Assembly: GCA_023701435.1 (NCBI GenBank)
Contig: JAMPXB010000017.1
Span: 1-64,000 of the forward strand
Length of the DNA stretch: 64,000 nt
Direction of reading: 5' to 3'
Origin: Bacteriovoracaceae bacterium
GTDB taxonomy: Bacteria > Bdellovibrionota > Bacteriovoracia > Bacteriovoracales > Bacteriovoracaceae
Both the position numbers and the translations under genes were made by a program. The notes below the pieces were generated by a model that was given only the letters and a program-made list of their open reading frames with translations, had not been told where the DNA came from and ran no database searches. Shown here one piece after another: positions 1 through 64,000 of this stretch. The number at the start of each line of letters is the position of its first letter. The stretch's first letter is position 1.

Positions 1-147
1 ATGAACTAGTAATTGAAACAGCTAAATATATCGATTATTACAATAACCAAAGACCTCAATGGGGACTAAAAAAAAGAACCCCGGCTGAGTGCCGGGATTC
101 TGGTTAGGGTCTTTTCTTTTTGTGTCCGGAAAACCGGGTACAGATCA
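1..147 (+). mobile_element. Right end of an IS3-family insertion sequence (cut by window edge)
   Basis: The last 35 codons of an IS3-type transposase are followed by a terminal inverted repeat at about 121-147. Read inward on the other strand, that repeat begins TGATCTGTACCC and ends CGGACAC, the layout of IS3-group ends (TGATC...GGACAC). The element therefore ends at base 147, with AAG as the possible 3-bp target duplication at 148-150. The next bases, AAGCGGGGC followed by a T-run (148-164), look like the second half of a host terminator, so the insertion may have split one. The left end lies outside the window. Confidence 0.8.
3..107 (+). CDS. IS3-family transposase OrfB, C-terminal fragment
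   Basis: Frame 3 is open from the window edge to TAG at 105-107. It encodes the standard tail of the DDE integrase domain of IS3 OrfB: a YIDYYNNQRPQWGL stretch followed by KKRTPAE. In this family the motif Y-N-x-x-R-P-H/Q lies just before the C-terminus. Only about 34 residues are visible, so whether the full transposase is intact cannot be judged. The inverted repeat begins about 14 nt after the stop, the normal spacing for this family. Confidence 0.85.
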   Translation, partial: ELVIETAKYIDYYNNQRPQWGLKKRTPAECRDSG

Positions 148-190
148 AAGCGGGGCTTTTTTTTGCCTACTGTCGCCAGCGAAAGTGAAT

Positions 191-1048
191 CTACTGGGCC
201 TGGATGAATTTTTTAAAGTTATCAATTAATTTAAAGCTCGCCTCACTAAGATAGGTCCCCTTTCTAAATAGTGCCAGGATCTGATACCGATTAAGCTCCA
301 AAGGAAAGTTATACGCCTTCACAGACTTATTATCTTTAAGAAGATGATAATCAGGCACAATACCAATCCCTAGCCCCATGGCCACAAAGTTTTTGATTGT
401 TCCCCAACTCTCCACTTCATAGCTAACATTTGGCATCTTTCTATTTTTTTTGAAATAGGCCTTTTTGAATGACTCTACCTCAGGCCAATTTCCGGTCAGA
501 ATAAACTGAGGTTCAGCTTTAGTGGCCCTGTATTTGGGATGACTAATAAACTTGAAACTTCCTTCATGGATGGGAAGAAACTCGTAGTTGCGGGGTTCAT
601 CGCGCGCAATGGTCAGTGCAAAATCTATTTCTTTCTCTTGAACCCAGGTCTTGAGCTGATTGGGTGAACCGACCTTAAATGCAATTTGATAGGCAGGAAA
701 TTCTTTATTGAAGGACAGCAGAAATCCTGGCCAGAACTCCTGATTAAGCCCATTAGTGAGACCCACAGTTATATGCTGTGTCCCTTCAGCGCCCCCAAAT
801 GTAATTTCTCTTTTCGTCTTCTCAAGTAAACTGAAAATGTCTTCACAGGCCTTCAAGAGTGCTATGCCCTCTTTCGTTAACTCTATTTTATTTTTACCGT
901 GATTTAGGAGTTCAGTGCCGAGTTCTTGTTCGAGTTTTTTAATGCCATTACTAATCGCCGGTGCAGAGACAAAGTTGATAGCTGCAGATTTCGCAACAGA
1001 TTTCTCTTTGCCAGTATCATAGAAGTACTTAAGGAATGTGAGATTCAT
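191..1048 (-). CDS. LysR-family transcriptional regulator
   Basis: This 285-residue protein is the usual LysR length. Residues 1-60 form the winged helix-turn-helix: 'VSAPAISNGIKKLEQELG' matches the recognition-helix pattern in which S-Q-P-A-V-S is typical. Residues about 90-285 are the LysR substrate-binding domain, with a late 'GLGIGIVPDY' motif. It is divergent from the secreted Cys-rich gene at 1154. The 105-bp space between them holds an AT-rich imperfect palindrome (TTAAT...ATTAA, about 1053-1073), a plausible LysR operator controlling both genes. The effector is unknown. Confidence 0.9.
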   Translation of the reverse strand: MNLTFLKYFYDTGKEKSVAKSAAINFVSAPAISNGIKKLEQELGTELLNHGKNKIELTKEGIALLKACEDIFSLLEKTKREITFGGAEGTQHITVGLTNGLNQEFWPGFLLSFNKEFPAYQIAFKVGSPNQLKTWVQEKEIDFALTIARDEPRNYEFLPIHEGSFKFISHPKYRATKAEPQFILTGNWPEVESFKKAYFKKNRKMPNVSYEVESWGTIKNFVAMGLGIGIVPDYHLLKDNKSVKAYNFPLELNRYQILALFRKGTYLSEASFKLIDNFKKFIQAQ

Positions 1049-1153
1049 AACATTAATTATAAGTTAATATTAAATAAATAAGACAAAATTTTCAGTTTAT
1101 ATGTAAAAATGCTAGTTTCCGTCCGGTGTTTAACAATTACCACGGAGACAACG

Positions 1154-1609
1154 ATGAAATTTCTAGCTTTTGTGACCCTGTTTCTAGCTTCCAATGCTTT
1201 CTCAGAGACCCTTGATATCAATCTTAGGGCCATCGATTCAGTCAAAATCAATTGCCCGACTGGCCTAGAGTTAGAGATGAAAAATAATATTGGCCAATGT
1301 GTTTGTCCTGCCGGTACGTGGTCACATTATGATGGTGAAGAATTGAAGTGTGATTCCCTCTGTAAAATACAAGTTGGCATGGTCGGAGGTGAAATAGAGA
1401 ATTATTGCGACCAGGGGGGCTGTTGGGATCACAATACAGAACGTTACAAGGCAGTAACTCTATGGAAAAACGACAGAAAGATTTTGTTTCAGGAACGTAT
1501 CTATTCCCCACGACAGTCAGAAGTAGATATGCTGGTTGCTGAGGCCATGACGATTGCCAGAACACAATGTGATAAGATCATCTACCAGGATAAAGAAGTT
1601 AAATTCTAA
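1154..1609 (+). CDS. Secreted Cys-rich protein of unknown function
   Basis: The start at 1154 is chosen because GGAGA lies 6-7 nt upstream and the product then begins with a clean signal peptide (MKFLAFVTLFLASNAFS, cut after residue 17). A longer in-frame start at 1109 would place the hydrophobic segment internally. The mature protein of about 134 residues has cysteines in CPTG, CVCPAG, CDSLC and CDQGGC, suggesting a disulfide-bonded EGF-like or knottin-like core, then a less structured C-terminal half. I do not recognise the family. It is divergent from the LysR gene, which may regulate it, and is followed by a hairpin terminator. Confidence 0.7.
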   Translation: MKFLAFVTLFLASNAFSETLDINLRAIDSVKINCPTGLELEMKNNIGQCVCPAGTWSHYDGEELKCDSLCKIQVGMVGGEIENYCDQGGCWDHNTERYKAVTLWKNDRKILFQERIYSPRQSEVDMLVAEAMTIARTQCDKIIYQDKEVKF

Positions 1610-1626
1610 TACAATTTTAAATATTT

Positions 1627-1652
1627 AGGGTCATTAAACGATGACCCTATTT
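1627..1652 (+). terminator. Rho-independent terminator after the Cys-rich gene
   Basis: A perfect 8-bp stem (AGGGTCAT / ATGACCCT, 1627-1634 with 1641-1648) has a 6-nt loop and is followed by ATTTC. The U-tract is short, so strength is uncertain. It lies 18 nt after the stop codon of the gene ending at 1609. Confidence 0.6.
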
Positions 1653-1714
1653 CATCTCCCTGTAATTTATACTTAATACACCCTCCTTAGCCTGAGAATT
1701 GCTATTATGGCGCC

Positions 1715-3127
1715 ATGAAAGCCATTTATTTTTTAACCTTTTTATTCAGCTTATCCCTTTATGCCGAAGTACTCCCTACTCAAAGTAGATCTGAGAAAAT
1801 TGATAATTGGGTGAAAACCATTCAATCCAAACTACTCGGTTCCGCCGACAACGCAGGAATATCACTTAAAGCACTTGGTAAGAGATCGGCCTTAAGCTGG
1901 AAGAAGCTAAATAAGAAGATAGATAAAGAGATGTCGGAGACAACCGTCAAAGACAATACGGATTCGACTTACAAAGCCGAGTTTGATCGTCTGACTAATG
2001 CCCGCGCTACCAGTTATACCAAAGCTGAAATTCTGGTGAATGGAAAAGCTTCATTCACTAAAAGAAAAAAATTGATTGATGAAGCCCAGGAATCAATCTT
2101 CTTTATGTCATGGGCCATCTATGACGATCATACTGGTAAACTTCACTCAGACTGGCTGCTGGAAAAAGTTAAGCAGAATCCCAATATTAAAATTCGTCTA
2201 ATCGTTGATGGACAAATTGCCTTGCAAGAAAACCATTTCATGGAGCTTAAGCGCCTTGAGAGGAATTCAGAAGGAAAAATTCAAATCATCCGCTGGATCA
2301 CCAATCGTTATCGTGGGAACGGTACCCACCGCAAATTTTTTATCGTCGATCAGAAGAAGGTCATCTATGGAGGTATTAATGTGGGTGACTACTATTCCCA
2401 CTTAAATCCGGAAGTTTCAGGTTGGAGAGACACCGATGTTTATTTTGAAGGTGACATCGCTCAAAAGTCTGCTGAACTCTTTTCAGAAATTTGGAATCAA
2501 CAAATTGCTGAAAATAAGTTTGATGTCGAGGCACTTAACGTTGAGGAGCGCTCATTTGATGCTGGAACCCCGATGTCACTAATCGATCATAAGCCAGGAG
2601 ATAAACACCATAAAGCGGACCATAACATCCTTATGGTCTATGCCAAGCTTATCTCTGAAGCCCAAATAAGTGTCGACATCCAAAACGCCTATTTTATCTT
2701 TAATCCCATTATTAAAAGCGCCTTACAAAAGGCCCTGGACCGCGGAGTCAGGGTTCGCATCATGACTAACTCTAACGAGAGTGTGGACGAGCCTGTGGTG
2801 TCAGTACCGGTTCTGAAAAGCGCCCGCCTTGCCTCTCAAATGGGAGCAGAAATTTTTCTTCGAAAAGGGACAACTCTTCATTCCAAATTTATGGTTGTGG
2901 ATAATAAGATCGTGGCCCTCGGGTCTGATAACCTACACCCTCGCTCTCAGCATTTTGAAGGCGAAACCATGACGGTCTCATTTGATGAAAAGCTGGCCCA
3001 GGACTTAACGATGGTCTTTGAAGAGGATATGCACGAGACCCAAGCAGTAAAAGCTCCAGAAGAAATTGTGGTCAAGAACACCGTGTTGTCCTTTATTGTG
3101 AATTTACTTTTTTTCAACCACCTTTAA
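1715..3127 (+). CDS. Secreted phospholipase D-like protein
   Basis: The product is 470 residues with signal peptide MKAIYFLTFLFSLSLYA. Two PLD catalytic HKD motifs are present: HRKFFIVD at residues 205-212 and HSKFMVVD at 389-396. The second is followed by the expected small-residue/Ser pattern (GSDNL). This is the cardiolipin synthase/PLD nuclease-like superfamily. Export without a following hydrophobic segment makes a periplasmic or secreted enzyme more likely than a cardiolipin synthase. Residues 20-100 form a non-PLD helical leader. Substrate (phospholipid or nucleic acid) cannot be told from sequence. The next gene, 147 bp downstream, is also secreted. Confidence 0.85.
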   Translation: MKAIYFLTFLFSLSLYAEVLPTQSRSEKIDNWVKTIQSKLLGSADNAGISLKALGKRSALSWKKLNKKIDKEMSETTVKDNTDSTYKAEFDRLTNARATSYTKAEILVNGKASFTKRKKLIDEAQESIFFMSWAIYDDHTGKLHSDWLLEKVKQNPNIKIRLIVDGQIALQENHFMELKRLERNSEGKIQIIRWITNRYRGNGTHRKFFIVDQKKVIYGGINVGDYYSHLNPEVSGWRDTDVYFEGDIAQKSAELFSEIWNQQIAENKFDVEALNVEERSFDAGTPMSLIDHKPGDKHHKADHNILMVYAKLISEAQISVDIQNAYFIFNPIIKSALQKALDRGVRVRIMTNSNESVDEPVVSVPVLKSARLASQMGAEIFLRKGTTLHSKFMVVDNKIVALGSDNLHPRSQHFEGETMTVSFDEKLAQDLTMVFEEDMHETQAVKAPEEIVVKNTVLSFIVNLLFFNHL

Positions 3128-3274
3128 GGCCCTAAATAATTCTTTAGTTTAAATAGGTAACCCGCCTCAAACGGGAAAATTCTCAGGAAACGTAAGTCTA
3201 TAAATTATATAGGGCCTATTTCTCTAAGGATGAACTTTGATATTCTCCGCGAAATCATTTAAAGGATGCCCGAC

Positions 3275-5248
3275 ATGTTTAAGTTCATGCTTTTTATTCT
3301 ATTAAGCACTTCAAAAATGGCCTTAGCACTTGGTACGGGAGGAATTGAAGGTATTTATTCAATTTCGGGAACCCACTCCCAGCGTGGCGCTTATACTGGT
3401 GAGCTGGAAATCCGTTCAAGAGTCGCTGGGCCTCTTGAAGCGATTAAGATAATTACTTACAAAAATTTTAAATTTGAAAACTTACAGGTTCAGGAAGTCT
3501 GGACAGGTGAAGTTAAAGAGACTTCTCCAAATCTAGTCATTAAGTATGCTCTTCGTCGCGGTGATTACATTGTTCGCCTAAATGATGAGCGCAGAAATAC
3601 TGAAGACTTTAAAACGCCTTTGGAAGTGGAAGAAAAGTATCTACTAAATAAAGGGGTACACACCACAAATGGAACCTACTCTGAGAAGTTAACGAGTAAA
3701 GGGGCCCTTAAATCAGAACCCATCTGGAAGAATTTGCGCGCGAATCTTCCTGCCCCGGGAGAGAAGATTCCCACTTGGTTAAAGCCATTTATTAAAATCA
3801 CGACTAAAAGGACTGGCTTCAACGATGATCCTTATGTGAAATCGTTCAAACACCGGGAAGAATTTAAGAAAATTACTCCCTACATAGTTTTTGATCCGAC
3901 TGATTACGAATTTTACCAAAGTAATCGTGAAGTCCTGCGGGTGGTAAATAAAGTAGTTGATACCATCAGCATGACTGAATCCCTGAATCGTCGAAATGCC
4001 TATGCCTATTCTCTTGAGGAAAAAGCTCACTCCTATGAGAAAAACATGCAAGCGCGCCACTTGCCAGAAAATACCGGCATCATCACTTCTTCACAAATGG
4101 ACGATCAGAAAAAATTTCTTCAATATGCTGCGGATTTTAGTGGTGGGCTGTGGTCAGGCCTCTATGCAGGTTCGCAAGCGATGAGGTACTTGACGACTCA
4201 GGATCCGGAAGCTCTTGAGAACTTTAAACGAGTTCTTAAAGGTATGTTTATTTTATTGGATATCACCAATGATCCGGGACAGTTTGCCCGCTCGATAGCT
4301 CCCTATGATGAGTCTAAAAAAAGTGAAGGCTGGATTCGTGGGACTGGGGAATACACCAACCTCATGTATCTTCCTAAGGGCAATAACGATATGGTCAAAG
4401 GGATCACTCACTCTCTGATGTGGGCGACATACGTTATTCCTGAAGAAGACACTGAAACCTGGGATTTAATGAAGCAAAAATCTCTGCAGCTCCTGAAGCT
4501 TGATCTGTTAGAGGATAAAAAACAGAATCAACCATCAGCGGTTGGTGTGGCGGCCATCATTCATAAAGATAAGAAGCTCGAAGAGAAGTTCAGAGATCTC
4601 TTCAAAAATCCAAAGATCATGTTAGGTGGATATAGTTTTGACACGACTTTTTATGTCCGAGGCAGTGCGGATTGGAGTGGTATAAATCTAGGTGTCGTTG
4701 GTGCCATTACTGAAATCATGGTGGCAAAAAAATTAGGTGCTGAACACATCAGTAAGCAAGTAAGTGAAAGATTGATGGACAGCTGGGTGACTTATGAATC
4801 TTCCAGAAGGGCCCTGGTCTCTGTGGCTTCCTATGCCTTTGCTTATAAAAAAGGCATTCGTGGCCCTAAATTTAAAGACATGAAAAATAATGAAGCTAAA
4901 TGGAAAGATGGCCTTGCACAGGCCCAATGGGTACTCCGTTCAGTGCCTGTTTCCCGTCCTCTTTTGGATGTCGAAATCGATCACTCAATGAAGCCAGAGT
5001 GGTGTTTATCTCCAGTTCCAAAGTTGTTCTGGAAAGGATTTGCTTCGCCACCGCCTCCTCCTAGTTACTTCTATCAAGGCCTTTATGATTATCCACTGTT
5101 TGAGTTAAAGAGCTATTTCAGTACTTACATGTGGAAAGACGGAGCTTTTAGTTTCAAAGGTTCGGCAAGTAAGAATATGGAACACTCAGGTGCCGATTTT
5201 CTTTATTTATATTGGCTGAGCCAATATGCTGGTCTGGACTGGAAGTAA
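3275..5248 (+). CDS. Secreted protein, alpha/alpha-toroid-like, unknown function
   Basis: The start at 3275 is preferred over the in-frame ATG at 3266 because AAGGA (3262-3266) lies 8 nt upstream of it. The product is about 657 residues with signal peptide MFKFMLFILLSTSKMALA. Residues about 20-180 look like a beta-rich N-terminal domain. Around residue 290 the pattern G-L-W-S-G-L-Y-A-G-S-Q-A, followed by a helix containing D-P-E-A and later a G-Q-F-A-R-S-I loop, resembles alpha/alpha-barrel proteins of the glycosidase/epimerase type. A proline run (SPPPPPSY) precedes a Trp/Tyr-rich C-terminus. A polysaccharide-active enzyme is an inference; no catalytic residues can be named. Confidence 0.6.
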   Translation: MFKFMLFILLSTSKMALALGTGGIEGIYSISGTHSQRGAYTGELEIRSRVAGPLEAIKIITYKNFKFENLQVQEVWTGEVKETSPNLVIKYALRRGDYIVRLNDERRNTEDFKTPLEVEEKYLLNKGVHTTNGTYSEKLTSKGALKSEPIWKNLRANLPAPGEKIPTWLKPFIKITTKRTGFNDDPYVKSFKHREEFKKITPYIVFDPTDYEFYQSNREVLRVVNKVVDTISMTESLNRRNAYAYSLEEKAHSYEKNMQARHLPENTGIITSSQMDDQKKFLQYAADFSGGLWSGLYAGSQAMRYLTTQDPEALENFKRVLKGMFILLDITNDPGQFARSIAPYDESKKSEGWIRGTGEYTNLMYLPKGNNDMVKGITHSLMWATYVIPEEDTETWDLMKQKSLQLLKLDLLEDKKQNQPSAVGVAAIIHKDKKLEEKFRDLFKNPKIMLGGYSFDTTFYVRGSADWSGINLGVVGAITEIMVAKKLGAEHISKQVSERLMDSWVTYESSRRALVSVASYAFAYKKGIRGPKFKDMKNNEAKWKDGLAQAQWVLRSVPVSRPLLDVEIDHSMKPEWCLSPVPKLFWKGFASPPPPPSYFYQGLYDYPLFELKSYFSTYMWKDGAFSFKGSASKNMEHSGADFLYLYWLSQYAGLDWK

Positions 5249-5536
5249 TTCAAGCTGCTTTCTTGTTCGAGCAGCCTTCTTCCCTGCTCTGACATGTGCC
5301 AAATGACTTACGCTAGCAGAGCCTTTTTCTCCTCCCTTGTGAAAGGATTCGTGGTCCTCTTCCTTACCACTACCAGAGCCACCCTTTTTCCCTCCGTGAT
5401 GTACTTTATTTACTGTGGCCCAGGCGATTTCTTTCGCCCGCTCTGAAGACTTTCCACTTTCTTTGGCAGAGTCTTCGATGTGTTTGGCCATTCGTTTTTG
5501 TTTATCTGTGTACTTTGCTTTACTTCCTCGTGGCAT
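5207..5536 (-). CDS. Small basic 'plasmid stabilization'-type protein
   Basis: This 109-residue basic protein begins MPRGSKAKYTDKQKRMA and continues with a helical segment ending AWATVNK. That is the signature of a widespread chromosomal family usually annotated as plasmid stabilization protein, though its biochemical role is not established. The second half is a Gly/Lys/His-rich linker (HHGGKKGGSGSG) that is probably disordered. A strong AAGGAGGA lies 8 nt before the ATG. The 3' end overlaps the converging secreted-protein gene by 42 bp, so the last 14 codons are doubly coding. Confidence 0.75.
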   Translation of the reverse strand: MPRGSKAKYTDKQKRMAKHIEDSAKESGKSSERAKEIAWATVNKVHHGGKKGGSGSGKEEDHESFHKGGEKGSASVSHLAHVRAGKKAARTRKQLELLPVQTSILAQPI

Positions 5537-5637
5537 AAATTATTCCTCCTTGATCAAGGAATTAATTGCAATCGTCATGCCTCTCAATTAACTGGCAGGC
5601 ATGCTGCATATGATAGTCGTGTCACTAAGTAGAAAGG

Positions 5638-6129
5638 GTGAAAGTGATAATGTGGAATTTAGCTATTAAGTGGTACGAAATTATCTTCAGAGCGTTCATT
5701 GTTTTCATGTTCATTTTTATCGGATTTCGTTTTTGGGGAAAAAAGCACTTAAGTCAATTGGCCCCTTTCGATCTGGTAATCTTACTCATTATAAGTGAAG
5801 CTGTTCAGAGCGCTCTCATAGGAGACGATAAGGGCATTCCGGCCGCGTTGATTTCAGTTACAACTCTCTTCATACTTGTTTCTTTCTTAAATAAACTGAG
5901 CTCTAAATCTCAAAATGTAGAAAAGATTCTCGAAGGTAGTCCAAAAGTCATCATACAGGATGGAGTTGTGAACAAGGAACTGATGATCAAGGAGACAATC
6001 ACAGAGCGAGAACTTCAGGAAGCACTTCGCATGCAAGGTATTCTCAAAATCGATGACGTGTTCTTGGGTACCTTGGAAACCAATGGTGCTCTATCTGTCA
6101 TAAAGAAAAGGGATTTAGAAGAAAACTAA
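5638..6129 (+). CDS. DUF421 (YetF-like) membrane protein
   Basis: The protein has about 163 residues, three hydrophobic segments in residues 8-85, and a soluble C-terminal domain of the YetF/DUF421 type. The family hallmark R-x-x-G-K-K-x-L-S-Q-L-x-P-F-D is present as RFWGKKHLSQLAPFD. The C-terminal domain has the typical 'I-x-D-G-x-V-x-x-x-x-M' and 'ITERELQEALRMQGI' pieces. The start is uncertain: GTG codons at 5638 and 5644 and ATG at 5650 are in frame, and the AGAAAGG at 5631-5637 best fits 5644 or 5650. The family role is poorly known; some members affect spore or envelope properties. Confidence 0.85.
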   Translation: MKVIMWNLAIKWYEIIFRAFIVFMFIFIGFRFWGKKHLSQLAPFDLVILLIISEAVQSALIGDDKGIPAALISVTTLFILVSFLNKLSSKSQNVEKILEGSPKVIIQDGVVNKELMIKETITERELQEALRMQGILKIDDVFLGTLETNGALSVIKKRDLEEN

Positions 6130-6166
6130 AAAAACTATCAACATCATACTTCTCACCATTAACTTA

Positions 6167-7336
6167 ATGCCTATTGGAAAAATCTATTTAAACTACCAGG
6201 AACATCGTAATACTATTCAGAGTTTTTTTAATGATCCTCGCCGCATGGTCATGCGTGTATGAATGTCGTTTTACGGTTTTTTTAATGGTCAGAACTATTG
6301 GCTGGATTTAAAAATTCGTCGTATCCCCGATCAAAATCGCTATTGGTGCCTGCGAAAAGATATCTCGATGAAGAAGCATATGTTTTTTCTTATCGATCAG
6401 ATAAGCGAAAACTGTAATTTAGGTCATTGGGAATACTTCAGTTCCTGCGGTACGGTTAAATGGAGCCTTAAGATTTACGACCTTATGGAACTCGATCCCA
6501 TTAGTTTTCAACCGACCATGGAGAATATGGATCTCTTTTTTAATAAAGAGGACATTCTTGAATTCCAGAGGGCACTGGAGTGTGAAGGTGAATTTGATAT
6601 CACCTTGCCTGTCGTTAAAGAGCCCAATAAATGGGTAAGACTAAAAGGCATAAAAAAGACTCAAGCTGATGGCCATTACATGATCAAAGGAATTCTTCAG
6701 GACGTTACCAAGGAAAAGCTTAAAGAGTTTGTTCAACTCACCAGCAACAGAGAATTATCAAGTTTTGAGAAAGGCCTGGATCAATTTTCCATCGTCGCCC
6801 GCACCGATGCCAAGGGCAGAATCATTCATGCCAACGAAGAGTTCTGTCATATTTCCAAATACACTGAAGAAGAACTACTGGGCAGAGATCATCGCCTCTT
6901 AAATAGCGGTCATCATCCTAAATCTTTGTTTAAAGAGATGTGGGAGTGCATTCAGAATGGGAAAAACTGGAGAGGTGAAATTAAAAACCAGGCAAAGGAT
7001 GGCACCTCTTATTGGGTGGATATCATCATTATCCCGATTCGTGACAACCATGGTGAACTCAATGAAATTCTCTCTTTTCGTTTTGAGATAACCAATTTCA
7101 AAAGAGAGCAGGAATTAAATCAAATTCTGCGCAATAAATTGGAGCTTTGAAGCCTTGATGGACGCGCTTTGGGATTTTGATGAGCATGCCTTTGAGGATT
7201 TTTAAAAAAATCCTACTCTGAATAATTATCAGATTGAGACGATCGTGAATTCCAGAAAGACCACCTTCCGGGTGAAAATCATTCGAAATCATTTGGGTGA
7301 GCCGGTGAGAATGGACGGTATCTTTACTTGTAAAAA
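6167..7336 (+). pseudogene. Decayed multi-PAS sensor protein gene
   Basis: The largest open piece (6263-7150, 295 residues) covers the end of one PAS domain (YWLDLKIRRIPDQNRYW), a complete second PAS (GHWEYFSSCGTVKWS to KGILQDVTKE) and a complete third PAS (IIHANEEFCHISKYTEEELL to SFRFEITNF). It is damaged on both sides. Upstream, the same frame continues from an ATG at 6167 but is broken by TGA at 6260-6262. Downstream, PAS-like coding resumes in another frame from about 7130, is interrupted by TAA at 7203-7205, and shows a PAC-like piece (IIRNHLGEPVRMDGIF). No kinase, GGDEF or chemoreceptor output domain remains. Two nonsense changes and one frameshift make an intact product unlikely, though the central piece could still be translated. 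Confidence 0.75.
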
Positions 7337-7358
7337 GGGCCCGGATATTTCCGGGCCC
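7332..7358 (-). terminator. Strong Rho-independent terminator
   Basis: A 9-bp GC-rich stem (GGGCCCGGA / TCCGGGCCC, 7337-7345 with 7350-7358) has a 4-nt loop. On the minus strand it is followed directly by five U residues (complement of 7332-7336). It lies 24 nt beyond the stop of the minus-strand outer-membrane gene and is placed to end that transcript. Confidence 0.85.
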
Positions 7359-7382
7359 GTCTTGTTAGCTTGTAATTAAACG

Positions 7383-8318
7383 TTAGAAAACGTTGATGTT
7401 AGCAGAGATTGCAATGTTAGTACGGTCAGATCTGATATCGCTTGGGATAAACTGAACGTTTGGATAAAGGTAAATGTCACGGGTGACTGAAATACCTAAA
7501 CCAACTGACTGATAAACCTTACGCTTGTTGAAGGTACCATTGTCCTGGCTTCGAAGTTGTTCGTAAACCTGGAAACCAAATACAGTTCTTAGGTTATAAG
7601 TCTCATTGATTTCGTATTCAGCAGCTGGATATAGCCCGGAAACGCTGTCGCTCAAATTTTGATTGTCATTATTGAAGGTATAAAACAGGGCCTGAAGACC
7701 TGCACCGTATGAGAAACCAGTCTTCCCTACTTCCTGCATGAAAGTTTGAGAGAAAAGAAATGAAGCTTCGTAACCAGCATCTTTTTGCTGATTATTTGTA
7801 ATCAGGGTCGGCTTAATAAGCGAGACTGACTGCACACCAAAAATTTTATCAAGGTGAGTGAACTTAATGGCCGGATCACTTACAGTTAACTCTTGGTTAG
7901 TATCATCAAAAGTCTTTTCAAGTTTTGCATTGTCAGTATCGATTGAATCGTGAAATGGAGTAGTCATGAAGAGACCAGTACTCAAGGTCAAGCTATCCAG
8001 TGCACTTAAACGATAACGAATTCCCACTTCACCCACAAGGCTTTGCAAAGTAAGCGCATCGGCACCATTTACGATATTTGGTCTTTCCGGCTTAAGTGGA
8101 TCTGCTAGTGATCCACCTTGATAGTTAAAATAGGTCGAAACACTCCACTTAGAGAGTGATCCAGAGTCTGCGCGCAGACGACGGTTTGTGATGACCTGAT
8201 CGGCCTCATCTACTGGCTTTGCAGATGCTGCTGCCGGAGCAGCCTCTTTAACCTGGGCCAAAGCTAAGCCTGGCACGGCAATCGATAATAAAATCAAACT
8301 TTTAATACATTTTTTCAT
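7383..8318 (-). CDS. Predicted outer-membrane beta-barrel protein
   Basis: The product has 311 residues and a signal peptide (MKKCIKSLILLSIAVPGLALA). An Ala/Pro-rich spacer (AAPAAASAKP) is followed by about ten amphipathic beta-strand-like segments (for example WSVSTYFNYQGG, VGEVGIRYRLSA, LSFSYGAGLQALFY-like). It ends in Asn-Val-Phe, the terminal aromatic residue recognised by the BAM machinery. I do not recognise the family beyond this. It stands alone and is followed by the terminator at 7332-7358. Confidence 0.65.
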   Translation of the reverse strand: MKKCIKSLILLSIAVPGLALAQVKEAAPAAASAKPVDEADQVITNRRLRADSGSLSKWSVSTYFNYQGGSLADPLKPERPNIVNGADALTLQSLVGEVGIRYRLSALDSLTLSTGLFMTTPFHDSIDTDNAKLEKTFDDTNQELTVSDPAIKFTHLDKIFGVQSVSLIKPTLITNNQQKDAGYEASFLFSQTFMQEVGKTGFSYGAGLQALFYTFNNDNQNLSDSVSGLYPAAEYEINETYNLRTVFGFQVYEQLRSQDNGTFNKRKVYQSVGLGISVTRDIYLYPNVQFIPSDIRSDRTNIAISANINVF

Positions 8319-8504
8319 AATTAAAACCTCTCCAAACTTAAGGGACGTTAAAGTTGACCATAAAAATCATGAAATTAACATTAAGAATTTTTAATTTTGC
8401 CCTGTAATTACATCTTTTTACCTTGCCCTGCCCCTTTGCAGAGAGTTAATCCCTCGATAGCTAAGCTGGTCCTGAAATGACCTTAACTCTCCAGGAGAAT
8501 ATCC

Positions 8505-8972
8505 ATGAGAACACTGACCAGCGTTTTATTTCTTGTTTTCTGTTTTAGCTGTGGCAAAGCTCCGGGAGAACCCCAGTATACGAGTATCGTTAATCCAGCG
8601 GGTGAAGCTCAGAGAGAAGCACTGACATCAAAAGAAATTAAGTCTTCCCTACAATGTCAGGTCAGCATTCAAAACCAAATTAAGGATCAATTTGTTTGGG
8701 GAAATCCCACAGAACTCTCACTCATTAAAATCTTAAATTATAGAGTAGCAAGCAAAAACATCTCCTTCATCATTCGTCTTGAAGGAGCCCTGGAAGATAA
8801 AAACCACCTGAATATTCTCTATTTCAGGACCAGTAAAAATGTTTTAAATGATGGCACCATTCATGATAGAGGGCTTTATCAAGAAGCGACCCTTTATGAA
8901 AATGTTGAAACTCAAATTTATGCTGCTGATTCGGAAATCATCAGCTGCACTCTAAATCGGATCACCCCGTAG
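8505..8972 (+). CDS. Predicted lipoprotein, unknown function
   Basis: This 155-residue protein has an N-terminus (MRTLTSVLFLVFCFSCGK) ending in a lipobox-like F-C-F-S-C, so Cys16 is probably lipidated. AGGAGA lies 6-8 nt before the ATG. The mature part is mixed beta with one further cysteine pair (Cys at about 51 and near the C-terminus). No family is recognised. Its 3' end overlaps the converging PEP carboxylase gene by 11 bp. Confidence 0.65.
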   Translation: MRTLTSVLFLVFCFSCGKAPGEPQYTSIVNPAGEAQREALTSKEIKSSLQCQVSIQNQIKDQFVWGNPTELSLIKILNYRVASKNISFIIRLEGALEDKNHLNILYFRTSKNVLNDGTIHDRGLYQEATLYENVETQIYAADSEIISCTLNRITP

Positions 8973-11253
8973 TCAGCATTCCACAAGCAATGCCGGTAAC
9001 TGTTTCTCTCAGTAAAATATGATCGTTTCTTTCAAGTGCTAGCTTTTGAATGACGTTCAAGGGATGAATCATGCTGGAGCGGAAGTAAATGCTCTCTCCC
9101 AGCCACGGTCTGAACCAGGTGAAGTCTTTTTCGCCAGTCAGCTCATGGAAGAATTGGACACTCAAATTAAATTCCTCCGTGATCTTTTTTCGCCAAAAAA
9201 CCTTTTCTTCAGAAGCTAGATTTGAATGCTCGAGGTGAAAGTTCCACACACCGAGTTCCACTTTGGCCAAAGTGAAACCTAAATTTTTAATATATGACTG
9301 CATCAGTGGAGAGCTCGCGTAATAGGCCTTGACCTTCTTTTTTTCACCGCCGCTTAAGTTGCTCCAACTAACTCCTGTTCCCCACCATATTGGAAGCAAG
9401 AGACGGGTCTGGGTCCAACATAAGATCCAGGGAATAGCACGAAGACTGAAAATCCCTTTCGCCGATCTCTTTGTCGGGCGGGAGCCAATCTTTAAGAGAT
9501 TTAAATAATCATAGGGAGTCGCCAACATGGTGAGTTTTTGAAAGTCTGAATCATTAACGAGACTTCGATAGGCCTCTTGAATGCCTTGTGAAAAAGATAT
9601 TACATCTGCCTGATCTTGCCACTGAGGTGATGCGCATTCCTTGCAGCCCTCCACCACTTTCCCTATTTGAGAGCGCATAATCAGAGGATTATTAAAATTT
9701 CTCTGAACCATTTCTCCCTGAATCGTAACTTTGAAAATGTTGAGTGCCGACTGAGGCCACCAGGAAATCTGCTCATGAACCGTTCCCCCTCCACGACTGG
9801 TGCTTCCACCTGAGCCATGAAAGAACACTGGCACTAGCTTCTTTTTCAAAAGGAATTTCTCCAGCTCAAAGAGGGCCTTCTCAATCATTAAGCGTGCCGG
9901 AAGCACACCATTTTCTTTACTGGAATCAGAATAACCTACCATGACTTCAAAACGGCTTCCCCAGCGCTTTTGATGCTCAGTCGGAAAGGCAAATGACTTG
10001 AACGCAACTTCTAGAATTTGAACTCCATTAACTAGTCCCTGCTCATTTTCAAATAATGGTATGACAGGTATTGAAAAATCGCCCAAGCGTTTTGTGGTAA
10101 TGGTCATGGCCGCCAGCAAGTCTTCAGCTGTTTGGCACATACTGATGACAAATCCCCTCACATACCACTTGGCATCGAGTCCTTGAGAAATATTTTTCAA
10201 GGTGGTGAGCATGTCTAAAATGGGCTCACTCTTATTAGTTAGGGCGTTTTTAATTCTTTCACTGTCCTCCCGGATCTCCAGCGGCAGAACCAATGCTGGA
10301 AAAAACCAGAAGAGCTTTTCCATATCGCTGATAAAGGGCGAAGTCATGAGATGGGCATCTGTTATTGTTCTTAATTTGCTGAGACTTTTCTTTAGCCGCA
10401 CCACTTTTTTTCCATCGCCACTTGAAACTTTCTTTATATCTTGCAGGTGCTTTTTTAATGAGCTCAGTTCAGCTTTGAGGAATTTTCCTTCAGCAATCAA
10501 TGCCACTTCTTCTTCGAACCGCTTTAACTCTGTATAAATGAAGATCAGGAGCTTCTGCCTGGAAAGATTAAAACTCTCCAGCATGGTGCCGCTACCGACC
10601 TTGGGATGACCGTCTTTATCCCCTCCCACCCAGGTTCTAAAACTCACATTCAAATCTTTTTTATTAAGACTGATCTGCTCCTTTAAAATGGCAGGATCAA
10701 GGACCGTGTGAAAGACCTGCTCCATCTCATCCTTCACCTGGGGACGACGATTGTTGGCCAGACTCAGGCGAACAGCAATCTGTAAGTAGTAGAAAAGCTT
10801 TTGGCGAATGGTATCAAATCCCTGATCCAGAGATTCAATCAAGAGCTCTTCAATGCGACTCATGAGATTTAAAAAGTTCTGGCTGCGGGACTCAGTTGGA
10901 TGACTGGTAAAGACGTAAATGATGGCCTGTGGTTTTTTATCCACCTTCACTTGATAGCGATTTAAGCGATGAGAGCGGTAAGCGGCTTCGCAGGAATTAA
11001 TAAGTTCCAGCATCAGCGCGAAGGCTTTGGCCTTTTGATGGAGATCCTCGCTGGAATTCTTTTGGAGTTCTTTATAAACATGCTCAAGGGCCTTCTGAAC
11101 GATCTCAGGAGACTTCCCCCTGACCTTCTTCATCTCTTGTCTTAAGGACTCAATTTCCTGGTATAAGCGTTTACCATGAACGGCCAGAAGAGCTTCTCCT
11201 AGAAGTTTTACCGACTGAGAGACGAGTTGTTTCAGGTCGGGTTGGATAAACAT
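8962..11253 (-). CDS. ppc: Phosphoenolpyruvate carboxylase, short form
   Basis: The enzyme adds bicarbonate to PEP to give oxaloacetate, replenishing the TCA cycle. At 763 residues it is shorter than the 880-930 of enterobacterial Ppc. Key motifs are present: FTSHPTE with catalytic His118, GGDKDGHP at 210-217, GYSDSSKENG at 440-449, GSRPTKR followed by LRAIPWILCWTQTR, and a C-terminal TGIACGMLTTG. The glycine-rich PEP loop reads FHGSGGSTSRGGG (478-490): the first Arg of the usual HGRGGS is Ser, while the second Arg is kept. I believe this variant occurs in a short-Ppc subfamily, but could not verify it. The gene starts 2 nt after the glyoxalase stop codon, so it is probably co-transcribed. 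Confidence 0.9.
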   Translation of the reverse strand: MFIQPDLKQLVSQSVKLLGEALLAVHGKRLYQEIESLRQEMKKVRGKSPEIVQKALEHVYKELQKNSSEDLHQKAKAFALMLELINSCEAAYRSHRLNRYQVKVDKKPQAIIYVFTSHPTESRSQNFLNLMSRIEELLIESLDQGFDTIRQKLFYYLQIAVRLSLANNRRPQVKDEMEQVFHTVLDPAILKEQISLNKKDLNVSFRTWVGGDKDGHPKVGSGTMLESFNLSRQKLLIFIYTELKRFEEEVALIAEGKFLKAELSSLKKHLQDIKKVSSGDGKKVVRLKKSLSKLRTITDAHLMTSPFISDMEKLFWFFPALVLPLEIREDSERIKNALTNKSEPILDMLTTLKNISQGLDAKWYVRGFVISMCQTAEDLLAAMTITTKRLGDFSIPVIPLFENEQGLVNGVQILEVAFKSFAFPTEHQKRWGSRFEVMVGYSDSSKENGVLPARLMIEKALFELEKFLLKKKLVPVFFHGSGGSTSRGGGTVHEQISWWPQSALNIFKVTIQGEMVQRNFNNPLIMRSQIGKVVEGCKECASPQWQDQADVISFSQGIQEAYRSLVNDSDFQKLTMLATPYDYLNLLKIGSRPTKRSAKGIFSLRAIPWILCWTQTRLLLPIWWGTGVSWSNLSGGEKKKVKAYYASSPLMQSYIKNLGFTLAKVELGVWNFHLEHSNLASEEKVFWRKKITEEFNLSVQFFHELTGEKDFTWFRPWLGESIYFRSSMIHPLNVIQKLALERNDHILLRETVTGIACGMLTTG

Positions 11254-11255
11254 TT

Positions 11256-11636
11256 TTAGTGCTCAATTAATTCAATTTTATAACCATTAGGATCTTCAAT
11301 AAAAGCAATCACAGTGGTTCCGTGCTTCATCGGACCTGGCTCTCTGACGACTTTGTATCCCAGGGTTCTCACTTTTTCGCAGGTCGCTTTAATATTATCG
11401 GTCTCTAAAGCAATATGCCCGAAAGCATCTCCCAGATTATAAGAATGCTTGCCGTAATTATATGTTAGCTCAATGCACGGATCCTGCTTACTAGTGCCAT
11501 AACTTAAAAAGACCAAAGTAAACTCCCCTTCCGGGTAATCGTTTTTGGAAATGACATTCATCCCAAGTGCCTTAGTATAAAAATTTATCGATTCATCTAA
11601 ATTGTTAACTCTGATCATGGTGTGTAAGTACTTCAT
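11256..11636 (-). CDS. gloA: Lactoylglutathione lyase (glyoxalase I)
   Basis: This 126-residue VOC-fold enzyme converts the methylglyoxal-glutathione hemithioacetal to S-lactoylglutathione. Metal ligands are at the expected places: His5 (MKYLHTMIRV), Glu in CIELTYNYG, His in FGHIALE and Glu near the end (GYKIELIEH). The length fits the short bacterial, Ni/Co-type class. It lies directly upstream of ppc in the same orientation. A start codon close to the stop of the glycine-zipper gene suggests a three-gene transcript. Confidence 0.9.
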   Translation of the reverse strand: MKYLHTMIRVNNLDESINFYTKALGMNVISKNDYPEGEFTLVFLSYGTSKQDPCIELTYNYGKHSYNLGDAFGHIALETDNIKATCEKVRTLGYKVVREPGPMKHGTTVIAFIEDPNGYKIELIEH

Positions 11637-11652
11637 TTATCCTCCCAGATAA

Positions 11653-12036
11653 TTAATCCCAGCCTATAACCTGATAGCCCTTCTCGGCTAGACATTGATT
11701 TACGAAACGTTGCTTTAGTTGATCGGGTGAAACAGCACCTGCAGCACCACCTCCGGCCGCACCAATGGCACCGCCGCGTACGATTCCTCTTCCGATATCG
11801 CCACGAAACATTCCACCTACAGCTCCCATCGCCGCGCCAATTGTTGCACCGGCACCAGCGCTTTTTGCAACTTGTTTTCCCTTACTGGACTTCAGATATT
11901 CATCAGCATCAGCAATGCACTGATCAACATCCTGCTTTGCGGCTTCCTTTCCAACTTTTTTTAACTTTTGATTAGGATAAAGCTGAGGACGTGAAGCACA
12001 ACCGGCCACCAATAAAAGAAGCATGATAAATTTCAT
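11653..12036 (-). CDS. Glycine-zipper lipoprotein
   Basis: The protein has 127 residues and lipobox L-V-A-G-C, giving a lipidated Cys13 after the signal MKFIMLLLLVAG. Residues about 58-105 form a glycine-zipper segment with repeated G-A-A-M-G-A, G-G-M-F-R-G and G-A-A-G-G-G-A-A-G units, as in SlyB/OmpA-associated lipoproteins that insert into membranes. Two further cysteines (about 40 and 115) could pair. The role is probably envelope integrity; no specific partner is evident. Confidence 0.7.
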   Translation of the reverse strand: MKFIMLLLLVAGCASRPQLYPNQKLKKVGKEAAKQDVDQCIADADEYLKSSKGKQVAKSAGAGATIGAAMGAVGGMFRGDIGRGIVRGGAIGAAGGGAAGAVSPDQLKQRFVNQCLAEKGYQVIGWD

Positions 12037-12126
12037 CGCGGGCCTCCTGATAATTCATCAACTATACCATAGTCAAAAAGATTGAACTCAGACAAAATCG
12101 ATGCATATTAGGCCAACAGGAGTTTT

Positions 12127-12873
12127 ATGTTTGAATTAAGCGCTGCGAATTTGACCTCACTTGTGACTCTCACAGCAATGGAAACGGTTCTTGGAATCGA
12201 CAATATTATTTTTATTGCGATTTTAGTGGCACGACTGCCAGCGGAATCTCAAAACAAGATCAGAAATATTGGCATTTCCTTAGCTCTTTTAATTCGCATT
12301 ATTTTGCTCTTCTCCATCAGTTGGATCATGACTTTAAAAGAACCACTTTTTGCACTGATGGGCCACACCTTCTCCGGCCGTGATTTAATTCTTCTCGGGG
12401 GCGGTCTCTTCCTCTTGGGGAAAGCCACTTTTGAAATTCATCATAAGGTTGAAGGAGATCCCCAGATTCATTTGCATGAAGCCGAACACATGGACAAAAA
12501 ACACAAAGCAAGTCCAGGCATGATGCTGGCACAGATTCTAGTACTGGATATTGTTTTCTCGCTGGACTCAGTGATCACCGCGGTGGGAATGGCCAATCAG
12601 ATCTCCATAATGGTCGTGGCGATGCTGATCTCTATGGTGATCATGCTGGTTTCGGCAGGAAAAATCAGTTCCTTTGTGGAGCGCCATCCCACCATAAAAA
12701 TTCTTGCTCTCTCATTTTTATTGCTAATTGGAGTGATGTTGGTGGCGGAAGGAATGGGCGCCCATATCTCAAAGGGCTACATTTACTTTGCAATGGCCTT
12801 CTCCCTTACGGTAGAGCTACTTAATATGCGCTACCGTAAGAAGAATGTTCCAGCACCTACTGGTACTCTTTAG
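12127..12873 (+). CDS. TerC-family integral membrane protein
   Basis: This 248-residue membrane protein has about seven hydrophobic segments and the TerC family signatures E-T-V-L-G-I-D-N-I-I-F near residue 22 and 'VLDIVFSLDSVITAVGM' near residue 140. Both carry the conserved acidic residues in membrane helices. Family members are linked to metal ion (Mn) export or tellurite resistance; the substrate here is unknown. A His-rich loop (HEAEHMDKKHK) between helices could bind metal. CAACAGGAG precedes the ATG. The 3' end overlaps the converging HTH gene by 17 bp. Confidence 0.88.
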   Translation: MFELSAANLTSLVTLTAMETVLGIDNIIFIAILVARLPAESQNKIRNIGISLALLIRIILLFSISWIMTLKEPLFALMGHTFSGRDLILLGGGLFLLGKATFEIHHKVEGDPQIHLHEAEHMDKKHKASPGMMLAQILVLDIVFSLDSVITAVGMANQISIMVVAMLISMVIMLVSAGKISSFVERHPTIKILALSFLLLIGVMLVAEGMGAHISKGYIYFAMAFSLTVELLNMRYRKKNVPAPTGTL

Positions 12874-13096
12874 GAATTAAATCGGCGTTTAAATGACGAA
12901 GGACTTGAAGAACCTTGGCGAGGTGAAGATTTTCATCTCCCCCTTCAAGTCTTTTTAAAAAGGCCAGGCCAACTCCGGAGTGCTTGGCCAATTGTTCCTG
13001 AGTAAAGCCTCTGTCTTTTCTTTTTTTACGGATAAAATAAGCAACGGTTCCTAATTCTCTTTCAATTTCTGCATTCGATCTGCGGACAACTTCCAT
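12857..13096 (-). CDS. HipB/Y4mF-type XRE transcriptional regulator
   Basis: This 79-residue protein carries one XRE helix-turn-helix (IRKKRKDRGFTQEQLAKHSG) followed by VGLAFLKRLEGGDENLHLAKVLQ and a short tail. That is the layout of the Y4mF/HipB family, which commonly acts as antitoxin and autorepressor beside a HipA kinase. No HipA gene is next to it: upstream is the ankyrin gene and downstream TerC. It is therefore an orphan, either a solitary regulator or the survivor of a lost toxin-antitoxin pair. Confidence 0.8.
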   Translation of the reverse strand: MEVVRRSNAEIERELGTVAYFIRKKRKDRGFTQEQLAKHSGVGLAFLKRLEGGDENLHLAKVLQVLRHLNADLIPKEYQ

Positions 13097-13198
13097 GTCG
13101 CCTCCCTTTTCCTATCCATTTTAATGCTAAAAGCATTTTGTGCAAGTACTCAGGGGACGACTTAAAGACTCAACTTCTTTTTAGTATTAAATCATGGC

Positions 13199-14050
13199 CT
13201 AATCTGCGAACTCTGAGAACTCAGCCGTCTCAGTAGCTTCGAGCGGTCGATCTTCTGGTTCGATCAGGGCCGAATAGTCTATGATCTGATCCTTAGGAAT
13301 CTTTCTTTTCTTGTAGAAGTCAGGAATCGGCTTAGGGGCAGAGGCGACAGAGCGGGCTTCAAAAGACTCAGCAAAAGCTACCAAGGCGGCATCTTTCTTT
13401 TTCTTCAAAATGGCCAGCGCTGTTAGCCCTCTTCCATCCTTTTGCTTAAAATCGGCATTTTGCTCTTTCCAGTAGGAAAGCATTGGTAAACAGTCGTTCT
13501 CCGCGGCTAAGGTTAATGGAGTGGAACCATCTTTGGCCTTAAGATCCCAGTTAAGTTTTCCTTGCTGATGGAGGATACTGGTTAATTTATGTGAGCAAGC
13601 GGCACTGGCCAGGTGTAACAGCGACCACTCCTTCTTCCCATAAGTAAATTTAAAATCCGGTTTCTCCATCACTAGTTGCTTTAAAAGATCCGGATTATTC
13701 TTAGAGATCGCGATGGTCATGATGTCGGTGTCTTTACCTTTTAATTGTTTTACAAAAGGTATCTTTTGGGAATGAACATATTTCATAAATTCAGACCGCT
13801 CAAAATAGGCCATACCTTCGGCAATGGTGTAGATGGAGCCATCAATCACCGGAAGAGCATCATGGATCTTACCTCCAGCTTTTATGAACCCCTCAAAGGC
13901 TTTCTGATCATTTTTTATCAGCGCCAGCAAGGCTTCATCACTTAAGTTTCTAGCTTCTGTTGTCTTAGGATTATTTAAGAGCCAGACAGTGGAAACCGTA
14001 ACGATCATTAAAAGGCTAACTGCCGAAACAACGGCCTGTTTATTATTCAC
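13199..14050 (-). CDS. Membrane-anchored ankyrin-repeat protein
   Basis: The product is 283 residues with an N-terminal hydrophobic anchor (about residues 6-26). Residues about 95-235 form ankyrin repeats, recognisable from WSLLHLASAACSHKLTSIL, DGSTPLTLAAENDCLPML and DGRGLTALAILKKKKDAAL. The C-terminal 45 residues are polar and end in an acidic stretch. With the anchor uncleaved, the repeats would face the periplasm and serve protein-protein contacts. The partner is unknown and no operon is evident. Confidence 0.75.
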   Translation of the reverse strand: MNNKQAVVSAVSLLMIVTVSTVWLLNNPKTTEARNLSDEALLALIKNDQKAFEGFIKAGGKIHDALPVIDGSIYTIAEGMAYFERSEFMKYVHSQKIPFVKQLKGKDTDIMTIAISKNNPDLLKQLVMEKPDFKFTYGKKEWSLLHLASAACSHKLTSILHQQGKLNWDLKAKDGSTPLTLAAENDCLPMLSYWKEQNADFKQKDGRGLTALAILKKKKDAALVAFAESFEARSVASAPKPIPDFYKKRKIPKDQIIDYSALIEPEDRPLEATETAEFSEFAD

Positions 14051-14187
14051 AAGATCCCCCCATGGAAGTAGTGCTTAGCGCGTTTATTTTACGTCAGATG
14101 CAAAAGAAGAATGAAAATAATGTCAGAAAATCTATGAATCCAAAGGCTTGATCAGAGTACTTCTATAGAGAAAGAAGAAAGTCTGCC

Positions 14188-15117
14188 ATGAAGAATTGGC
14201 AGTTTGGAATATTACGTTACAATAAATCAATGAGATATATTCTCGCCTTGAATTTCATTATACTAAGCAGTTCAGTCTTTTCTGCCGAGGAAAAGACCGA
14301 GCAAGATATTTATATTCTGGATGAAGCACAGGCCCTCTTCGGTGACCGGGCTAATCTCGTGGCCAACCGCCTTGACTCCTTCTTTGCTACCGAAAGAGCG
14401 GATGATGAATTTGGCCGAAGCCGAATCAGAATCAGATCTCAATTCATGTTGCGAGAGCGGGAGGTATCCGATCTCGCAAATCAATACCGAATCAACCTTC
14501 GCCTACCTCACCTGGAGCAAAAATTTAAATACGAGTACTATCAGACTGAGGAAGAGAAAAAGCTGGCAGCCGAAGAAAAAGAAAAGCTCAAATTGAGCAG
14601 AATCAACCGTGCCTGGCTCTTTAACATTGATATGGGTGTCAGTGCCGCCATTCCTCCCAAGCTTATTACCCGGGCGAGAGTCAGAAGAAGTTTTGAAACA
14701 GGAACTTTCATTCATCGTTTTGTGGAACAATTGACCTATACCACTGATGAAAGTGGTCTGGTGGAAGAAACTGATCTCAATTCCGATTATGTCTTTTCTG
14801 ACGGCCTGGTTTTCCGTTTCATCAACAATAAACGCTGGCGGGTTTTAAAAAAGGAGTTTGATACCAATCATGGTCCCACTCTCCTTCATCAACTCAGCGA
14901 GAACGAAGCCATGAGTTACTCCACGACCATGCACACTGTAATTGATTCAGGAATCTGGTATGTAGACAATTATCGTATCGCTGCTGACTATCGAAGAAAT
15001 CTTTACAAGCAGTGGATCTATTTTGATGTGATTACCGGACTTGATTTTCCTAAAGTATGGTCTTTTAGAAGAACACCTTTCATTACCTTTCAGTTAGAAA
15101 TTCTCTTTGGTGGATAA
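14188..15117 (+). CDS. Exported protein, possibly outer-membrane, unknown function
   Basis: The protein has 309 residues from the ATG at 14188, which has GAAAGAAGAAAG upstream. An internal ATG at 14230 gives a more typical signal peptide (MRYILALNFIILSSSVFSA) but lacks a ribosome site, so the start is open. The mature part holds a charged helical insert (EEEKKLAAEEKEKLKLSR) and later alternating beta-like segments ending ITFQLEILFGG, which suggests a small barrel. No family is recognised. A shared terminator follows at 15124. Confidence 0.6.
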   Translation: MKNWQFGILRYNKSMRYILALNFIILSSSVFSAEEKTEQDIYILDEAQALFGDRANLVANRLDSFFATERADDEFGRSRIRIRSQFMLREREVSDLANQYRINLRLPHLEQKFKYEYYQTEEEKKLAAEEKEKLKLSRINRAWLFNIDMGVSAAIPPKLITRARVRRSFETGTFIHRFVEQLTYTTDESGLVEETDLNSDYVFSDGLVFRFINNKRWRVLKKEFDTNHGPTLLHQLSENEAMSYSTTMHTVIDSGIWYVDNYRIAADYRRNLYKQWIYFDVITGLDFPKVWSFRRTPFITFQLEILFGG

Positions 15118-15123
15118 GCAAAA

Positions 15124-15153
15124 AAATAAGGCTACCCGAAGGTAGCCTTATTT
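15124..15153. terminator. Bidirectional Rho-independent terminator
   Basis: A perfect 13-bp stem (15124-15136 with 15141-15153, core AAGGCTACC / GGTAGCCTT) closes a CGAA loop. The stem is A-rich on the left flank and T-rich on the right, so it works in both directions. It separates the converging genes ending at 15117 and 15163. Confidence 0.9.
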
Positions 15154-15162
15154 TTTTCTTTA

Positions 15163-17229
15163 TTAAAGAAGAGCAATCAAAGGAGCGATGAGGAGTGAAA
15201 CTACCGACATCACCTTGATCAAGATAGCAATACCTGGACCAGATGTATCCTTGAACGGATCTCCAACCATATCACCAACAACAGCTGCCTTGTGAGTATC
15301 AGTTCCCTTCTTCTCACCAGCAAGCTTGCCTTTTTCGATATATTTTTTAGCGTTATCCCAAGCACCACCAGCGTTCGCCATGAAAAGTGACATTGTAGCA
15401 CCTACTGCAAGAGATCCTGCAAGTAGACCAGCAAGAGAAGCCGGGCCCATGAAGAAACCAACTAGAACTGGAGCAAGAATTGCGATCATCCCTGGAAGAA
15501 TCATTTCTCTTAAAGCGGCAGCAGTGGCGATATCCACAATCTTCTTCGGCTCAGGCTCTGCCTTAAGCTCCATAAGACCAGGAATTTCTCTAAACTGACG
15601 ACCGATTTCAACAACGATAGCACCAGCAGCTTTACCAACGGCCAGCATAGTTGTTGAACCAACAAGGAATGGAAGGATTGAACCTAAAAGAATTCCGATA
15701 AGAATTTTAGGATCAGTAAGAACCAGCTCCACAGCTCCAAGTCCACTAAGTGAACGAACGTGGTTGATCTCAATATTGAAAGCAGAGAAAAGAGCTAGCA
15801 CGGTAAGAATCGCAGAACCGATGGCGTACCCCTTACCAATTGCAGCTGTAGTGTTACCAACCATATCCAGTTCATCAGTGATCTCACGAACTTCAGGTCC
15901 TAGACCTGACATTTCAGAAATACCACCGGCGTTATCTGAGATCGGGCCGTAAGCATCAACAGTCATAACGACTGCAGTACCACCAAGCATACCAACAGCA
16001 GAAAGAGCAATACCGTAAAGACCAAGATACTTGTTAGCAAGGTAAGCAACCAAGGCAACTACGATCATTGGAATAGCCGTTGATTCCATCCCTACTGCCA
16101 GACCTTGAATTACGTTTGTACCAGCACCAGTTTTAGCAGATTCTGCAATACGAGCAACTGGAGTTGAAGATGTATAGTAGTCAGTTACGAGACCGATAAT
16201 TGTTCCGCCGATAGCACCGAAAGTAAGAATCGCTGTAACAGCTTGAGTGATATCAAGCGAAGCCATAATTACATAAGAAGCGATTGCCAGAACAACAGGA
16301 GGAAGGATCAGGGCCCCACGAAGAACCTTCGCTGGATCCATATTTTTCATCGCACGAGCTGCGAAGATACAAAGGATTGAAACGGCCAGACCAACAGCTG
16401 AAAGCACCAGCGGAAGACCGACTGCAACCATTTTATTGATTGAAGCATCAACATTGGCCATAAGAACCGGAAGCTCTGAAGAAGTGATAGCAATGGCCAT
16501 AGCAGCTACAATAGCAGCAACCATTGATTCATAAATATCAGCACCCATACCTGCAACGTCACCAACGTTATCACCGACGTTATCAGCGATAACACCTGGG
16601 TTACGAGGATCATCTTCAGGAATGTTTTCAATTACTTTACCGGCAATATCCGAACCAACGTCAGCGGCCTTAGTATAAATACCACCACCGATACGGGCAA
16701 AAAGAGCAATTGATGAAGCACCAACAGCAAAAGAGTGAAGAACAGTTGAAAGAACTTTATCACCTTCTTTTTCAAAAACTAAATAAAGAACACCAAGTCC
16801 GATTGCACCAAGACCGGCAACCGAAAGACCCATCACTGCACCACCATCAAGGGCAGTAAGCAGCGCCAAAGGTCTTGAACCGGTACGAGCAGCTTGAGTT
16901 GTCTTAACGTTAGCGTAGGTAGCAGCTTTCATACCGATGAAACCAGCAAGAAGAGAAAGGAAAGCACCAAGCACGAATGATCCAGCGGCAAGAACTCCTA
17001 GACCATAACCAATAAGAGCAGCAACAACAACACCGTAAATAGCGAGAACTTTGTACTGTCTGAATAAGAAGGCCATAGCACCTTCACGGATATAACCCGC
17101 GATACGCTCCATTGTGTCAGTCCCTTTTCCAAGTCGCATGACCTGAAAATAGAAAAAGGCAGCAATGGCCAATCCAAGTACGCCAAAGAGCACAGGCGTT
17201 TTAATCCACATCAACCAAGATTCCATCAT
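15163..17229 (-). CDS. hppA: Membrane-bound ion-pumping pyrophosphatase, K+-dependent type
   Basis: This 688-residue protein with about 16 membrane segments couples PPi hydrolysis to H+ or Na+ export. The PPi/Mg site is intact: [19 protein letters not shown] followed by [24 protein letters not shown], and near the end [13 protein letters not shown]. The K+-dependence switch reads [10 protein letters not shown]; Ala at the first position after NTT marks the K+-dependent class, whereas K+-independent enzymes have Lys there. Pumped ion (H+ or Na+) cannot be decided by eye. The gene is monocistronic and ends at the bidirectional terminator. Confidence 0.95.
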
Positions 17230-17358
17230 GCTGATCTCCCTAATAAATTGCGAATAAATGTATAGAATTTTTTACTAAATCTGATCTCTTTAGTAAATCT
17301 CAATTGCCTCAAAAACAAACAATTAGGCGAACCGCATTAACTTAATTAAATCTAGCAC

Positions 17359-17387
17359 TTGACGTTACTTGCCCGCTGCTCTAAGTT
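17359..17387 (+). promoter_or_regulatory. Candidate sigma-70 promoter, possibly giving a leaderless mRNA
   Basis: TTGACG (17359-17364), a 17-nt spacer and TAAGTT (17382-17387) form a plausible -35/-10 pair. The ATG of the Cys-cluster gene lies only 9 nt after the -10 box, and no ribosome-binding site precedes it. Transcription from here would start at or next to the ATG. The -10 match is weak. Confidence 0.35.
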
Positions 17388-17395
17388 CCCTCTTC

Positions 17396-17944
17396 ATGAC
17401 TCAAGTCAATCGCCGGGAATTATTAATTAAAAAGATGGAGCATCTAGAGGCCCAACAGATGGGTTGCCTCGGATGCCAAGGATCGTGTTGCACCTTCGAG
17501 GCGAATTCCATGATGCTCACACCGCTGGAAGCGATGGAGCTCATGACCTACCTGCAAGACAAAAACCTGCTGAATCCTGAACTCAAGACCAAACTCCAAA
17601 AAACTGTTTCCGATTACCGCTTAGAACCCAAATATCTTAATGCCCGCAGATCTTATCTTAGAAAAACTTATACCTGTCCGTTCTTCAATTTTAAGGAACT
17701 AGGTTGTCCCCTGCCTCGGGAAATTAAACCCTATGGTTGCCTGGCCTTTGATTCCCATCATCCAACACTCAAGGCCGACAGCAACTGCTACTCAGAAAGA
17801 GATTTATTGATCGAGCGTGAAAAGCTGCACCCGGAAGAAGCTGTGTTAAACGAAGAGATCAGAAAAAAAATGAATCTTGATTGGGAAAAGTCCCCGATTC
17901 CAAATGCCTTGTTAGATTTATGGGACAAGTTAGAAAATGCCTAA
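17396..17944 (+). CDS. YkgJ-type cysteine-cluster protein
   Basis: The ATG at 17396 is preferred over the upstream in-frame TTG at 17369, giving 182 residues. Cysteines occur in GCLGCQGSCC, in CPF after YLRKTYT, in GCPL and in GCLAF, the CxxCxxxCC...C...C...C pattern of the YkgJ/CxxCxxCC family. Members bind zinc or an iron-sulfur cluster; the function is unproven. The protein has no signal peptide and is cytoplasmic. It is divergent from hppA. Confidence 0.8.
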   Translation: MTQVNRRELLIKKMEHLEAQQMGCLGCQGSCCTFEANSMMLTPLEAMELMTYLQDKNLLNPELKTKLQKTVSDYRLEPKYLNARRSYLRKTYTCPFFNFKELGCPLPREIKPYGCLAFDSHHPTLKADSNCYSERDLLIEREKLHPEEAVLNEEIRKKMNLDWEKSPIPNALLDLWDKLENA

Positions 17945-17978
17945 AAAAAAAGCCCACTGTTTTTAAGCAGTGAGCTTT
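17943..17978 (-). terminator. Terminator downstream of the first HExxH protein gene
   Basis: A 9-bp stem with one C-A mismatch (17951-17959 with 17968-17976) is followed on the minus strand by eight U residues (complement of 17943-17950). It ends the minus-strand unit whose last gene stops at 18002. On the plus strand it could also weakly end the Cys-cluster transcript. Confidence 0.7.
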
Positions 17979-18001
17979 GTCGGTTTGTCTTTTTTGAATT
18001 C

Positions 18002-19102
18002 CTACTTCTTCAGACCTTTTTCCATCGCCATCATTGAATCTTTCAAAGAGACGACATTGAATTCTCCTTCAGGAGTTGGATCTTTAGGAGTGGTTGAAGG
18101 CTTTTGGTTTTCCAGCGCGGCCAATCGTACGCTCAGCTCGGCATTCTTTCTTTTTAATTTCTGAAGCTCTGTTTCAAACATGTAGGCTCTATCAGGATAT
18201 TTAACTGCCAGCTCTTTGTAGGCGGCAATCAATTCAGAATATTTCTGAATTTGTGTTTTAAGAGCATGCTTCTGGTTCTCTAAACCCACATCCAGCACTC
18301 GGTTGAATGAGTCCGCGGCTCTGGCCGAAAGTACGGTCTTATCCTTAGTTGAACAAGACGTACAATTTTGCAACATATGAACTTCCGACAACCCTCCAAG
18401 AGAATAAGGACCATTGCTCGTAGATTCACAAGCGGCATGAGTCGCATAAGGATGCCCATCTGGACAGATGGCATGAGTAAAGCCCGTATGAGCACTGTTA
18501 CCATCACTATGACGGGCCTCATGGAAGAGCGTTCCCAGGCGGGAAATACTGTTTGCTGGTGAGAGCATATCTTTATTAATGGCAAATTTTTCCAGAAAGA
18601 GGCCGCGACCAACCTGCAAAATACCAGTGCGGGGAGATTTGCTGAAAACGTTCTGATCATCAAACTTGATTCCAAATAACATCTTCTCTTTCTTACCAAT
18701 CAGATAAATGGCGGTGCCGATATTGGACATGACGGTCGTAACTTCATCATTCCCTTCCACAGTACTGAATCCCCCAGGAAGGGGGGTATTGGGAAACTTG
18801 TACGATTCTTGAACCACAATATTGTCATTGCTAAGTTCGTAAGTTTCACCCACGACAAACTTAGCTCGGTTTACAAGCCAGTTGTGCATATTAGGACCAT
18901 CGGTAACAGTCATTCTGCTCATGGAAGCAAAGGCCGGAAGTGGCTTAGTTACTGAAGCTTTATAAAGATACTTAAGATCAACTTTGATTGCATTCACTTG
19001 ATCCTGGGGAACAGATGAATGGAATTGGATGCCTCCAAATTCTTGAGCAGCAAAAGCGGTAGAGATGGTTAAGGCCAGCGACAGGATAGCAATTTTTTTC
19101 AT
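18002..19102 (-). CDS. Secreted HExxH metallopeptidase-like protein (copy A)
   Basis: The product has 366 residues with signal peptide MKKIAILSLALTISTAFA. At residues 194-205 it has HEARHSDGNSAH, an HExxH zinc motif with Gly at the metzincin position and a third His one residue later than in metzincins (HExxHxxGxxxH). Downstream are CPDGH, ACES and NCTSC, giving four or more likely disulfide cysteines. Residues about 277-335 are a charged coiled coil. The tail P-x-D-P-x-P-E-G-x-F...S...LKK is shared with the paralogs at 19743 and 55448. Peptidase activity is inferred; no known family is recognised. AGG-type ribosome site and ATG are clear. It is separated by 104 bp from the partner gene. Confidence 0.75.
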   Translation of the reverse strand: MKKIAILSLALTISTAFAAQEFGGIQFHSSVPQDQVNAIKVDLKYLYKASVTKPLPAFASMSRMTVTDGPNMHNWLVNRAKFVVGETYELSNDNIVVQESYKFPNTPLPGGFSTVEGNDEVTTVMSNIGTAIYLIGKKEKMLFGIKFDDQNVFSKSPRTGILQVGRGLFLEKFAINKDMLSPANSISRLGTLFHEARHSDGNSAHTGFTHAICPDGHPYATHAACESTSNGPYSLGGLSEVHMLQNCTSCSTKDKTVLSARAADSFNRVLDVGLENQKHALKTQIQKYSELIAAYKELAVKYPDRAYMFETELQKLKRKNAELSVRLAALENQKPSTTPKDPTPEGEFNVVSLKDSMMAMEKGLKK

Positions 19103-19206
19103 GGATTCCCCTGGATAATAATCGAGGGCAAACTACCACAAAAAATCCAAGTTTAAATATGCAATTTTTTCACGCTACAAATTTAAGTTATTGAAATTTA
19201 AAAGCC

Positions 19207-19743
19207 TTAAGGAAGTCTCATGGCCAAAGCTTTAATCTCTTCGGGAACATCGGCATCAGCAATAGGTAAAAAGATTTTCCATTCTACGATTTGAGATAAG
19301 GTTTTTTTCCAGCAAACGGCCCTGATTGCCGGTAATAGTTCGCTATTTTCAGCACAGCTTTTGAAGAATTTCAGGGTTCCTTCTCTCCGGGCCGGATCCT
19401 TTTGAGCAGCTTCATGGATTTCACCAATCAATAGACCCCCATCTTTTACCGCTACCGGAGAATGATGAACCTCTTCCTCACTCAATTTTTTTATATCATC
19501 CACTGTAGGTAAGGCTTCCATTGCTTCTTCATACTCTTTTGCCGATTCACCTGACACGACCTGAGCTTCATTAGCAGCTTCAGGAGACTTCACTTCTACT
19601 TCCGTTACCGCTTTTTTGACTGGCTTCGTTTCTGGTGTCTCTTCCACGATATCGGGAGAGATAACCTGATTTTTTTGAAAAATCGCCACCCCGATGATCA
19701 GGATGGCGACGATTAGAAATAGGAGCTTAAGATTTTTATTCAT
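19207..19743 (-). CDS. Membrane-anchored partner protein 1 of the HExxH module
   Basis: The protein has 178 residues with one N-terminal membrane segment (residues 7-23), an acidic linker rich in Glu/Val/Ala (about 30-80), and a compact C-terminal domain. That domain is shared with the protein at 54912: LPTVDD, EEEVHHSP, AAQKDPARR and two cysteines spaced as C-x13-C in SCAENSELLPAIRAVC. The start codon overlaps the stop of the copy-B HExxH gene by one base (TAATG), so the two are probably translationally coupled. Anchor, periplasm-facing domain and coupling suggest a chaperone, inhibitor or docking factor for the HExxH proteins. That role is inference. Confidence 0.65.
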   Translation of the reverse strand: MNKNLKLLFLIVAILIIGVAIFQKNQVISPDIVEETPETKPVKKAVTEVEVKSPEAANEAQVVSGESAKEYEEAMEALPTVDDIKKLSEEEVHHSPVAVKDGGLLIGEIHEAAQKDPARREGTLKFFKSCAENSELLPAIRAVCWKKTLSQIVEWKIFLPIADADVPEEIKALAMRLP

Positions 19744-20855
19744 TATTTTTTCAGAGATTTTTCAATTAGTTTCACTGATTTTTTAATTGAGATCTCATCA
19801 TACTTGCCTTCCGGAGCTGGATCAAGCGGTAAGGCGACAGTCGGTTGTTTTTCCAAATCTGCAAGCATCAATTTTAGCTCTTCTATGTTCTGCTCAATTT
19901 TCTTTTTCTCAGCTTCGTAGGCTTTTTTCTTCTCAGGGGTGCTTAGATTAATCAAGGTATCATATACAGCGAGAACATCCTCGTAGGCCTTGATTTGTTT
20001 TTCTAACTCGGCTTTCTGAGCGCTTTGCTTGGGATCAACGATACGACTAAAGGCATCGGCTATACCTGCAGAAATAGCTGATTTTTCCTTCTCAGAACAG
20101 CTGCTGCAGTTGAGGAGAAGTTGTTTCTCAGCAACGGCACCCAATGAGTAAGAGCCATTGCTGGATTTTTCACAGGCTGCATGTCCTTCATAAGCATGAC
20201 CAGTCGGACATTCATCATGAACAAAACCAGTATGTTCACTGTTACCATCACTATGGCGAGCTTCATGAAATAAAGTTCCCAAACGTGAAACAGTATTAGC
20301 AGGAGCTAGGAGATCTCCTTTATTGATCCGGAATCTTTCCAGGAAGAGTCCCTTTCCTACTTGCAAAATACCTGCACGGGTCGATTTAGCATAAACTTTA
20401 TCTCCATCGAGCTTTAATCCCAATAACACATCTTGTTTCTTCCCCAGAAGATACAAGGCACTTCCAATATTGGACATGACTGTTACAACTCCTTCATCCT
20501 CATCTTCATTTACCGCCTTAAAAGCATCAGGCAGCGGAGTTTTAGGAAAGCGATGAAAAATCCAATAGGCAATATTCTCTTCAGTTAATTGAAAGCTTTC
20601 ACCAATGATGTGCTTCGAGCGATTGATCAACCAATTATGCATATGAGCACCGTCAACGGCCGGTAGACCGGTCATCGCCTGAAATTCAGCATCGATGGTC
20701 GAGACAGGAGTTTGATACAAATAGTTGATATCGGCTTTTAAGGCATTCACCTGGTCCTGTGGAACTGATGAATGGAAGTTGATACCGCCGTATTCTTCTC
20801 CTGCCATTGCAGAAGATAAAGCGAAGGCCAGACCTAGAGTGGTGAATAATTTCAT
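19743..20855 (-). CDS. Secreted HExxH metallopeptidase-like protein (copy B)
   Basis: The start is set at 20855, where CCAGGAGC precedes the ATG and the product begins with signal peptide MKLFTTLGLAFALSSAMA. A longer open frame to 21014 would run into the upstream acyl-reductase gene. The product has 370 residues. It carries HEARHSDGNSEH, CPTGH, ACEKSSNG and NCSSC as in copy A, and long blocks are nearly identical (FHSSVPQDQVNA, MSNIG, GILQVG-x-GLFLE, RLGTLFHEARH). The coiled coil near residues 280-345 and the P-E-G-K tail are kept. The gene order copy B, partner 1, copy A suggests tandem duplication around the partner. Confidence 0.75.
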   Translation of the reverse strand: MKLFTTLGLAFALSSAMAGEEYGGINFHSSVPQDQVNALKADINYLYQTPVSTIDAEFQAMTGLPAVDGAHMHNWLINRSKHIIGESFQLTEENIAYWIFHRFPKTPLPDAFKAVNEDEDEGVVTVMSNIGSALYLLGKKQDVLLGLKLDGDKVYAKSTRAGILQVGKGLFLERFRINKGDLLAPANTVSRLGTLFHEARHSDGNSEHTGFVHDECPTGHAYEGHAACEKSSNGSYSLGAVAEKQLLLNCSSCSEKEKSAISAGIADAFSRIVDPKQSAQKAELEKQIKAYEDVLAVYDTLINLSTPEKKKAYEAEKKKIEQNIEELKLMLADLEKQPTVALPLDPAPEGKYDEISIKKSVKLIEKSLKK

Positions 20856-20949
20856 AAATGCTCCTGGATAAACTGATTGGAGACATCTTAAGGCGACACC
20901 AGATTCTCTTGGGAAATACCTGAGTGGGTGTAAAAAAATTACAGGTTTT

Positions 20950-23349
20950 CTAGCGGCGCTGATCGATAATAAGGCTAATCTTTCCAGTCCGAACATTACG
21001 GGGAACTTCCCCATGACCCTGTTCTTGGAGATGAATATCCTTCTTAAAGTCTTGATATTTAAGGGTATCCTTCACATCCCGAGAGCGTTCATAGAGTTCC
21101 AATAAAAAGGCTTCCTGATCAAAAGGGGTCAAAGGCTTCTCATAGGAAAAGGTGAGCTTCTCTCTTACCACATTGGCCTCCCGAACCTCGGAAATTTTGA
21201 TCTGGAAAGTAAGAATCTCCCGGGTGCTCATTACTGCTTCCACATCTTCCAATAGGAGGCGACAAGACCAGATTTGAATCACATTATCCACTCTTCCCAA
21301 CAGTTTAAAACGCCGATCAGAGCTGCCACACTGACAATCGGAAATCCACTCAATGCGGTCACCCGTCCGGTAGTTTCTAATGGGCATGGTTTCCCGTGCA
21401 AGGCTTGTAACGATTCCTTCTTCTTCCAGAATTTTAAGTTCTACCAGATCACTAAAAACATGATGTTCACCTGTTCCACAATGCTCGCACTGATAACCAA
21501 TTACTCCTGCATCTACCGAAGCATAACCGGCAGAAGCGAACACCTTTGTTTCCCAATTTTTTTCCAGATAATCTCGGCGGATTTCTGACAGAGCTTCCCC
21601 GGCGTAAAAAACCATCGGTATCTTAAGTTTCTCACCTACCGATTCTATATACTCAGCATTCATCACCAGCATGGATGGAATTCCCATGACAGCATCAGGC
21701 TTGAATTTTTTTAAATATAAAAGGATGTTCTCACTGGGGCAGATGCCTCCAATCGGCAGTTGAATCACGCCGATTTTTTCCAGCGCCTTATCGACACATA
21801 AAAAAGAAGACCATAGATTGCCTGCTACAAACAAATTGGCCACGGTCATTCCTGCACGCAAACCATGGCGCTTAAAATTTTCCGCCAACATATCACTCAT
21901 GAAATCAAATTCTTCATAGCTAAAATGCAGGTATTTGGGTTCCCCTGTGGTGCCGCCGGATGAAAAGATGTAACCTCTAGGGTGTGGATGACTTTCAAAG
22001 TGGGATTTAATGGTAACGGAGTTATTCACGGTGTGTATGTCTTCACCATAGTCCCTGATTCTTCTTTCATCACCGATGAAATTGACCAGCTCTCGTAATA
22101 CAAAACGGCCGTCGTGAGGCGCGCCTTCCATACCCCAGGTAATGGTTCCCAAAGGAGCAAAACGCTTAAGCCCAGTCAAGGCCAGAGTTTCCAGATAGAC
22201 TTCACGTTCAGAATCATCAATCAGGTAAGAACAAGACTGAAGATAGTATGAAAATGGTTCCAACAATGAGAACAATTCTTCCAGGTTTCTATAGCGTTTG
22301 ATGATCAGTGAGCGGTGAAGCGGAGAAGGTTTAAGTAATTTATTATCTTCTAAATGGAGAAGATAGTCTTCGCCGACAGTAATCTTCCCATCTTCCATGA
22401 GTTCAGAATAATAGCCCCGGTATTTTTCCTTAAGAATCTCGGTTGCTTCGTCTTCAGAGATCGCTCCCCGAGAAGGCGCTTGATTGAAAGCTTCCTCCAA
22501 TTCTCTTAATAACTCGGCTTCATCGATTCCTTCCTCAAGGTATAAATTCTGGGGAGAAGCGCAGGCCGACTGGTCCCAGGGAACAATATCAGCGACAATA
22601 CTTTCAGCGACTGATCGAAATTTTTTATTTTCCAGTCCTCGTTTGGTAATTAATTGCAGGGAGATTTTTGGTCCAAAATCCAAAAATTTTACGTGAAGAG
22701 GAAGATCCTTTTTATAAGACCCCATCATTTCTTCACCGCCCCAAGCGATAATGGTATTCACTTTGGATTTGATAAATCTCTCAACAGATTCATCCCCGCC
22801 TTTCCAGTGAAGAATGGCAAATTTATCGGAGAGAATATTCTTTTGGTCAAAATCCTTTAACTTCTGGGCAAAGAACATCGGAAAGAATTTATTTTGGCTG
22901 CTGACTTTAACAATTGAAAGATTCTTGGTCAGAAAGCCCATAACAAGGGAATCAATACAGCTCAAGAAAACATTTCCAGCAGTCACATGAAGGACAATTC
23001 CCTGAGGGATGGCGCGAGTCTTATTGCTGGCATTGGGAAGTTTGGTAAATTGATCCAACATTTCCGCCCTGGTAAATTCGACGCGAACTCTCTTCTCAAG
23101 GCTCTCTTTCTTTAACAGACCTGGCAACAACGCCAGGGTTTTAATGGTTTCTTCCTCAGAAAATCCCGACTCCTTAATAAGTTCAGGTAAGGCATCATTA
23201 AAAGAGATTTTTCCAAAAGCATCGAGGAGGTCAGTAATCTCCCCTAGTTTTGTTCCGGCGAATTTTCTTTTCTTTTCAGACAAGGCTTCCCACTCTGCCT
23301 TATCCTGCCAGTTAAAATCCTGCTGAATATCTTTACCAAACCAATACAT
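20950..23349 (-). CDS. LuxC-type acyl reductase fused to a PaaK-like acyl ligase
   Basis: The protein has 799 residues. Residues about 1-430 are a LuxC-like fatty acyl reductase: T-A-G-N-V-F near 124, a VPWDQSACASPQ segment with the probable acyl-accepting Cys263, and GTITWGMEGAPHDGR near 401. Residues about 440-799 are an adenylate-forming domain of the phenylacetate-CoA ligase type: SSGGTTGEPKY at 463-473, YASVDAG, NYRTGDR, and a CXXC...CXC zinc-like set (CEHC, CQC). The fusion would activate an acid and reduce it to an aldehyde using NAD(P)H. It starts 3 nt after luxE stops. No luxA, luxB or luxD lies nearby, so the aldehyde serves something other than light. Confidence 0.8.
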   Translation of the reverse strand: MYWFGKDIQQDFNWQDKAEWEALSEKKRKFAGTKLGEITDLLDAFGKISFNDALPELIKESGFSEEETIKTLALLPGLLKKESLEKRVRVEFTRAEMLDQFTKLPNASNKTRAIPQGIVLHVTAGNVFLSCIDSLVMGFLTKNLSIVKVSSQNKFFPMFFAQKLKDFDQKNILSDKFAILHWKGGDESVERFIKSKVNTIIAWGGEEMMGSYKKDLPLHVKFLDFGPKISLQLITKRGLENKKFRSVAESIVADIVPWDQSACASPQNLYLEEGIDEAELLRELEEAFNQAPSRGAISEDEATEILKEKYRGYYSELMEDGKITVGEDYLLHLEDNKLLKPSPLHRSLIIKRYRNLEELFSLLEPFSYYLQSCSYLIDDSEREVYLETLALTGLKRFAPLGTITWGMEGAPHDGRFVLRELVNFIGDERRIRDYGEDIHTVNNSVTIKSHFESHPHPRGYIFSSGGTTGEPKYLHFSYEEFDFMSDMLAENFKRHGLRAGMTVANLFVAGNLWSSFLCVDKALEKIGVIQLPIGGICPSENILLYLKKFKPDAVMGIPSMLVMNAEYIESVGEKLKIPMVFYAGEALSEIRRDYLEKNWETKVFASAGYASVDAGVIGYQCEHCGTGEHHVFSDLVELKILEEEGIVTSLARETMPIRNYRTGDRIEWISDCQCGSSDRRFKLLGRVDNVIQIWSCRLLLEDVEAVMSTREILTFQIKISEVREANVVREKLTFSYEKPLTPFDQEAFLLELYERSRDVKDTLKYQDFKKDIHLQEQGHGEVPRNVRTGKISLIIDQRR

Positions 23350-23352
23350 TTG

Positions 23353-24459
23353 TTATTTCTCCAATAACTCAAGTGCCTTTAAAGCACAGCCTTTATGTTT
23401 GGAAACCCCGGCGCGACCTTCAAGGATCAAGATATCTGTACCGAGTCCGCAATCACATGTACCTACTCTACCATAATCGGTAGTAAGCAAACTGGGTGCA
23501 GGATAACTAAAATTATAAGAACAAAGAAAGTGCAACAGCCCCCGCTCGCCTTTTGCCCTGAGTGATAAATCAAATGGTGAGCGCACAAAAACCCGGGAGT
23601 AATTTGGGATATGTAGATTTCCCTTCTCACAGTCTACATAGGGAATACCGTGTTCCACCATGCCGAAAAGATCCCGTTGATTTGTCTCTGGAATCCCCAG
23701 ATGATTTTTAATGAATTTCCGAAACTCTTGCTTGGGAATTTCCTTGTCCGCCTTGCCTTTCCACCCGCCGCCGGTTTGCAACCAGGAGTCTTCTCCTAAA
23801 TCGAGTTTCAGATGATGTTTTTCAATAACTTCATAGATGAGAGCTGGAAACCCCAGAATTCGAGTGGGAACCCCGGAGGCAGCAAAACGCTTTAAGGTCG
23901 CCACCACTCCCTCTTCATTGAGAACGAATTCATTGGTAACTGAATTAAATTGAATGGCGTAATAAACTTCTTTTTTACCGGTAAAATTAGTCAGCAGTTC
24001 ATCAGTAAAGGCCGTTCCTAAATCATTGGCCACTGCCGGATCATAAGTAAAACACAAATAATTATATTCCCGCTCACTGGCCATCCCCAATGACTGATGA
24101 ATTTTAAGTGCCAACTGTTTCACATTATTAAGACTTTGCTGATCCAGAAACTGCCGGGACTTCTGGCCTCCGGTTCCCGAACTAGTCAGCGTCAGCACCA
24201 GGTTCTCCCGCGGTACTGAACACAGTTCATGTTCTTTAAATAAATGCACCATCGTACCAGGTACCGTGGCCAGATCATCTTCTGTCTTGAGTGAGTCCGG
24301 ATGAAAACCTAACTTATCCCAGAGCTTTCGGGAAAATTCATGGTTTTTATAATGATGAAGGGCATTTTCCTTAAAACTATTCAGGAAAAGTTTTTTAGCA
24401 CTTTCTGAGAAGTCAAAAGGATCAGATAACAGTAACGACTCTGTTGACGGCGACTTCAT
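23353..24459 (-). CDS. LuxE-type acyl-protein synthetase
   Basis: This 368-residue adenylate-forming enzyme of the LuxE family has the nucleotide loop LTSSGTGGQKS near residue 93, LQTGGGWKG, DLFGMVEHG, LLTTDYGRVGTCDCG and a C-terminal GRAGVSKHKGCAL. Cys358 in that tail is at the position where LuxE carries its acyl thioester. In luminous bacteria LuxE activates a fatty acid and passes it to LuxC for reduction to the aldehyde. The start codon overlaps the GNAT stop (ATGA) and the gene is followed after 3 nt by the LuxC fusion. The three genes are one operon. Confidence 0.85.
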   Translation of the reverse strand: MKSPSTESLLLSDPFDFSESAKKLFLNSFKENALHHYKNHEFSRKLWDKLGFHPDSLKTEDDLATVPGTMVHLFKEHELCSVPRENLVLTLTSSGTGGQKSRQFLDQQSLNNVKQLALKIHQSLGMASEREYNYLCFTYDPAVANDLGTAFTDELLTNFTGKKEVYYAIQFNSVTNEFVLNEEGVVATLKRFAASGVPTRILGFPALIYEVIEKHHLKLDLGEDSWLQTGGGWKGKADKEIPKQEFRKFIKNHLGIPETNQRDLFGMVEHGIPYVDCEKGNLHIPNYSRVFVRSPFDLSLRAKGERGLLHFLCSYNFSYPAPSLLTTDYGRVGTCDCGLGTDILILEGRAGVSKHKGCALKALELLEK

Positions 24460-25625
24460 ATTTTTAACAATTTAGGGTTAAGAGACATGCGCTTCCAGGC
24501 CTTAAAATACTCCTCAAGATAAACCTGATTCATGCCTTTTAGTTTTACGTTCTGAAAATCAAAAATCTCGAAGGAACGGCTAAAGACAGCAAAGTCGTAG
24601 CGCTTATCCCCGATTAATTGAAAGGCGGGAAAGAATCCACAAGGAATGAATTTCGCCCGCAAAATACTTTCCAGAATTTTAGGGCGATCTGATCTGACGA
24701 TGACTTCAATATAACGGGCCCCGGCATCTCTTAAGAGCTTATTGGTTTCAAGAAATAACTGTGAGAAGTCCTGATTACCCGGCATCTTCCCTCCCACAAT
24801 CACACAGTAACCATCAACCGCCGAGAGGTGACAGAACACTTCGATCGATTGATCAGGAGAAAGGATCATCAGATTAGGCTGATGAAAGGGAAAGAACTCA
24901 AACTCTAATCTCTTCTCATTTCGCAATAAATTATAACGGTAATTAACAAACTTCGATGATTTCACCACTTCCAGGTCACCAGCGGGAAACAATTCCTTGG
25001 ACGGCTTGTCCGGGATGATTGAATCAAGCTCGCTTAAACCGACCTCGTTTTGAACCACTCCATAAAGAGATGCCAGTTCATGATGAATTTTATAATTGGT
25101 ATGTCTTCTTTCTAGTGCCGATGGATAAATGATTCCGGTGAGACAATGAGTTTCATAATCATTCGTTCGATGGGCATTAGGAAAAATTCCCAGTTTTTTA
25201 AAACCTAATTTTTCAGTTAAAGTTTGGGCCGCTTCGTTAACGGTACGGGTGGTGGAATAAATAACATCAACTCCAAGAGTATTCTCTCTCAGGTAATTGA
25301 TCCCATAGGAGAGCAGCTCTTCCATTACACCCTGACCACGGCATTCGTTTCTCACGACCGCCCCGAAGGCCTTAGCGATGAGATTTTCTTTATCATAGGC
25401 CGCCAGAACTGAGGCGATAACATCGCCTTTGTCGTTCTTGGAAATAAACCAAAAGCCCGCCTCCGACTTAATAAACCCCTGAATCAGAATAAAATCTTTC
25501 ATCAACGGGTCCGGATAGGTCCCTTGGTAAACATCAAAATATAGCTGAGAAATCTGGAAAATATCTTCCTCAGTGGCTAATTGTACTTTCATGGGCTTGA
25601 GACTATCATTATGCGGATTTAGCAC
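24456..25625 (-). CDS. GNAT acetyl/acyltransferase with a C-terminal extension
   Basis: The first gene of the acyl-reductase operon encodes 389 residues. It starts at a GTG (25625), with an alternative ATG at 25592. Residues about 12-165 are a GNAT domain: VRNECRGQGVMEELL is the acetyl-CoA pyrophosphate loop and TRTVNEAAQTLTEKLGF the usual C-terminal element. Residues 190-389 are a second domain, possibly a degenerate GNAT fold (YIEVIVRSDRPKILESIL, FIPCGFFPAF). Tight overlap with luxE links its acceptor or donor to the acyl chemistry: it may modify an amine or use the activated acyl group. That link is inference. Confidence 0.75.
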   Translation of the reverse strand: MLNPHNDSLKPMKVQLATEEDIFQISQLYFDVYQGTYPDPLMKDFILIQGFIKSEAGFWFISKNDKGDVIASVLAAYDKENLIAKAFGAVVRNECRGQGVMEELLSYGINYLRENTLGVDVIYSTTRTVNEAAQTLTEKLGFKKLGIFPNAHRTNDYETHCLTGIIYPSALERRHTNYKIHHELASLYGVVQNEVGLSELDSIIPDKPSKELFPAGDLEVVKSSKFVNYRYNLLRNEKRLEFEFFPFHQPNLMILSPDQSIEVFCHLSAVDGYCVIVGGKMPGNQDFSQLFLETNKLLRDAGARYIEVIVRSDRPKILESILRAKFIPCGFFPAFQLIGDKRYDFAVFSRSFEIFDFQNVKLKGMNQVYLEEYFKAWKRMSLNPKLLKI

Positions 25626-25696
25626 AAGCTCACCGCCACTTTTTTACAAGGTGTTTGACGCTCAAACCATAGAAAGTGTAACCTCCGCTAACTGCT

Positions 25697-26521
25697 ATGA
25701 AGAACCCTCAGCTTCCATTAGGTATTTACTACCAGTTTCCTTTCGTTGACCGCAAGGAAAGGGCACAGCTATTAGATTGGCTCAATACTCTGCACCCTCT
25801 TTGGGAAATGAGATTTTCCGAAAACAATCCTCCTCCAGAGGGAGACCAGCAAAGACAATTACTAAGACCAGTTTACTGGCTGGGTAACTGGCAGTTTGCC
25901 TGCCTGGATTACTACCACCCACCCAAAGGGGTGCTCCACCGCTGTGTTAAAGCGGAACCTTATCCTCCTTTGCTGCAGAAGCTTGTAGACCGGATCGAAT
26001 TTATTGCAAAAAAACGCTTTCCTAAGAGCTTTTTCCCCGAGAAGTGGAAACTCAATACCTGCCTTATTAATTTTTACGGCAATAAATTGGAAGACGGCAA
26101 ATGGGTAGACCGGGCCAGAGTTGGTGAGCACAAAGATTTTGAGCCGGGTCCGGTAGGGTCCCTGTCTTTGGGCGAACGGGCCTTTTTCCAATTTGTTCAG
26201 GGTAAGTCCACTTTAGGTGAAGACAACATTGTTTTCTCGCAGTGGTTAGAAGACTCCAGCCTGCAGATCTTCGGCGGTGACAGATGGAAAACAGGAACTT
26301 TCCACCGCGTCCAAAGAGTCGACAATAAGCGCAAAGAATTGATCGGCCCTCCGGTTGAAGGTTTTCAAACCCGCAGAATAAACTTCACCTTTCGGTACGT
26401 TCCGGAAGAGCATGTCTTTCCTTTAGAAAAAATTCCGGTCCCGCTTCAACAGGACATCAAACCCTATCTCGAGACCCTCGCCCTTCATTCCTCTTACTTT
26501 CAAAAGCTCCTAAGAGCCTGA
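25697..26521 (+). CDS. AlkB-like 2-oxoglutarate/Fe(II) dioxygenase
   Basis: This 274-residue protein has the double-stranded beta-helix iron site of the AlkB group: NTCLINFYG, GEHKDFEPG with His145 and Asp147, SLSLGERAFF, LQIFGGDRWKTGTFHRV with His203, and RRINFTFRYV with the 2-oxoglutarate-binding Arg. AlkB homologs remove alkyl groups from DNA, RNA or protein by oxidation. The substrate here cannot be read from sequence, and the N-terminal 110 residues differ from E. coli AlkB. It stands alone and is divergent from the GNAT operon. Confidence 0.8.
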   Translation: MKNPQLPLGIYYQFPFVDRKERAQLLDWLNTLHPLWEMRFSENNPPPEGDQQRQLLRPVYWLGNWQFACLDYYHPPKGVLHRCVKAEPYPPLLQKLVDRIEFIAKKRFPKSFFPEKWKLNTCLINFYGNKLEDGKWVDRARVGEHKDFEPGPVGSLSLGERAFFQFVQGKSTLGEDNIVFSQWLEDSSLQIFGGDRWKTGTFHRVQRVDNKRKELIGPPVEGFQTRRINFTFRYVPEEHVFPLEKIPVPLQQDIKPYLETLALHSSYFQKLLRA

Positions 26522-26615
26522 AATTCCACCAATCGAACTAATTTACTCAAGTTAAATTAATTCCTGACGAAAAGACTCTGAACGCAAAAAACAAAGCTAG
26601 GAGAGGTCTTACCTC

Positions 26616-27779
26616 ATGTCGAGAATACTTTTATTTCTCGTGGGGATGTTTTGCGCCTCAATGAACAGTTGGGCGACGACAAACCAGGAGCTACTTAAAA
26701 ATTTAAGCTCGCGTATCCATGAACTTCCCAATGGAAGAGGCACTCTCATCAAAAGTTTCACCAATCATAGTCAAAGTTATATTTATGATCAGGCACTCGC
26801 TATTATTGCTTTCACAAAAAATAATGATCAGTCCCAGGCGCGAGAACTGTTAAAGGGACTGAGGTCACTGCAATTAACAGATGGCTCTCTCTATTTTTCT
26901 TATTATCTCGATGGTAAGTCACCCTATCCTGAGGAAGGCGATAAAAGGTTTGCCGGGGCCATTTCCTGGGTCGCCCTCTCTGCTGTTCATTATCAAAATA
27001 AATTTAAGAGTAAAGAGTTCCTGGCCTTCAATTTCCAGATTCTAAAATATCTGGAGTCACAGATGTATTCTTTGAAAATTAATGGAATGAAAACACGGGC
27101 CTTGAGTTTTGCACCAGTGGATGTTCCCTCTACAGCCTGGAATGAAAAAGATGTAGCAGCGCTGGAACATAATCTGGATGCCTATGCGGCCTTCCTCCAT
27201 TTCACCAAATTAAATAACTATTCCAAATGGACAGTGCCGATTCAGGATTTGAAAAAATTCATCCTCGCCATGTGGGATGAAAAAGAGTCTCATTTCTGGT
27301 CAGGGGCCAGTTTTAAAACAGGGATTATTAATAAGAGTGAACTCTATCTGGATAATCAGTCCTGGAGTTTGCTTGCCCTTGATGAGGTGACTTTAAAAGG
27401 TTTAAAACCAGAGGTGGCCCTGGAGCTAAACTGTCAGAACTTTCATGTAAAACATGAGGGTATCGTGGGCTTTATGGATTCCAAACCTGTGCGGCGTCCA
27501 GCCTCTTCCCGTTTCGTCTGGTCAGAAGGAACTCTGGGACAGGTGCTGGCGATGAGCAAGGTCACTAAATTGAAAAAAGCACCTCAGCATTGTCGGGGAG
27601 AAAGCTCCGGTGACTACATAACAAGCATTCATAAAATGAAAAAGGCCGACGGAGGAATAGCTTACTCCACCACAACTCCTAACCGGGATTTCACCACGGC
27701 TTCATCTGTGGCGGGCACCGCCTGGCTCTATTTTGCGGCCAATGACTTCAATCCATTTGAAGTGGAAGAAATCAATTAA
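26616..27779 (+). CDS. Secreted alpha/alpha-toroid-like protein, unknown function
   Basis: The product is 387 residues with signal peptide MSRILLFLVGMFCASMNSWA. Several helical hairpins with Trp/Tyr/Gly-rich turns (YDQALAIIAFT, AISWVALSAVHYQ, DNQSWSLLALDEV, RFVWSEGTLGQVLAM, TASSVAGTAWLYFA) resemble six-hairpin glycosidase-like or lantibiotic-cyclase-like alpha/alpha barrels. A conserved-looking Y-D-Q-A-L is common in such glycan-active enzymes. No catalytic residues can be assigned. AGGAGAGG lies upstream of the ATG. Its stop shares a TTAA palindrome with the converging ABC-F gene. Confidence 0.6.
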   Translation: MSRILLFLVGMFCASMNSWATTNQELLKNLSSRIHELPNGRGTLIKSFTNHSQSYIYDQALAIIAFTKNNDQSQARELLKGLRSLQLTDGSLYFSYYLDGKSPYPEEGDKRFAGAISWVALSAVHYQNKFKSKEFLAFNFQILKYLESQMYSLKINGMKTRALSFAPVDVPSTAWNEKDVAALEHNLDAYAAFLHFTKLNNYSKWTVPIQDLKKFILAMWDEKESHFWSGASFKTGIINKSELYLDNQSWSLLALDEVTLKGLKPEVALELNCQNFHVKHEGIVGFMDSKPVRRPASSRFVWSEGTLGQVLAMSKVTKLKKAPQHCRGESSGDYITSIHKMKKADGGIAYSTTTPNRDFTTASSVAGTAWLYFAANDFNPFEVEEIN

Positions 27780-29614
27780 GCTTCCAGCTCTTTTAATTTA
27801 AGTTCATAACCCTGAAAGATTTCATCGTGCTTTAAGGTCACATCCGTTAATTCATCAAAGGCTTCTTCAACCCGTTTTTTGACAGAGCCCAGACGCTGGC
27901 CATTTTCCTGGATTTTTTTGGAATCTCCGCTGCTAGCAAGATCAATCAAAGCTGCTTCCAACTTCTCCTGTTCTTCTTCCAGTTTCATAATTTCCAGCTC
28001 TAAGGATTCCATTTTCTTCTTGAGAGGATTCAGTTCGCGTCCCCGGGCAATGATCATTTCAGAGCGTAGTCTTTTTATTTCCTGGCGATTGGGTTTTTCA
28101 ACGACCTTCGACGGTTGAGGCTGAGCTTCTTCATCTTCCCATCCAATTTTTTTCAGGAAGTCATCATAGGTCTCTGACAAAAATTCAACTTTGTCATGAT
28201 GAAAGACAACGAGCTTCTGGGCAACATCCCTAAGCATGGTTTCACTGTGGGTAACAATGACAACGGCTCCCGGATAATTCTGCAATTCCAGTGTCAGTGA
28301 TTCTACTGATTCCTGGTCCAGGTGGTTGGTCGGCTCATCAAGCAGCAGCAGATTACTAGGTTTGGCGAGCAGTTTTCCCAGAAGAACTCTCGCCCTCTCG
28401 CCACCGGAGAGAACCTTAATTTTCTTTTTGCCCAGATCTCCTGAAAACATCATTGTGCCGGCAATGGATCTGGCACGCTGATTTCCCATTGTGGGATTAG
28501 CCGAAAGAATTTCGTCTTCAATGGTATTTTCCAGATCCAGACGATTGATGTTGGTTTGTCCAAAGTGTCCGATCAGAAGATTGACGTTTTTATTGATCTC
28601 TCCGGAGGTAGGTTTAAGTTCACCGGCCAGCAAGTTTAAGAGCGTAGACTTACCTTTTCCGTTCTTGCCAATGATGGCTATTTTGTCCCCTCTCAGGATC
28701 GGGAAACTCAAATGATCAATAAGCTGCTGGTCAGTGTAGCCAAAAGAAATATCCTTGGCTTCCATCAAGACCTTTCCCGGACATTCCTGATGATTGAATT
28801 CAAAATCCAGATTGGCCATCATGCTCAGCGCTTCGAGCTCCGGCATCTTCTCTAAAAGTTTTAGACGTGATTGGGCCTGAGCAGCTTTAGTCGCCTTGGC
28901 CCTGAAACGGTTAACAAAATCTTCCAGGTCTTTTCTTTTACGTTCACTATTTTGACGGGTCTTCTCATAGATCTCTTCTTCCAGAAGGATCTGCTCAAAG
29001 TACTTACTTGAACCACCGGGAATTTTAACCAATTTCTGACGCCAAATACCCATCGTATGAGTAGTCACTTCATCCATGAATCCACGGTCGTGGGTGATTA
29101 GAATCAACTCTCCCTTAAACTCTCTTAAAAATTTAGAAAGCCATCTCATGGAGACAATGTCCAAATAGTTGGTAGGCTCATCCAGAAGCAAGCAGTCTGG
29201 CTCAGCGATCAAAACTTTAGCAAGATTAAGACGGATCTGATAACCGCCGGAAAAATCAGAAGGAGGTCTTGTAAAGTCGGATGTTTTAAATCCCAAACCC
29301 AGCAGCATCTTTTCAACTTTGTACTGTTCAAACGCTGCATTTTCTCCCCGAAGAGCCGTCATACATTCTTCAAGAATCGTAGGTTTCGTAAAAACTAAAT
29401 GTTGTTTTAAAGTTCCCACTAAGTAGTTCTTGGGAAAGATAACTTCCCCTTTATCAGCGAGCTCCTCGCCAAGAAGAATTTTAAAAAGAGTTGTTTTGCC
29501 ACTTCCGTTGCGTCCGACCAGCCCGACTCTTTCCCCTTTTCCCAGAGTAAAAGTCACATCCTGGAACAAAACTTGTGTTCCAAAACCTTTTTCTAAACCA
29601 ACGACTTGAATCAT
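27776..29614 (-). CDS. ABC-F family ATP-binding protein
   Basis: This 612-residue soluble protein has two ABC domains. Walker A motifs are GRNGSGKTT and GKNGKGKST; signatures are FSGGYQ and LSGGER; Walker B motifs are LLLDEPTNYLD and LLLDEPTNHLD. The inter-domain linker (about 225-270) is the charged P-site tRNA interaction motif. A C-terminal coiled coil (about 510-610) resembles Uup/YheS types. ABC-F proteins act on stalled or initiating ribosomes. It overlaps the upstream membrane-protein gene by ATGA, indicating co-translation. Confidence 0.9.
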   Translation of the reverse strand: MIQVVGLEKGFGTQVLFQDVTFTLGKGERVGLVGRNGSGKTTLFKILLGEELADKGEVIFPKNYLVGTLKQHLVFTKPTILEECMTALRGENAAFEQYKVEKMLLGLGFKTSDFTRPPSDFSGGYQIRLNLAKVLIAEPDCLLLDEPTNYLDIVSMRWLSKFLREFKGELILITHDRGFMDEVTTHTMGIWRQKLVKIPGGSSKYFEQILLEEEIYEKTRQNSERKRKDLEDFVNRFRAKATKAAQAQSRLKLLEKMPELEALSMMANLDFEFNHQECPGKVLMEAKDISFGYTDQQLIDHLSFPILRGDKIAIIGKNGKGKSTLLNLLAGELKPTSGEINKNVNLLIGHFGQTNINRLDLENTIEDEILSANPTMGNQRARSIAGTMMFSGDLGKKKIKVLSGGERARVLLGKLLAKPSNLLLLDEPTNHLDQESVESLTLELQNYPGAVVIVTHSETMLRDVAQKLVVFHHDKVEFLSETYDDFLKKIGWEDEEAQPQPSKVVEKPNRQEIKRLRSEMIIARGRELNPLKKKMESLELEIMKLEEEQEKLEAALIDLASSGDSKKIQENGQRLGSVKKRVEEAFDELTDVTLKHDEIFQGYELKLKELEA

Positions 29615-30327
29615 GGAGTGGCCTCAGGTTCAGATACTGGTGCAGCCGCAGGTGCCAGCTTGGAAATTTCAAGACCTAAGACCAGCAAACAATTGGTAGC
29701 AAGGGTCTTCTGCCCCGGCTCTATATTCGGACGAGCAAGATACTCTTTAAGCGCATCTTCCCTGTCATAATACTCATTTAACTTTTCTTCTTCCGGAATA
29801 TTATGTCCGAAGGTCGTGATGATCATGCAGTTAGTATCTTTTGTTTTTAAATAGGCAGTAAGAAAATTATCCAAATTAATATCAATCCAAAGAGCGAAAA
29901 ATCGCTTGAGCATCAGGAGATTCTCTCCCTGCAAAATACTCATCAAATTAAGCAGGAAAGGAACCACTTCCGGTTCATTATTATGAAGAAGTTCTTGCCA
30001 GCGAAAAATCTGAGCTTCCAGCTCCTCGTCAAGTTTGGATGAGAACATAGTCGGATGGGACTTGAATATTTCCATGGCCCTTTCACGAATAGCTGAATCA
30101 GGGGTAACCCGGAAACTTCCCAGCAATGATAAAAAAACATCTCGAGGAGATTGTTTTAGGCTTTCATCCTGTGAGACAGGAATAAGCTGCCGCCCAGGTT
30201 GAACAACTGTTGCTTCAATTTCCGGAGGCGCAGGAGTAAATCTTTTGGTCGCTTTTTCAATCTGTCCCAGGAAGAAGTCGATACGGACAAGAAAAATGAC
30301 GATGGCCAGAGCGACTATATATTTCAT
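29611..30327 (-). CDS. Single-pass membrane protein of unknown function
   Basis: The protein has 238 residues. Residues 1-20 are a membrane anchor (MKYIVALAIVIFLVRIDFFL), followed by a Pro/Glu spacer and an all-helical domain with few cysteines. The C-terminus is Pro/Ala-rich (APAAAPVSEPEATP). No family is recognised. It is the first gene of a two-gene unit with the ABC-F protein (ATGA overlap). This suggests a role tied to translation of envelope proteins, but the sequence gives no direct proof. Confidence 0.6.
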   Translation of the reverse strand: MKYIVALAIVIFLVRIDFFLGQIEKATKRFTPAPPEIEATVVQPGRQLIPVSQDESLKQSPRDVFLSLLGSFRVTPDSAIRERAMEIFKSHPTMFSSKLDEELEAQIFRWQELLHNNEPEVVPFLLNLMSILQGENLLMLKRFFALWIDINLDNFLTAYLKTKDTNCMIITTFGHNIPEEEKLNEYYDREDALKEYLARPNIEPGQKTLATNCLLVLGLEISKLAPAAAPVSEPEATP

Positions 30328-30361
30328 AGCAAAAGTTTAATCCAAAACTTATAATCATGCC

Positions 30362-31765
30362 ATGATTTCACATTCTACTTTATTGCAATTTCTAAATCTT
30401 ACTGACTGGATTGTTTTTTTCGGCATCCTGGTCTTAACGCTCGCCTGTGTATTATGGGGCCAAAGCCTCAAAGGCCGTCTTTCCAAGTCTGATCAGATGA
30501 GCACGGTGGAACTTCTTCTCATGGGAAGAAGACTGACTTTGCCTCTATTTGTTGCCACTTTAGTGGCCACCTGGTACGGAGGCATTTTTGGAGTCACCGC
30601 CCTTACTTTTGAAAAGGGCATTTATAATCTCCTGACCCAGGGAATTTTCTGGTACGGCACTTATCTACTTTTTGCCTTCTTCTTAGTAAAAAAAATCCGC
30701 AATTATAACGTCATGACAATTCCTGAAATGGCGGAAAAGATTTTTGGCAAGAAAGCAGGCAAACTGACAGCAGGTCTTAATTTTTTAAATCTCCTGCCAC
30801 TCGCCTACACCATCAGCCTTGGTCTGTTTCTCAAAAGTATCTTTGGCGGATCACTTTTTTTGAATACTGCCATCGGTGTATTTATCGTAACTGCCTGGTC
30901 ATGGTGGGGCGGTTTTCGCGCCGTTGTTTTTTCCGATATTGTTCAGTTCTTCTTTATGCTCCTGGCAGTCTTTCTGGTTGTGGTTTTTGCCTGGATGCAA
31001 ATGGGCTCTCCACTTGAACTCATGAATCAACTACCTGCTACTCATTTTGACTGGAGTGGTGGTGAAACACTGAGTACGATTCTCGTCTGGGGCTTCATTG
31101 CTCTTTCTACCTTGGTTGATCCCAATTTTTATCAAAGGGTGCTGGCCGCTGACAGTGAGAAAACGGCCAAGCGAGGAATCATCTTTTCTACTTTTATCTG
31201 GTTCCTCTTTGATTGCTGCACCACTCTAGGTGCTCTTTATGCCCGGGCCGCTCTGCCTGAGGCCAATCCTCAAGATGCTTATTTGCAGTTTGCTATTCAA
31301 TTAGTTCCCCATGGTGTTCGGGGCCTTATTCTGGCCGGTGTTCTTGCCATTATTCTCTCAACTCTAGATTCCTATCTATTTAATGCCGCAACTTCTGTGA
31401 GCTATGATTTTTTTAATTTCAAAGAAAGATTCAAGGTATGGCATCACCATGCAGCCTTGGCAGGAGTTAGTGTTCTTTCAGTTGTGCTGAGTCTTCACTT
31501 TGAAGGAAATGTCGTCGAAGTTTGGAAAACACTAGGTAGCCTTTCCGCTGCCTGCTTGCTTTTCCCTCTGCTCTTAGGCCAATGGAAGCCAGGATTGATT
31601 TCTGAAAGAAGCTTTTGTTGGGCCGTATCATTTGGCTGTATTGGCATTGTGTCATGGAGAATACTCAACAAACTTTACGGCTTTTCCACATGGGATGAGT
31701 TCTATATCGGACTACTGCTTACTAGTATTCCTTTAATTCCCTCTCTCATTCGCAAAAAAGCCTAA
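30362..31765 (+). CDS. Sodium:solute symporter (SSS family)
   Basis: This 467-residue protein has about 13 membrane segments of the SSF/SSS family. Visible signatures are an early V-A-T-W-Y-G-G-I-F-G loop, 'AWSWWGGFRAVVFSDIVQFF' near residue 180, DPNFYQRVLAA near 255 and the Na+-site region VLAIILSTLDSYLF near 325. Substrate (amino acid, sugar, urea or proline-like) is not predictable. It is divergent from the membrane/ABC-F pair and precedes the malic enzyme gene by 99 bp. Confidence 0.9.
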   Translation: MISHSTLLQFLNLTDWIVFFGILVLTLACVLWGQSLKGRLSKSDQMSTVELLLMGRRLTLPLFVATLVATWYGGIFGVTALTFEKGIYNLLTQGIFWYGTYLLFAFFLVKKIRNYNVMTIPEMAEKIFGKKAGKLTAGLNFLNLLPLAYTISLGLFLKSIFGGSLFLNTAIGVFIVTAWSWWGGFRAVVFSDIVQFFFMLLAVFLVVVFAWMQMGSPLELMNQLPATHFDWSGGETLSTILVWGFIALSTLVDPNFYQRVLAADSEKTAKRGIIFSTFIWFLFDCCTTLGALYARAALPEANPQDAYLQFAIQLVPHGVRGLILAGVLAIILSTLDSYLFNAATSVSYDFFNFKERFKVWHHHAALAGVSVLSVVLSLHFEGNVVEVWKTLGSLSAACLLFPLLLGQWKPGLISERSFCWAVSFGCIGIVSWRILNKLYGFSTWDEFYIGLLLTSIPLIPSLIRKKA

Positions 31766-31864
31766 TTCAAGTATTGTCTCATTGCATTCAAGGTGTCTTT
31801 TCGTCTAAAAACTGATATCGTCGTTTCACAATTTTTAGCCATTTTGCTAACAAAAGGATGACGT

Positions 31865-34183
31865 GTGAGTACACCGAATAATGAAACGACGTCGGCCGAC
31901 GAAAAGTACCGCCAGGCCCTAGATTACCATTCTCATGGTCGTACAGGAAAAATTGAAATCACTCCGACTAAACCGTGCTTAACAGCAAGAGATCTTTCTC
32001 TTGCCTACTCACCAGGTGTTGCAGCTCCATGTCTGGAAATTGCAAAGAACCCTGAGGATGTTTATAAATATACCGCTAAAGGGAATCTGGTAGCTGTTCT
32101 TTCAAACGGAACAGCCGTGCTTGGCCTTGGGGACATCGGTCCTCTTGCCGGTAAACCAGTAATGGAAGGCAAAGGCGTTCTTTTCAAGCGTTTCGCCGAC
32201 ATTGATGTCTTCGACATTGAAATTAACAACAAAACAGTCGAAGACATTGTTCGTACTGTAAGATCACTTGAACCAACTTTCGGCGGTATTAACCTCGAAG
32301 ACATTAAGGCTCCAGAGTGCTTTGAAGTTGAAAAGCAACTTCAGGACATGGACATTCCAGTTTTCCATGATGACCAACACGGTACTGCCATCATCGGTGG
32401 TGCTGCATTTGTTAACGCCTGTGAAATTACCAAGCGTGATATTGGCAAGACCACTGTCGTTGTTTCCGGAGCGGGTGCCGCTGCTATCGCAACTGCGACT
32501 TTCCTCCTTACTTTGGGTGTAAAAAAAGAAAACGTTATCATGTGTGACTCTAAAGGTGTGATCTACAAAGGTCGTACTGATGGGATGAACCAGTATAAAG
32601 AATTTTTTGCCAATGATACCAAACACAGAACTCTGGCCGATGCTATGAAAGGTGCAGATTCTTTCGTTGGCTGTTCTGCCAAAGGTCTTGTATCGAAAGA
32701 TATGGTTAAGTCAATGGCAAGTAATCCTATCATTTTTGCTATGGCCAACCCTGATCCGGAAATTACTCCTGAAGAAGTGGCCGAAGTTCGTTCAGACGCC
32801 ATCATGGCCACTGGACGTTCTGACTATCCAAACCAGGTTAACAACGTTCTTGGTTTCCCATACATCTTCCGTGGAGCACTAGATGTGCGTGCACGCAAGA
32901 TCAATGAAGAGATGAAAAAAGCGGCAGCCTTGGCCCTGGCAGCTTTGGCAAAAGAAGAAGTCCCTGACGATGTTAAACGAGCTTATGGAAATGAAGAATT
33001 TTCTTTCGGTAGAAATTATCTCATTCCAAAACCTTTTGATAAAAGAGTTCTCACTCGTGTTGCTCCAGCAGTAGCTGAAGCGGCGATGAAGACGGGCGTT
33101 GCAAGAATTCAGATTGATGATTTGAATGCTTATGCAAAATCTCTTCAGGAACGTCTTGGCCAGACAGGTACGATCATGAGAAATATTCGTTCTCGTCTGC
33201 CTGGTGCTGAAAAACCAAGAATTGTCTTCCCTGAAGGAACAAATGCCCGCATTTTAAAAGCTGTTTCTATCCTTCGTGATGAAGGTTTGATCCAGCCGGT
33301 TCTTCTTGGTAATAAGAAAACTATTCACAGAAAGATGGATGAGCTGGGTGTTTCCAACTTGAAAGATCTGGAAGTGATTTATCCGGAAGATTCACCAAAT
33401 TACGAAACTTATGTAAAAGAGTTCTTCACTCAAAGACAGCGCAAAGGTGTTTCTTACTCTTTTGCTAAAGACACTTTAAAGCGTGGCAACTACTTCGGCT
33501 CAATGATGGTTAAACTCGGTCAAGCAGACGGCATGATCACCGGTGCTACCCAGAATTATCCTGAATGTATTCGTCCGATCATGAAAGTTATCGGTACTCA
33601 GTCACCTAACCGTTCTAAAGTTGCCGGTATCATGATGCTGGTCTTTAAATCACGAGTTATCTTCCTGGCCGATTGTACTGTTCAGATGAATCCAGATGCC
33701 AATGATCTGGCCGATATCGCACTTTCTGCAGCACAGTTGTATCGTAATGTAATGAAGCAAGAACCACGTGTGGCCTTCTTGTCTTATTCAAATTTCGGTT
33801 CTAATCGTGATCCTCAAGCTGTTAAAATGGCAGAGGCTGCGAAGATTGCCAAATCAAAGGATGCCAACCTTATTGCTGATGGTGAGATGCAGGCCGATGT
33901 TGCTACCAATTCAGATATCATGAAAAATCTTTTTGAATTCTGTTCATTGGATAAAGCTGCAGACGTTCTGATTTTCCCTGATCTTGGTTCTGCTAATATC
34001 AGTTACAAATTGTTAGCGCAGCTTGGTGGAGCAACTCCAATTGGACCAATTCTTCTTCCACTTAAGCACGCAATCAATATCGTTCAGCGAACTTCAACCG
34101 TTGATGAAATTGTAAATATGTCTCATCTTACGGCCCTCATCTCTCAAGAGATCAAGGCTTACAGAGTTCAACAGCAAAAATAA
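31865..34183 (+). CDS. maeB: Malic enzyme fused to phosphotransacetylase-like domain (MaeB type)
   Basis: The protein has 772 residues and starts at GTG, with AAAAGG 7 nt upstream. Residues about 15-160 are the malic N-terminal domain ([34 protein letters not shown]). Residues 165-415 are the NAD(P) domain ([36 protein letters not shown]). Residues 430-772 are a phosphotransacetylase domain, which in MaeB is regulatory and binds acetyl-CoA. It oxidatively decarboxylates malate to pyruvate, normally with NADP+. With Ppc nearby it completes a PEP/oxaloacetate/malate/pyruvate node. The ridA gene follows after 12 nt. Confidence 0.93.
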
Positions 34184-34195
34184 CAGGAGAAGATA

Positions 34196-34579
34196 ATGGC
34201 TTTCCAAAAAACAATTATAGCGACTGATAAGGCCCCCGCAGCAGTGGGGACATACTCTCAAGGTGTATTCCATAACGGCGTTTATTATTTCTCAGGTCAA
34301 ATTGGTCTTGATGCCAAAACTGGTGAAATGCCGGCAAGCTTTGATGCTCAATTGGAAAATGTTTTGAAGAACATTGACGGTCTTCTGGGGTCTCAGGACT
34401 TGACCAGAGCAAACATCATTAAGACCACAATCTTCATGACTGACCTTGCCCAGTTTGGAAAAGTGAATGAAGCTTATGTTAACTTTTTCACAGCTCCTTA
34501 TCCTGCCCGCTCAACAGTTCAAGTTTCTGCTCTCCCAAAAGGTGCAGTAGTAGAAATTGAGGTTATTGCGGCCAAATAA
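34196..34579 (+). CDS. ridA: RidA (YjgF/UK114) family enamine/imine deaminase
   Basis: This 127-residue trimeric-type protein begins with the family pattern 'ATDKAPAAVGTYSQGV' and has SGQIGLD, ENVLKNIDGLL and a C-terminal PARSTVQVSALPKGAVVEIE. The Arg in PARST binds the substrate carboxylate. It hydrolyses reactive enamines such as 2-aminoacrylate. CAGGAGAAGATA precedes the ATG, and the gene is co-transcribed with the malic enzyme. Confidence 0.93.
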   Translation: MAFQKTIIATDKAPAAVGTYSQGVFHNGVYYFSGQIGLDAKTGEMPASFDAQLENVLKNIDGLLGSQDLTRANIIKTTIFMTDLAQFGKVNEAYVNFFTAPYPARSTVQVSALPKGAVVEIEVIAAK

Positions 34580-34580
34580 T

Positions 34581-35246
34581 ATGCTGGGACCGAAGTACGT
34601 ATTTGAAACTAAATCGACAAGATTGCGCCGCTTATTTTTAAGTGGCGCAATTCTTTTTACTTTGAGTGTCATGCTCATCGCCAGTTTCATTGCTTACATT
34701 CCAATATATGCAAAGATGCAGAAAAGCCGGGCAGCCGATGTCTTCTTTGAACGTTCTCCTGATGCTATTGCTGTTTTCACTGGTGATAAGGGCAGAATCG
34801 CTCACGCCATGAAGCTCCTGAAAAAGAATCCTACCTCTAAGCTCTTCATCTCCGGGGTTTATGCCGCCAACTCTTTTCAGACTTTGCTCAATAAACAAGT
34901 CGGACCGACAACGACGGAAGAACTACCAACCGATGATATGCAGGTTGATCTTGATTACGAGTCAAAAAATACTTTTGAGAATGTCCGTGAAACCGTTCAA
35001 TACCTGAGAGCTAATCCGGACCTGAAAAATGTTCTCGTTATATCCAGTGATTACCATATTATGAGAATCAAAATTATCATTTCTCATTTAATGGAAAATG
35101 CTGAGCCAGAGTTCTATTTCGATAGCGTTCCCAACACTTACTCTTCCTGGAACGGCACCCGCAAGCTTTTAAAAGAAGCTGTCAAAATTGTCAGAACTTT
35201 CGTTCTGCTAAAAATTTTTCGCGAAGATATTGTTAGAGAAGATTAA
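34581..35246 (+). CDS. DUF218 (YdcF/SanA-like) membrane protein
   Basis: The ATG at 34581, directly after the ridA stop, is chosen; an upstream in-frame start overlapping ridA would give only 8 more residues. The product has 221 residues with one membrane segment (about 17-40) and a DUF218 domain: DAIAVFTGDKGRIAHAM, PTSKLFISGV, ESKNTFENVRETV and VLVISSDYHIMR. Proteins of this group (SanA, ElyC, YdcF) affect envelope barrier and peptidoglycan/ECA metabolism. It is the third gene of a malic enzyme-ridA-DUF218 transcript. Its stop shares TTAA with the converging lipoprotein gene. Confidence 0.85.
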   Translation: MLGPKYVFETKSTRLRRLFLSGAILFTLSVMLIASFIAYIPIYAKMQKSRAADVFFERSPDAIAVFTGDKGRIAHAMKLLKKNPTSKLFISGVYAANSFQTLLNKQVGPTTTEELPTDDMQVDLDYESKNTFENVRETVQYLRANPDLKNVLVISSDYHIMRIKIIISHLMENAEPEFYFDSVPNTYSSWNGTRKLLKEAVKIVRTFVLLKIFREDIVRED

Positions 35247-36064
35247 ATATCCAGATTCCAACCGGCCGGTTCAGCATCAAGACAATCATCAGAATTTAAG
35301 TCAATTTTAAAACCTTCCACATTTCTCTGGCGAGAAAATCTAAAATCGCTGCTTGAGTTCAAAGAGCAAAACTTCTGGGTATAATGGTTAGCATCACTCC
35401 AGTCATCGGAGGCAAAAGCATGAGATTCATTCTTTTGAGCGGTCGTAAAATTTCGGGCACTGCCGACCGGCTGCTCATCAATATCTTCAACATTTAACGA
35501 ACGAGTCAATGAATAAGATCCCAGGAAGGCCGGAACATTAAAAGCTAAGGAATAAGTATCTTTATAAATTTCCATATTAGGAGCTTTAGGCAGCTCGTAT
35601 TCATTAGTGACTGTAAGAGGACCGTTCGATCCGATACTGGAAGTATAAAGAGCAGGACGGGAACAATAGGTTTCAAAAAGATCATTAATGATTTTTTCAT
35701 TGTCCGTCTTAAGAATTCGCAGGAAGTAATCTGAACTTGCTTTGGATTCAGAAACGATAAAATAAAGGGCATCAGCAGTCTGTTTCCACACCTTCAATTC
35801 CACAGTCTTAACAACTGTTTCGCCTTCTTTAAATTCATAGGTAAATACTTTACCTCGGGAATAGCCTGCGCTGGTAAAGGTCTTATCGGATTCAGTCTTA
35901 AACTTGCCAAAGATGGGAGTGGCCTTCTCTCTACAGCTCGTTGTCCCACGCTCTCTGATGGTCTGCTGCTCTTCAGCGGTCAGAGAATCAAAACCATTGA
36001 TTTCTTCCTGCTTGCAGGAAAAGCTCAATAGAAGGACCGGTGTAAGGAGTAGGATTTTTTTCAA
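35243..36064 (-). CDS. Predicted lipoprotein, unknown function
   Basis: The product has 273 residues and starts at TTG (36064) inside a TTGA overlap with the stop of the upstream beta-barrel gene. No other in-frame start would preserve the signal (MKKILLLTPVLLLSFSCK), whose lipobox L-S-F-S-C places a lipid on Cys17. The mature protein is mixed and has Cys residues near 44, 150, 230 and 260. No family is recognised. Overlap with the barrel gene suggests they work together at the outer membrane. Confidence 0.65.
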   Translation of the reverse strand: MKKILLLTPVLLLSFSCKQEEINGFDSLTAEEQQTIRERGTTSCREKATPIFGKFKTESDKTFTSAGYSRGKVFTYEFKEGETVVKTVELKVWKQTADALYFIVSESKASSDYFLRILKTDNEKIINDLFETYCSRPALYTSSIGSNGPLTVTNEYELPKAPNMEIYKDTYSLAFNVPAFLGSYSLTRSLNVEDIDEQPVGSARNFTTAQKNESHAFASDDWSDANHYTQKFCSLNSSSDFRFSRQRNVEGFKIDLNSDDCLDAEPAGWNLDI

Positions 36065-36870
36065 AATTTATAGCCCCCGCCAATGGCGTATATCGTAATG
36101 GGGTCCATCTTAACACTCTTATCAGTAGTATCAATCAATTCAGTCGGTTGACCAGTGGGCTGTGAAAAACCTTCACTCTTGCGCTTGATAATGTCGAATC
36201 TATTGACAGTGGCCTTCATGAAAAAGAAGAAACCCTCACTGGAAGTGAAGTTTACGCCGCCTCCGACCTTGGTATTCACGATCTGGTCGGTGACCCGCAG
36301 ACGGTAGCCTTCCTGGGCTGCAGTTGGTGTGGTTCCAGTATCATAGGCGTAATTGATTCTATTATAAGCCGAGGCAATACCTATTCCGTATTCTACATAG
36401 GGCTCGACTGTCAGGTAGTCCCACTCCTGGAGAAAGGGATTCTTAGTTTTCATATCAAAAATAAATCCCAAGGATTGTGAGGCATCGGCTCCGTATACCT
36501 GTCCTGTTTCTTTAGTGTAGGCATATTCCACACTATCCTCTTCCGGGCCGGCATTAGTTGCTTGAGAGAAAAGAGTTCCCAAGTAGTAACCTTCGATCCT
36601 GGTAGTAGTGGTAATGCCTCCGCCAAGATAAATTTCCTCACCAATACCTATGCGTCCACCCCATAGCTCTTGATCATGAGGAGAGAAACTTTCACGGGCC
36701 CCGGTAAAGGTAAAAGGAACTTCATACTTAAGTCCTTCGAATCCAAGATAAGTGATGAAATGGCTCTTATAGGGATTGAACTTCTCTTCTACTTCCGGTT
36801 CTTTAGTTACTAGAACCTGGGCAAATAAAGGAGAAGATACGAATAGGGCGAGAAGAAATAATTTATTCAT
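36061..36870 (-). CDS. Predicted outer-membrane beta-barrel protein
   Basis: The start at 36870 gives signal peptide MNKLFLLALFVSSPLFA; the open frame extends 12 codons further without support. The mature protein of about 252 residues alternates hydrophobic and polar residues in strand-like segments (HFITYLGFEGLKYEVPF, TVEPYVEYGIGIAS, FFFMKATVNRFDI) and ends in YAIGGGYKF with a terminal Phe. This matches a small outer-membrane barrel. It is followed by the lipoprotein gene through a TTGA overlap. Confidence 0.65.
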   Translation of the reverse strand: MNKLFLLALFVSSPLFAQVLVTKEPEVEEKFNPYKSHFITYLGFEGLKYEVPFTFTGARESFSPHDQELWGGRIGIGEEIYLGGGITTTTRIEGYYLGTLFSQATNAGPEEDSVEYAYTKETGQVYGADASQSLGFIFDMKTKNPFLQEWDYLTVEPYVEYGIGIASAYNRINYAYDTGTTPTAAQEGYRLRVTDQIVNTKVGGGVNFTSSEGFFFFMKATVNRFDIIKRKSEGFSQPTGQPTELIDTTDKSVKMDPITIYAIGGGYKF

Positions 36871-36915
36871 AGAATAATTATGCTTCCCGCTATCAACTAT
36901 TGTCAAAAATTAAAC

Positions 36916-39117
36916 CTAGGCGCGGCTAACGCTGATGACTTCTTCCATCTGCTCGACGGCACTGATGGTTCGTAAAAGTTCGGAGAAGTCCTTCACTTCC
37001 ACTTCAAAAATAAAGCTGCCCTTTTGATCAGGCATTGAACGGGCAATGGCAGAACGGATGTTAATGCCAGCATTATTGATGGATTTGGAGATCTTAGAAA
37101 GAATTCCCGGCTTATCGTGAGTAGTGACTTTGATGTTCACTGGATGACTGAAAGTATAGTGCTTATTCCATTCCACATGGACATGACGTGATTGCTCAAT
37201 GTCGACAATTCGGTTACAGCCAATAGCATGAACAGTGATGCCTCTGCCACGAGTAATAATACCAGTAATAGGATCTCCTGGAATAGGATTACAGCAGCGG
37301 CCCATTTTAACCAGGATATCATCAAGTCCATCGACAATCACTGCATTGTCATTGCTGGTGCTTTTTCTCGCTGTTTTCTGAGTGCGCTTATAAAAGCTTT
37401 CGAGTTCCTTGTCTTCTTCTTTGAAATCAATTTCATCTGTTTCAGTGAAACTGATTGAAGGAATGCCAATCAGCACTTCCTTGATAGGAAGATGATTGGA
37501 ACCGATGTTCACAAACAATTCTTCCATTGTCTTATAATGATACTTCTCCAGGATATGTTTGAACTCGTGTTTCTTGTCCAAATGCTTGATGGAGGTATCA
37601 AATTTTTTCAGCGCCTTCTCTAAAATCTCTTCTCCGATATTTCTATGCTCATCACGCTCAATCTTCATCAGATACTGACGAATCTTAGTAATGGCCCGGG
37701 AAGTTTTACAGATTTTAAGCCAGTCTTTCGAAGGGGTCTGAGTCTTGGAAGTCAGAATTTCAACGGTGTCACCAGACTTAAGACGATACTTAAGCGGTAC
37801 CATTTTTCCGTTAACCTTTGCTCCTACCGTTTTATTTCCTACTTCAGTGTGAACAGCATAAGCAAAATCCAGCGGAGTTGCTCCATAACGAAGCTCTTTC
37901 ACATCACCAGTCGGGGTGAAAATAAAGACTCCACCCACGTCCAGATCGTTTTTTACCACGTCCATAAATTCCGATGAACTCGAAACGTTCTGGTTAAACT
38001 CCATGAGTTCTTCAACCCATTTAAGTTTTGAAGTGGCGTCGACCTTATTTCTTTCCTTGTACTTCCAGTGAGCAGCGACCCCGCGTTCGGCCACTTCATG
38101 CATTTCGAAAGTTCTGATTTGAATTTCGATACGCTCGGCCTTAGGCCCGATGACTGTCGTATGGAGAGACTGATAGTTGTTCACTTTAGGAATCGCGATA
38201 TAGTCTTTAAAGCGTCCGGGAACAGGGGTGAATGCAGAGTGAATGATTCCCAGAACTTTATAACATTCAGTAATGTTGTTTACTAAAATCCTGAAGGCCA
38301 AAAGATCCTGAATCTGTTCAAAATCCACTCCCCTCTGTTGCATCTTGCGATAAATGGAATAGAAATGCTTAGGTCTGCCGGTCACTTCACCGGTCACCGA
38401 ATACTCCAGCATCTTTTCTTCGACAAGGCTGAGCGTCTCTTGAATGTAGGTCTCGCGTTCGCGCTTTTTCATCGCGATTTTTTCTGCCAGACGATAATAG
38501 ATATCAGGATGAATGTAGCGCAGACAAAGGTCTTCCAGTTCCGCTTTAACTGAGTTGATACCCAGGCGGGAAGCAAGAGGCACATAAATATCCAGTGTCT
38601 CCTGAGCTTTGGCCTGCTGCTTTTCCTTGGTCATGTACTGAAGGGTACGCATGTTATGCATACGATCCGCGAGCTTCACGATAATCACGCGAAGATCCTG
38701 GGCCATGGCCACAACCATTTTACGGAAGTTTTCTGCCTGAGATTCTTCCTTCGTCTTAAATTTAATTTTGGAAATTTTAGTACAGCCTACCACAATTTGA
38801 GCAACGCTCTGGCCGAACATCTTGGCAATGTCTTCCGGAGAGACGTCACAGTCTTCAACTGTATCGTGAAGAAGACCTGCCATAATGGAATCGAGATCCA
38901 TTTTGAGCTTAATTAAAGTGGCGGCGACGTTCAGAGGGTGAATGATATAAGGCTCACCGGAGGAACGCTTGACTCCTGAGTGCATCTTTTCAGCGAATTC
39001 ATAACACTTACGAAGTATTGTTAAATCCGTATCGGGGAGAAGGACTTCAGCACGGTTGACGAGTTCATCCACCGTGAGATTAGCTTCATGAGAAAAATCA
39101 ATTCTTTCCGCAAACAT
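36916..39117 (-). CDS. rel: Bifunctional (p)ppGpp synthetase/hydrolase
   Basis: The protein has 733 residues, the standard Rel/SpoT length. The order is: hydrolase HD domain (IIHPLNVAATL, LLHDTVED with His84-Asp85, and KLADRMHNMRTL), synthetase domain near 240-345 (GRPKHFYSIYRKM, LLAFRI, RFKDYIAIPKVNNYQSLHTT), TGS domain near 400-465, and C-terminal ACT domain (VKVTTHDKPGILSKISKSI). Catalytic motifs of both activities look intact. It is the last gene of accA-yicC-gmk-rel, 2 nt after gmk. In many proteobacteria rpoZ sits between gmk and spoT; here it does not. Confidence 0.95.
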   Translation of the reverse strand: MFAERIDFSHEANLTVDELVNRAEVLLPDTDLTILRKCYEFAEKMHSGVKRSSGEPYIIHPLNVAATLIKLKMDLDSIMAGLLHDTVEDCDVSPEDIAKMFGQSVAQIVVGCTKISKIKFKTKEESQAENFRKMVVAMAQDLRVIIVKLADRMHNMRTLQYMTKEKQQAKAQETLDIYVPLASRLGINSVKAELEDLCLRYIHPDIYYRLAEKIAMKKRERETYIQETLSLVEEKMLEYSVTGEVTGRPKHFYSIYRKMQQRGVDFEQIQDLLAFRILVNNITECYKVLGIIHSAFTPVPGRFKDYIAIPKVNNYQSLHTTVIGPKAERIEIQIRTFEMHEVAERGVAAHWKYKERNKVDATSKLKWVEELMEFNQNVSSSSEFMDVVKNDLDVGGVFIFTPTGDVKELRYGATPLDFAYAVHTEVGNKTVGAKVNGKMVPLKYRLKSGDTVEILTSKTQTPSKDWLKICKTSRAITKIRQYLMKIERDEHRNIGEEILEKALKKFDTSIKHLDKKHEFKHILEKYHYKTMEELFVNIGSNHLPIKEVLIGIPSISFTETDEIDFKEEDKELESFYKRTQKTARKSTSNDNAVIVDGLDDILVKMGRCCNPIPGDPITGIITRGRGITVHAIGCNRIVDIEQSRHVHVEWNKHYTFSHPVNIKVTTHDKPGILSKISKSINNAGINIRSAIARSMPDQKGSFIFEVEVKDFSELLRTISAVEQMEEVISVSRA

Positions 39118-39119
39118 AG

Positions 39120-39680
39120 CTATGTTAAAATCCTTTCCACAACGGCCTTCAATTTTTGATAGGCCTGATCAATATCGTCATTAAGAATGAGATGATCATA
39201 TTTTTCTTTATTTTCAAGTTCACGGCGGGCATTGTTGACTCGTTCAGCAATAACCTCTTGAGAATCAGTTCCACGGGCGAGAAGTCGCTTTTCCAGCTCT
39301 TCAATTGAAGGTGGTTCAATGAAAATCACCTGGGCGGCATTCCCGTAGATGCGTTTCATGGCATCTGCTCCCTGAACGTCGAGATCAAAAAGCATTTTCC
39401 AACCCTGGGATAACCCCTCATCAACAAAGCGCTTGGAGGTTCCATAATAATTAGAATGAACCTTTGCCCACTCAATGAATTCATCATCAGCGATTTGTTT
39501 TTCAAAAGTTTCTGGCTTGATAAAATAGTAGTCCTTACCATGAACTTCACCGGCCCGAATAGGACGCGTAGTACATGAGACTGACCATACTAAGTCAGAG
39601 ATTTCGGCCTTGAGCCGATTTAAAAGTGTCGATTTACCGGTACCCGAAGGGGCACAGATTACGATCATGTTGCCAGACAT
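39120..39680 (-). CDS. gmk: Guanylate kinase
   Basis: This 186-residue P-loop kinase phosphorylates GMP to GDP. It has Walker A APSGTGKST, the GMP-binding segment SCTTRPIRAGEVHGKDYYFI, and 'WAKVHSNYYGTSKRFV', with the usual DLDVQGA Walker B region. It lies 3 nt after yicC and 2 nt before rel, a purine-nucleotide/alarmone arrangement common in bacteria. Confidence 0.96.
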   Translation of the reverse strand: MSGNMIVICAPSGTGKSTLLNRLKAEISDLVWSVSCTTRPIRAGEVHGKDYYFIKPETFEKQIADDEFIEWAKVHSNYYGTSKRFVDEGLSQGWKMLFDLDVQGADAMKRIYGNAAQVIFIEPPSIEELEKRLLARGTDSQEVIAERVNNARRELENKEKYDHLILNDDIDQAYQKLKAVVERILT

Positions 39681-39683
39681 CGT

Positions 39684-40559
39684 TTATTCCAAATTTAGGG
39701 CCTGTTCGCGTATCTTTTCTAATTGTACTTTCATCTCGACGACATTCGATGAAATTTCTGGATGGGCAGATTTTGATCCCATGGTGTTCGTCTCACGACC
39801 CAGTTCCTGCAGGAGGAAATCAATTTGACGGCCAATTTCGCCGGAAGATTTGAGAACAGCTTTAAGTTTTATCAGATGAATTTTTGCCCGATTAATTTCC
39901 TCGTCTATTTCCAGTTTTTCCAGGTAGTACACGACTTCCTGAAGAAAGCGCGATTCATCGATCTTGATATCTTTTAATTTTTCATTCAATTTGCTGGTGA
40001 GCTTATCCTTCATCATTTCCGGATAGAGCGCTTTAAGTTTTTCCACCTCACCCAGACATTTTTCATAAATATCTAAATGATCAAATAATTTATCGACGAG
40101 CTTCTGCCCTTCTTGGGAACGGGAAACTTTCAGCGCCTTCACGGCCTGTTCAAAGGAAGCTATTGCCAATGGCTCAAGTTCTTTTTCTTTTTGCTCATCC
40201 TCATCTTTATTAAAATCACTTCTTAAAAATTCAGTAGGACTTACTTGAAAAGGAATCTGATTTTTTTCAAATATCGGTTTCATGAGATTGAGGTAGGCTT
40301 CCACTTTTTTGGGATCAACCTGAAACTCAGTTACGGTTTTTTCGTTGCGTTTATAAGTGACACTGATCTCGAAGCTGCCTCTGCGGAACTCATGTTCAAG
40401 CTTTGAGCGTAGATCAAGTTCCAGAGAGTTAAACAAAGAACTCATTCTGAACTTAAAATCCTTAAATCGATTATTCACAGTTTTAATTTCAGTCGTAATG
40501 GTAAAGTTAGGGCCAACCGCCTCCCCTTTCCCAAAACCTGTCATCGAATAAACGCTCAT
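39684..40559 (-). CDS. yicC: YicC-family endoribonuclease
   Basis: This 291-residue protein has the YicC N-terminus (SMTGFGKGEA, EIKTVNNRFKDFKFRM, RGSFEISVTYKR) and the DUF1732 C-terminal domain (GREIGRQIDFLLQEL-like stretch and REINTMGSKS-like stretch, here ETNTMGSKSAHPEISSNVVEMK). E. coli YicC is an RNase linked to RyhB turnover. The gene abuts accA (1-nt gap) and gmk (3-nt gap) in one operon. Confidence 0.92.
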   Translation of the reverse strand: MSVYSMTGFGKGEAVGPNFTITTEIKTVNNRFKDFKFRMSSLFNSLELDLRSKLEHEFRRGSFEISVTYKRNEKTVTEFQVDPKKVEAYLNLMKPIFEKNQIPFQVSPTEFLRSDFNKDEDEQKEKELEPLAIASFEQAVKALKVSRSQEGQKLVDKLFDHLDIYEKCLGEVEKLKALYPEMMKDKLTSKLNEKLKDIKIDESRFLQEVVYYLEKLEIDEEINRAKIHLIKLKAVLKSSGEIGRQIDFLLQELGRETNTMGSKSAHPEISSNVVEMKVQLEKIREQALNLE

Positions 40560-40560
40560 T

Positions 40561-41544
40561 TTAACCTTTTACTTCGTCTGAACTATCAATAGTCAGAGTT
40601 AGATTTCCCATTTGGCGGAATTTTTCAAAACGCTTCTGCATCAGAACATCAAGATCTTCTTTTTGAAGGTTCTTAAGATTCGACAAAATGGCCTGTTTCA
40701 CCAGTTCAAAAGCTTTTTCTGGATGCCTGTGGGCACCACCGGCCGGCTCTTTCACGATGTCATCAATCACCTTCAACTCCAGTGCCTTATTAGGAGAGAG
40801 TTGAAGAGAATTCGCAGCTGTTTCGGCCATCTTAGGATCTGACCAAAGAATTGAAGCACATGATTCAGGAGAAATAACTGAGTAAACAGAATATTCCATC
40901 ATGAACACTTTATCAGCGACAGCAATACCTAAAGCACCGCCGGATCCACCTTCTCCGATCACAATCGAAATAATAGGTGACTTGATATTGAACATTTCTT
41001 CCAGGTTTTCAGCAATGGCCAGGGCCTGGCCACGCTCTTCAGCGCCGATACCAGGATAAGCTCCCGGAGTATCAACAAAGGTAACCACAGGAATCTGGAA
41101 CTGAGAAGCCATCTGCATAATACGAAGAGCTTTTCTGTATCCTTCAGGGTTTGCCATACCAAAATTACGTTTGATTTTCTCCTGAGTCTTACGGCCTTTT
41201 TCAATTCCGATGACTGCAACTTTCTGACCGTCAATATAACCAAAGCCAGTAATCATGGAAGGATCATCCGAAAAACGGCGGTCTCCATGAACTTCATGAA
41301 AATCAGTGATTATTTTTTCAATGTAATCCAAAGCATGTGGTCTCATTGGATGACGAGAAAGTTGAGTTCTTTGCCAAGGAGAAAGCTTGGTATAAATCTC
41401 GTTCAGCATGCTGCTGACTTTGGCCTCCAGGGCCGCGATCTCATGAGAAATATCAATATTCTGATTTGAAGCCTGTTTTAATTCACGAATCTGATTTTCC
41501 AATTCAGAAACTGGCCGTTCGAAATCTAAAGTAAAATCCATCAA
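40561..41544 (-). CDS. accA: Acetyl-CoA carboxylase, carboxyltransferase alpha subunit
   Basis: This 327-residue AccA subunit transfers CO2 from biotin to acetyl-CoA together with AccD. It has the long N-terminal helix region and the crotonase-like core: DFHEVHGDRRFSDDP, TFVDTPGAYPGIGAEERGQ, IGEGGSGGALGIAVAD and YSVISPESCASILW. It is the first gene of accA-yicC-gmk-rel, tying fatty-acid synthesis to the stringent-response enzyme. A long inverted repeat lies 61 nt upstream. Confidence 0.96.
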   Translation of the reverse strand: MMDFTLDFERPVSELENQIRELKQASNQNIDISHEIAALEAKVSSMLNEIYTKLSPWQRTQLSRHPMRPHALDYIEKIITDFHEVHGDRRFSDDPSMITGFGYIDGQKVAVIGIEKGRKTQEKIKRNFGMANPEGYRKALRIMQMASQFQIPVVTFVDTPGAYPGIGAEERGQALAIAENLEEMFNIKSPIISIVIGEGGSGGALGIAVADKVFMMEYSVYSVISPESCASILWSDPKMAETAANSLQLSPNKALELKVIDDIVKEPAGGAHRHPEKAFELVKQAILSNLKNLQKEDLDVLMQKRFEKFRQMGNLTLTIDSSDEVKG

Positions 41545-41604
41545 ACCCTCGAGGTTCTAGTTGATAATTAACACTTGGAAATGTGGGGATAAATTACCTT
41601 GATT

Positions 41605-41631
41605 GAGAGGAAATTGCACGAATTTCCTCTC
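41605..41631. repeat. Perfect 11-bp inverted repeat upstream of accA
   Basis: GAGAGGAAATT at 41605-41615 pairs with AATTTCCTCTC at 41621-41631 around a 5-nt loop. It lies between the lipoprotein gene ending at 41665 and the accA start. No U-tract follows on either strand, so it is not a standard terminator. It could be an operator or an mRNA leader hairpin. Confidence 0.6.
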
Positions 41632-41664
41632 ACGAACCTAAGCTAAGGGCCTGAAAATTCGTTA

Positions 41665-42300
41665 TTATTCCCAACCTTGGACTTCACCGGACTCAAAGTA
41701 GATGTATTTCGACGCGCCATTCGATTGATAAAGCCATCTTTCATTCTCATTTCGAGGGTTCCCGGCAATCTCCACTCGAAACGGTTTACCCCATGATTCA
41801 AGTACATCCTGCTTCTTCATTCCCAGAAGAATGTCCTGCTTTTGAATGGCAAAAATCTTTTCTTGAGGAGCATATAGTTGAACTTTGGGTTCAGAAATAA
41901 ATCCCCGGGTCATCAAATAGTCTTTCCGATCGTAGACGGGCAATTTGAGGAAGTAGATTTTTTCAGAGACTGTGGCGAGTTGCCGTCTATGCTTATTATA
42001 AAACTCCAGATCCTCCTCGAGCTGTGAACTTTCAAGTTCCCTCAATTCTTGCCTGAGGGCCCTTTCAATACGCTCTTCGGACAGGTCTTTTTCAGAGGCA
42101 GGTGTTCTTGCTCTTATTTCTTCTTCCGTGTTCCAGTTGCGTCCGGTATCACCGCTCACGATTGGAAAGTCCTCGTTCGGACTGAAGAAACGGGTGTCAT
42201 CATGGGACATCTCCGTGAGATATGTTCTGCCGGTATGAAACTGGCTACACCCAATAGGTAGTGAGAGGAGAAATGAAAAAATCAGGGCTCGACGTGCCAT
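41665..42300 (-). CDS. Lipoprotein with SmpA/OmlA-like C-terminal domain
   Basis: The product has 211 residues with lipobox L-P-I-G-C (lipidated Cys18) after MARRALIFSFLLSLPIG. Residues 75-115 are a charged coiled coil (RALRQELRELESSQLEEDLEF). Residues about 155-211, with ILLGMKKQDVLESWGKPFR and a later WLYQSNG, resemble the small two-layer BamE/OmlA fold used in envelope assembly proteins. No neighbour fixes the role. Confidence 0.65.
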   Translation of the reverse strand: MARRALIFSFLLSLPIGCSQFHTGRTYLTEMSHDDTRFFSPNEDFPIVSGDTGRNWNTEEEIRARTPASEKDLSEERIERALRQELRELESSQLEEDLEFYNKHRRQLATVSEKIYFLKLPVYDRKDYLMTRGFISEPKVQLYAPQEKIFAIQKQDILLGMKKQDVLESWGKPFRVEIAGNPRNENERWLYQSNGASKYIYFESGEVQGWE

Positions 42301-42451
42301 AAAACCATCCTTTGCTCTATTACGTCGAAGGTCCTATCGGCTTGGAAGAGGTGGGATGTAAGTCCGGGTAGTTAGAAGGTAATTTTTGCCCGGTCCCTGA
42401 GTAAAACACTTTTAATTTATTTCCTCGGGAAGATAACCGAAAAGGTGACTG

Positions 42452-43294
42452 ATGGACTTACTTGTTAAAATTGAAAACGCCATTAATTTTCTGCTGATAA
42501 AGCTCACTGAGCTGATGCTGAAAGCTATGCCTAAATCAGTCAGAACATTTTTTAGGAATGTTAATCACTGCTGGGTGCAGTTTCTCGTTCATTTTAAAAG
42601 CTTGCCTGAGCTGGCAAAAAAGTGGCTTTTGTTATTTATACAAAAGACAAAAAGTTACATCGCCAGTGTTAGCTTTAAAGAGGCACTTAAAGAAACTTAT
42701 CAGACTGCCATCACTCAATATAAAACAAGAAAGGCCTCACAGGTCGGAAAACTCAAAACTTTTTTCCTTACGCCGTTTCTGATTATGGGCCAGTGGCTCC
42801 AGGGCCTCTCTGCTTCTCAGTCGATGCTTCTTCTTACCTTTTCAGCGGCTTCATTTCTAGCAGTGGTAGGCATTGGATTTTCCAGCAAAAAAATGCTGAA
42901 TACCGGCGAAGCGCAGAGAGCCCCTGCCAGTGCTGAAGAGATTCTTTATGAACGTCCGGACTATTATAAAAAATCATCTCGCCATCTGGAAATTACCAAT
43001 CTTCGTCTTCCGGTTTATATTCCTGAGGTTAATGAAATCCGCTCCGTTGATATTGATTTCACTGCGACGTTATCAAATCGCTATAGCCGTGCCTATTTAG
43101 AGAAGCATGAGTTTCACTTAAGAGATCACCTGATTCTTCAAATAGAGCCTTCCGTGGCTTCGTTTCCTTTATTAGAAGAAGGGAAACAGATCATCCGTCA
43201 TAAACTCCTGATGGAAATCAATGACTTCTTAAAAATGAATAAGATTGACGGCGAAGTCACTGATCTGAAAATTACATACATCCTTGCTAACTGA
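42452..43294 (+). CDS. FliL-like single-pass membrane protein
   Basis: The protein has 280 residues: about 120 N-terminal cytoplasmic residues that are basic and helical, one membrane segment (about 124-146, MLLLTFSAASFLAVVGIGF), then a periplasmic domain. The periplasmic part has the FliL pattern: a strand (YSRAYLEKHEFHLRDHLIL), then GKQIIRHKLLMEINDFL and a last strand EVTDLKITYILAN. FliL supports stator function in flagellar motors. No flagellar genes adjoin it, and its long N-terminus is unlike FliL (usually 10-20 residues), so it may be a stomatin-like variant for another machine. Confidence 0.7.
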   Translation: MDLLVKIENAINFLLIKLTELMLKAMPKSVRTFFRNVNHCWVQFLVHFKSLPELAKKWLLLFIQKTKSYIASVSFKEALKETYQTAITQYKTRKASQVGKLKTFFLTPFLIMGQWLQGLSASQSMLLLTFSAASFLAVVGIGFSSKKMLNTGEAQRAPASAEEILYERPDYYKKSSRHLEITNLRLPVYIPEVNEIRSVDIDFTATLSNRYSRAYLEKHEFHLRDHLILQIEPSVASFPLLEEGKQIIRHKLLMEINDFLKMNKIDGEVTDLKITYILAN

Positions 43295-44561
43295 TATTGG
43301 CCAAAATGGTTTTAATTGTTTTTTCAGTCACTCGAAGTTTTCTGGCGGTCAGAGAAACATTTCCCTCACACATTGAAATGGCCTTTTTCACATACCCCTC
43401 CTTAAAATCCTTCATGGGAATAAGTTCAGAAGTTGAAGCCAAACTCATCAAGTCAGAACTTTGGAGAAGAAGATCTTCATCGAGACGGTCAAAATCAAGC
43501 TTAGGGGACTTTGAAAGAATTGTTTTCTTGTCCAAATGACCAAACAACTGCCGTAGATTGCCGGGCCACGCCAGTGTTTCATAAAACTCCATCAAGCGGG
43601 TGGAAAAAATTAGACCATTTTTCAAAGAATAATATTGGCAGGCTTCGCGGATCTTATTGATGTCATTTCTCAAGGAGCCAAGCTCCACGGTATGTCCGGA
43701 CTTCAGGCGGAAGTAAAAATCTTTTCGAAAAGTTCCTTGTGAAACAAGCATCTCGAGCGGTCTTCCGGAAGCAAATATCAAGCGGGTATTAATGGAATTT
43801 TCTTTCATCTCACCTACTCTGCGAAACTTATTATTGTCCAGAAAAGTTAACAACTTTGTTTGCAGGTCCATCGGCAAGGAATCAATCTCATCTAAAAAAA
43901 GCGTTCCATTTTCAGCTTCTTTAAATGCTCCCCACTTCTCATGGATCGCTCCGGTGAAAGCACCTTTCTTGTGACCAAAAAGTTCTGATTCAATTAACTG
44001 AGGATTAAATGACGAGAGATTGACCGCTATGAAGTGACCTAGCCTACCACTTTTTTCATGGATTTTACGGGCAAGATGAGTTTTTCCCGTTCCCGTTTCT
44101 CCCTGAATAAGAATTTTTAAATTTGAGCTTAACAGCGTCTGTTCCAATAAAACCGGGTGTTCAAAATGACGGCTCAGCAGTTCTTTTAAATCAAACGGAT
44201 CAAAGCTGACTTTATTGTCGTCAATGAACAAACGATCAAGCCTTTCAATATAGGCCTCTTTGGCGGCAGAACCGTTTAACCAAAATGCACTTCCCTTTAT
44301 GGTTTTTAAAACAAATCGACCTTCATCTCTGGATTGGTCGAGTTCCAACCGGTAATGAAAATGTCCTACCTCTGAATTAGGAAGCTCAACATAACTAATG
44401 GATAAATTATCAGGGCGATAGTGATGGGAAACGAGATCAATGCAGTGGCGGTTAAGAGTAAAGGCCTTCTTTCTGCCATGGTAAGGAAAAATGCTGCAAC
44501 TGTCCCCCAGCCTAAGTCCGCACTTTTCTATCTGTTTTTGCATTAATTTCCGCTGATACAT
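43287..44561 (-). CDS. Sigma-54-dependent activator with FHA-like N-terminal domain
   Basis: The protein has 424 residues. Residues about 1-120 have the FHA-like beta pattern (GDSCSIFPYHGRKKAFTL, followed by strands). Residues about 130-350 are a sigma-54 AAA+ domain with Walker A GETGTGKTH, the sigma-54 contact loop GAFTGA, Walker B GTLFLDEIDSLP and an R-finger region (RKDFYFRLKSG). The C-terminus is a Fis-type HTH (EGNVSLTARKLRVTEKTIKTIL). FHA domains read phosphothreonine, so input is probably a Ser/Thr kinase. The gene converges on the FliL-like gene with an 8-bp overlap. Confidence 0.88.
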   Translation of the reverse strand: MYQRKLMQKQIEKCGLRLGDSCSIFPYHGRKKAFTLNRHCIDLVSHHYRPDNLSISYVELPNSEVGHFHYRLELDQSRDEGRFVLKTIKGSAFWLNGSAAKEAYIERLDRLFIDDNKVSFDPFDLKELLSRHFEHPVLLEQTLLSSNLKILIQGETGTGKTHLARKIHEKSGRLGHFIAVNLSSFNPQLIESELFGHKKGAFTGAIHEKWGAFKEAENGTLFLDEIDSLPMDLQTKLLTFLDNNKFRRVGEMKENSINTRLIFASGRPLEMLVSQGTFRKDFYFRLKSGHTVELGSLRNDINKIREACQYYSLKNGLIFSTRLMEFYETLAWPGNLRQLFGHLDKKTILSKSPKLDFDRLDEDLLLQSSDLMSLASTSELIPMKDFKEGYVKKAISMCEGNVSLTARKLRVTEKTIKTILANIS

Positions 44562-44647
44562 ATTTTGACTCCCTTTTAAATTAAAGACGCATGCCCCCTT
44601 TTCTGATAAGATGCACTGAAAAGAAAACCAAAGACCTGGAAAAATGC

Positions 44648-45310
44648 ATGAACATTCAGAAAGGAAAAACCGAATTTTTAATGGGCATCGACACTGTGGA
44701 GCAACTTCAGCAGTGGTTGAATGAACATAGTTTCGCTAATGGAATTGCTTTCATTGGTAGGTCCAATGTTGGAAAATCTTCCCTTATTAATTCCCTCTTT
44801 GGAAAAACAACGGCCCGAGTTTCTAAAACCCCTGGACGCACCCGTCAGATCAATATTTTTGATTTCATTGTGGAAAATAGAGAAACCAAATCGCTGGAGC
44901 ATTTCTATCTCTTTGATGTTCCCGGTTATGGTCATGCTGATGTCTCAAAAGAGATGGCCCACAACTGGCAAATTCTACTGGATACCTTTTTTCAACTTTG
45001 CAGCGAAAAGATTCTGCTTCTCAACATCCAAGATGCTCGCCATCCTCTCCAGGAGAGCGACATGGTTTTCCACGATTACATTAAAAGCTTTGATTTAGAG
45101 ACCTACGTTCTTTTTAACAAAATTGACAAGCTCAAGACTCAAAGCGAACGTGCAAAGCTTAAGGCGCGCATGCCTGCCATTTATAACAAGTTTAAGTGGG
45201 TCAAACAGATTCATTTCACCTCTGCAGAAAAGGGTGATGGTATTCCGGAAGTTGAACTCTCCATCATAAACTTTGTGAAGCGCCATAGTGACATGCAGGG
45301 CTTTAACTGA
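44648..45310 (+). CDS. engB: Ribosome-assembly GTPase EngB/YsxC
   Basis: The ATG at 44648 fits the normal distance to the G1 loop; an in-frame ATG at 44591 would add 19 unneeded residues. The product has about 220 residues. The GTPase motifs are GRSNVGKSSLIN (G1), TPGRTR switch I, DVPGYGHAD (G3) and NKIDKL (G4). EngB helps 50S subunit maturation. It precedes an acyltransferase and an epimerase in the same direction. Confidence 0.93.
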   Translation: MNIQKGKTEFLMGIDTVEQLQQWLNEHSFANGIAFIGRSNVGKSSLINSLFGKTTARVSKTPGRTRQINIFDFIVENRETKSLEHFYLFDVPGYGHADVSKEMAHNWQILLDTFFQLCSEKILLLNIQDARHPLQESDMVFHDYIKSFDLETYVLFNKIDKLKTQSERAKLKARMPAIYNKFKWVKQIHFTSAEKGDGIPEVELSIINFVKRHSDMQGFN

Positions 45311-45373
45311 CTGAATTAATCCTGAAAGAATTGTTCTCTAGAGAATGGCCTCATCACAGGTTATTATCTATCT

Positions 45374-46261
45374 ATGTTGAATCTTGAGCATTTACTCCTC
45401 TCCGCTGAGGATGATTTAAAAATTAACCAAATCTTTCACCACCTTCGGGAGAAGTACAAGGACTACCAGGATCCCTGGGGACTTAACCTCGAACTTTGTG
45501 AGAAGACACTGAGAAAGCTTTTGCCCGTCTACCGCTCCTATTTTAAGGTACGGGTCTTCGGCGCAGAGAATGTCAAAGATCATTCTTATATTGTGGTCTC
45601 CAATCACACCGGACAACTTCCAATCGATGGCATGATGATCACCATAGCCTTTTTAATGGATATCACTCCTCCCCGCATACTTCGTGTCATGGTGGAGCGA
45701 TTCATGGCCCAGTTGCCATTTATCGGTGATCTGAGCGCTCAAACAGGTGCCATCATGGGTGATCGCAACAACTGTGCTTTCCTGATTGATCATGGTGAAT
45801 CAATACTGGTTTTTCCGGAAGGCGTTTCTGGCATCTCCAAAAACACTTCCGACTTCTACAAGATGAGACCTTTCACCGAGGGGTTTTATCGTATTGCTCT
45901 TCAGAAGAAGACGCCAATCCTACCAATTTGTGTCATTGGCGCGGAAGAAATGTTTCCATTTGTTTTTCATAGCAAGAAACTGGCACACGCTCTCCATGTT
46001 CCGGCCCTGCCAATTATGAGCAATCTTTTGCCTTTGCCTTCCCCAATAGATATTTATATCGGCGAAGAAATCACTATTCCTGAACATATTGAAACTGAAG
46101 CAACCGAAAAAGAAATTAAAGAGAATGTTTTCCACATCGAAAACACCATTAAGCGCATGCTGATCACTGGTCTTAAAAACCGACGCCCTTTTTTCGATCA
46201 TATCCGAAAGCCAATTTCAAAGTTTGTTATAAAAGAATTTAAAAATAAGAGTCATCAATGA
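45374..46261 (+). CDS. PlsC-type lysophospholipid acyltransferase
   Basis: The protein has 295 residues. The acyltransferase motif NHTGQLPID (N-H-x4-D type) is near residue 78, with a F-P-E-G-V-S block near 150 and ILPICVIGAEE near 182. It transfers an acyl group to a glycerol-backbone lipid at the inner membrane. Similar proteins are paired with SDR enzymes. The stop overlaps the start of the next gene (ATGA), so the two are co-translated. It resembles the YihG/unknown PlsC subgroup rather than PlsC itself. Confidence 0.85.
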   Translation: MLNLEHLLLSAEDDLKINQIFHHLREKYKDYQDPWGLNLELCEKTLRKLLPVYRSYFKVRVFGAENVKDHSYIVVSNHTGQLPIDGMMITIAFLMDITPPRILRVMVERFMAQLPFIGDLSAQTGAIMGDRNNCAFLIDHGESILVFPEGVSGISKNTSDFYKMRPFTEGFYRIALQKKTPILPICVIGAEEMFPFVFHSKKLAHALHVPALPIMSNLLPLPSPIDIYIGEEITIPEHIETEATEKEIKENVFHIENTIKRMLITGLKNRRPFFDHIRKPISKFVIKEFKNKSHQ

Positions 46262-47214
46262 ATGAGAGCAAAAAAATCCTCATAATTGGCATTGCCGGGG
46301 GACTGGCCCAAATAACGGCCAGGCTTATCCTGACAGAAAACCCTGATTGGGAAATTATTGGCATTGATTCAAGGGACGTGTCTAAAGTCGTTCCCTTAAA
46401 GAACCTTACGGCAATTAATTTGAAATACTCCCGTGGTAATTTTGAAAATCTTTTCCGTAATCATCACTTTCATGCCGTCTATCATCTGGGAAGAATTAGT
46501 CACGCTTCCAATGAGCAAAACATTCTCGCCAAGAGGATTGATCTGTCCGTTATGGGAACCAACCGAATTCTCGAGCTGTGTGAAAGATCTGATGTAAAAA
46601 AAGTTGTTATTCTATCTACTTTTCATGTCTATGGTGCCCTTCCCGATAATTCTATTTTCTTAGGGGAGGACGCTCCACTCAGAGCAAGCATCCGTCATCC
46701 TGAACTAAGAGATGTGATAGAGATGGATCAGATGTGCACAAGTTGGATGTGGAAAAATCAAAATAGTATATCTGCTGTCGTCTTGCGTCCTTGCAATATC
46801 ATCGGAACGCAAATCCAGAATTCCATGACCAAATTTCTTTCAGGACCTGTGGCCTTAAGCCCGATTGACTATAATCCTTTCTTCCAGTTCATTCATGAAT
46901 TTGATATGGCGAGTATTCTGTATCAGGCCCTGAGCAAGCTTCCTACTGGAACTTACAATGTGGCCGGCAATGACTTTATCTCCTTACGAGAGGCGCTTAA
47001 AGTCGTCGGCACCAAAGGTGTGCCCTTCCCTATGATTTTCTCCGGCGGTCTTAATAGCATCCTCAAGAAATTTAATATCGATGTTCCTGAGTACCTACTG
47101 GATTACCTTAAATTTTCCTGTCTGATTTCAAACTCTGAATTAAAGAAGCACCTTGGTCCAGAGTTTCTGAGATTCTCCATCAAAGAAACCCTGGAACTAA
47201 TAAGGCTGAGATAG
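46258..47214 (+). CDS. NAD-dependent epimerase/dehydratase (extended SDR)
   Basis: The protein has 318 residues. Residues 6-22 are the nucleotide loop (LIIGIAGGLAQITARLI), with G-x-x-G-G-L-A rather than the strict G-x-x-G-x-x-G. DSRDVSKVV holds the acidic residue after strand 2, and YHLGRISHAS corresponds to the usual Y-H-L-A. Typical extended SDRs have Y-x-x-x-K; here the visible catalytic region (VIEMDQMCTSWMW) lacks an evident YxxxK, so activity may be altered. It is translationally coupled to the acyltransferase, hinting at joint lipid or glycolipid modification. Confidence 0.75.
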   Translation: MNESKKILIIGIAGGLAQITARLILTENPDWEIIGIDSRDVSKVVPLKNLTAINLKYSRGNFENLFRNHHFHAVYHLGRISHASNEQNILAKRIDLSVMGTNRILELCERSDVKKVVILSTFHVYGALPDNSIFLGEDAPLRASIRHPELRDVIEMDQMCTSWMWKNQNSISAVVLRPCNIIGTQIQNSMTKFLSGPVALSPIDYNPFFQFIHEFDMASILYQALSKLPTGTYNVAGNDFISLREALKVVGTKGVPFPMIFSGGLNSILKKFNIDVPEYLLDYLKFSCLISNSELKKHLGPEFLRFSIKETLELIRLR

Positions 47215-47220
47215 ATCTAA

Positions 47221-48244
47221 TTAAACATCTTCGAATCGTGAATCATCATAAGATGGCATTGCATTTACCCCAGTGATTTTTCGACTGGCAATATTACTCT
47301 CTACCAAACTTTTAAGATCAGAATCATGACGAGTATCTTTTTTTCCTGCCAAATCCGCATTGACCGATTTTTTTCCAACCACTGCTTTACCTGTGATGAT
47401 CCTGATAAGCTCAATTGCATCATCATTCAGTCTTCCAGACTGCTTTCTTAAAGAATTGGCCATGGTGGACGTTACAGGGTCACAACGACGATGGTTGCAA
47501 GGTATTTCCATAATCTGCCAGTTTATCTGCTGTCTCAATCAGCGTGTCTTTTTTTGCTGTTACAGCATCACTCAGAATATTAATTGCCGTAGTGATATGG
47601 TTAAAGAAATCACTGGCACTCTGACCATAATTCCCGATTTTCGAATTGCTCAAGATATGACGAAAGGTATCGGAAACAATTTTCCATTCACTGGATTTCT
47701 TGCTTTCGTTCGTCATGCTGTCTAAAACTAATCCTCTTGAAGCGACATTCGCATCAACTCCAGATTTAAGACCAACGACATTATCAAATGTTGTTTCTGA
47801 AATAGCTTCATTAGTAGTGAGAATGGAAGTCATTTGGGCCCTGAGCCTTCCTGCTGACTCTTTTGCATCTTCAATAATCGCCAATGTTCGCAAACCTCCG
47901 GCAACCTCAGCAAAGGAAGTATTTTTGGCCACCTCTAACTCAATTTGCAAAAGACGCGCAATAATAGCGGAATAGCTCTTCAATGCAATTTGAGTAGTGA
48001 CTTGTTTAGCATCAATGGATTTTCGAATTTCTTTGATGTTGATATACTGACGAATAACATCGTCCTTGTATTCAGCATGTAATGATGAACTCTCAATCAA
48101 CGTCTTCAGCTTATTCAGAACAATGTCGTTAAGCTTCCGCTGTTCACTGAGTGTGAACTGGTCTATCCCGCCTGCTAAAAATGCCCCTGAAAGACCTCTT
48201 TCTTTTTGCGTCTCATGAACTATTTTGGTGACGACATTAATCAT
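47221..48244 (-). pseudogene. NIT-domain methyl-accepting chemotaxis protein, deleted
   Basis: The 5' part (48244 to 47480) encodes 254 residues of a nitrate/nitrite-sensing (NIT) domain, recognised from VHETQKERGLSGAFLAGG and the matching helical bundle, and stops at TGA. The 3' part (47221-47538, another frame) encodes a chemoreceptor tail: ANSLRKQSGRLNDDAIELI like the MCP coiled-coil end, and PSYDDSRFEDV like the C-terminus. The missing middle is the membrane helix, HAMP and signalling hairpin. An N-terminal membrane segment is also absent. The gene looks like the relic of an internal deletion and frameshift. Confidence 0.7.
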
Positions 48245-48718
48245 CCCTAATTTTTTTTTACAACTTGTGCCTGTAAATAACCTTCATAACTTTGGTTGAC
48301 TTAATTGAAGGCCAGGACCATAAAACAGACCAAGGGAATAAGGCCAATAGTTGTAATTTTCCATTTGGCTAGATGAATCAAGCCTTAAAAATCCTTCCAA
48401 ACTTCTGCTTTGAATTTTGTTCATAACTTTTCACCAAAGGGACCTATTTAATCAACTTTCCTAAGATTCTAAAGAAAGGTTAAAGGTGAAACGTGATTTT
48501 AAATAGATAGGAAATAATTAACCAAAATATTTGTCTAAAACGCATATTTTTTAATGATCTAGATTAGTAACCCAAAGATTTTAATTTTTCTCAAAGTAAA
48601 TATAATTTGTTTCATCTTTCTCTAAAAGAAAAAGCTTAGAGAGGGCCCTGGATGTTGTTTCAGCTCTGTTTGCGAAAACACTCTGCCAAAAAAAGAAAGA
48701 CACCTACATTGGGTTTCG
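48245..48718. other. AT-rich gene-free stretch
   Basis: About 470 bp are visibly AT-richer than the surroundings, with no open frame longer than 60 codons that looks real and no recognisable RNA. It separates the chemoreceptor relic from tRNA-Leu and is the longest empty region of the window. A weak hairpin (48619-48625 with 48636-48642) is present. I see nothing else in it. Confidence 0.4.
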
Positions 48719-48747
48719 TTGACTAATAACTTCTTACTCACTAGAAT
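48719..48747 (+). promoter_or_regulatory. Sigma-70 promoter of tRNA-Leu
   Basis: TTGACT (48719-48724), a 17-nt spacer and TAGAAT (48742-48747) are close to consensus. The tRNA gene starts 15 nt after the -10 box, the expected distance for a short 5' leader. Confidence 0.8.
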
Positions 48748-48761
48748 CGGTAGCTCAAAGT

Positions 48762-48847
48762 GGCTTCCTGACGGAATGGTAGACGTAGCGGATTCAAAAT
48801 CCGCCGCACGCAAGTGTGTCCGAGTTCGAGTCTCGGGGGAGCCACCA
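48762..48847 (+). tRNA. tRNA-Leu (anticodon CAA)
   Basis: The 86-nt gene has acceptor stem GGCTTCC paired with GGGAGCC and one G-U, discriminator A48844 and encoded CCA. The anticodon stem GCGGA/TCCGC closes loop TTCAAAA with anticodon CAA. A long variable arm (CGCACGCAAGTGTG) is typical of class II tRNA, and the T arm is CCGAG-TTCGAGT-CTCGG. It reads UUG codons. It has its own promoter and lies 21 bp from the end of the converging FGE gene. Confidence 0.95.
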
Positions 48848-48868
48848 ACTTTTTATCCTCTAAAATCT

Positions 48869-49885
48869 TTATTCTGCATCTTTTACTAACCTAAATCCGA
48901 TGTGCGATGTACCGGTATCAATCGCTCCGCCTCTTCGGGCACTTGGTCTGAAACTTTCGCAGTACGAAGGCGTACAAAGAAACGATCCGCCTTTGATGAC
49001 TTTCTTTGGTGTATAGGGATCGCTCGGATCGAAGCTCGTTGCTGGTCCGTGGGGATTGTGACAGAATTTCTTTTCTTCTTCACTAGCTTCATAGGTATCG
49101 CGGTACCAATCACTAGTCCACTGCCAGACGTTTCCTGCCATATCAAAAAGACCGAAACCATTGGGCGGAAAACTCCCTACCGGAGATGATCGTTTCCAGC
49201 CATCCTCAGGTTGCTCTTTATAAGGAAATTCACCCTGAAATGTATTGGCCATGAACTTACCATTAGGACGAGGATCATCTCCCCAGTTATAGCGTTTTCC
49301 GGAAAGCCCTCCACGGGCGGCGTACTCCCACTCCGCCTCCGTGGGAAGACGTTTTCCAACCCAGCGAGCATATGCGAGAGCATCATTATAAGAAATGTGA
49401 ACTACAGGATGAAGATCCATGCCTTCGATTGAACTTCCGGGACCACTCGGATGTTTCCAACTAGCACCCTTCACCCACTTCCACCACGCTGACAAATCTT
49501 CAATCGGAACCGGTTCATCAGGAGGTGAGAAGACCAGCGAGCCTGGTCCCAGTTCTGTGGCTGGCGGCAACTCAGTGCCAGGAGGAAGCTGCTGTTTCAG
49601 TTGTTCCACATCAATTGGTTTTTCGGCAGTCGTTTTGTAACCAGTCATGTCGACAAATTTCCGAAATTCAGCATTGGTTACTGGGTATGGATCAATCCAG
49701 AAGCCTGAAAGATGGACCTTGCGAGAAGGCCTTTCATTCATCATGCTGTTTAAATCATCCGTTCCCATGATGAACTCTCCATCGGAGATCCACTTCATGT
49801 TTGTTTCCCTTGAGCCGACTCCTAGGAAAAGAAAAATTCCGGTCAGGATCACTGCCAGGAAAATGTAAGTCTTACTCTTCCACAT
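48869..49885 (-). CDS. Formylglycine-generating enzyme (sulfatase-activating)
   Basis: The product has 338 residues and an N-terminal membrane anchor or signal (residues 6-24). The FGE-sulfatase fold is clear: WISDGEFIMGTDD, NERPSRKVHLSGFWIDPYPV, GKRLPTEAEWEYAARGG, GLFDMAGNVWQWTSDW. The catalytic copper-binding pair Cys304/Cys309 occurs in GGSFLCTPSYC, so it should be active. It oxidises the sulfatase active-site Cys to formylglycine in the periplasm. It overlaps the sulfatase gene by 14 bp, matching enzyme and substrate in one operon. Confidence 0.93.
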   Translation of the reverse strand: MWKSKTYIFLAVILTGIFLFLGVGSRETNMKWISDGEFIMGTDDLNSMMNERPSRKVHLSGFWIDPYPVTNAEFRKFVDMTGYKTTAEKPIDVEQLKQQLPPGTELPPATELGPGSLVFSPPDEPVPIEDLSAWWKWVKGASWKHPSGPGSSIEGMDLHPVVHISYNDALAYARWVGKRLPTEAEWEYAARGGLSGKRYNWGDDPRPNGKFMANTFQGEFPYKEQPEDGWKRSSPVGSFPPNGFGLFDMAGNVWQWTSDWYRDTYEASEEEKKFCHNPHGPATSFDPSDPYTPKKVIKGGSFLCTPSYCESFRPSARRGGAIDTGTSHIGFRLVKDAE

Positions 49886-52205
49886 ATTTCACAACAAAAG
49901 AATTGATAACGTTATTATATTCAAAAGGTGCCCGAGCATAATAATCTTCAATCACTGGCGAATAGCTGTCTCTTCCTACATCAAATGAATCACTATAGGT
50001 AAAGACACTTGAGCCGGTTTGAGGAACACCTATCTTGCCAGTTTCCTTGTCGTTGATTTTTACTGTGACCAGCATGCTGGAGCCTGTCCCTCCCTGTAAT
50101 TTAGAGGAAACCTGTAAACGAACCTTGCCCTCTGAAAGCTTACCGACTTTTAAGCGCGACCTGTCTCGGAAAAAGTTATACTCGTAGAATAGAATGCCTT
50201 TATCCATCCAGAGTGCGATTCCACCAGAATAACCTCCTGTTGCATAGATAACACCAGACGCATCTTTACCAACCTCTAGGTCAATATCTATCACATTACT
50301 CCTTGATCCTATCCATGGTCCGGCAATCTCTGCCAAACGCTGAACACCTTGGTTATACTCATAGATCTTGGCCGGATTATGTGGCCGCTCTTCCGGGTGG
50401 AGTAAATAATTCCAGATTGCACCTCCAACAGGAAAGACTTTGTTTTGCTCGGCAACCTTATAAAAATCTTTCTTCATTTGGCCAACACGTTTGCTCTGCG
50501 AAGCTGCGAGATCATCAGACTGAGTAAAGTCGTTACGGAGATCGTAAATTTCCCAGGTATCATTCTCCGGATTCCACTTGAAAGGATCTGCTAGCATACC
50601 TTTCCAGATATCTTTTAAACCCACCGTTGAGGCCATCCATCCGTTCTGATAATAGGCTTGACTTCCGACCATCTCAAAATATTGCTGCTTCTTTTTTTCC
50701 GGTTCCTTGGCAGAGGCAAACGTATAGCGCATGCTGATGCCGTCCATAGGAGCCTGCTTGACTCCGTCCACTGTGGCCGGTGCTTTAATCTTCAACAAGT
50801 CATAGATCGTTGGGGCAATGTCATTGACGTGGTGGAACTGGGTCCTTGGTGTTTTGTCAGGTTTAATTCCTTTCGGCCATGAGATAGCGAGCGGAGTTCT
50901 TGTTCCACCGAAGTGGGCCACATTACCTTTGGCCCCTTTGTAAGGAGTACTTCCGGCCCAGGCCCAACCGTAGTGATAGGCACTATCAATCTTTTCTGTT
51001 CCGATGGCATCAAGTCCACCGAGTTTCTCAAGATATTTCATTTGCTGTTCAGCGGTCATTTTAGCTCCAACATGGCTTGCGTAGTCAGTGATAGTTCCGG
51101 ATTGGCCTTCAGCGCTTCCACCATTGTCACCCCAGATGTAGATGATGAGGGTGTTATCCCTTATTCCTAAACGTTCCAACTCATCCAAAATTCTTCCACC
51201 TTGGTTATCGGTATGCTCAGTCATTCCCGCATAAACTTCCATCAGGCGCGTCTGAAAAGGTTTTTGATTTTCAGGAATTTCATCCCATCCAACCAGGCCT
51301 TCCGGTCGGGATGTTAGCTTGGCTTCTGAGGGAATCCATCCAAGTTCTTTTTGTTTGGCATAGATTGTTTCCCGCATTTTATCCCAACCACCATCAAACT
51401 TTCCTTTATACTTGTCGGCCCAGTTTTTGAAAATGTGATGGGGACTATGAGGTGCCCCCGGTACCCAATAAACCAGAAATGGTTTCTTTTGAGCATGAGA
51501 GTTCCTGATCCAGCTGATGGCCCGATTAGTGATATCTTCGGTGAGATGATAATCTTTTTTTTGAGGCTTATCTTTAAACGAAGTATTTTCAACCAGTGAT
51601 GGATTAAACTGAGACGTCGCACCGGCGAGAAATCCATAGAAGTAATCAAAACCAACATGCTTGCCGGTAGGCCAGCGGTCAAAAGGTCCCACTTGCGTCG
51701 TTTCGGTTAAAGGGGTGTTGTGCCACTTACCAAATGCACCAGTGGCATAACCATATTCACCCAAAACTCTTGCGATGGATGATGTTGAGCGCGGCCACAT
51801 CCCAGTATAACCATCCCAGCCATTAGCAAAATCCATGACAATTCCACTACTCACCCGATGATGATTCCTTCCAGTTAAAAGAGCTGCTCTGGTAGGTGAA
51901 CACATCGCTGTATTATGAAACCTGTTATAGGTGATCCCATCCTTGGCAACACGACTGAGCGTTGGAGTATGCACGGGACCGCCGAAGGTATCTGGAAGTG
52001 CAGGAGCGGAATCATCGAGCATCATGATCACGATATTAGGCACATCGTTTTCAAGTTTCTTCACTGGCACCAAAGGCCTGTGCTTGGAAGCTTGAATCGT
52101 TTTCTTGGCGATGGAGGCGTTTTTAGCATCCGGTAATGGGAGTGATGACTGAGCAAGTGCTATGTGACTGCAAAAAAGTGTAGAAATAAAAATACAACTA
52201 CGCAT
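49872..52205 (-). CDS. Periplasmic arylsulfatase
   Basis: This 777-residue type I sulfatase has signal peptide MRSCIFISTLFCSHIALA. NIVIMMLDDSAPALPDTFGG is the metal-binding start (Asp-Asp). The modification motif C-x-P-x-R is CSPTR at 102-106 with TGR following, so Cys102 is the formylglycine site. GKWHNTPL and APHSPH are further active-site segments, and IWGDNGG carries the C-terminal Asp-Asn. A C-terminal beta domain follows (about 600-777). It hydrolyses sulfate esters and is activated by the FGE encoded next to it. The porin gene 145 bp upstream is probably co-transcribed. Confidence 0.92.
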   Translation of the reverse strand: MRSCIFISTLFCSHIALAQSSLPLPDAKNASIAKKTIQASKHRPLVPVKKLENDVPNIVIMMLDDSAPALPDTFGGPVHTPTLSRVAKDGITYNRFHNTAMCSPTRAALLTGRNHHRVSSGIVMDFANGWDGYTGMWPRSTSSIARVLGEYGYATGAFGKWHNTPLTETTQVGPFDRWPTGKHVGFDYFYGFLAGATSQFNPSLVENTSFKDKPQKKDYHLTEDITNRAISWIRNSHAQKKPFLVYWVPGAPHSPHHIFKNWADKYKGKFDGGWDKMRETIYAKQKELGWIPSEAKLTSRPEGLVGWDEIPENQKPFQTRLMEVYAGMTEHTDNQGGRILDELERLGIRDNTLIIYIWGDNGGSAEGQSGTITDYASHVGAKMTAEQQMKYLEKLGGLDAIGTEKIDSAYHYGWAWAGSTPYKGAKGNVAHFGGTRTPLAISWPKGIKPDKTPRTQFHHVNDIAPTIYDLLKIKAPATVDGVKQAPMDGISMRYTFASAKEPEKKKQQYFEMVGSQAYYQNGWMASTVGLKDIWKGMLADPFKWNPENDTWEIYDLRNDFTQSDDLAASQSKRVGQMKKDFYKVAEQNKVFPVGGAIWNYLLHPEERPHNPAKIYEYNQGVQRLAEIAGPWIGSRSNVIDIDLEVGKDASGVIYATGGYSGGIALWMDKGILFYEYNFFRDRSRLKVGKLSEGKVRLQVSSKLQGGTGSSMLVTVKINDKETGKIGVPQTGSSVFTYSDSFDVGRDSYSPVIEDYYARAPFEYNNVINSFVVKYVEE

Positions 52206-52349
52206 AAAGCTCCCTTATTCTAGCTCAAGCTATTTATCGTGGAGAAAAGAACAGATAGAAAGTCGCAACGACTTAAACCAACAAAATTTAAACTTTTTTT
52301 TCAAAAGCACTCAAGTAGCTTTAGTATTTTGATATGTTATGCAGAAGAT

Positions 52350-53546
52350 TCAAAACCGCCAAAGCGAAGCAAGATGTAACACCTGTACTTTGCTTGAATT
52401 TGCAACAGCATTACCCGAAAGAACTTCTTCATAAGCAAGTGAAACGCGGAAACGATTTCCATTCAAGTACCAGTTTAATCCCCAAAGCGTCCCTTGGGTT
52501 TCGAAGTCTTTCGTTCCGATGAATCGATCCCACTTCTCATATCTCGCAAAGGGAGCAAGGTAATGGAAACGAGTGAACACCCATTCACTCTGGAAATAAT
52601 ATCCTTCGCTCTTTCCCTGATTCAAGATTGGTGCATTATGATCTTCAATCACACCATTCATATGAAAATATTCTGAAGAGAAGGAAAACTCGCGATAGTG
52701 AAAAGAGAATTCGGTACTTATGAGAGTTCTTGAGACTGACTCTTCAACCGGTCCTTGTTGAAACCGGATATTGGAGGTATTGAAGACCCCCCCTCCGACT
52801 GTAAAATGTTTCCCTTCACCGAAGTAGTTTTCAGTCAGTTCCAGATATTCCCATCCTGAAATCGGATTATAACGAACCCGTCCTCCCACCATGAAGTTTT
52901 GTCTTTCAATGCGATCAACTCCATTTCCACTCGCATCATTAAATTCATTTCCATGGACTCCATCTCCCACTACTAAATGATAGAAGAATTTATTCTCTGT
53001 TCGCCCATTGAGCTGCACGTTCATCGCTCTCCGGTTGTGAGATACAAACTGTGCTGCCTCATCGGCGACATAAGGTCTATTGATAAACAAAAGCTTTGCA
53101 GATGATATTGTTTCTGTACGGGAGACATCGACTTTGGCCCGGTAAAGCTGCAAGTAATGTTCAGGAAAACCTCTCAGCGGGATGACAGCGTAGGCAGCCC
53201 CGACTTTGAAGTTTCCCTCTCCATTGTCTTCCTTATTCACATTATCATTGCGCAGATCCATGTAAAATGTTGTTCCTGAACTGTGATCTGCTTGTAGATG
53301 AAGTTGGACACGTCGACCATAAAAGTCCTGAGAGGACTGTCGGTCTCCACTAGTTCCTTCATCGCGGGTAAGGCTCGCCAGCGCCTGAAAGCGAGCTCCC
53401 AATCGAACATCGAACGCAGATTCCGGTGGATTCAAGGATACTCCCCATTGTTTCTCACCATTACCTAGCGGAAATTTAGTTTTCGTCTCTGCCAAAGCAC
53501 TACTAAGCCAGACGAGACCTATCATCGTGAGTCTTAAGTATCTCAT
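52350..53546 (-). CDS. OprP/OprO-like outer-membrane porin
   Basis: The start at 53546 gives signal peptide MRYLRLTMIGLVWLSSALA; the open frame continues 20 codons upstream without support. The mature protein of about 379 residues has the phosphate-selective porin O/P pattern: DVRLGARFQALASL, FYGRRVQLHLQADHSSGTTFYMDL, MVGGRVRYNP and a terminal LHLASLWRF. Anion-selective pores of this type would admit sulfate esters or sulfate. It is first in the porin-sulfatase-FGE unit. Confidence 0.8.
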   Translation of the reverse strand: MRYLRLTMIGLVWLSSALAETKTKFPLGNGEKQWGVSLNPPESAFDVRLGARFQALASLTRDEGTSGDRQSSQDFYGRRVQLHLQADHSSGTTFYMDLRNDNVNKEDNGEGNFKVGAAYAVIPLRGFPEHYLQLYRAKVDVSRTETISSAKLLFINRPYVADEAAQFVSHNRRAMNVQLNGRTENKFFYHLVVGDGVHGNEFNDASGNGVDRIERQNFMVGGRVRYNPISGWEYLELTENYFGEGKHFTVGGGVFNTSNIRFQQGPVEESVSRTLISTEFSFHYREFSFSSEYFHMNGVIEDHNAPILNQGKSEGYYFQSEWVFTRFHYLAPFARYEKWDRFIGTKDFETQGTLWGLNWYLNGNRFRVSLAYEEVLSGNAVANSSKVQVLHLASLWRF

Positions 53547-53703
53547 CTCATGGCAGCATTTGAATATTTCATTACTAGCTCCGATATTTATCCGAGAGTG
53601 AATCAATATGATCTATCTCGAAGGAGTTTGCATTAGAAAGCCGCAGAAGATTCAAAAACTGTAATTTGAGATTTTTTTATGAAAACAGCACGAGCGGCAA
53701 TAT

Positions 53704-53859
53704 CTACGTTTTTACGGCAGCTTCTATTGCTGCAATGTCTATTCTTTTCATCGGCATCATTGCTTTAAAAACACGACTATTAGGGAATGCTGCATACAAT
53801 TCAGCAGCTTTTCTCGCTTCCCCATGATCGAACCAAACATATATTACAAGATCAGTCAT
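53704..53859 (-). pseudogene. VOC/PhnB-family remnant with a large internal deletion
   Basis: This is a 51-codon open frame with a strong GGAGGTGAG upstream of its ATG. Its first 30 residues (VIYVWFDHGEARKAAELYAAFPNSRV) match the start of PhnB-like VOC proteins. Its last 20 (FKAMMPMKRIDIAAIEAA) match their C-terminus. The roughly 100 residues in between are missing, and the two ends are fused in frame. It is too short for a functional VOC fold. The surviving ribosome site suggests it may still be translated. Confidence 0.65.
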
Positions 53860-53871
53860 AACTCACCTCCA

Positions 53872-54271
53872 TCATAATCTCGAATACCAGTCATATCCTC
53901 TTTCGGCCCAGTAATCCCGTGGACGCTCATCTGCAAAAAAAATTCTCCCTATCCGCTTCAAGCTTTTGATTCCATACTTTATAGGGATGATGAGTCGTAT
54001 GGGCGACCCGTTCTCTAAGCGAAGCGGATGCTGGTTCATCTCATAGGCCAGAACTGTTTGTTCATGCAGCATCGACTCCATGTCGATAGAAACGTAGCAA
54101 TTTCTATCCGGAGTTTTCTAGTCCAACATACTGGTAGCAGGTGCCATCTGCTTTTTTCCCCACTTGATAGTGCTTCATGAAATCAGAAAATCGAACGCCC
54201 CCGAACTGCATTTCTTTGCTCCCTCCCTCCATCAATGAGCGTTGCCAAAAATCCGCTTCTGCCCATTGCAT
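53872..54271 (-). pseudogene. Sulfite-oxidase-like molybdopterin oxidoreductase, broken
   Basis: Two reading frames carry adjacent pieces of the molybdopterin sulfite-oxidase/MsrP fold. The upstream piece (to about 54107) has GVRFSDFMKHY and YQYVGLE. The downstream piece (from about 54110 to 53872) has YVSIDMESMLHEQTVLAYEM, SPIRLIIPIKYG and the C-terminal RDYWAERGYDWY. The join needs a frameshift at the TAG near 54109, and the N-terminal half with the cofactor cysteine is absent. The remaining piece runs toward the FMN reductase gene start. Confidence 0.7.
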
Positions 54272-54342
54272 TGTCACTGATCCACATCGTATTGCTTTCC
54301 CTGGTAATGAAGTTAAAACTAGCTTCAAAGAGGAAGCCTTAT

Positions 54343-54915
54343 ATGGAAAATTATAAAGTTGGTTATTTCGTGGGTAGCTTGGCCAAGGCATCGATTAATC
54401 GGAAGCTTTCCAAAGCATTAACTAATCTGGCACCTAAGAATCTTGAACTGAGTGAAATCCCCTATGGAGAACTTCCCCTCTACAGCTATGACTATGATCA
54501 GGACTACCCTCAAGTGGCCAAAGATTTTAAAGCGGCCATTGCTAAGGTGGATGCCATACTTTTTGTGACTCCGGAATATAACCGCTCCATTCCGGGAGCC
54601 TTGAAGAACGCTATCGATTGGGCGAGTCGACCTTATGGACAAAACGCCTTTACCCGTAAACCTTCTGGAGTGATTGGGGCTTCGCCAGGCCTCATCGGAA
54701 CGGCGGTAGGACAACAGCACCTAAAAAGTATCCTCGGTTTCTGCAACTCTCCGTTAATGAATGCGATCGAGGCCTATATTCATTTTACGCCCGATCTGAT
54801 CTCGGACGACGGTAAGGTAAAAGTGAAAGAGACCCAAGATTTTTTAAGCAATTATATGAAGGAATTTGCGGATTTTATTGATCGCGTCCATATCGCCTAT
54901 AAGAAAACAAGCTAA
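54343..54915 (+). CDS. NAD(P)H-dependent FMN reductase
   Basis: The ATG at 54343, with AGAGGA upstream, gives 190 residues; the longer frame from 54235 runs into the broken oxidoreductase. GSLAKASINRKLSKAL is the FMN phosphate loop, and TPEYNRSIPGALKNAIDWASRP is the family signature of ChrR/YieF/AzoR-like flavin reductases. It reduces quinones, chromate or FMN using NAD(P)H. The stop shares CTAA with the converging partner-2 gene. Confidence 0.9.
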   Translation: MENYKVGYFVGSLAKASINRKLSKALTNLAPKNLELSEIPYGELPLYSYDYDQDYPQVAKDFKAAIAKVDAILFVTPEYNRSIPGALKNAIDWASRPYGQNAFTRKPSGVIGASPGLIGTAVGQQHLKSILGFCNSPLMNAIEAYIHFTPDLISDDGKVKVKETQDFLSNYMKEFADFIDRVHIAYKKTS

Positions 54916-55445
54916 GGTAGCTTAGACGCCAGATCAGTGATTTCTTGAGAGATAAGCTCATCCGATAAAGGAACAGGTATCTGCCACGTTGGGATGAGCT
55001 TTAAAATCTTACTTAGGCAGACGGCCCGAATGGCGGGAACCATTTCTTGATCTTCAGCACATCTCTTAAAAAAATGCATGGCCGGAACTCGTTTGGCCGG
55101 ATCCTTTTCTGCTTCATCCTGAATAAGTCCAATCACACCTCCAGCTTCCTTAATCACTTCGGGTGTGTAATGAACGTCTTCCGCTGTTAGCTGCTGTAAA
55201 TCACCGATGGTGGGAAGTGTTTTAAACTTCTGATCCAGGATATCTTGAAACTCTGATTGGGCCAAACCATGTTCCGTCTCTGCCTTAGTCACGACCTGGT
55301 GGGAAGTCTTTATCGACTCCACCGCTGGCCCGAGATGAGTTTCAGGAGATGTGGTTATTGTTCCTCTTGGTGAACGAAAGAACTTTCCCCCTGCCCCCAC
55401 CCCAATGATGACTAACACAATTAAAAGAGTCGTAAATTTCTTCAT
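54912..55445 (-). CDS. Membrane-anchored partner protein 2 of the HExxH module
   Basis: This 177-residue homolog of the protein at 19207 shares N-terminal hydrophobic anchor, linker and C-terminal domain. The matches are LPTIGD, EDVHYTP, AEKDPAKR, C-x13-C in RCAEDQEMVPAIRAVC and a final LASKLP. It starts 2 nt after the stop of the copy-C HExxH gene, so the pair is co-translated. Co-occurrence in both loci makes it a dedicated partner rather than a chance neighbour. Its activity is unknown; a periplasmic chaperone or inhibitor is one possibility. Confidence 0.65.
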   Translation of the reverse strand: MKKFTTLLIVLVIIGVGAGGKFFRSPRGTITTSPETHLGPAVESIKTSHQVVTKAETEHGLAQSEFQDILDQKFKTLPTIGDLQQLTAEDVHYTPEVIKEAGGVIGLIQDEAEKDPAKRVPAMHFFKRCAEDQEMVPAIRAVCLSKILKLIPTWQIPVPLSDELISQEITDLASKLP

Positions 55446-55447
55446 TA

Positions 55448-56548
55448 TTATTTTCTTAAAGATCGATCCATCAATTGCGAAGACTCCTCTACCGAGACTT
55501 CTTTAAAGGTCCCTTCTGGCTTAGGATCTAATGTTTGAGCTGTCATCGGTGTTCTTAATTCTTTTAGTTGCTCTTCACAATCTTTTACTTTAGCTCTCAG
55601 CCGTTCGAGCTCTTTGATAGACATCTCTGCACCAGGGGGGTTATTTGCAAGGTAACCGACATAAAATTCAATCACTCTTTGATAAGTCGCGATCTCTGCT
55701 AAGATTTGCTCTTCTGTTTTAAGATGAGAGCGAAGAACCACTCGGGAAAAAGCATCCGCGACGCTTGCCTCTAATTTCGTCTTATCCTCATTACTACAAG
55801 TAAGGCAATTCTCTAGAAGATTCTTTGTGGCCACTGCTTCCAAACTATAAGCGCCATTACTTGAGGCCTCACAAGCATCATAACCAGATAAAGCATGACC
55901 TGGAGGACAAGCATTGTGAATAAAACCTGTATGTTCAGAATGACCATCTCCATGACGAGCTTCATGGAAAATTGTCCCCAGTCTTTTTATCTTATTCGCT
56001 TCAGAACTTGGTTCTGTGTTTATAAGTAGCCTTTCCAGGAAAAGCCCCTCACCCACCTGCAGAATTCCCACTCTTGGAGATGGAGCAAAAACCGTTTTAC
56101 CATTTAGTTTAATGCCAGTTAATTTCTTTTCTTGTTTTCCCATCACATAAAGTGATGCTCCCACATTGGACATAATCATAATACGAGCATACTTATTGGT
56201 ACTATTAACGAGCGATGGCGGAAGTGGTGTCGAAGGAAAAATATGACCTGTTTTTTTAACGATATATCGACCACGCATTTGATAAGACTCGCCAATAATG
56301 TACTTCACTCGATTATAGAGCCAGTTGTACATATTAGGGCCATCAACTTTGGAAAGTCCGGTCATGGACTGAAACTCAGAATCAACACTCTTTACCGGAT
56401 TACTATAAAGATAGCTAAAATCTTCTTTGAGTGTTCGCACCTGAATTGCAGGTATTGAAGAATCAAGTTCGATGCCACCAAAATTCTCTCCGGCAAGGGC
56501 CGAAAGTGATGTTGTTAGTGCCAAGGTTAAAGCAAGCGTTCTTTTCAT
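55448..56548 (-). CDS. Secreted HExxH metallopeptidase-like protein (copy C)
   Basis: The start at 56548 (AGGGAAGAC upstream) gives signal peptide MKRTLALTLALTTSLSALA and 366 residues. It carries HEARHGDGHSEH, CPPGH, ACEASSNG and NCLTC, the coiled coil near 285-335 and the shared tail P-E-G-T-F...S-L-R-K. It is more divergent than copies A and B, so the duplication that produced it is older. It is followed by partner 2. All three copies keep the zinc-type His/Glu residues and the Cys set, which argues for function. Confidence 0.75.
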   Translation of the reverse strand: MKRTLALTLALTTSLSALAGENFGGIELDSSIPAIQVRTLKEDFSYLYSNPVKSVDSEFQSMTGLSKVDGPNMYNWLYNRVKYIIGESYQMRGRYIVKKTGHIFPSTPLPPSLVNSTNKYARIMIMSNVGASLYVMGKQEKKLTGIKLNGKTVFAPSPRVGILQVGEGLFLERLLINTEPSSEANKIKRLGTIFHEARHGDGHSEHTGFIHNACPPGHALSGYDACEASSNGAYSLEAVATKNLLENCLTCSNEDKTKLEASVADAFSRVVLRSHLKTEEQILAEIATYQRVIEFYVGYLANNPPGAEMSIKELERLRAKVKDCEEQLKELRTPMTAQTLDPKPEGTFKEVSVEESSQLMDRSLRK

Positions 56549-56646
56549 AAGTCTTCCCTTTAGATAAGGGAACACATTAACAGATGGATGGAGCGCTAGA
56601 GATAAATTTTCCTTTTTATGTAATATTTATAGGTTTTTCTAAATAA

Positions 56647-57213
56647 TTAAAAATCCCCCACCGCACCTTCCAGAGAAGTTTTGATTTGATTGGAAGCGAC
56701 AATCGTATCCATGACATCAAACAGAGCATCGATGTTAAGTGTGAGCGATCCGTCAGCACTCACAACATAAACGCCATCAAACTTAATGGTCATATTATCA
56801 TCTGTGCTGAAAGTTCCAGCATTATTCATAAAAGTCACACTTGGTTTTGTCAGGCCATCGCAGTTTTTCTCAAGGTCAAACTCCACCCGTTCGTATTGCC
56901 CATGAGGAACGCTTACTGTAATGAGATTTGTTCCTCCAGGAGTAATGTCTATTTCTCCCAGGGTAAGTTCAAAGTTTTGTCCTCCGGGTAATGTTGAGTC
57001 AGGCTTAAAGCGCATGCGCTTAAAGCAAAATTTCACATTACTTACCGCTGCGTATGCCGATGGAATGAAACTTTCAGAGAGATGCTTTATGAATGCGAAA
57101 GGTTGTTGGTCTTCCATCCGCAAGGCCACATTCGATTGCTTGACCGGATTGCCAGTAGTCGTGGGCCCGCACCCTACAAGAAAAGCCATCATAAGAATAA
57201 GTACAAGTTTCAT
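56647..57213 (-). CDS. Predicted lipoprotein, DUF4382-like (second of a pair)
   Basis: The protein has 188 residues and lipobox L-V-G-C (Cys15 lipidated). The mature part begins with a hydrophobic spacer and then VSNVKFCFKRMRFK, GGTNLITVSVPHGQYERVEFDLEKNCDG, and strands of a beta-sandwich. It is paralogous to the lipoprotein at 58042. The start overlaps the regulator stop (ATGA). The family resembles DUF4382-type surface lipoproteins; the ligand is unknown. Confidence 0.65.
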   Translation of the reverse strand: MKLVLILMMAFLVGCGPTTTGNPVKQSNVALRMEDQQPFAFIKHLSESFIPSAYAAVSNVKFCFKRMRFKPDSTLPGGQNFELTLGEIDITPGGTNLITVSVPHGQYERVEFDLEKNCDGLTKPSVTFMNNAGTFSTDDNMTIKFDGVYVVSADGSLTLNIDALFDVMDTIVASNQIKTSLEGAVGDF

Positions 57214-58028
57214 AGTTTCTCCTTCTTCTCAGTCAGAGGAAAACCTAGCAGACTGATATGGAAGATTTCAGTTTCATTTTTAATATTCGAATTTAATCCG
57301 GCTATCCTTTCGAGAGTCTCATCGAGGATGCGCTTTAGTTCCGGCAATTTGTCTTTTGGCATGGCCATGGTATGTCCGAGGATGTGCCGGTCTTCCGATG
57401 ACACTTTATAAATTGATTCTACGGCCTTCTCTAAAATTTGTTGATGGAAATCAGAAAGGGAAAGCTTGTATATATCCCCTTTGCAATCCAGCAGACGAAA
57501 TTCACCAAATTTGGCCAGAAGTCGGTGCTTATTCAAAAACTCAAGTGATTTCCTAATCTCTTTTAGTGAAACTGTGAAAAGGAGGCGCTCCTGAATCCAC
57601 TCCGCATTTTCCTGAAAATCGGCCAATTGACTCATTTCCCTGATCGCAACGTTCCACCACTTTTTAAGATACTTATAGGTCAGGACTTCCCGTGAAGAAT
57701 GTTCCTGAAAGGCTTTAAACTTCGCAAGACTTTCCAGTGCTTCTTTTTTATTTTCAGGACCATCGAATTCAAGAACGATAAGATGCTTAAGCCACGAGAC
57801 CTCTTGTTCATTCCATCCCAAGGCACTGGCCCAAAGTCCAATGTTCTCTTCTGTCAGTTGACGTTTTCCTTGTCCGATTAGAGTAAGAAGGGTTGGTGAA
57901 ACATTGAGCTTTTTGGCGAGACTTCGAAGTGAGACCTTATTTTGCTTATACCAGCTAAAAAGGTCGGCCAGATAAACCCGTGAGTCCTGGTACTTAAAGA
58001 TGTCTGGTTTATCTGACCGAGTAATCAT
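57210..58028 (-). CDS. TIGR02147-family regulator-like protein
   Basis: The protein has 272 residues. Residues about 10-65 are an XRE-like HTH (FSWYKQNKVSLRSLAKKLNVS, LTLIGQGKRQLTEEN). The remainder is the helical TIGR02147/DUF4423 domain (WNVAIREM, FLNKHRLL, HILGHTMAMPKD). Such proteins occur in several copies in Bdellovibrio and Fibrobacter and often lie near predicted lipoproteins. Here it is embedded between two paralogous lipoproteins in one transcript, which suggests it senses or controls them. Confidence 0.8.
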   Translation of the reverse strand: MITRSDKPDIFKYQDSRVYLADLFSWYKQNKVSLRSLAKKLNVSPTLLTLIGQGKRQLTEENIGLWASALGWNEQEVSWLKHLIVLEFDGPENKKEALESLAKFKAFQEHSSREVLTYKYLKKWWNVAIREMSQLADFQENAEWIQERLLFTVSLKEIRKSLEFLNKHRLLAKFGEFRLLDCKGDIYKLSLSDFHQQILEKAVESIYKVSSEDRHILGHTMAMPKDKLPELKRILDETLERIAGLNSNIKNETEIFHISLLGFPLTEKKEKL

Positions 58029-58041
58029 TTATTCTTCCGTT

Positions 58042-58617
58042 TTATAGTGAGCCACTTATGCTTTCAAGAGCGTCTTTCAAGTCACCGACTCCATTGTAGG
58101 CATTTGCTCCATTAAGGATATCCTGCACTCCAAGGACCAGCGATTCTGAACCATCCACGATGAAAGTTCCTTCAAACTTAATCGTAATTCGGGAGTTCGT
58201 GTTGTAAACACCAAAGTCATTTGTAAGACTTGCACTACTGCCGTTACAGTCAGATTCAAGATCAAATTCAATTCGATAATAGGTTCCTGCAGGAACGGAA
58301 ACATTTCCCAGGGAAGTTCCCGCATCTGAAAGTGTCACAAGTCCTAGCATGAGATCAATATTGTCATTAGAAGTTTCTGCTGTTGAAACATCATTAATAT
58401 CTTTTTTAAAGCGAAGACGTTTAAAGCAAACAGTAAGATCGGAGACCGCTGCGTGCGCTTTAGGAATAATAAGATCGGAAAGCGAGGCGGTAGTATAGCC
58501 TCCGAGCTGCATTGAAACCGGATAAGACTGTATGGATGAAACCGGTGAAGAATCATCATTTGACTGACAGGCGATTAAATTGACTAACATCAGAGAAGTA
58601 AGCAGCAAATGTTTCAT
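58042..58617 (-). CDS. Predicted lipoprotein, DUF4382-like (first of a pair)
   Basis: The product has 191 residues with a lipobox L-I-A-C after MKHLLLTSLMLVN (Cys17). The mature protein shares VSDLTVCFKRLRFKK, GNVSVPAGTYYRIEFDLESDCNG and the later ITIKFEGTFIVDGSESL with the protein at 56647. The two are clear paralogs with a common beta fold and a conserved Cys pair. It is the first gene of the lipoprotein-regulator-lipoprotein operon, 13 nt before the regulator. Confidence 0.65.
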   Translation of the reverse strand: MKHLLLTSLMLVNLIACQSNDDSSPVSSIQSYPVSMQLGGYTTASLSDLIIPKAHAAVSDLTVCFKRLRFKKDINDVSTAETSNDNIDLMLGLVTLSDAGTSLGNVSVPAGTYYRIEFDLESDCNGSSASLTNDFGVYNTNSRITIKFEGTFIVDGSESLVLGVQDILNGANAYNGVGDLKDALESISGSL

Positions 58618-58765
58618 GGTATCTCCTTCGTTGGGACTTCGTTATGAAGTCTTACCTGATACCAAGTATACCGCACTGAACCAAAAACAACAGCAACGTT
58701 CAAGTATTATGTAAACACATTTCAGAAACTTTACTTAAAAATCAATCACTTAAAGATACACCAAT

Positions 58766-59923
58766 TTACTTCAACTGACTTTTTTGTAAACATTTTTCAT
58801 CTCTCGCATCTCGTGGCATACGTACTGTAAAGGTAGTACCATTCTTGGCATCGCTATTTACCTCCACCGTTCCTCTGTGAGCTTCAGCTATACCTTTGAC
58901 GAGGGTTAAACCAATTCCCCAACCTGTTTGCGCGGTCCTGCCAGCTGTTTTTGAACGGTGGTAATGATTAAAGAGCATTTTTTGTTCGTCTTCTGGAATG
59001 GGGTGACCGAAGTTGTGAACAGAAATTTCTACCCATTCATCAGTGGCATTTAGGGTAATGGTTACATCAGATTGGGATTCACCATATTTAATAGCATTGT
59101 TGGCGAGATTCTCAAGCAAACGTAGGATGGCTTTGCTGTCCCAATAACCATTTATTTCGTCCACTTTATTTTCGAATTTAAATCTCTTGTCGTGTATTTT
59201 TTCTAGTCCAGCAATTCCATCCTGAACAATGAGATCGAGTCTACAAAATTGAATTGATATAGGAAGTCCCTTCCCGGCTTTAATGCGATTTGCATCCAAT
59301 AGATCCCGAATCATGTCATCGGCCCGTTCCACATTACTCATGATGAGATCGGGCAAAGACTTAACCATTTCTGGAAGATTAGCTTTACGCTTAAGCATTT
59401 GTGCCGCGGACTTGATAACTGTCATGGGTGTGCGCAGGTCATGAGAGAGCGTAGAAATAAAGATTTCCCGAAGATCTCTCTCCATCTCTAACTCAAGTTT
59501 GGTGGCTTCTAATTTTTTTCGAGTGAGGACACGCGCAGTCACTTCCCGTGGTGTGGCAATAATACGAAAAGGTTCATCGTCACCAAAACTTATCCGGGAG
59601 AATGTAGTATCGAAGTAACGCTCCTCTAATTGATTCGTATTTGGATTATGGATTCGTGCCAAGCCCTCATAGGAAATATAATGTTCACCAGTCTCATAAA
59701 CCCCTTTAAGGATTTGTGGAAAGGGTGATTCTTTTAATTCCGGCACGGCCGTTAGAAAGGTTCGGCCTAGAAGCTCACGTGCAGGATAAATGGCGCGATA
59801 TTTATCATTACACATTTCGATAATAAACTCTGGTCCTTTAAAGATAACCAAAGGAGATTCAGCTCCATAAAAAAATGCTTCAAACTTTTTCTTTTCTGCT
59901 TTGAGTAAAAGCTCTGTCGACAT
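58766..59923 (-). CDS. PAS sensor histidine kinase
   Basis: The ATG at 59923 is preferred over the upstream TTG; the product has 385 residues. The PAS domain covers about 15-135 (PLVIFKGPEFIIEMCNDKY, RIIATPREVTARV). HisKA is STLSHDLRTPMTVIK with the phosphorylated His. HATPase has LLENLANNAIKYGE (N box) and TGWGIGLTLVKGI (G2). No membrane segment, so it is cytoplasmic. No response regulator lies nearby. It is divergent from the large kinase at 60119. Confidence 0.88.
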   Translation of the reverse strand: MSTELLLKAEKKKFEAFFYGAESPLVIFKGPEFIIEMCNDKYRAIYPARELLGRTFLTAVPELKESPFPQILKGVYETGEHYISYEGLARIHNPNTNQLEERYFDTTFSRISFGDDEPFRIIATPREVTARVLTRKKLEATKLELEMERDLREIFISTLSHDLRTPMTVIKSAAQMLKRKANLPEMVKSLPDLIMSNVERADDMIRDLLDANRIKAGKGLPISIQFCRLDLIVQDGIAGLEKIHDKRFKFENKVDEINGYWDSKAILRLLENLANNAIKYGESQSDVTITLNATDEWVEISVHNFGHPIPEDEQKMLFNHYHRSKTAGRTAQTGWGIGLTLVKGIAEAHRGTVEVNSDAKNGTTFTVRMPRDARDEKCLQKSQLK

Positions 59924-60118
59924 TTGTATACTCGCCAAAAATGTTTCTTGCTCGTTTTATATCTTGATTGTTTGCTGCATTCAATAGAATCAGTGAATCT
60001 ATTTTTTACAGCAAGCAGTCGCATAGAATTTCTCTTCTTCATCCCCGTTCATTGACCAAATAAATTTGGGGTGTAATCTGAGTCAGGACTTACCAATCAG
60101 ATTTCAGCAGGAGCAAAA

Positions 60119-63100
60119 ATGTTGAACCAATGGTTAGTTTTCTGTAATCGTTTTTCGGTAGCAACTTCTTTTCTTACCATGATTTTATCATTAAGTATCT
60201 TATTATCCTGGTATTTAGGTTCAGGCTTCATTCCGCGTTTTGTTAAAGGCTTTCCCTATATGGTTCCCAATACTGCTGCCGGTATTTTTCTTTGTGCACT
60301 TGTTCTTTTTACCCAACAAATGATCCGTCCATCCATGATGAAACGGTACTTAAGGATTTCTGTTGGAATGTTTCTTATATTCATAGCCACGACCTCATTC
60401 CTGGAGTTTTTCTTTGAAAAACCATTAGTCATCAACCGTTTGCTTTTTTATCTTTTTTCAAGGGATGGAGAATCCTTTGTGGGTGAGCAATCATTATTAC
60501 CTGCTCCCAACGTTTTAATTGCTTTTATCCTGCTCGGCTTTTCACTGCTTTTTTTTCATTCCAAGGTACTAGTCTCGCAAGTGCTCGCCTTACTGACATT
60601 CTCAATCGCTGCTTTGGCAATGACTGGTCAGGCCTATCGAATTACTCAAATCTATTATTTCCAGGGAACCACTTATATTTCAGGAATTGCTATCCCTACT
60701 TCTATCAGCATCATTCTGCTTTCACTAAGTATTATTACCCAACATCCTGAACAGGGAATTATTAGATTTCTTAGCCGACAGTCTCCATCAGCTGAACTGC
60801 TTCGACGCTTTTCACTGGCCATGATTATCACTCCTCTCATCTTTGGAATTGTTACTCTTGCAGGCGAAGGTAAAAGTACTCAGGAACTGATGCAGATCCT
60901 CACCACTGTAAATCTGATCATGCTAACTGGTTTTGCAGCCGTCGTAATCAGCAGCGCTCGGGTGCTGGATCAATTGGATTTGATAAGAACCAAAGCCGAA
61001 GAAGAATTACGGCAGGAAAGGCAAGCTTTGGCAGAAGCTCAGCGGGTAGCGCAAGTAGGAAGTTGGGAAATTCTCTTAAAAGAAAATAAAGTTACCTGGT
61101 CAGAGGAAGTCTTCCGAATTTTTGGTTTACCTAAATCGGATAGCGCTATGTCCTTTGAGAATTTTCTGGCGATGGTTCATCCTGAAGATAGAAAGAATGT
61201 AGATGAATCGGTCAAGAAGGCCATTGAGGGCAAGGAAAACTATTCCATAGATCACAGAGTCACTCGCTTAAATGGAGAGGTCCTTTTTGTCCATGAAGAA
61301 GCCGTGGTCATTCTGGGAGAAGACGGCCATCCACTCCGGATGCTTGGGACGGTCCATAACATTACAGAAAGAAAAAAAGCAGAGGAACTTCTTATTCAAA
61401 AAGAAAAACTCTTAAACCAGGTCTTTGATATCTTGCCGGTGGGCATTTGGCTTACAGATATGAATGGTAATATCTATCGCGGCAACGAGGCCAGCAGACG
61501 AATCTGGGCCGGGGCGCACTATGTAGGTCCTGAAGATTTTGGTGTGTATCGGGCCTGGTGGGTAGAAACGGGAAAAGAAATTGCTCCCCATGAATGGGCT
61601 GCTTATCGTGCCATCAAGTTCGGACAAACATCCATAGGGGAGCTGATACGCATCCAATGTTTTGATGGAAGCCAAAAAATCATCATAAATTCTTCTGTCC
61701 CTCTCAGGGGAGCCGATGGGGCAATTCAAGGGGCCATTATCGTAAATGAAGACGTTACTGAAAGTCGGGAAGCTCAACAAAAAGCGGAGGAAGCTGCACA
61801 AAGAGTTCAAGAATTTCTGGAGAATGCTGTTGATTCAGTGATTACCACCAATGAAGAAGGGAAAATAACTTTTGCCAACAAGCAGGTAGAGATATGTTTT
61901 GGTTATAATAAAGAAGAACTCATTGGACAAAACTTTCAGATGTTAATTCCTGAGAGATTTCAACTCGAAGAAAAGAATGCTCTCTCTCCCTTTAAAATTG
62001 GCAATAAGACAAGATTCGAACATAGCATCTTTGCCAGAAGAAAAAATGGTACCGAATTTCCTGTTGAAGTTTCATATAACCCGGCTCGAACGAAACAGGG
62101 ATATTATGTAACATCAATTATTCGTGATATTTCGGACAGAAAGAACTTTGAAGAAAAACAGGATTTTTTAAATACTGTCAGTCAGGAATTAAGTGAATCG
62201 ATTGATTTCGAGACGACTCTCCAGCGGACAATAGACATGGTAGTGCCCAAACTTTCCGACTGGTGCCTGATTCATATCCTGGATGCCAATCAAACCAGAC
62301 CTGAATTGAGAGTGGTCAGACATGCAGATCGCAATCAGCAAAATACACTCGAAATGATGGTGAAAACTAATTATTATGAGGAAATTTCACCTATTGGAAT
62401 TATGCGAGTCATTCGTAACGGACTCACACTGCTGGTGCCATCTATTCCCGAAATCACCGGCAATAATGCCGACCCATTAAAACTCAGGTCTTACATAATT
62501 GTTCCCCTCAAAGCACGGGGAGAAGTTCATGGAACCATGGTCCTTGCTCAAGGCCATTCAGGTAGAAATATTTCATATCAAGATCGTCCTCTGATCGAGG
62601 ATCTGGCCCAGCGTGTGGCACTGGCACTGGATAATGCCAAACTTTACTCCGAAGCAGTTAACGCAATCAAAGACCGTGAAGACGTACTCTCTATTGTTTC
62701 ACATGATTTGAAAAATCCTCTTCATGCAATCAAATTATCTTCCCAGTTGCTAAGAAAGCACTTAGAAAAAAGACCTGAAGATGAATCACTTATGAAGTTC
62801 ATTTCGGCAATTGGCCATGCAACCAATTCGATGAGTAGTCTTATTCATAATCTTCTGGACATTGGGAAAATCGAAGCGGGAAATTTTAGTATAAAACCTC
62901 AAAGCACACAGCTTGATGTGATAAAAAAATCGGTTAAGGAACTCTTACTGCCCTTGGCACGTGATAAAGATATCCATCTGACATTTGAACCAGAAGACAT
63001 TAATTTTGAAATCATCTGTGACCCAGATCGAGTATTGCAAATATTCTCCAATCTCATTGGCAATGCCATTAAATTCACTCCCGAGGGAGGCCAAATCATT

Positions 63101-63415
63101 GTTCGACTAGAACATAGGCATCATGATTTATGGGTGTGTATTGAAGATAATGGTCCTGGCATATCATCAGATATGCTGAATATGGTTTTTAAGCGTTACT
63201 GGCAGGCCCAGGAAACCTCCAGCAAAGGCAGTGGTCTGGGTCTTTACATTACAAAAGGTATTATCGAGGCCCATGGTGGAAAGATCTGGGTGGAAAGTGA
63301 AAAAGGTAAGGGATCAAAGTTCTATTTCACTCTTCCTGAAACCCCATTTCATTTGACATTGGGGAGTCAGAAAGAGGAAATATCATTTAGGGATAGCGAT
63401 TCAACAATTCATTAA
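60119..63415 (+). CDS. Large membrane PAS-PAS-PAS-GAF histidine kinase
   Basis: The protein has 1098 residues with AGGAG before the ATG. Residues about 10-290 have seven or eight hydrophobic segments (sensor membrane domain). A coiled coil near 295-320 leads to PAS1 (VGSWEILLKENKVTWS), PAS2 (VFDILPVGIWLTDMNG) and PAS3 (VDSVITTNEEGKITFAN). GAF follows near 690-845, HisKA at VSHDLKNPLHAIKLSSQ and HATPase (NLIGNAIKFTPEGG, DNGPGISSDM, KGSGLGLYITKGI). Catalytic motifs are intact. No receiver domain and no adjacent response regulator. Confidence 0.9.
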   Translation: MLNQWLVFCNRFSVATSFLTMILSLSILLSWYLGSGFIPRFVKGFPYMVPNTAAGIFLCALVLFTQQMIRPSMMKRYLRISVGMFLIFIATTSFLEFFFEKPLVINRLLFYLFSRDGESFVGEQSLLPAPNVLIAFILLGFSLLFFHSKVLVSQVLALLTFSIAALAMTGQAYRITQIYYFQGTTYISGIAIPTSISIILLSLSIITQHPEQGIIRFLSRQSPSAELLRRFSLAMIITPLIFGIVTLAGEGKSTQELMQILTTVNLIMLTGFAAVVISSARVLDQLDLIRTKAEEELRQERQALAEAQRVAQVGSWEILLKENKVTWSEEVFRIFGLPKSDSAMSFENFLAMVHPEDRKNVDESVKKAIEGKENYSIDHRVTRLNGEVLFVHEEAVVILGEDGHPLRMLGTVHNITERKKAEELLIQKEKLLNQVFDILPVGIWLTDMNGNIYRGNEASRRIWAGAHYVGPEDFGVYRAWWVETGKEIAPHEWAAYRAIKFGQTSIGELIRIQCFDGSQKIIINSSVPLRGADGAIQGAIIVNEDVTESREAQQKAEEAAQRVQEFLENAVDSVITTNEEGKITFANKQVEICFGYNKEELIGQNFQMLIPERFQLEEKNALSPFKIGNKTRFEHSIFARRKNGTEFPVEVSYNPARTKQGYYVTSIIRDISDRKNFEEKQDFLNTVSQELSESIDFETTLQRTIDMVVPKLSDWCLIHILDANQTRPELRVVRHADRNQQNTLEMMVKTNYYEEISPIGIMRVIRNGLTLLVPSIPEITGNNADPLKLRSYIIVPLKARGEVHGTMVLAQGHSGRNISYQDRPLIEDLAQRVALALDNAKLYSEAVNAIKDREDVLSIVSHDLKNPLHAIKLSSQLLRKHLEKRPEDESLMKFISAIGHATNSMSSLIHNLLDIGKIEAGNFSIKPQSTQLDVIKKSVKELLLPLARDKDIHLTFEPEDINFEIICDPDRVLQIFSNLIGNAIKFTPEGGQIIVRLEHRHHDLWVCIEDNGPGISSDMLNMVFKRYWQAQETSSKGSGLGLYITKGIIEAHGGKIWVESEKGKGSKFYFTLPETPFHLTLGSQKEEISFRDSDSTIH

Positions 63416-63416
63416 G

Positions 63417-63785
63417 TTACTTTAGTTTCTCAAAATTCATTTCTGCTTCCATTTCATAGAGAGAACTGTATACGTTGGCAGAAAACATATTAAAATTCTT
63501 AACATTACTTAAATCAATTTTTTGAACAAAACTTGCACCATTGTCACAAGTCACTTTTGAATTAAGAATATCGTTCTTTAAAGTGGCCTTTCCTTTACAT
63601 TCAATTCTTCCATAAGGAGACTGCTCCGTTAAGCCGACAGCACCTTGGGCCGAAATTGTAACGATGTTCATGACTGGAAGGTCAGGATGAGTGATTTTAT
63701 AGCTACCTGCTAGATCTTTCAAAGTTGCAGCCCCTGCAACTGTAGAAAGAGAAGCGAAAGCAATGACGAACAATGTCTTTTTCAT
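63417..63785 (-). CDS. Small exported protein of unknown function
   Basis: The product has 122 residues with signal peptide MKKTLFVIAFASLSTVAGA. The mature part is beta-rich with one cysteine pair (RIECKGK, KVTCDNG). The ATG is preceded by AAGGGG at a proper distance. It ends 2 nt from the converging kinase stop. No family is recognised with confidence. Confidence 0.65.
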   Translation of the reverse strand: MKKTLFVIAFASLSTVAGAATLKDLAGSYKITHPDLPVMNIVTISAQGAVGLTEQSPYGRIECKGKATLKNDILNSKVTCDNGASFVQKIDLSNVKNFNMFSANVYSSLYEMEAEMNFEKLK

Positions 63786-63866
63786 ATGGTGCCCCTTAGA
63801 TTAGTTTAATTAAACCGAGGCCACCATACTCCAAAATCGGTCTTCGCTGTTAATGCCCTATAAAAA

Positions 63867-64000
63867 TTACTTAGCTCTGTAACAGCTAATAAAGCGATTC
63901 CACATTGTTTCAGCATCTCCACTATAGCCAATGCTAAAACGAAGAAGCCCTTCAGAAAGGCCCATCTTGCTTCTTTCCTCTTCAGGAATTTCACTCGAAG
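63867..64000 (-). CDS. C-terminus of a trans-sulfuration PLP enzyme (MetB/MetC/MetZ type), partial
   Basis: The minus strand is open from the window edge to TAA at 63867-63869, giving about 44 residues. They read EIPEEERSKMGLSEGLLRFSIG followed by an aromatic/polar tail. This is the end of Cys/Met-metabolism PLP enzymes, where S/T-x-x-P-E-E-R...G-I-x-x-G-L-I-R-L-S-V-G is characteristic. The gene start and the catalytic lysine lie outside the window, so the exact reaction cannot be told. Confidence 0.8.
   Translation of the reverse strand, partial: SSEIPEEERSKMGLSEGLLRFSIGYSGDAETMWNRFISCYRAK

Follow-up and report, generated by a model that had tools for sequence, protein, structure and literature searches.

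The window analysed here, a 64,000-nucleotide stretch of a Bacteriovoracaceae genome, encodes three paralogous proteins (copies A, B and C, Table 1) which we interpret, with a probability of roughly 0.55, as members of an unnamed family of exported zincin-like metallohydrolases that are most probably peptidases and whose long form would be controlled by a membrane-anchored partner protein. The signs of export, an HExxH motif that lies where a helix ends, and the invariance of one Glu and three His residues make a new zincin-like, and probably peptidase, family the most likely explanation, even though the fact that the best, albeit weak, structural match is an oxygenase and not a peptidase has to be counted against it. 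Predatory Bdellovibrionota possess many exported enzymes, but only for a few of these is a target or a self-protection partner known. What our analysis adds is a near-obligate partner that tracks the long-form enzyme across genomes, so that both activity and self-protection become directly testable.

Three exported paralogues

All three copies are full-length open reading frames that begin with a signal-peptide-like N-terminus, as read off the sequence, and they are therefore likely to be exported, whether to the periplasm or out of the cell; to this extent the sequence-only reading, which had described three secreted paralogues, was correct. Copies B and C are 43-51% identical to copy A, searches with copy B returned the other two at E values of 8.5e-122 and 2.6e-103, and no further copy was found in the source genome. 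A tree of 24 close relatives places A with L032, B with L033 and L034, and C with L038, and because each groups with different relatives the three are old paralogues. Copy B, its partner gene and copy A form a single minus-strand run that ends with a terminator-like hairpin.

Table 1. Positions in the window of the enzyme copies, their main features and the partner genes
Feature	Position	Strand	Remark
Copy A, exported HExRH protein, 366 aa	18002..19102	minus	lacks its own partner gene; comes after that of B
HEARH of copy A, residues 194-198	18509..18523	minus	
Terminator-like hairpin and T run after copy A	17949..17978	minus	pattern scan alone
Partner of copy B, 178 aa	19207..19743	minus	N-terminal membrane anchor; domain in which two Cys are invariant
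Copy B, exported HExRH protein, 370 aa	19743..20855	minus	AF2 model, pLDDT 94.5
HEARH of copy B, residues 197-201	20253..20267	minus	predicted ligands H197 and H201; predicted general base E198
H213 of copy B, invariant third His (H-x2-C)	20217..20219	minus	His in 102/102
Two-helix coiled-coil hairpin of copy B, residues 275-336	19848..20033	minus	present in only part of the family
C-terminal tail of copy B from DPAPEG, residues 345-370	19746..19823	minus	
Copy C, exported HExRH protein, 366 aa	55448..56548	minus	
HEARH of copy C, residues 195-199	55952..55966	minus	
Partner of copy C, 177 aa	54912..55445	minus	directly downstream of copy C

LuxC-like, LuxE-like and GNAT-type genes (20950-25625) lie immediately upstream of copy B in the same orientation. 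They were considered as operon partners of B and rejected, as this arrangement is common to close relatives only, and apart from the partner no neighbour was found to be shared across the family beyond close relatives. Elsewhere in the window, a sulfatase gene adjoins that of a sulfatase-modifying (FGE) enzyme, together a complete-looking maturation pair (48869-52205), and upstream of copy C a DUF4423 regulator is flanked by two similar small lipoprotein-like genes, one of them weakly related to DUF4382 (56647-58617).

A phylum-wide family with a long and a short form

The enzyme family is phylum-wide, unannotated and outside the named zincin-like families. Its members gave no match above noise in Pfam, NCBIfam, PHROGs or PADLOC, and profile searches of PDB chains returned none that matches over the enzyme core, in keeping with the earlier statement that the combination of motifs could not be matched to a named peptidase family. 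Our search of the published literature found nothing on this family. Phage, plasmid and viral collections contained no relative of the enzyme, so its gene is not obviously of phage or plasmid origin. Among 369 genomes of the phylum, 188 have a match; the named hits belong mostly to Bacteriovoracaceae, Bdellovibrionales and Oligoflexia, and relatives are rare in the group of the L056 genome (2/60 genomes).

The family comes in two forms, a long one, to which copies A, B and C belong, and a short one of about 220-280 aa which has no equivalent of residues 92-172 and no tail; hhalign links the two at 99.5%. The coiled coil and conserved tail proposed to complete the design are present in A, B and C, with the tail reading DPxPEG, but neither is universal: beyond R271 the length of relatives varies by as much as about 90 residues, and a D-x2-PE-like tail is seen in 62/102 members.

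Active-site residues

Conservation was counted over 102 non-redundant family members, using copy B numbering. H197, E198, H201 and H213 are conserved in all 102 and R200 in 101, while C216 and C228 are each kept in 99, C250 and C253 each in 98, and G234 and Y236, which form a G-x-Y motif, each in 100. The family core reads HE-x-RH ... H-x2-C ... C ... G-x-Y ... C-x2-C. The string HEARH-x-D-G-x-S-x-H, on which the sequence-only reading had built its case, can be read in all three copies, but its Gly204, although usual, is not invariant family-wide, and a divergent branch reads HEARHSDC and has a longer loop and a second Cys ahead of the third His. More importantly, the supposed third His, one residue later than in metzincins (H208), is a His in just 19/102 members, whereas H213, five residues further on, is a His in every one, so that H213 is most likely the third metal ligand and the claim of a shifted His had to be given up. 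Similarly, CP-x-GH, ACE and NC-x2-CS, which had been called invariant, do occur in A, B and C (the last as NC-x2-C[ST]), but across the family only the four Cys are kept (98-99/102).

The gap between HExRH and the third His is 11 residues in 74 members and 9 in 19, the short forms having 9, and overall it ranges from 5 to 48 residues, with three members at 29-48. The gap of 5 belongs to L030, a distant relative and the sole member with an exact HExxHxxGxxH. Because L030 keeps the metzincin spacing, the extra residues in front of the third His look like a loop insertion, and insertions seem to occur readily in this loop, within a layout that otherwise resembles that of metzincins. No Met is found among the positions conserved after HExRH in the 102 members, and where the Met of a Met-turn would be expected by sequence there is the conserved Gly234, two residues ahead of Tyr236. 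Likewise, no Glu downstream of HExRH is conserved in at least 85% of the 102 members.

Structural models and fold searches

The AF2 model of copy B, built from a 57-sequence alignment in which many loci came from searches of genomes, is confident, with a pTM of 0.90 (pLDDT in Table 1), and places HExRH at the end of helix 185-200 and the two helices of the coiled-coil hairpin at 275-304 and 307-336. Foldseek searches with this full model yielded only coiled-coil and other helical noise, none of it significant. The model of a short form, which is free of the coil and was built from an alignment of window sequences and related loci only, has a pLDDT of 87.6 and a pTM of 0.84, and with it nothing was obtained below an E of 0.1. 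Its weak PDB matches include many HExxH or zincin-like folds, namely 8s5f, 4l7a, LTA4H, M48 3c37, M1, ZMPSTE24 and the YbeY-like 1oz9; the best of them is the oxygenase 8s5f (E 0.12, probability 0.96, TM 0.47 over 205 columns), and 22ob SjiH-Ni is also among the best. Neither the fold searches nor the profile searches linked the family significantly to a peptidase, and the clan-level profile match that had been sought did not materialise. As to the proposal of a new peptidase family, an unnamed exported zincin-like family is still the most likely assignment, but the shifted-His motif argued for it was wrong.

A partner protein tracks the long form

The start codon of the partner gene of copy B overlaps the stop codon of the enzyme gene (TAATG). 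Partner proteins have an N-terminal hydrophobic anchor, two invariant Cys and near-invariant His, Pro, Gly and Arg residues, and for 31 of them no Pfam or PDB relative was found, nor any match to ankyrin or another family. The profile used to find them was rebuilt from a curated 31-sequence alignment, as an iterated HMM had drifted into unrelated coiled-coil proteins. The partner lies downstream of the enzyme, with its start overlapping or abutting the enzyme stop, in 53 of 82 inspected open reading frames, a figure that understates adjacency because the long-form criterion was crude and counted some short forms as long; it adjoins none of 13 short-form enzymes.

At the level of genomes, 88 of 91 with a long form carry a partner, compared to 12 of the 278 others (369 genomes; Fisher p 2e-67, which is too small a value as shared ancestry among genomes is ignored). 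Three of these 12 have a divergent enzyme adjoining the partner, and among the three long-form genomes in which no partner was seen, in G357 the contig runs out inside what could plausibly be the start of a partner and G038 has a short copy only (269 aa, with a stop inside the matched stretch). In several genera the partner lies at a great distance from the enzyme or on a different contig, and yet it is present. This persistence in spite of the lack of linkage argues for a joint function, and is strong evidence that the partner works together with the long-form enzyme. A single partner gene can also accompany two tandem enzymes, as in the B-partner-A run of the window and in L035, L037, L192 and L194.

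Other arrangements were seen as well. L179, L180, L181, L182 and L183 encode partner-like proteins of about 140-190 aa that stand alone, without an adjoining enzyme. The L030 enzyme (L030:1063-2958), the most divergent of the family, is followed 4 bases downstream by a small membrane-anchored protein which the partner profile misses. In L017, L018, L021, L044, L048, L084, L086 and L087 the partner is not adjacent and a coiled-coil protein of about 190 aa, conserved and exported, is often found downstream; several of these genomes carry the partner elsewhere.

Discussion

If these proteins are zincin-like enzymes, as we infer, a metal ion, most likely zinc, would be held by H197, H201 and H213 (copy B), E198 would act as the general base, and Y236 of the G-x-Y motif may stabilise the transition state. 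C216, C228, C250 and C253 might brace the lower part of the site, either as disulfides or as a Cys4 metal site. The enzymes would probably act as peptidases and may have a role in predation. The partner, anchored in the inner membrane, would serve to protect the producer or to control the enzyme by restraining the long form on the side of the producing cell, and may be an inhibitor rather than an activator, an anchor or a protein that is cleaved. A more far-reaching version is proposed only tentatively. In it, a zinc peptidase family not described before would have a metzincin-like site that lacks the Met, a loop ahead of the third His that can expand, and a Cys4 brace, and would be coupled to an unrelated, dedicated membrane-anchored inhibitor; the two proteins would form an enzyme and self-protection system that Bdellovibrionota use on other bacteria. 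For modelling and annotation, the corrected signature is HExRH, usually 9-11 residues, then H-x2-C ... C ... G-x-Y ... C-x2-C.

The presence of HExxH by itself does not prove a peptidase, as oxygenases carrying this motif on a zincin-reminiscent fold exist (PMC12636437). Because 8s5f and 22ob SjiH-Ni are the best weak matches of the short form, the family could consist of non-peptidase HExxH metalloenzymes, for instance iron-dependent oxygenases with a fold like that of the alpha-ketoglutarate HExxH beta-hydroxylases. We consider this improbable, however, given that the 8s5f fold match is not significant, that no family member is matched in NCBIfam, that the profile of these hydroxylases (TIGR04267) matches a locus on another contig of the genome and not the window, and that a profile-profile comparison with it gave a probability of 2%, covering the HExxH helix only. 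In addition, the enzymes are exported, away from the usual supply of alpha-ketoglutarate. It is also unlikely that these are exported proteins without catalytic activity in which the His, Glu and Cys residues merely form a structural metal site. An HExxH accompanied by invariant Cys could be structural, and in archaemetzincins with a similar set of residues no activity was detected (PMC3427221), but E198, which is not a ligand in zincin geometry, would then be expected to drift, and instead it is invariant, with G-x-Y in 100/102.

An alternative to which we assign a minor, though real, share concerns the partner rather than the enzyme. The metalloenzyme would be genuine and the partner its activator, membrane anchor, chaperone or substrate instead of its inhibitor. 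The membrane anchor of the partner and its exclusive linkage to the long form would suit such functions, and a Listeria metzincin likely cleaves the TIMP-like lipoprotein with which it is paired (PMC8235301). Nothing speaks directly against this possibility; the occurrence of one partner with two tandem enzymes is explained equally well by a shared inhibitor. We favour restraint of the long form by its partner, for which Bd3459 and Bd3460 in Bdellovibrio, discussed below, offer a precedent.

Among known enzymes, several share features with this family. Its beginning resembles that of metzincins of clan MA(M), such as M10 and M12, with the HExxHxxG start, a Tyr downstream and, in L030, the full HExxHxxGxxH, but here a loop is inserted ahead of the third His and the Met of the Met-turn is missing. 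Counting against the zincin-like reading as a whole, classical zincins do not usually have Arg as the fourth residue of HExxH or Asp after the motif. We rejected membership in MA(M), since L030 alone has the HExxHxxGxx(H/D) spacing and no Met-turn is seen; hhalign against M10-like proteins of the same phylum gave probabilities of 4-7%. Membership in the gluzincins, MA(E), was dismissed as well, because no invariant downstream Glu is available as third ligand.

Archaemetzincins (M54, PF07998) likewise have HExxH, a Gly, a third His and then four conserved Cys ending in C-x2-C. Their third His, however, comes 5 residues after HExxH instead of 11 (or 9), it is followed by Cys as HC instead of H-x2-C, the Met-turn has its Met where this family has Gly, the Cys are spaced differently, and archaemetzincins are cytosolic whereas this family is exported; the PF07998 profile matched neither the family nor the window, and M54 membership was rejected. 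The four Cys of archaemetzincins bind a structural zinc (PMC3427221).

The TIGR04267 enzymes resemble our family in having HExxH on a zincin-reminiscent fold, but they have other residues after the motif and are peptide-maturation enzymes; membership in this group was rejected too, the profile being unmatched, although 8s5f ranks first for the short form, at a non-significant E. A TIGR04267 peptide-modification homologue is encoded in the same genome outside the window (G000, contig C39:4251-4607), and such homologues occur in 68/192 sampled genomes of the phylum.

With regard to the pairing of enzyme and partner, Mtz/Tim of Listeria also combines a secreted metalloprotease with a membrane-attached partner (PMC8235301), but this metzincin and TIMP-like pair is phage-derived and from a Gram-positive organism. 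Bd3459/Bd3460 of Bdellovibrio similarly consists of an exported enzyme gene followed by a gene for a periplasmic protein, even though the components differ, with a serine DD-endopeptidase and an ankyrin protector there and an HExRH enzyme and a family-less partner here. Bd3460 blocks the exported endopeptidase Bd3459 and also covers a second enzyme that is encoded elsewhere, so that one protector can serve more than one enzyme (PMC4686830).

What the first reader, a model, noticed from the sequence alone, without database searches (positions are those of the whole stretch)
19207..19743. Dedicated membrane-anchored partner coupled to the HExxH gene
The small protein follows copy B with a TAATG overlap. 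Its homolog follows copy C with a 2-nt gap, 35 kb away. Both keep an anchor, a linker and a domain with C-x13-C. Repeated pairing in two loci indicates functional dependence: chaperone, inhibitor, anchor or immunity factor.
Basis: partly seen in the sequence, partly recalled or inferred. Interest (0 to 1): 0.72.

Follow-up and report, generated by a model that had tools for sequence, protein, structure and literature searches.

The report
Anchored helper of secreted predator protease
In predatory Bdellovibrio-type bacteria a small protein anchored in the inner membrane is almost always encoded directly beside a secreted, protease-like enzyme, which suggests a dedicated helper or guardian that handles the enzyme on its way out of the cell.

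Summary
The 178-aa gene at 19207-19743(-) overlaps HExxH copy B by one base (TAATG), and its 35%-identical homologue follows copy C with a 2-nt gap. In 368 held genomes of the phylum, 91 of 131 partner genes lie next to an HExxH gene, always on the same strand, nearly always downstream, most often overlapping by 4 or 1 nt. 103 genomes carry both families, 6 only the enzyme, 11 only the partner, 248 neither. All 82 aligned partners have exactly two cysteines beyond residue 30 (C-x13-C in 78), and nearly all have a single N-terminal anchor. Shorter relatives of the enzyme have a second, unrelated anchored partner family, adjacent in 41 of 43 loci. No database searched names these families. The anatomy matches membrane-anchored type II secretion chaperones (CpaB, Lif), and the genome carries a type II secretion cluster. 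I favour a CpaB/Lif-like chaperone or holdase; the main rival is a Bd3460-like self-protection inhibitor. It is a new variant of a known kind of pair.

The parts
19207..19743 (-). partner gene of copy B (178 aa): anchor, linker, domain with C130-x13-C144
19678..19731 (-). N-terminal hydrophobic anchor (residues ~5-22), no A-x-A cleavage site, no lipobox seen
   Evidence: sequence; family hydropathy
19519..19677 (-). low-complexity linker (residues ~23-75), rich in E, K, V, A, P, S
   Evidence: sequence; family composition
19210..19518 (-). conserved domain, predicted periplasmic (residues 76-178), two conserved Cys (19354-19356 and 19312-19314)
19743..20855 (-). HExxH copy B, signal peptide plus conserved core (start MKLFTT, not the longer ORF start at 21014)
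20253..20267 (-). HEARH (residues 197-201) of copy B, followed by invariant H213, C216, C228
19806..19823 (-). C-terminal tail motif DPAPEG of copy B at the end of a variable linker
18002..19102 (-). HExxH copy A, no partner of its own, 104 nt downstream of the copy-B partner on the same strand
17949..17978 (-). terminator-like hairpin after copy A; no minus-strand one found between the partner and copy A
   Evidence: consensus match only
54912..55445 (-). partner gene of copy C (177 aa)
55448..56548 (-). HExxH copy C

Best explanation
The pair is an exported zinc-peptidase-like enzyme plus its dedicated, inner-membrane-anchored periplasmic chaperone or holdase. Proposed steps: (1) the enzyme gene and the partner gene are translated together; (2) the enzyme crosses the inner membrane by Sec and loses its signal peptide; (3) the partner stays in the inner membrane by its N-terminal anchor and reaches into the periplasm on a flexible linker; (4) its small one-disulphide domain binds the enzyme, helps it fold and/or holds it inactive; (5) the enzyme is released, probably to the type II secretion system, towards the outside or the prey, while the partner is retained. 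Step 1 is strongly indicated by the sequence. Steps 2-3 are predicted from sequence. Steps 4-5 are inferred by analogy with CpaB and Lif. That the enzyme is a peptidase is itself inferred from the invariant HExxH.
For: Adjacency and coupling: 91/131 partner genes beside the enzyme, all co-directional; the 72 pairs measured have spacing modes -4 (22), -1 (12) and +2 (8) nt. Co-occurrence in genomes is 103 both / 6 enzyme only / 11 partner only / 248 neither. Of the six enzyme-only genomes, two dissolve on inspection: G194 has a divergent partner at -4, and G356 has an anchor-bearing ORF at -4 cut by the contig end. Both genes are still present where they are unlinked, in genera g4 and g36. Pairs co-diverge: window B and C have largely the same nearest neighbours for enzyme and for partner. 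Anatomy: strong N-terminal hydrophobic segment in 96%, no second one, and exactly two Cys in 82/82 partners. The own genome has a GspC-D-E-F-G-H-J-K cluster, and GspG is over the cut-off in 66 of 69 pair-bearing genomes. Precedent: the Acinetobacter metallopeptidase CpaA needs the adjacent CpaB with one N-terminal TM helix; Lif is alike, with a -1 bp overlap in B. glumae (PMC4713064).
Against: No sequence match to any Pfam, NCBIfam, PHROG, PADLOC or PDB family, so none to Lif or CpaB. The GspG marker is also over the cut-off in 66 of 79 pair-lacking genomes, so it does not discriminate. Some partner genes persist without the enzyme and, in g16, with a cleavable-looking signal and no anchor, which a pure chaperone would not explain.
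Confidence: 0.47

Rival explanations
1. Self-protection (immunity) factor: the anchored partner inhibits the enzyme in the predator's own periplasm so that it acts only on prey, as Bd3460 does for Bd3459 and Bd0816.
For: Same gene order, enzyme first and protector second; in Bdellovibrio one protector serves a second enzyme encoded elsewhere (PMC4686830), which would fit copy A without its own partner and the two-enzyme/one-partner clusters. Solitary partner genes resemble orphan immunity genes. The named relatives are almost all Bdellovibrionota (two bins bear other names and look mislabelled).
Against: Not an ankyrin protein by profile search, and anchored rather than soluble; toxicity of the enzyme is unknown; some short relatives of the enzyme have no partner.
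Confidence: 0.27
2. Permanent tether or adaptor: the partner docks the enzyme, perhaps through its C-terminal D-x-x-P-E-G tail, to make a two-gene membrane-bound envelope protease that is never released.
For: Anchor plus flexible linker; a conserved C-terminal tail motif at the end of linkers of very different length (E349 in 74/82, P348 in 65/82) looks like a docking peptide.
Against: Two enzymes per partner in several clusters; the tail motif also persists where partner and enzyme are unlinked and, in its second form, in one genome without a partner (G195); g16 partners lack the anchor.
Confidence: 0.16
3. The partner is a substrate or sensor cleaved by the enzyme (a regulated-proteolysis pair).
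For: Anchored layout with an exposed, flexible linker (sequence).
Against: The linker is the least conserved part and no signalling domain is on the cytoplasmic side, where only a few residues precede the anchor.
Confidence: 0.07

Closest known systems
CpaA/CpaB of Acinetobacter (M72 metallopeptidase and its membrane-bound type II secretion chaperone; PMC4713064)
   Same: Exported HExxH metallopeptidase; adjacent gene for a protein with one N-terminal TM helix and a periplasmic domain; short spacing
   Different: No detectable sequence similarity; CpaB was predicted to hold an SRPBCC domain; M72 has HExxHxxGxx whereas here the invariant His is 12 residues after the second His of HExxH; function untested here
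Lipase-specific foldases (Lif/LipB/LipH)
   Same: N-terminal anchor, periplasmic domain, gene next to the enzyme, -1 bp overlap in B. glumae (PMC4713064); a variable linker after the anchor is from my own knowledge
   Different: Client is a lipase, no Pfam hit to Lif; the domain here is only ~110 aa with one predicted disulphide
Bd3459/Bd3460 of Bdellovibrio bacteriovorus (DD-endopeptidase and ankyrin self-protection protein; PMC4686830)
   Same: Same kind of predator; enzyme gene followed by the gene of a small exported binder; one binder can serve a second enzyme elsewhere
   Different: Ankyrin repeats, soluble in the periplasm, serine enzyme; here anchored, no ankyrin hit, HExxH enzyme

Membership tests
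Membrane-bound T2SS chaperones (functional class of Lif and CpaB, PMC4713064) | single N-terminal membrane anchor with the rest in the periplasm | tested here: met
   hydropathy of 82 partners: 96% have a strong N-terminal segment, none a second one, 10% an A-x-A after it; the solitary g16 forms look cleavable. Topology itself is predicted, not shown
Membrane-bound T2SS chaperones (functional class of Lif and CpaB, PMC4713064) | gene adjacent to and co-oriented with its exported enzyme | tested here: met
   91/131 adjacent, 0 on the opposite strand; spacing -4/-1/+2
Membrane-bound T2SS chaperones (functional class of Lif and CpaB, PMC4713064) | type II secretion system in the genome | tested here: met
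   Gsp cluster in own genome; GspG in 66/69 pair-bearing genomes; also common without the pair
Membrane-bound T2SS chaperones (functional class of Lif and CpaB, PMC4713064) | loss of the partner abolishes secretion of the enzyme | not testable with these tools
   needs a deletion mutant
Lif (Lipase_chap) or CpaB sequence families | sequence match to the family | tested here: not met
   no Pfam, NCBIfam or PDB match
Bd3460-type ankyrin self-protection proteins | ankyrin repeats | tested here: not met
   no ankyrin family among the Pfam matches listed for 82 members or for the window proteins
Bd3460-type ankyrin self-protection proteins | inhibits the neighbouring enzyme | not testable with these tools
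   needs purified proteins
Metzincin peptidases | HExxHxxGxxH zinc motif | tested here: not met
   the position 6 after the second His is not a conserved His (E in copy B, A in copy A); the invariant His is 12 after it (H213), followed by invariant C216 and C228
Any curated peptidase family | match over the curated cut-off | tested here: not met

The most novel reading that the evidence does not exclude
One uncharacterised predator enzyme superfamily has acquired two unrelated inner-membrane-anchored, one-disulphide partner families that play the same role, retaining and neutralising or folding the enzyme before it is released into prey. That would be a separately evolved class of tethered guardian in bacterial predators, with a conserved C-terminal tail on the long enzymes as the likely docking peptide.
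Probability: 0.35. Interest if true: 0.75.

Novelty: new variant of a known kind. Interest (0 to 1): 0.56.

Why it matters
It turns two hypothetical-protein families into a testable enzyme/partner module that occurs in about 28% of the phylum's held genomes and is named by no database searched here. If the partner is a chaperone, it predicts an unrecognised set of secreted predator enzymes and gives the means to make them in active form. If it is a guardian, it is a second, non-ankyrin solution to how predators avoid digesting themselves.

Tried and rejected
Chance pairing: rejected by the phylum survey. Known peptidase, ankyrin, Lif or defence family: no match. Mobile element or phage cargo: no match in plasmid or phage records. 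Common origin of the two partner families: not supported by profile-profile comparison (probability 5%), whereas the long and short enzymes are clearly related (E=2e-25). Correlation with type II secretion as a discriminator: uninformative, because the marker is common with and without the pair. A broad regular expression for the tail motif also matched the short enzymes and was dropped as too permissive. Literature search for the HEARH motif with metalloprotease: nothing.

Full report
What is there. On the minus strand, copy B (19743-20855, HEARH at 20253-20267) is followed by a 178-aa gene (19207-19743) with a 1-base TAATG overlap, and 104 nt further by copy A (18002-19102). About 35 kb away copy C (55448-56548) is followed after 2 nt by a 177-aa homologue (54912-55445). 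The two small proteins are 35% identical; copies B and C are 52% and 43% identical to A. The own genome has no further copies. The ORF of copy B as listed (to 21014) is too long; homologues start at the position of MKLF. The only strong minus-strand terminator-like hairpin is after copy A (17949-17978), so B, partner and A may form one transcript (inference).

Neither family is named. Pfam, NCBIfam, PADLOC, PHROGs and PDB sequences give no credible match for the window proteins or for the 82-member alignments searched. The enzyme has invariant H197, E198, H201, H213, C216, C228 and G234 and a near-invariant C250-x2-C253. This is not the metzincin HExxHxxGxxH pattern. A zinc peptidase is the natural reading, but activity is not shown. 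Organisms with relatives are Bacteriovorax, Halobacteriovorax, Bdellovibrio, Pseudobdellovibrio, Oligoflexus and Silvanigrella-type genomes.

The decisive test for the finding. I searched all 368 held genomes of the phylum with refined profiles and compared positions. Of 131 partner places, 91 lie within 1.5 kb of an HExxH place, none on the opposite strand. In 86 the partner is downstream; of the other five, three are enzyme-partner-enzyme clusters (the window and two loci of G088) and two are real reversals in Pseudobdellovibrio. 28 more lie elsewhere in a genome that has the enzyme, and 12 in genomes without it. By genome: both 103, enzyme only 6, partner only 11, neither 248. The Fisher p-value of about 4e-70 ignores common descent and must not be read literally, but the pattern recurs in many families and survives gene-order reversal and unlinking. 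Two of the six enzyme-only genomes fall away on inspection.

Coupling and co-divergence. Among 72 distinct pairs the spacing peaks at -4 (22), -1 (12) and +2 (8) nt, as expected for translational coupling. Enzyme and partner distances correlate over 79 pairs (Mantel r 0.62, 0 of 1000 permutations as high; shared phylogeny contributes). The window's B pair and C pair have largely the same nearest neighbours for both proteins, so the two pairs are old and have stayed matched. Several loci have two enzymes and one partner (window B-P-A, G104, G088 twice, G352, G330).

Anatomy of the partner. N-terminal hydrophobic segment, linker (median 47 residues, rich in S, E, A, P, K), and a ~110-aa domain with near-invariant P79, H93, C130 and invariant C144. 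All 82 have exactly two Cys beyond residue 30; in 78 they are C-x13-C, consistent with one disulphide in the periplasm. The sequence around the Cys pair, with (V/I)RA just before the second Cys, looks to me like a helical hairpin; this is a reading, not a computed fold.

The enzyme's tail. Although the C-terminal linker varies from about 34 to 128 residues, most enzymes end in D-x-x-P-E-(G) (P348 65/82, E349 74/82); a divergent subgroup has P-D-M-S/T-S. Shuffled tails match a simple version of the motif 17% of the time against 95 of 123 real ones. It may be the docking or secretion signal (inference).

A second, independent pairing. The short relatives of the enzyme (mostly 213-270 aa; related to the long ones at E=2e-25) come in two kinds: solitary genes, several of them after what looks like a threonyl-tRNA synthetase gene (by recall, not tested), and genes followed by a different anchored protein of ~245 aa with C-x5-C, again exactly two Cys. 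That second family shows no detectable relation to the first, has no credible Pfam match, occurs in 43 genomes, and lies beside a short enzyme in 41 of them, the other two being at contig ends. So the layout 'exported HExxH enzyme plus coupled anchored one-disulphide protein' exists with two unrelated partners, which points to a real need for such a partner.

Mechanism. The same layout is known from the membrane-bound T2SS chaperones: CpaB, required for secretion of the metallopeptidase CpaA, and Lif for lipases, both with one N-terminal TM helix and adjacent to the client (PMC4713064). The own genome has a T2SS cluster. In Bdellovibrio itself the closest functional precedent is Bd3460, an ankyrin protein encoded after the enzyme, which blocks it in the predator's periplasm and also serves a second enzyme from another locus (PMC4686830). 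I put the chaperone/holdase reading first because of the anchor and linker, and self-protection second. The two may coincide, since a holdase that blocks the active site does both. T2SS presence does not discriminate (66/69 with the pair, 66/79 without).

Points against. Partner genes exist alone in some Bacteriovoracaceae at a conserved place beside what looks like dnaE (by recall) and an unnamed gene. In g16 these have a cleavable-looking signal, and four of the five g16 genomes with them have no enzyme. In g4 the anchored version at this place is the only partner for an unlinked enzyme, except in G004, which also has an adjacent pair.

Verdict. Observation confirmed, interpretation supported, exact function open. 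A new variant of a known kind of enzyme/partner pair, with sequence-novel families on both sides.

Noticed in passing
L230:1813-3359, L143:1781-3215, L227-L269 (most), L271 and L272: Short HExxH relatives are paired with a second, unrelated membrane-anchored partner family (SKNDNDPR...PCLSLxxC), adjacent in 41 of 43 loci.
   Followed up: yes
window 19806-19823 and the C-termini of most long HExxH proteins: Conserved C-terminal tail motif D-x-x-P-E-G (or P-D-M-S/T-S in a subgroup) at the end of linkers of very variable length.
   Followed up: partly
L275, L276, L280, L077: Solitary partner genes at a conserved chromosomal place near a dnaE-like gene and an unnamed ~300-aa gene; in g16 with a cleavable-looking signal, no anchor and mostly no enzyme in the genome.
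   Followed up: partly
L142, L224-L226, L233, L237: Solitary short HExxH genes directly after what looks like a threonyl-tRNA synthetase gene, without any partner (thrS by recall).
   Followed up: no
window 56647-58617: Upstream of copy C, two similar small exported proteins (56647-57213 and 58042-58617) flank a gene that looks like a Bdellovibrio/Fibrobacter-type regulator (57210-58028; by recall).
   Followed up: no
L242:1122-3151: A divergent 457-aa HExxH protein with a divergent partner overlapping by 4 nt in a genome first scored as enzyme-only.
   Followed up: yes
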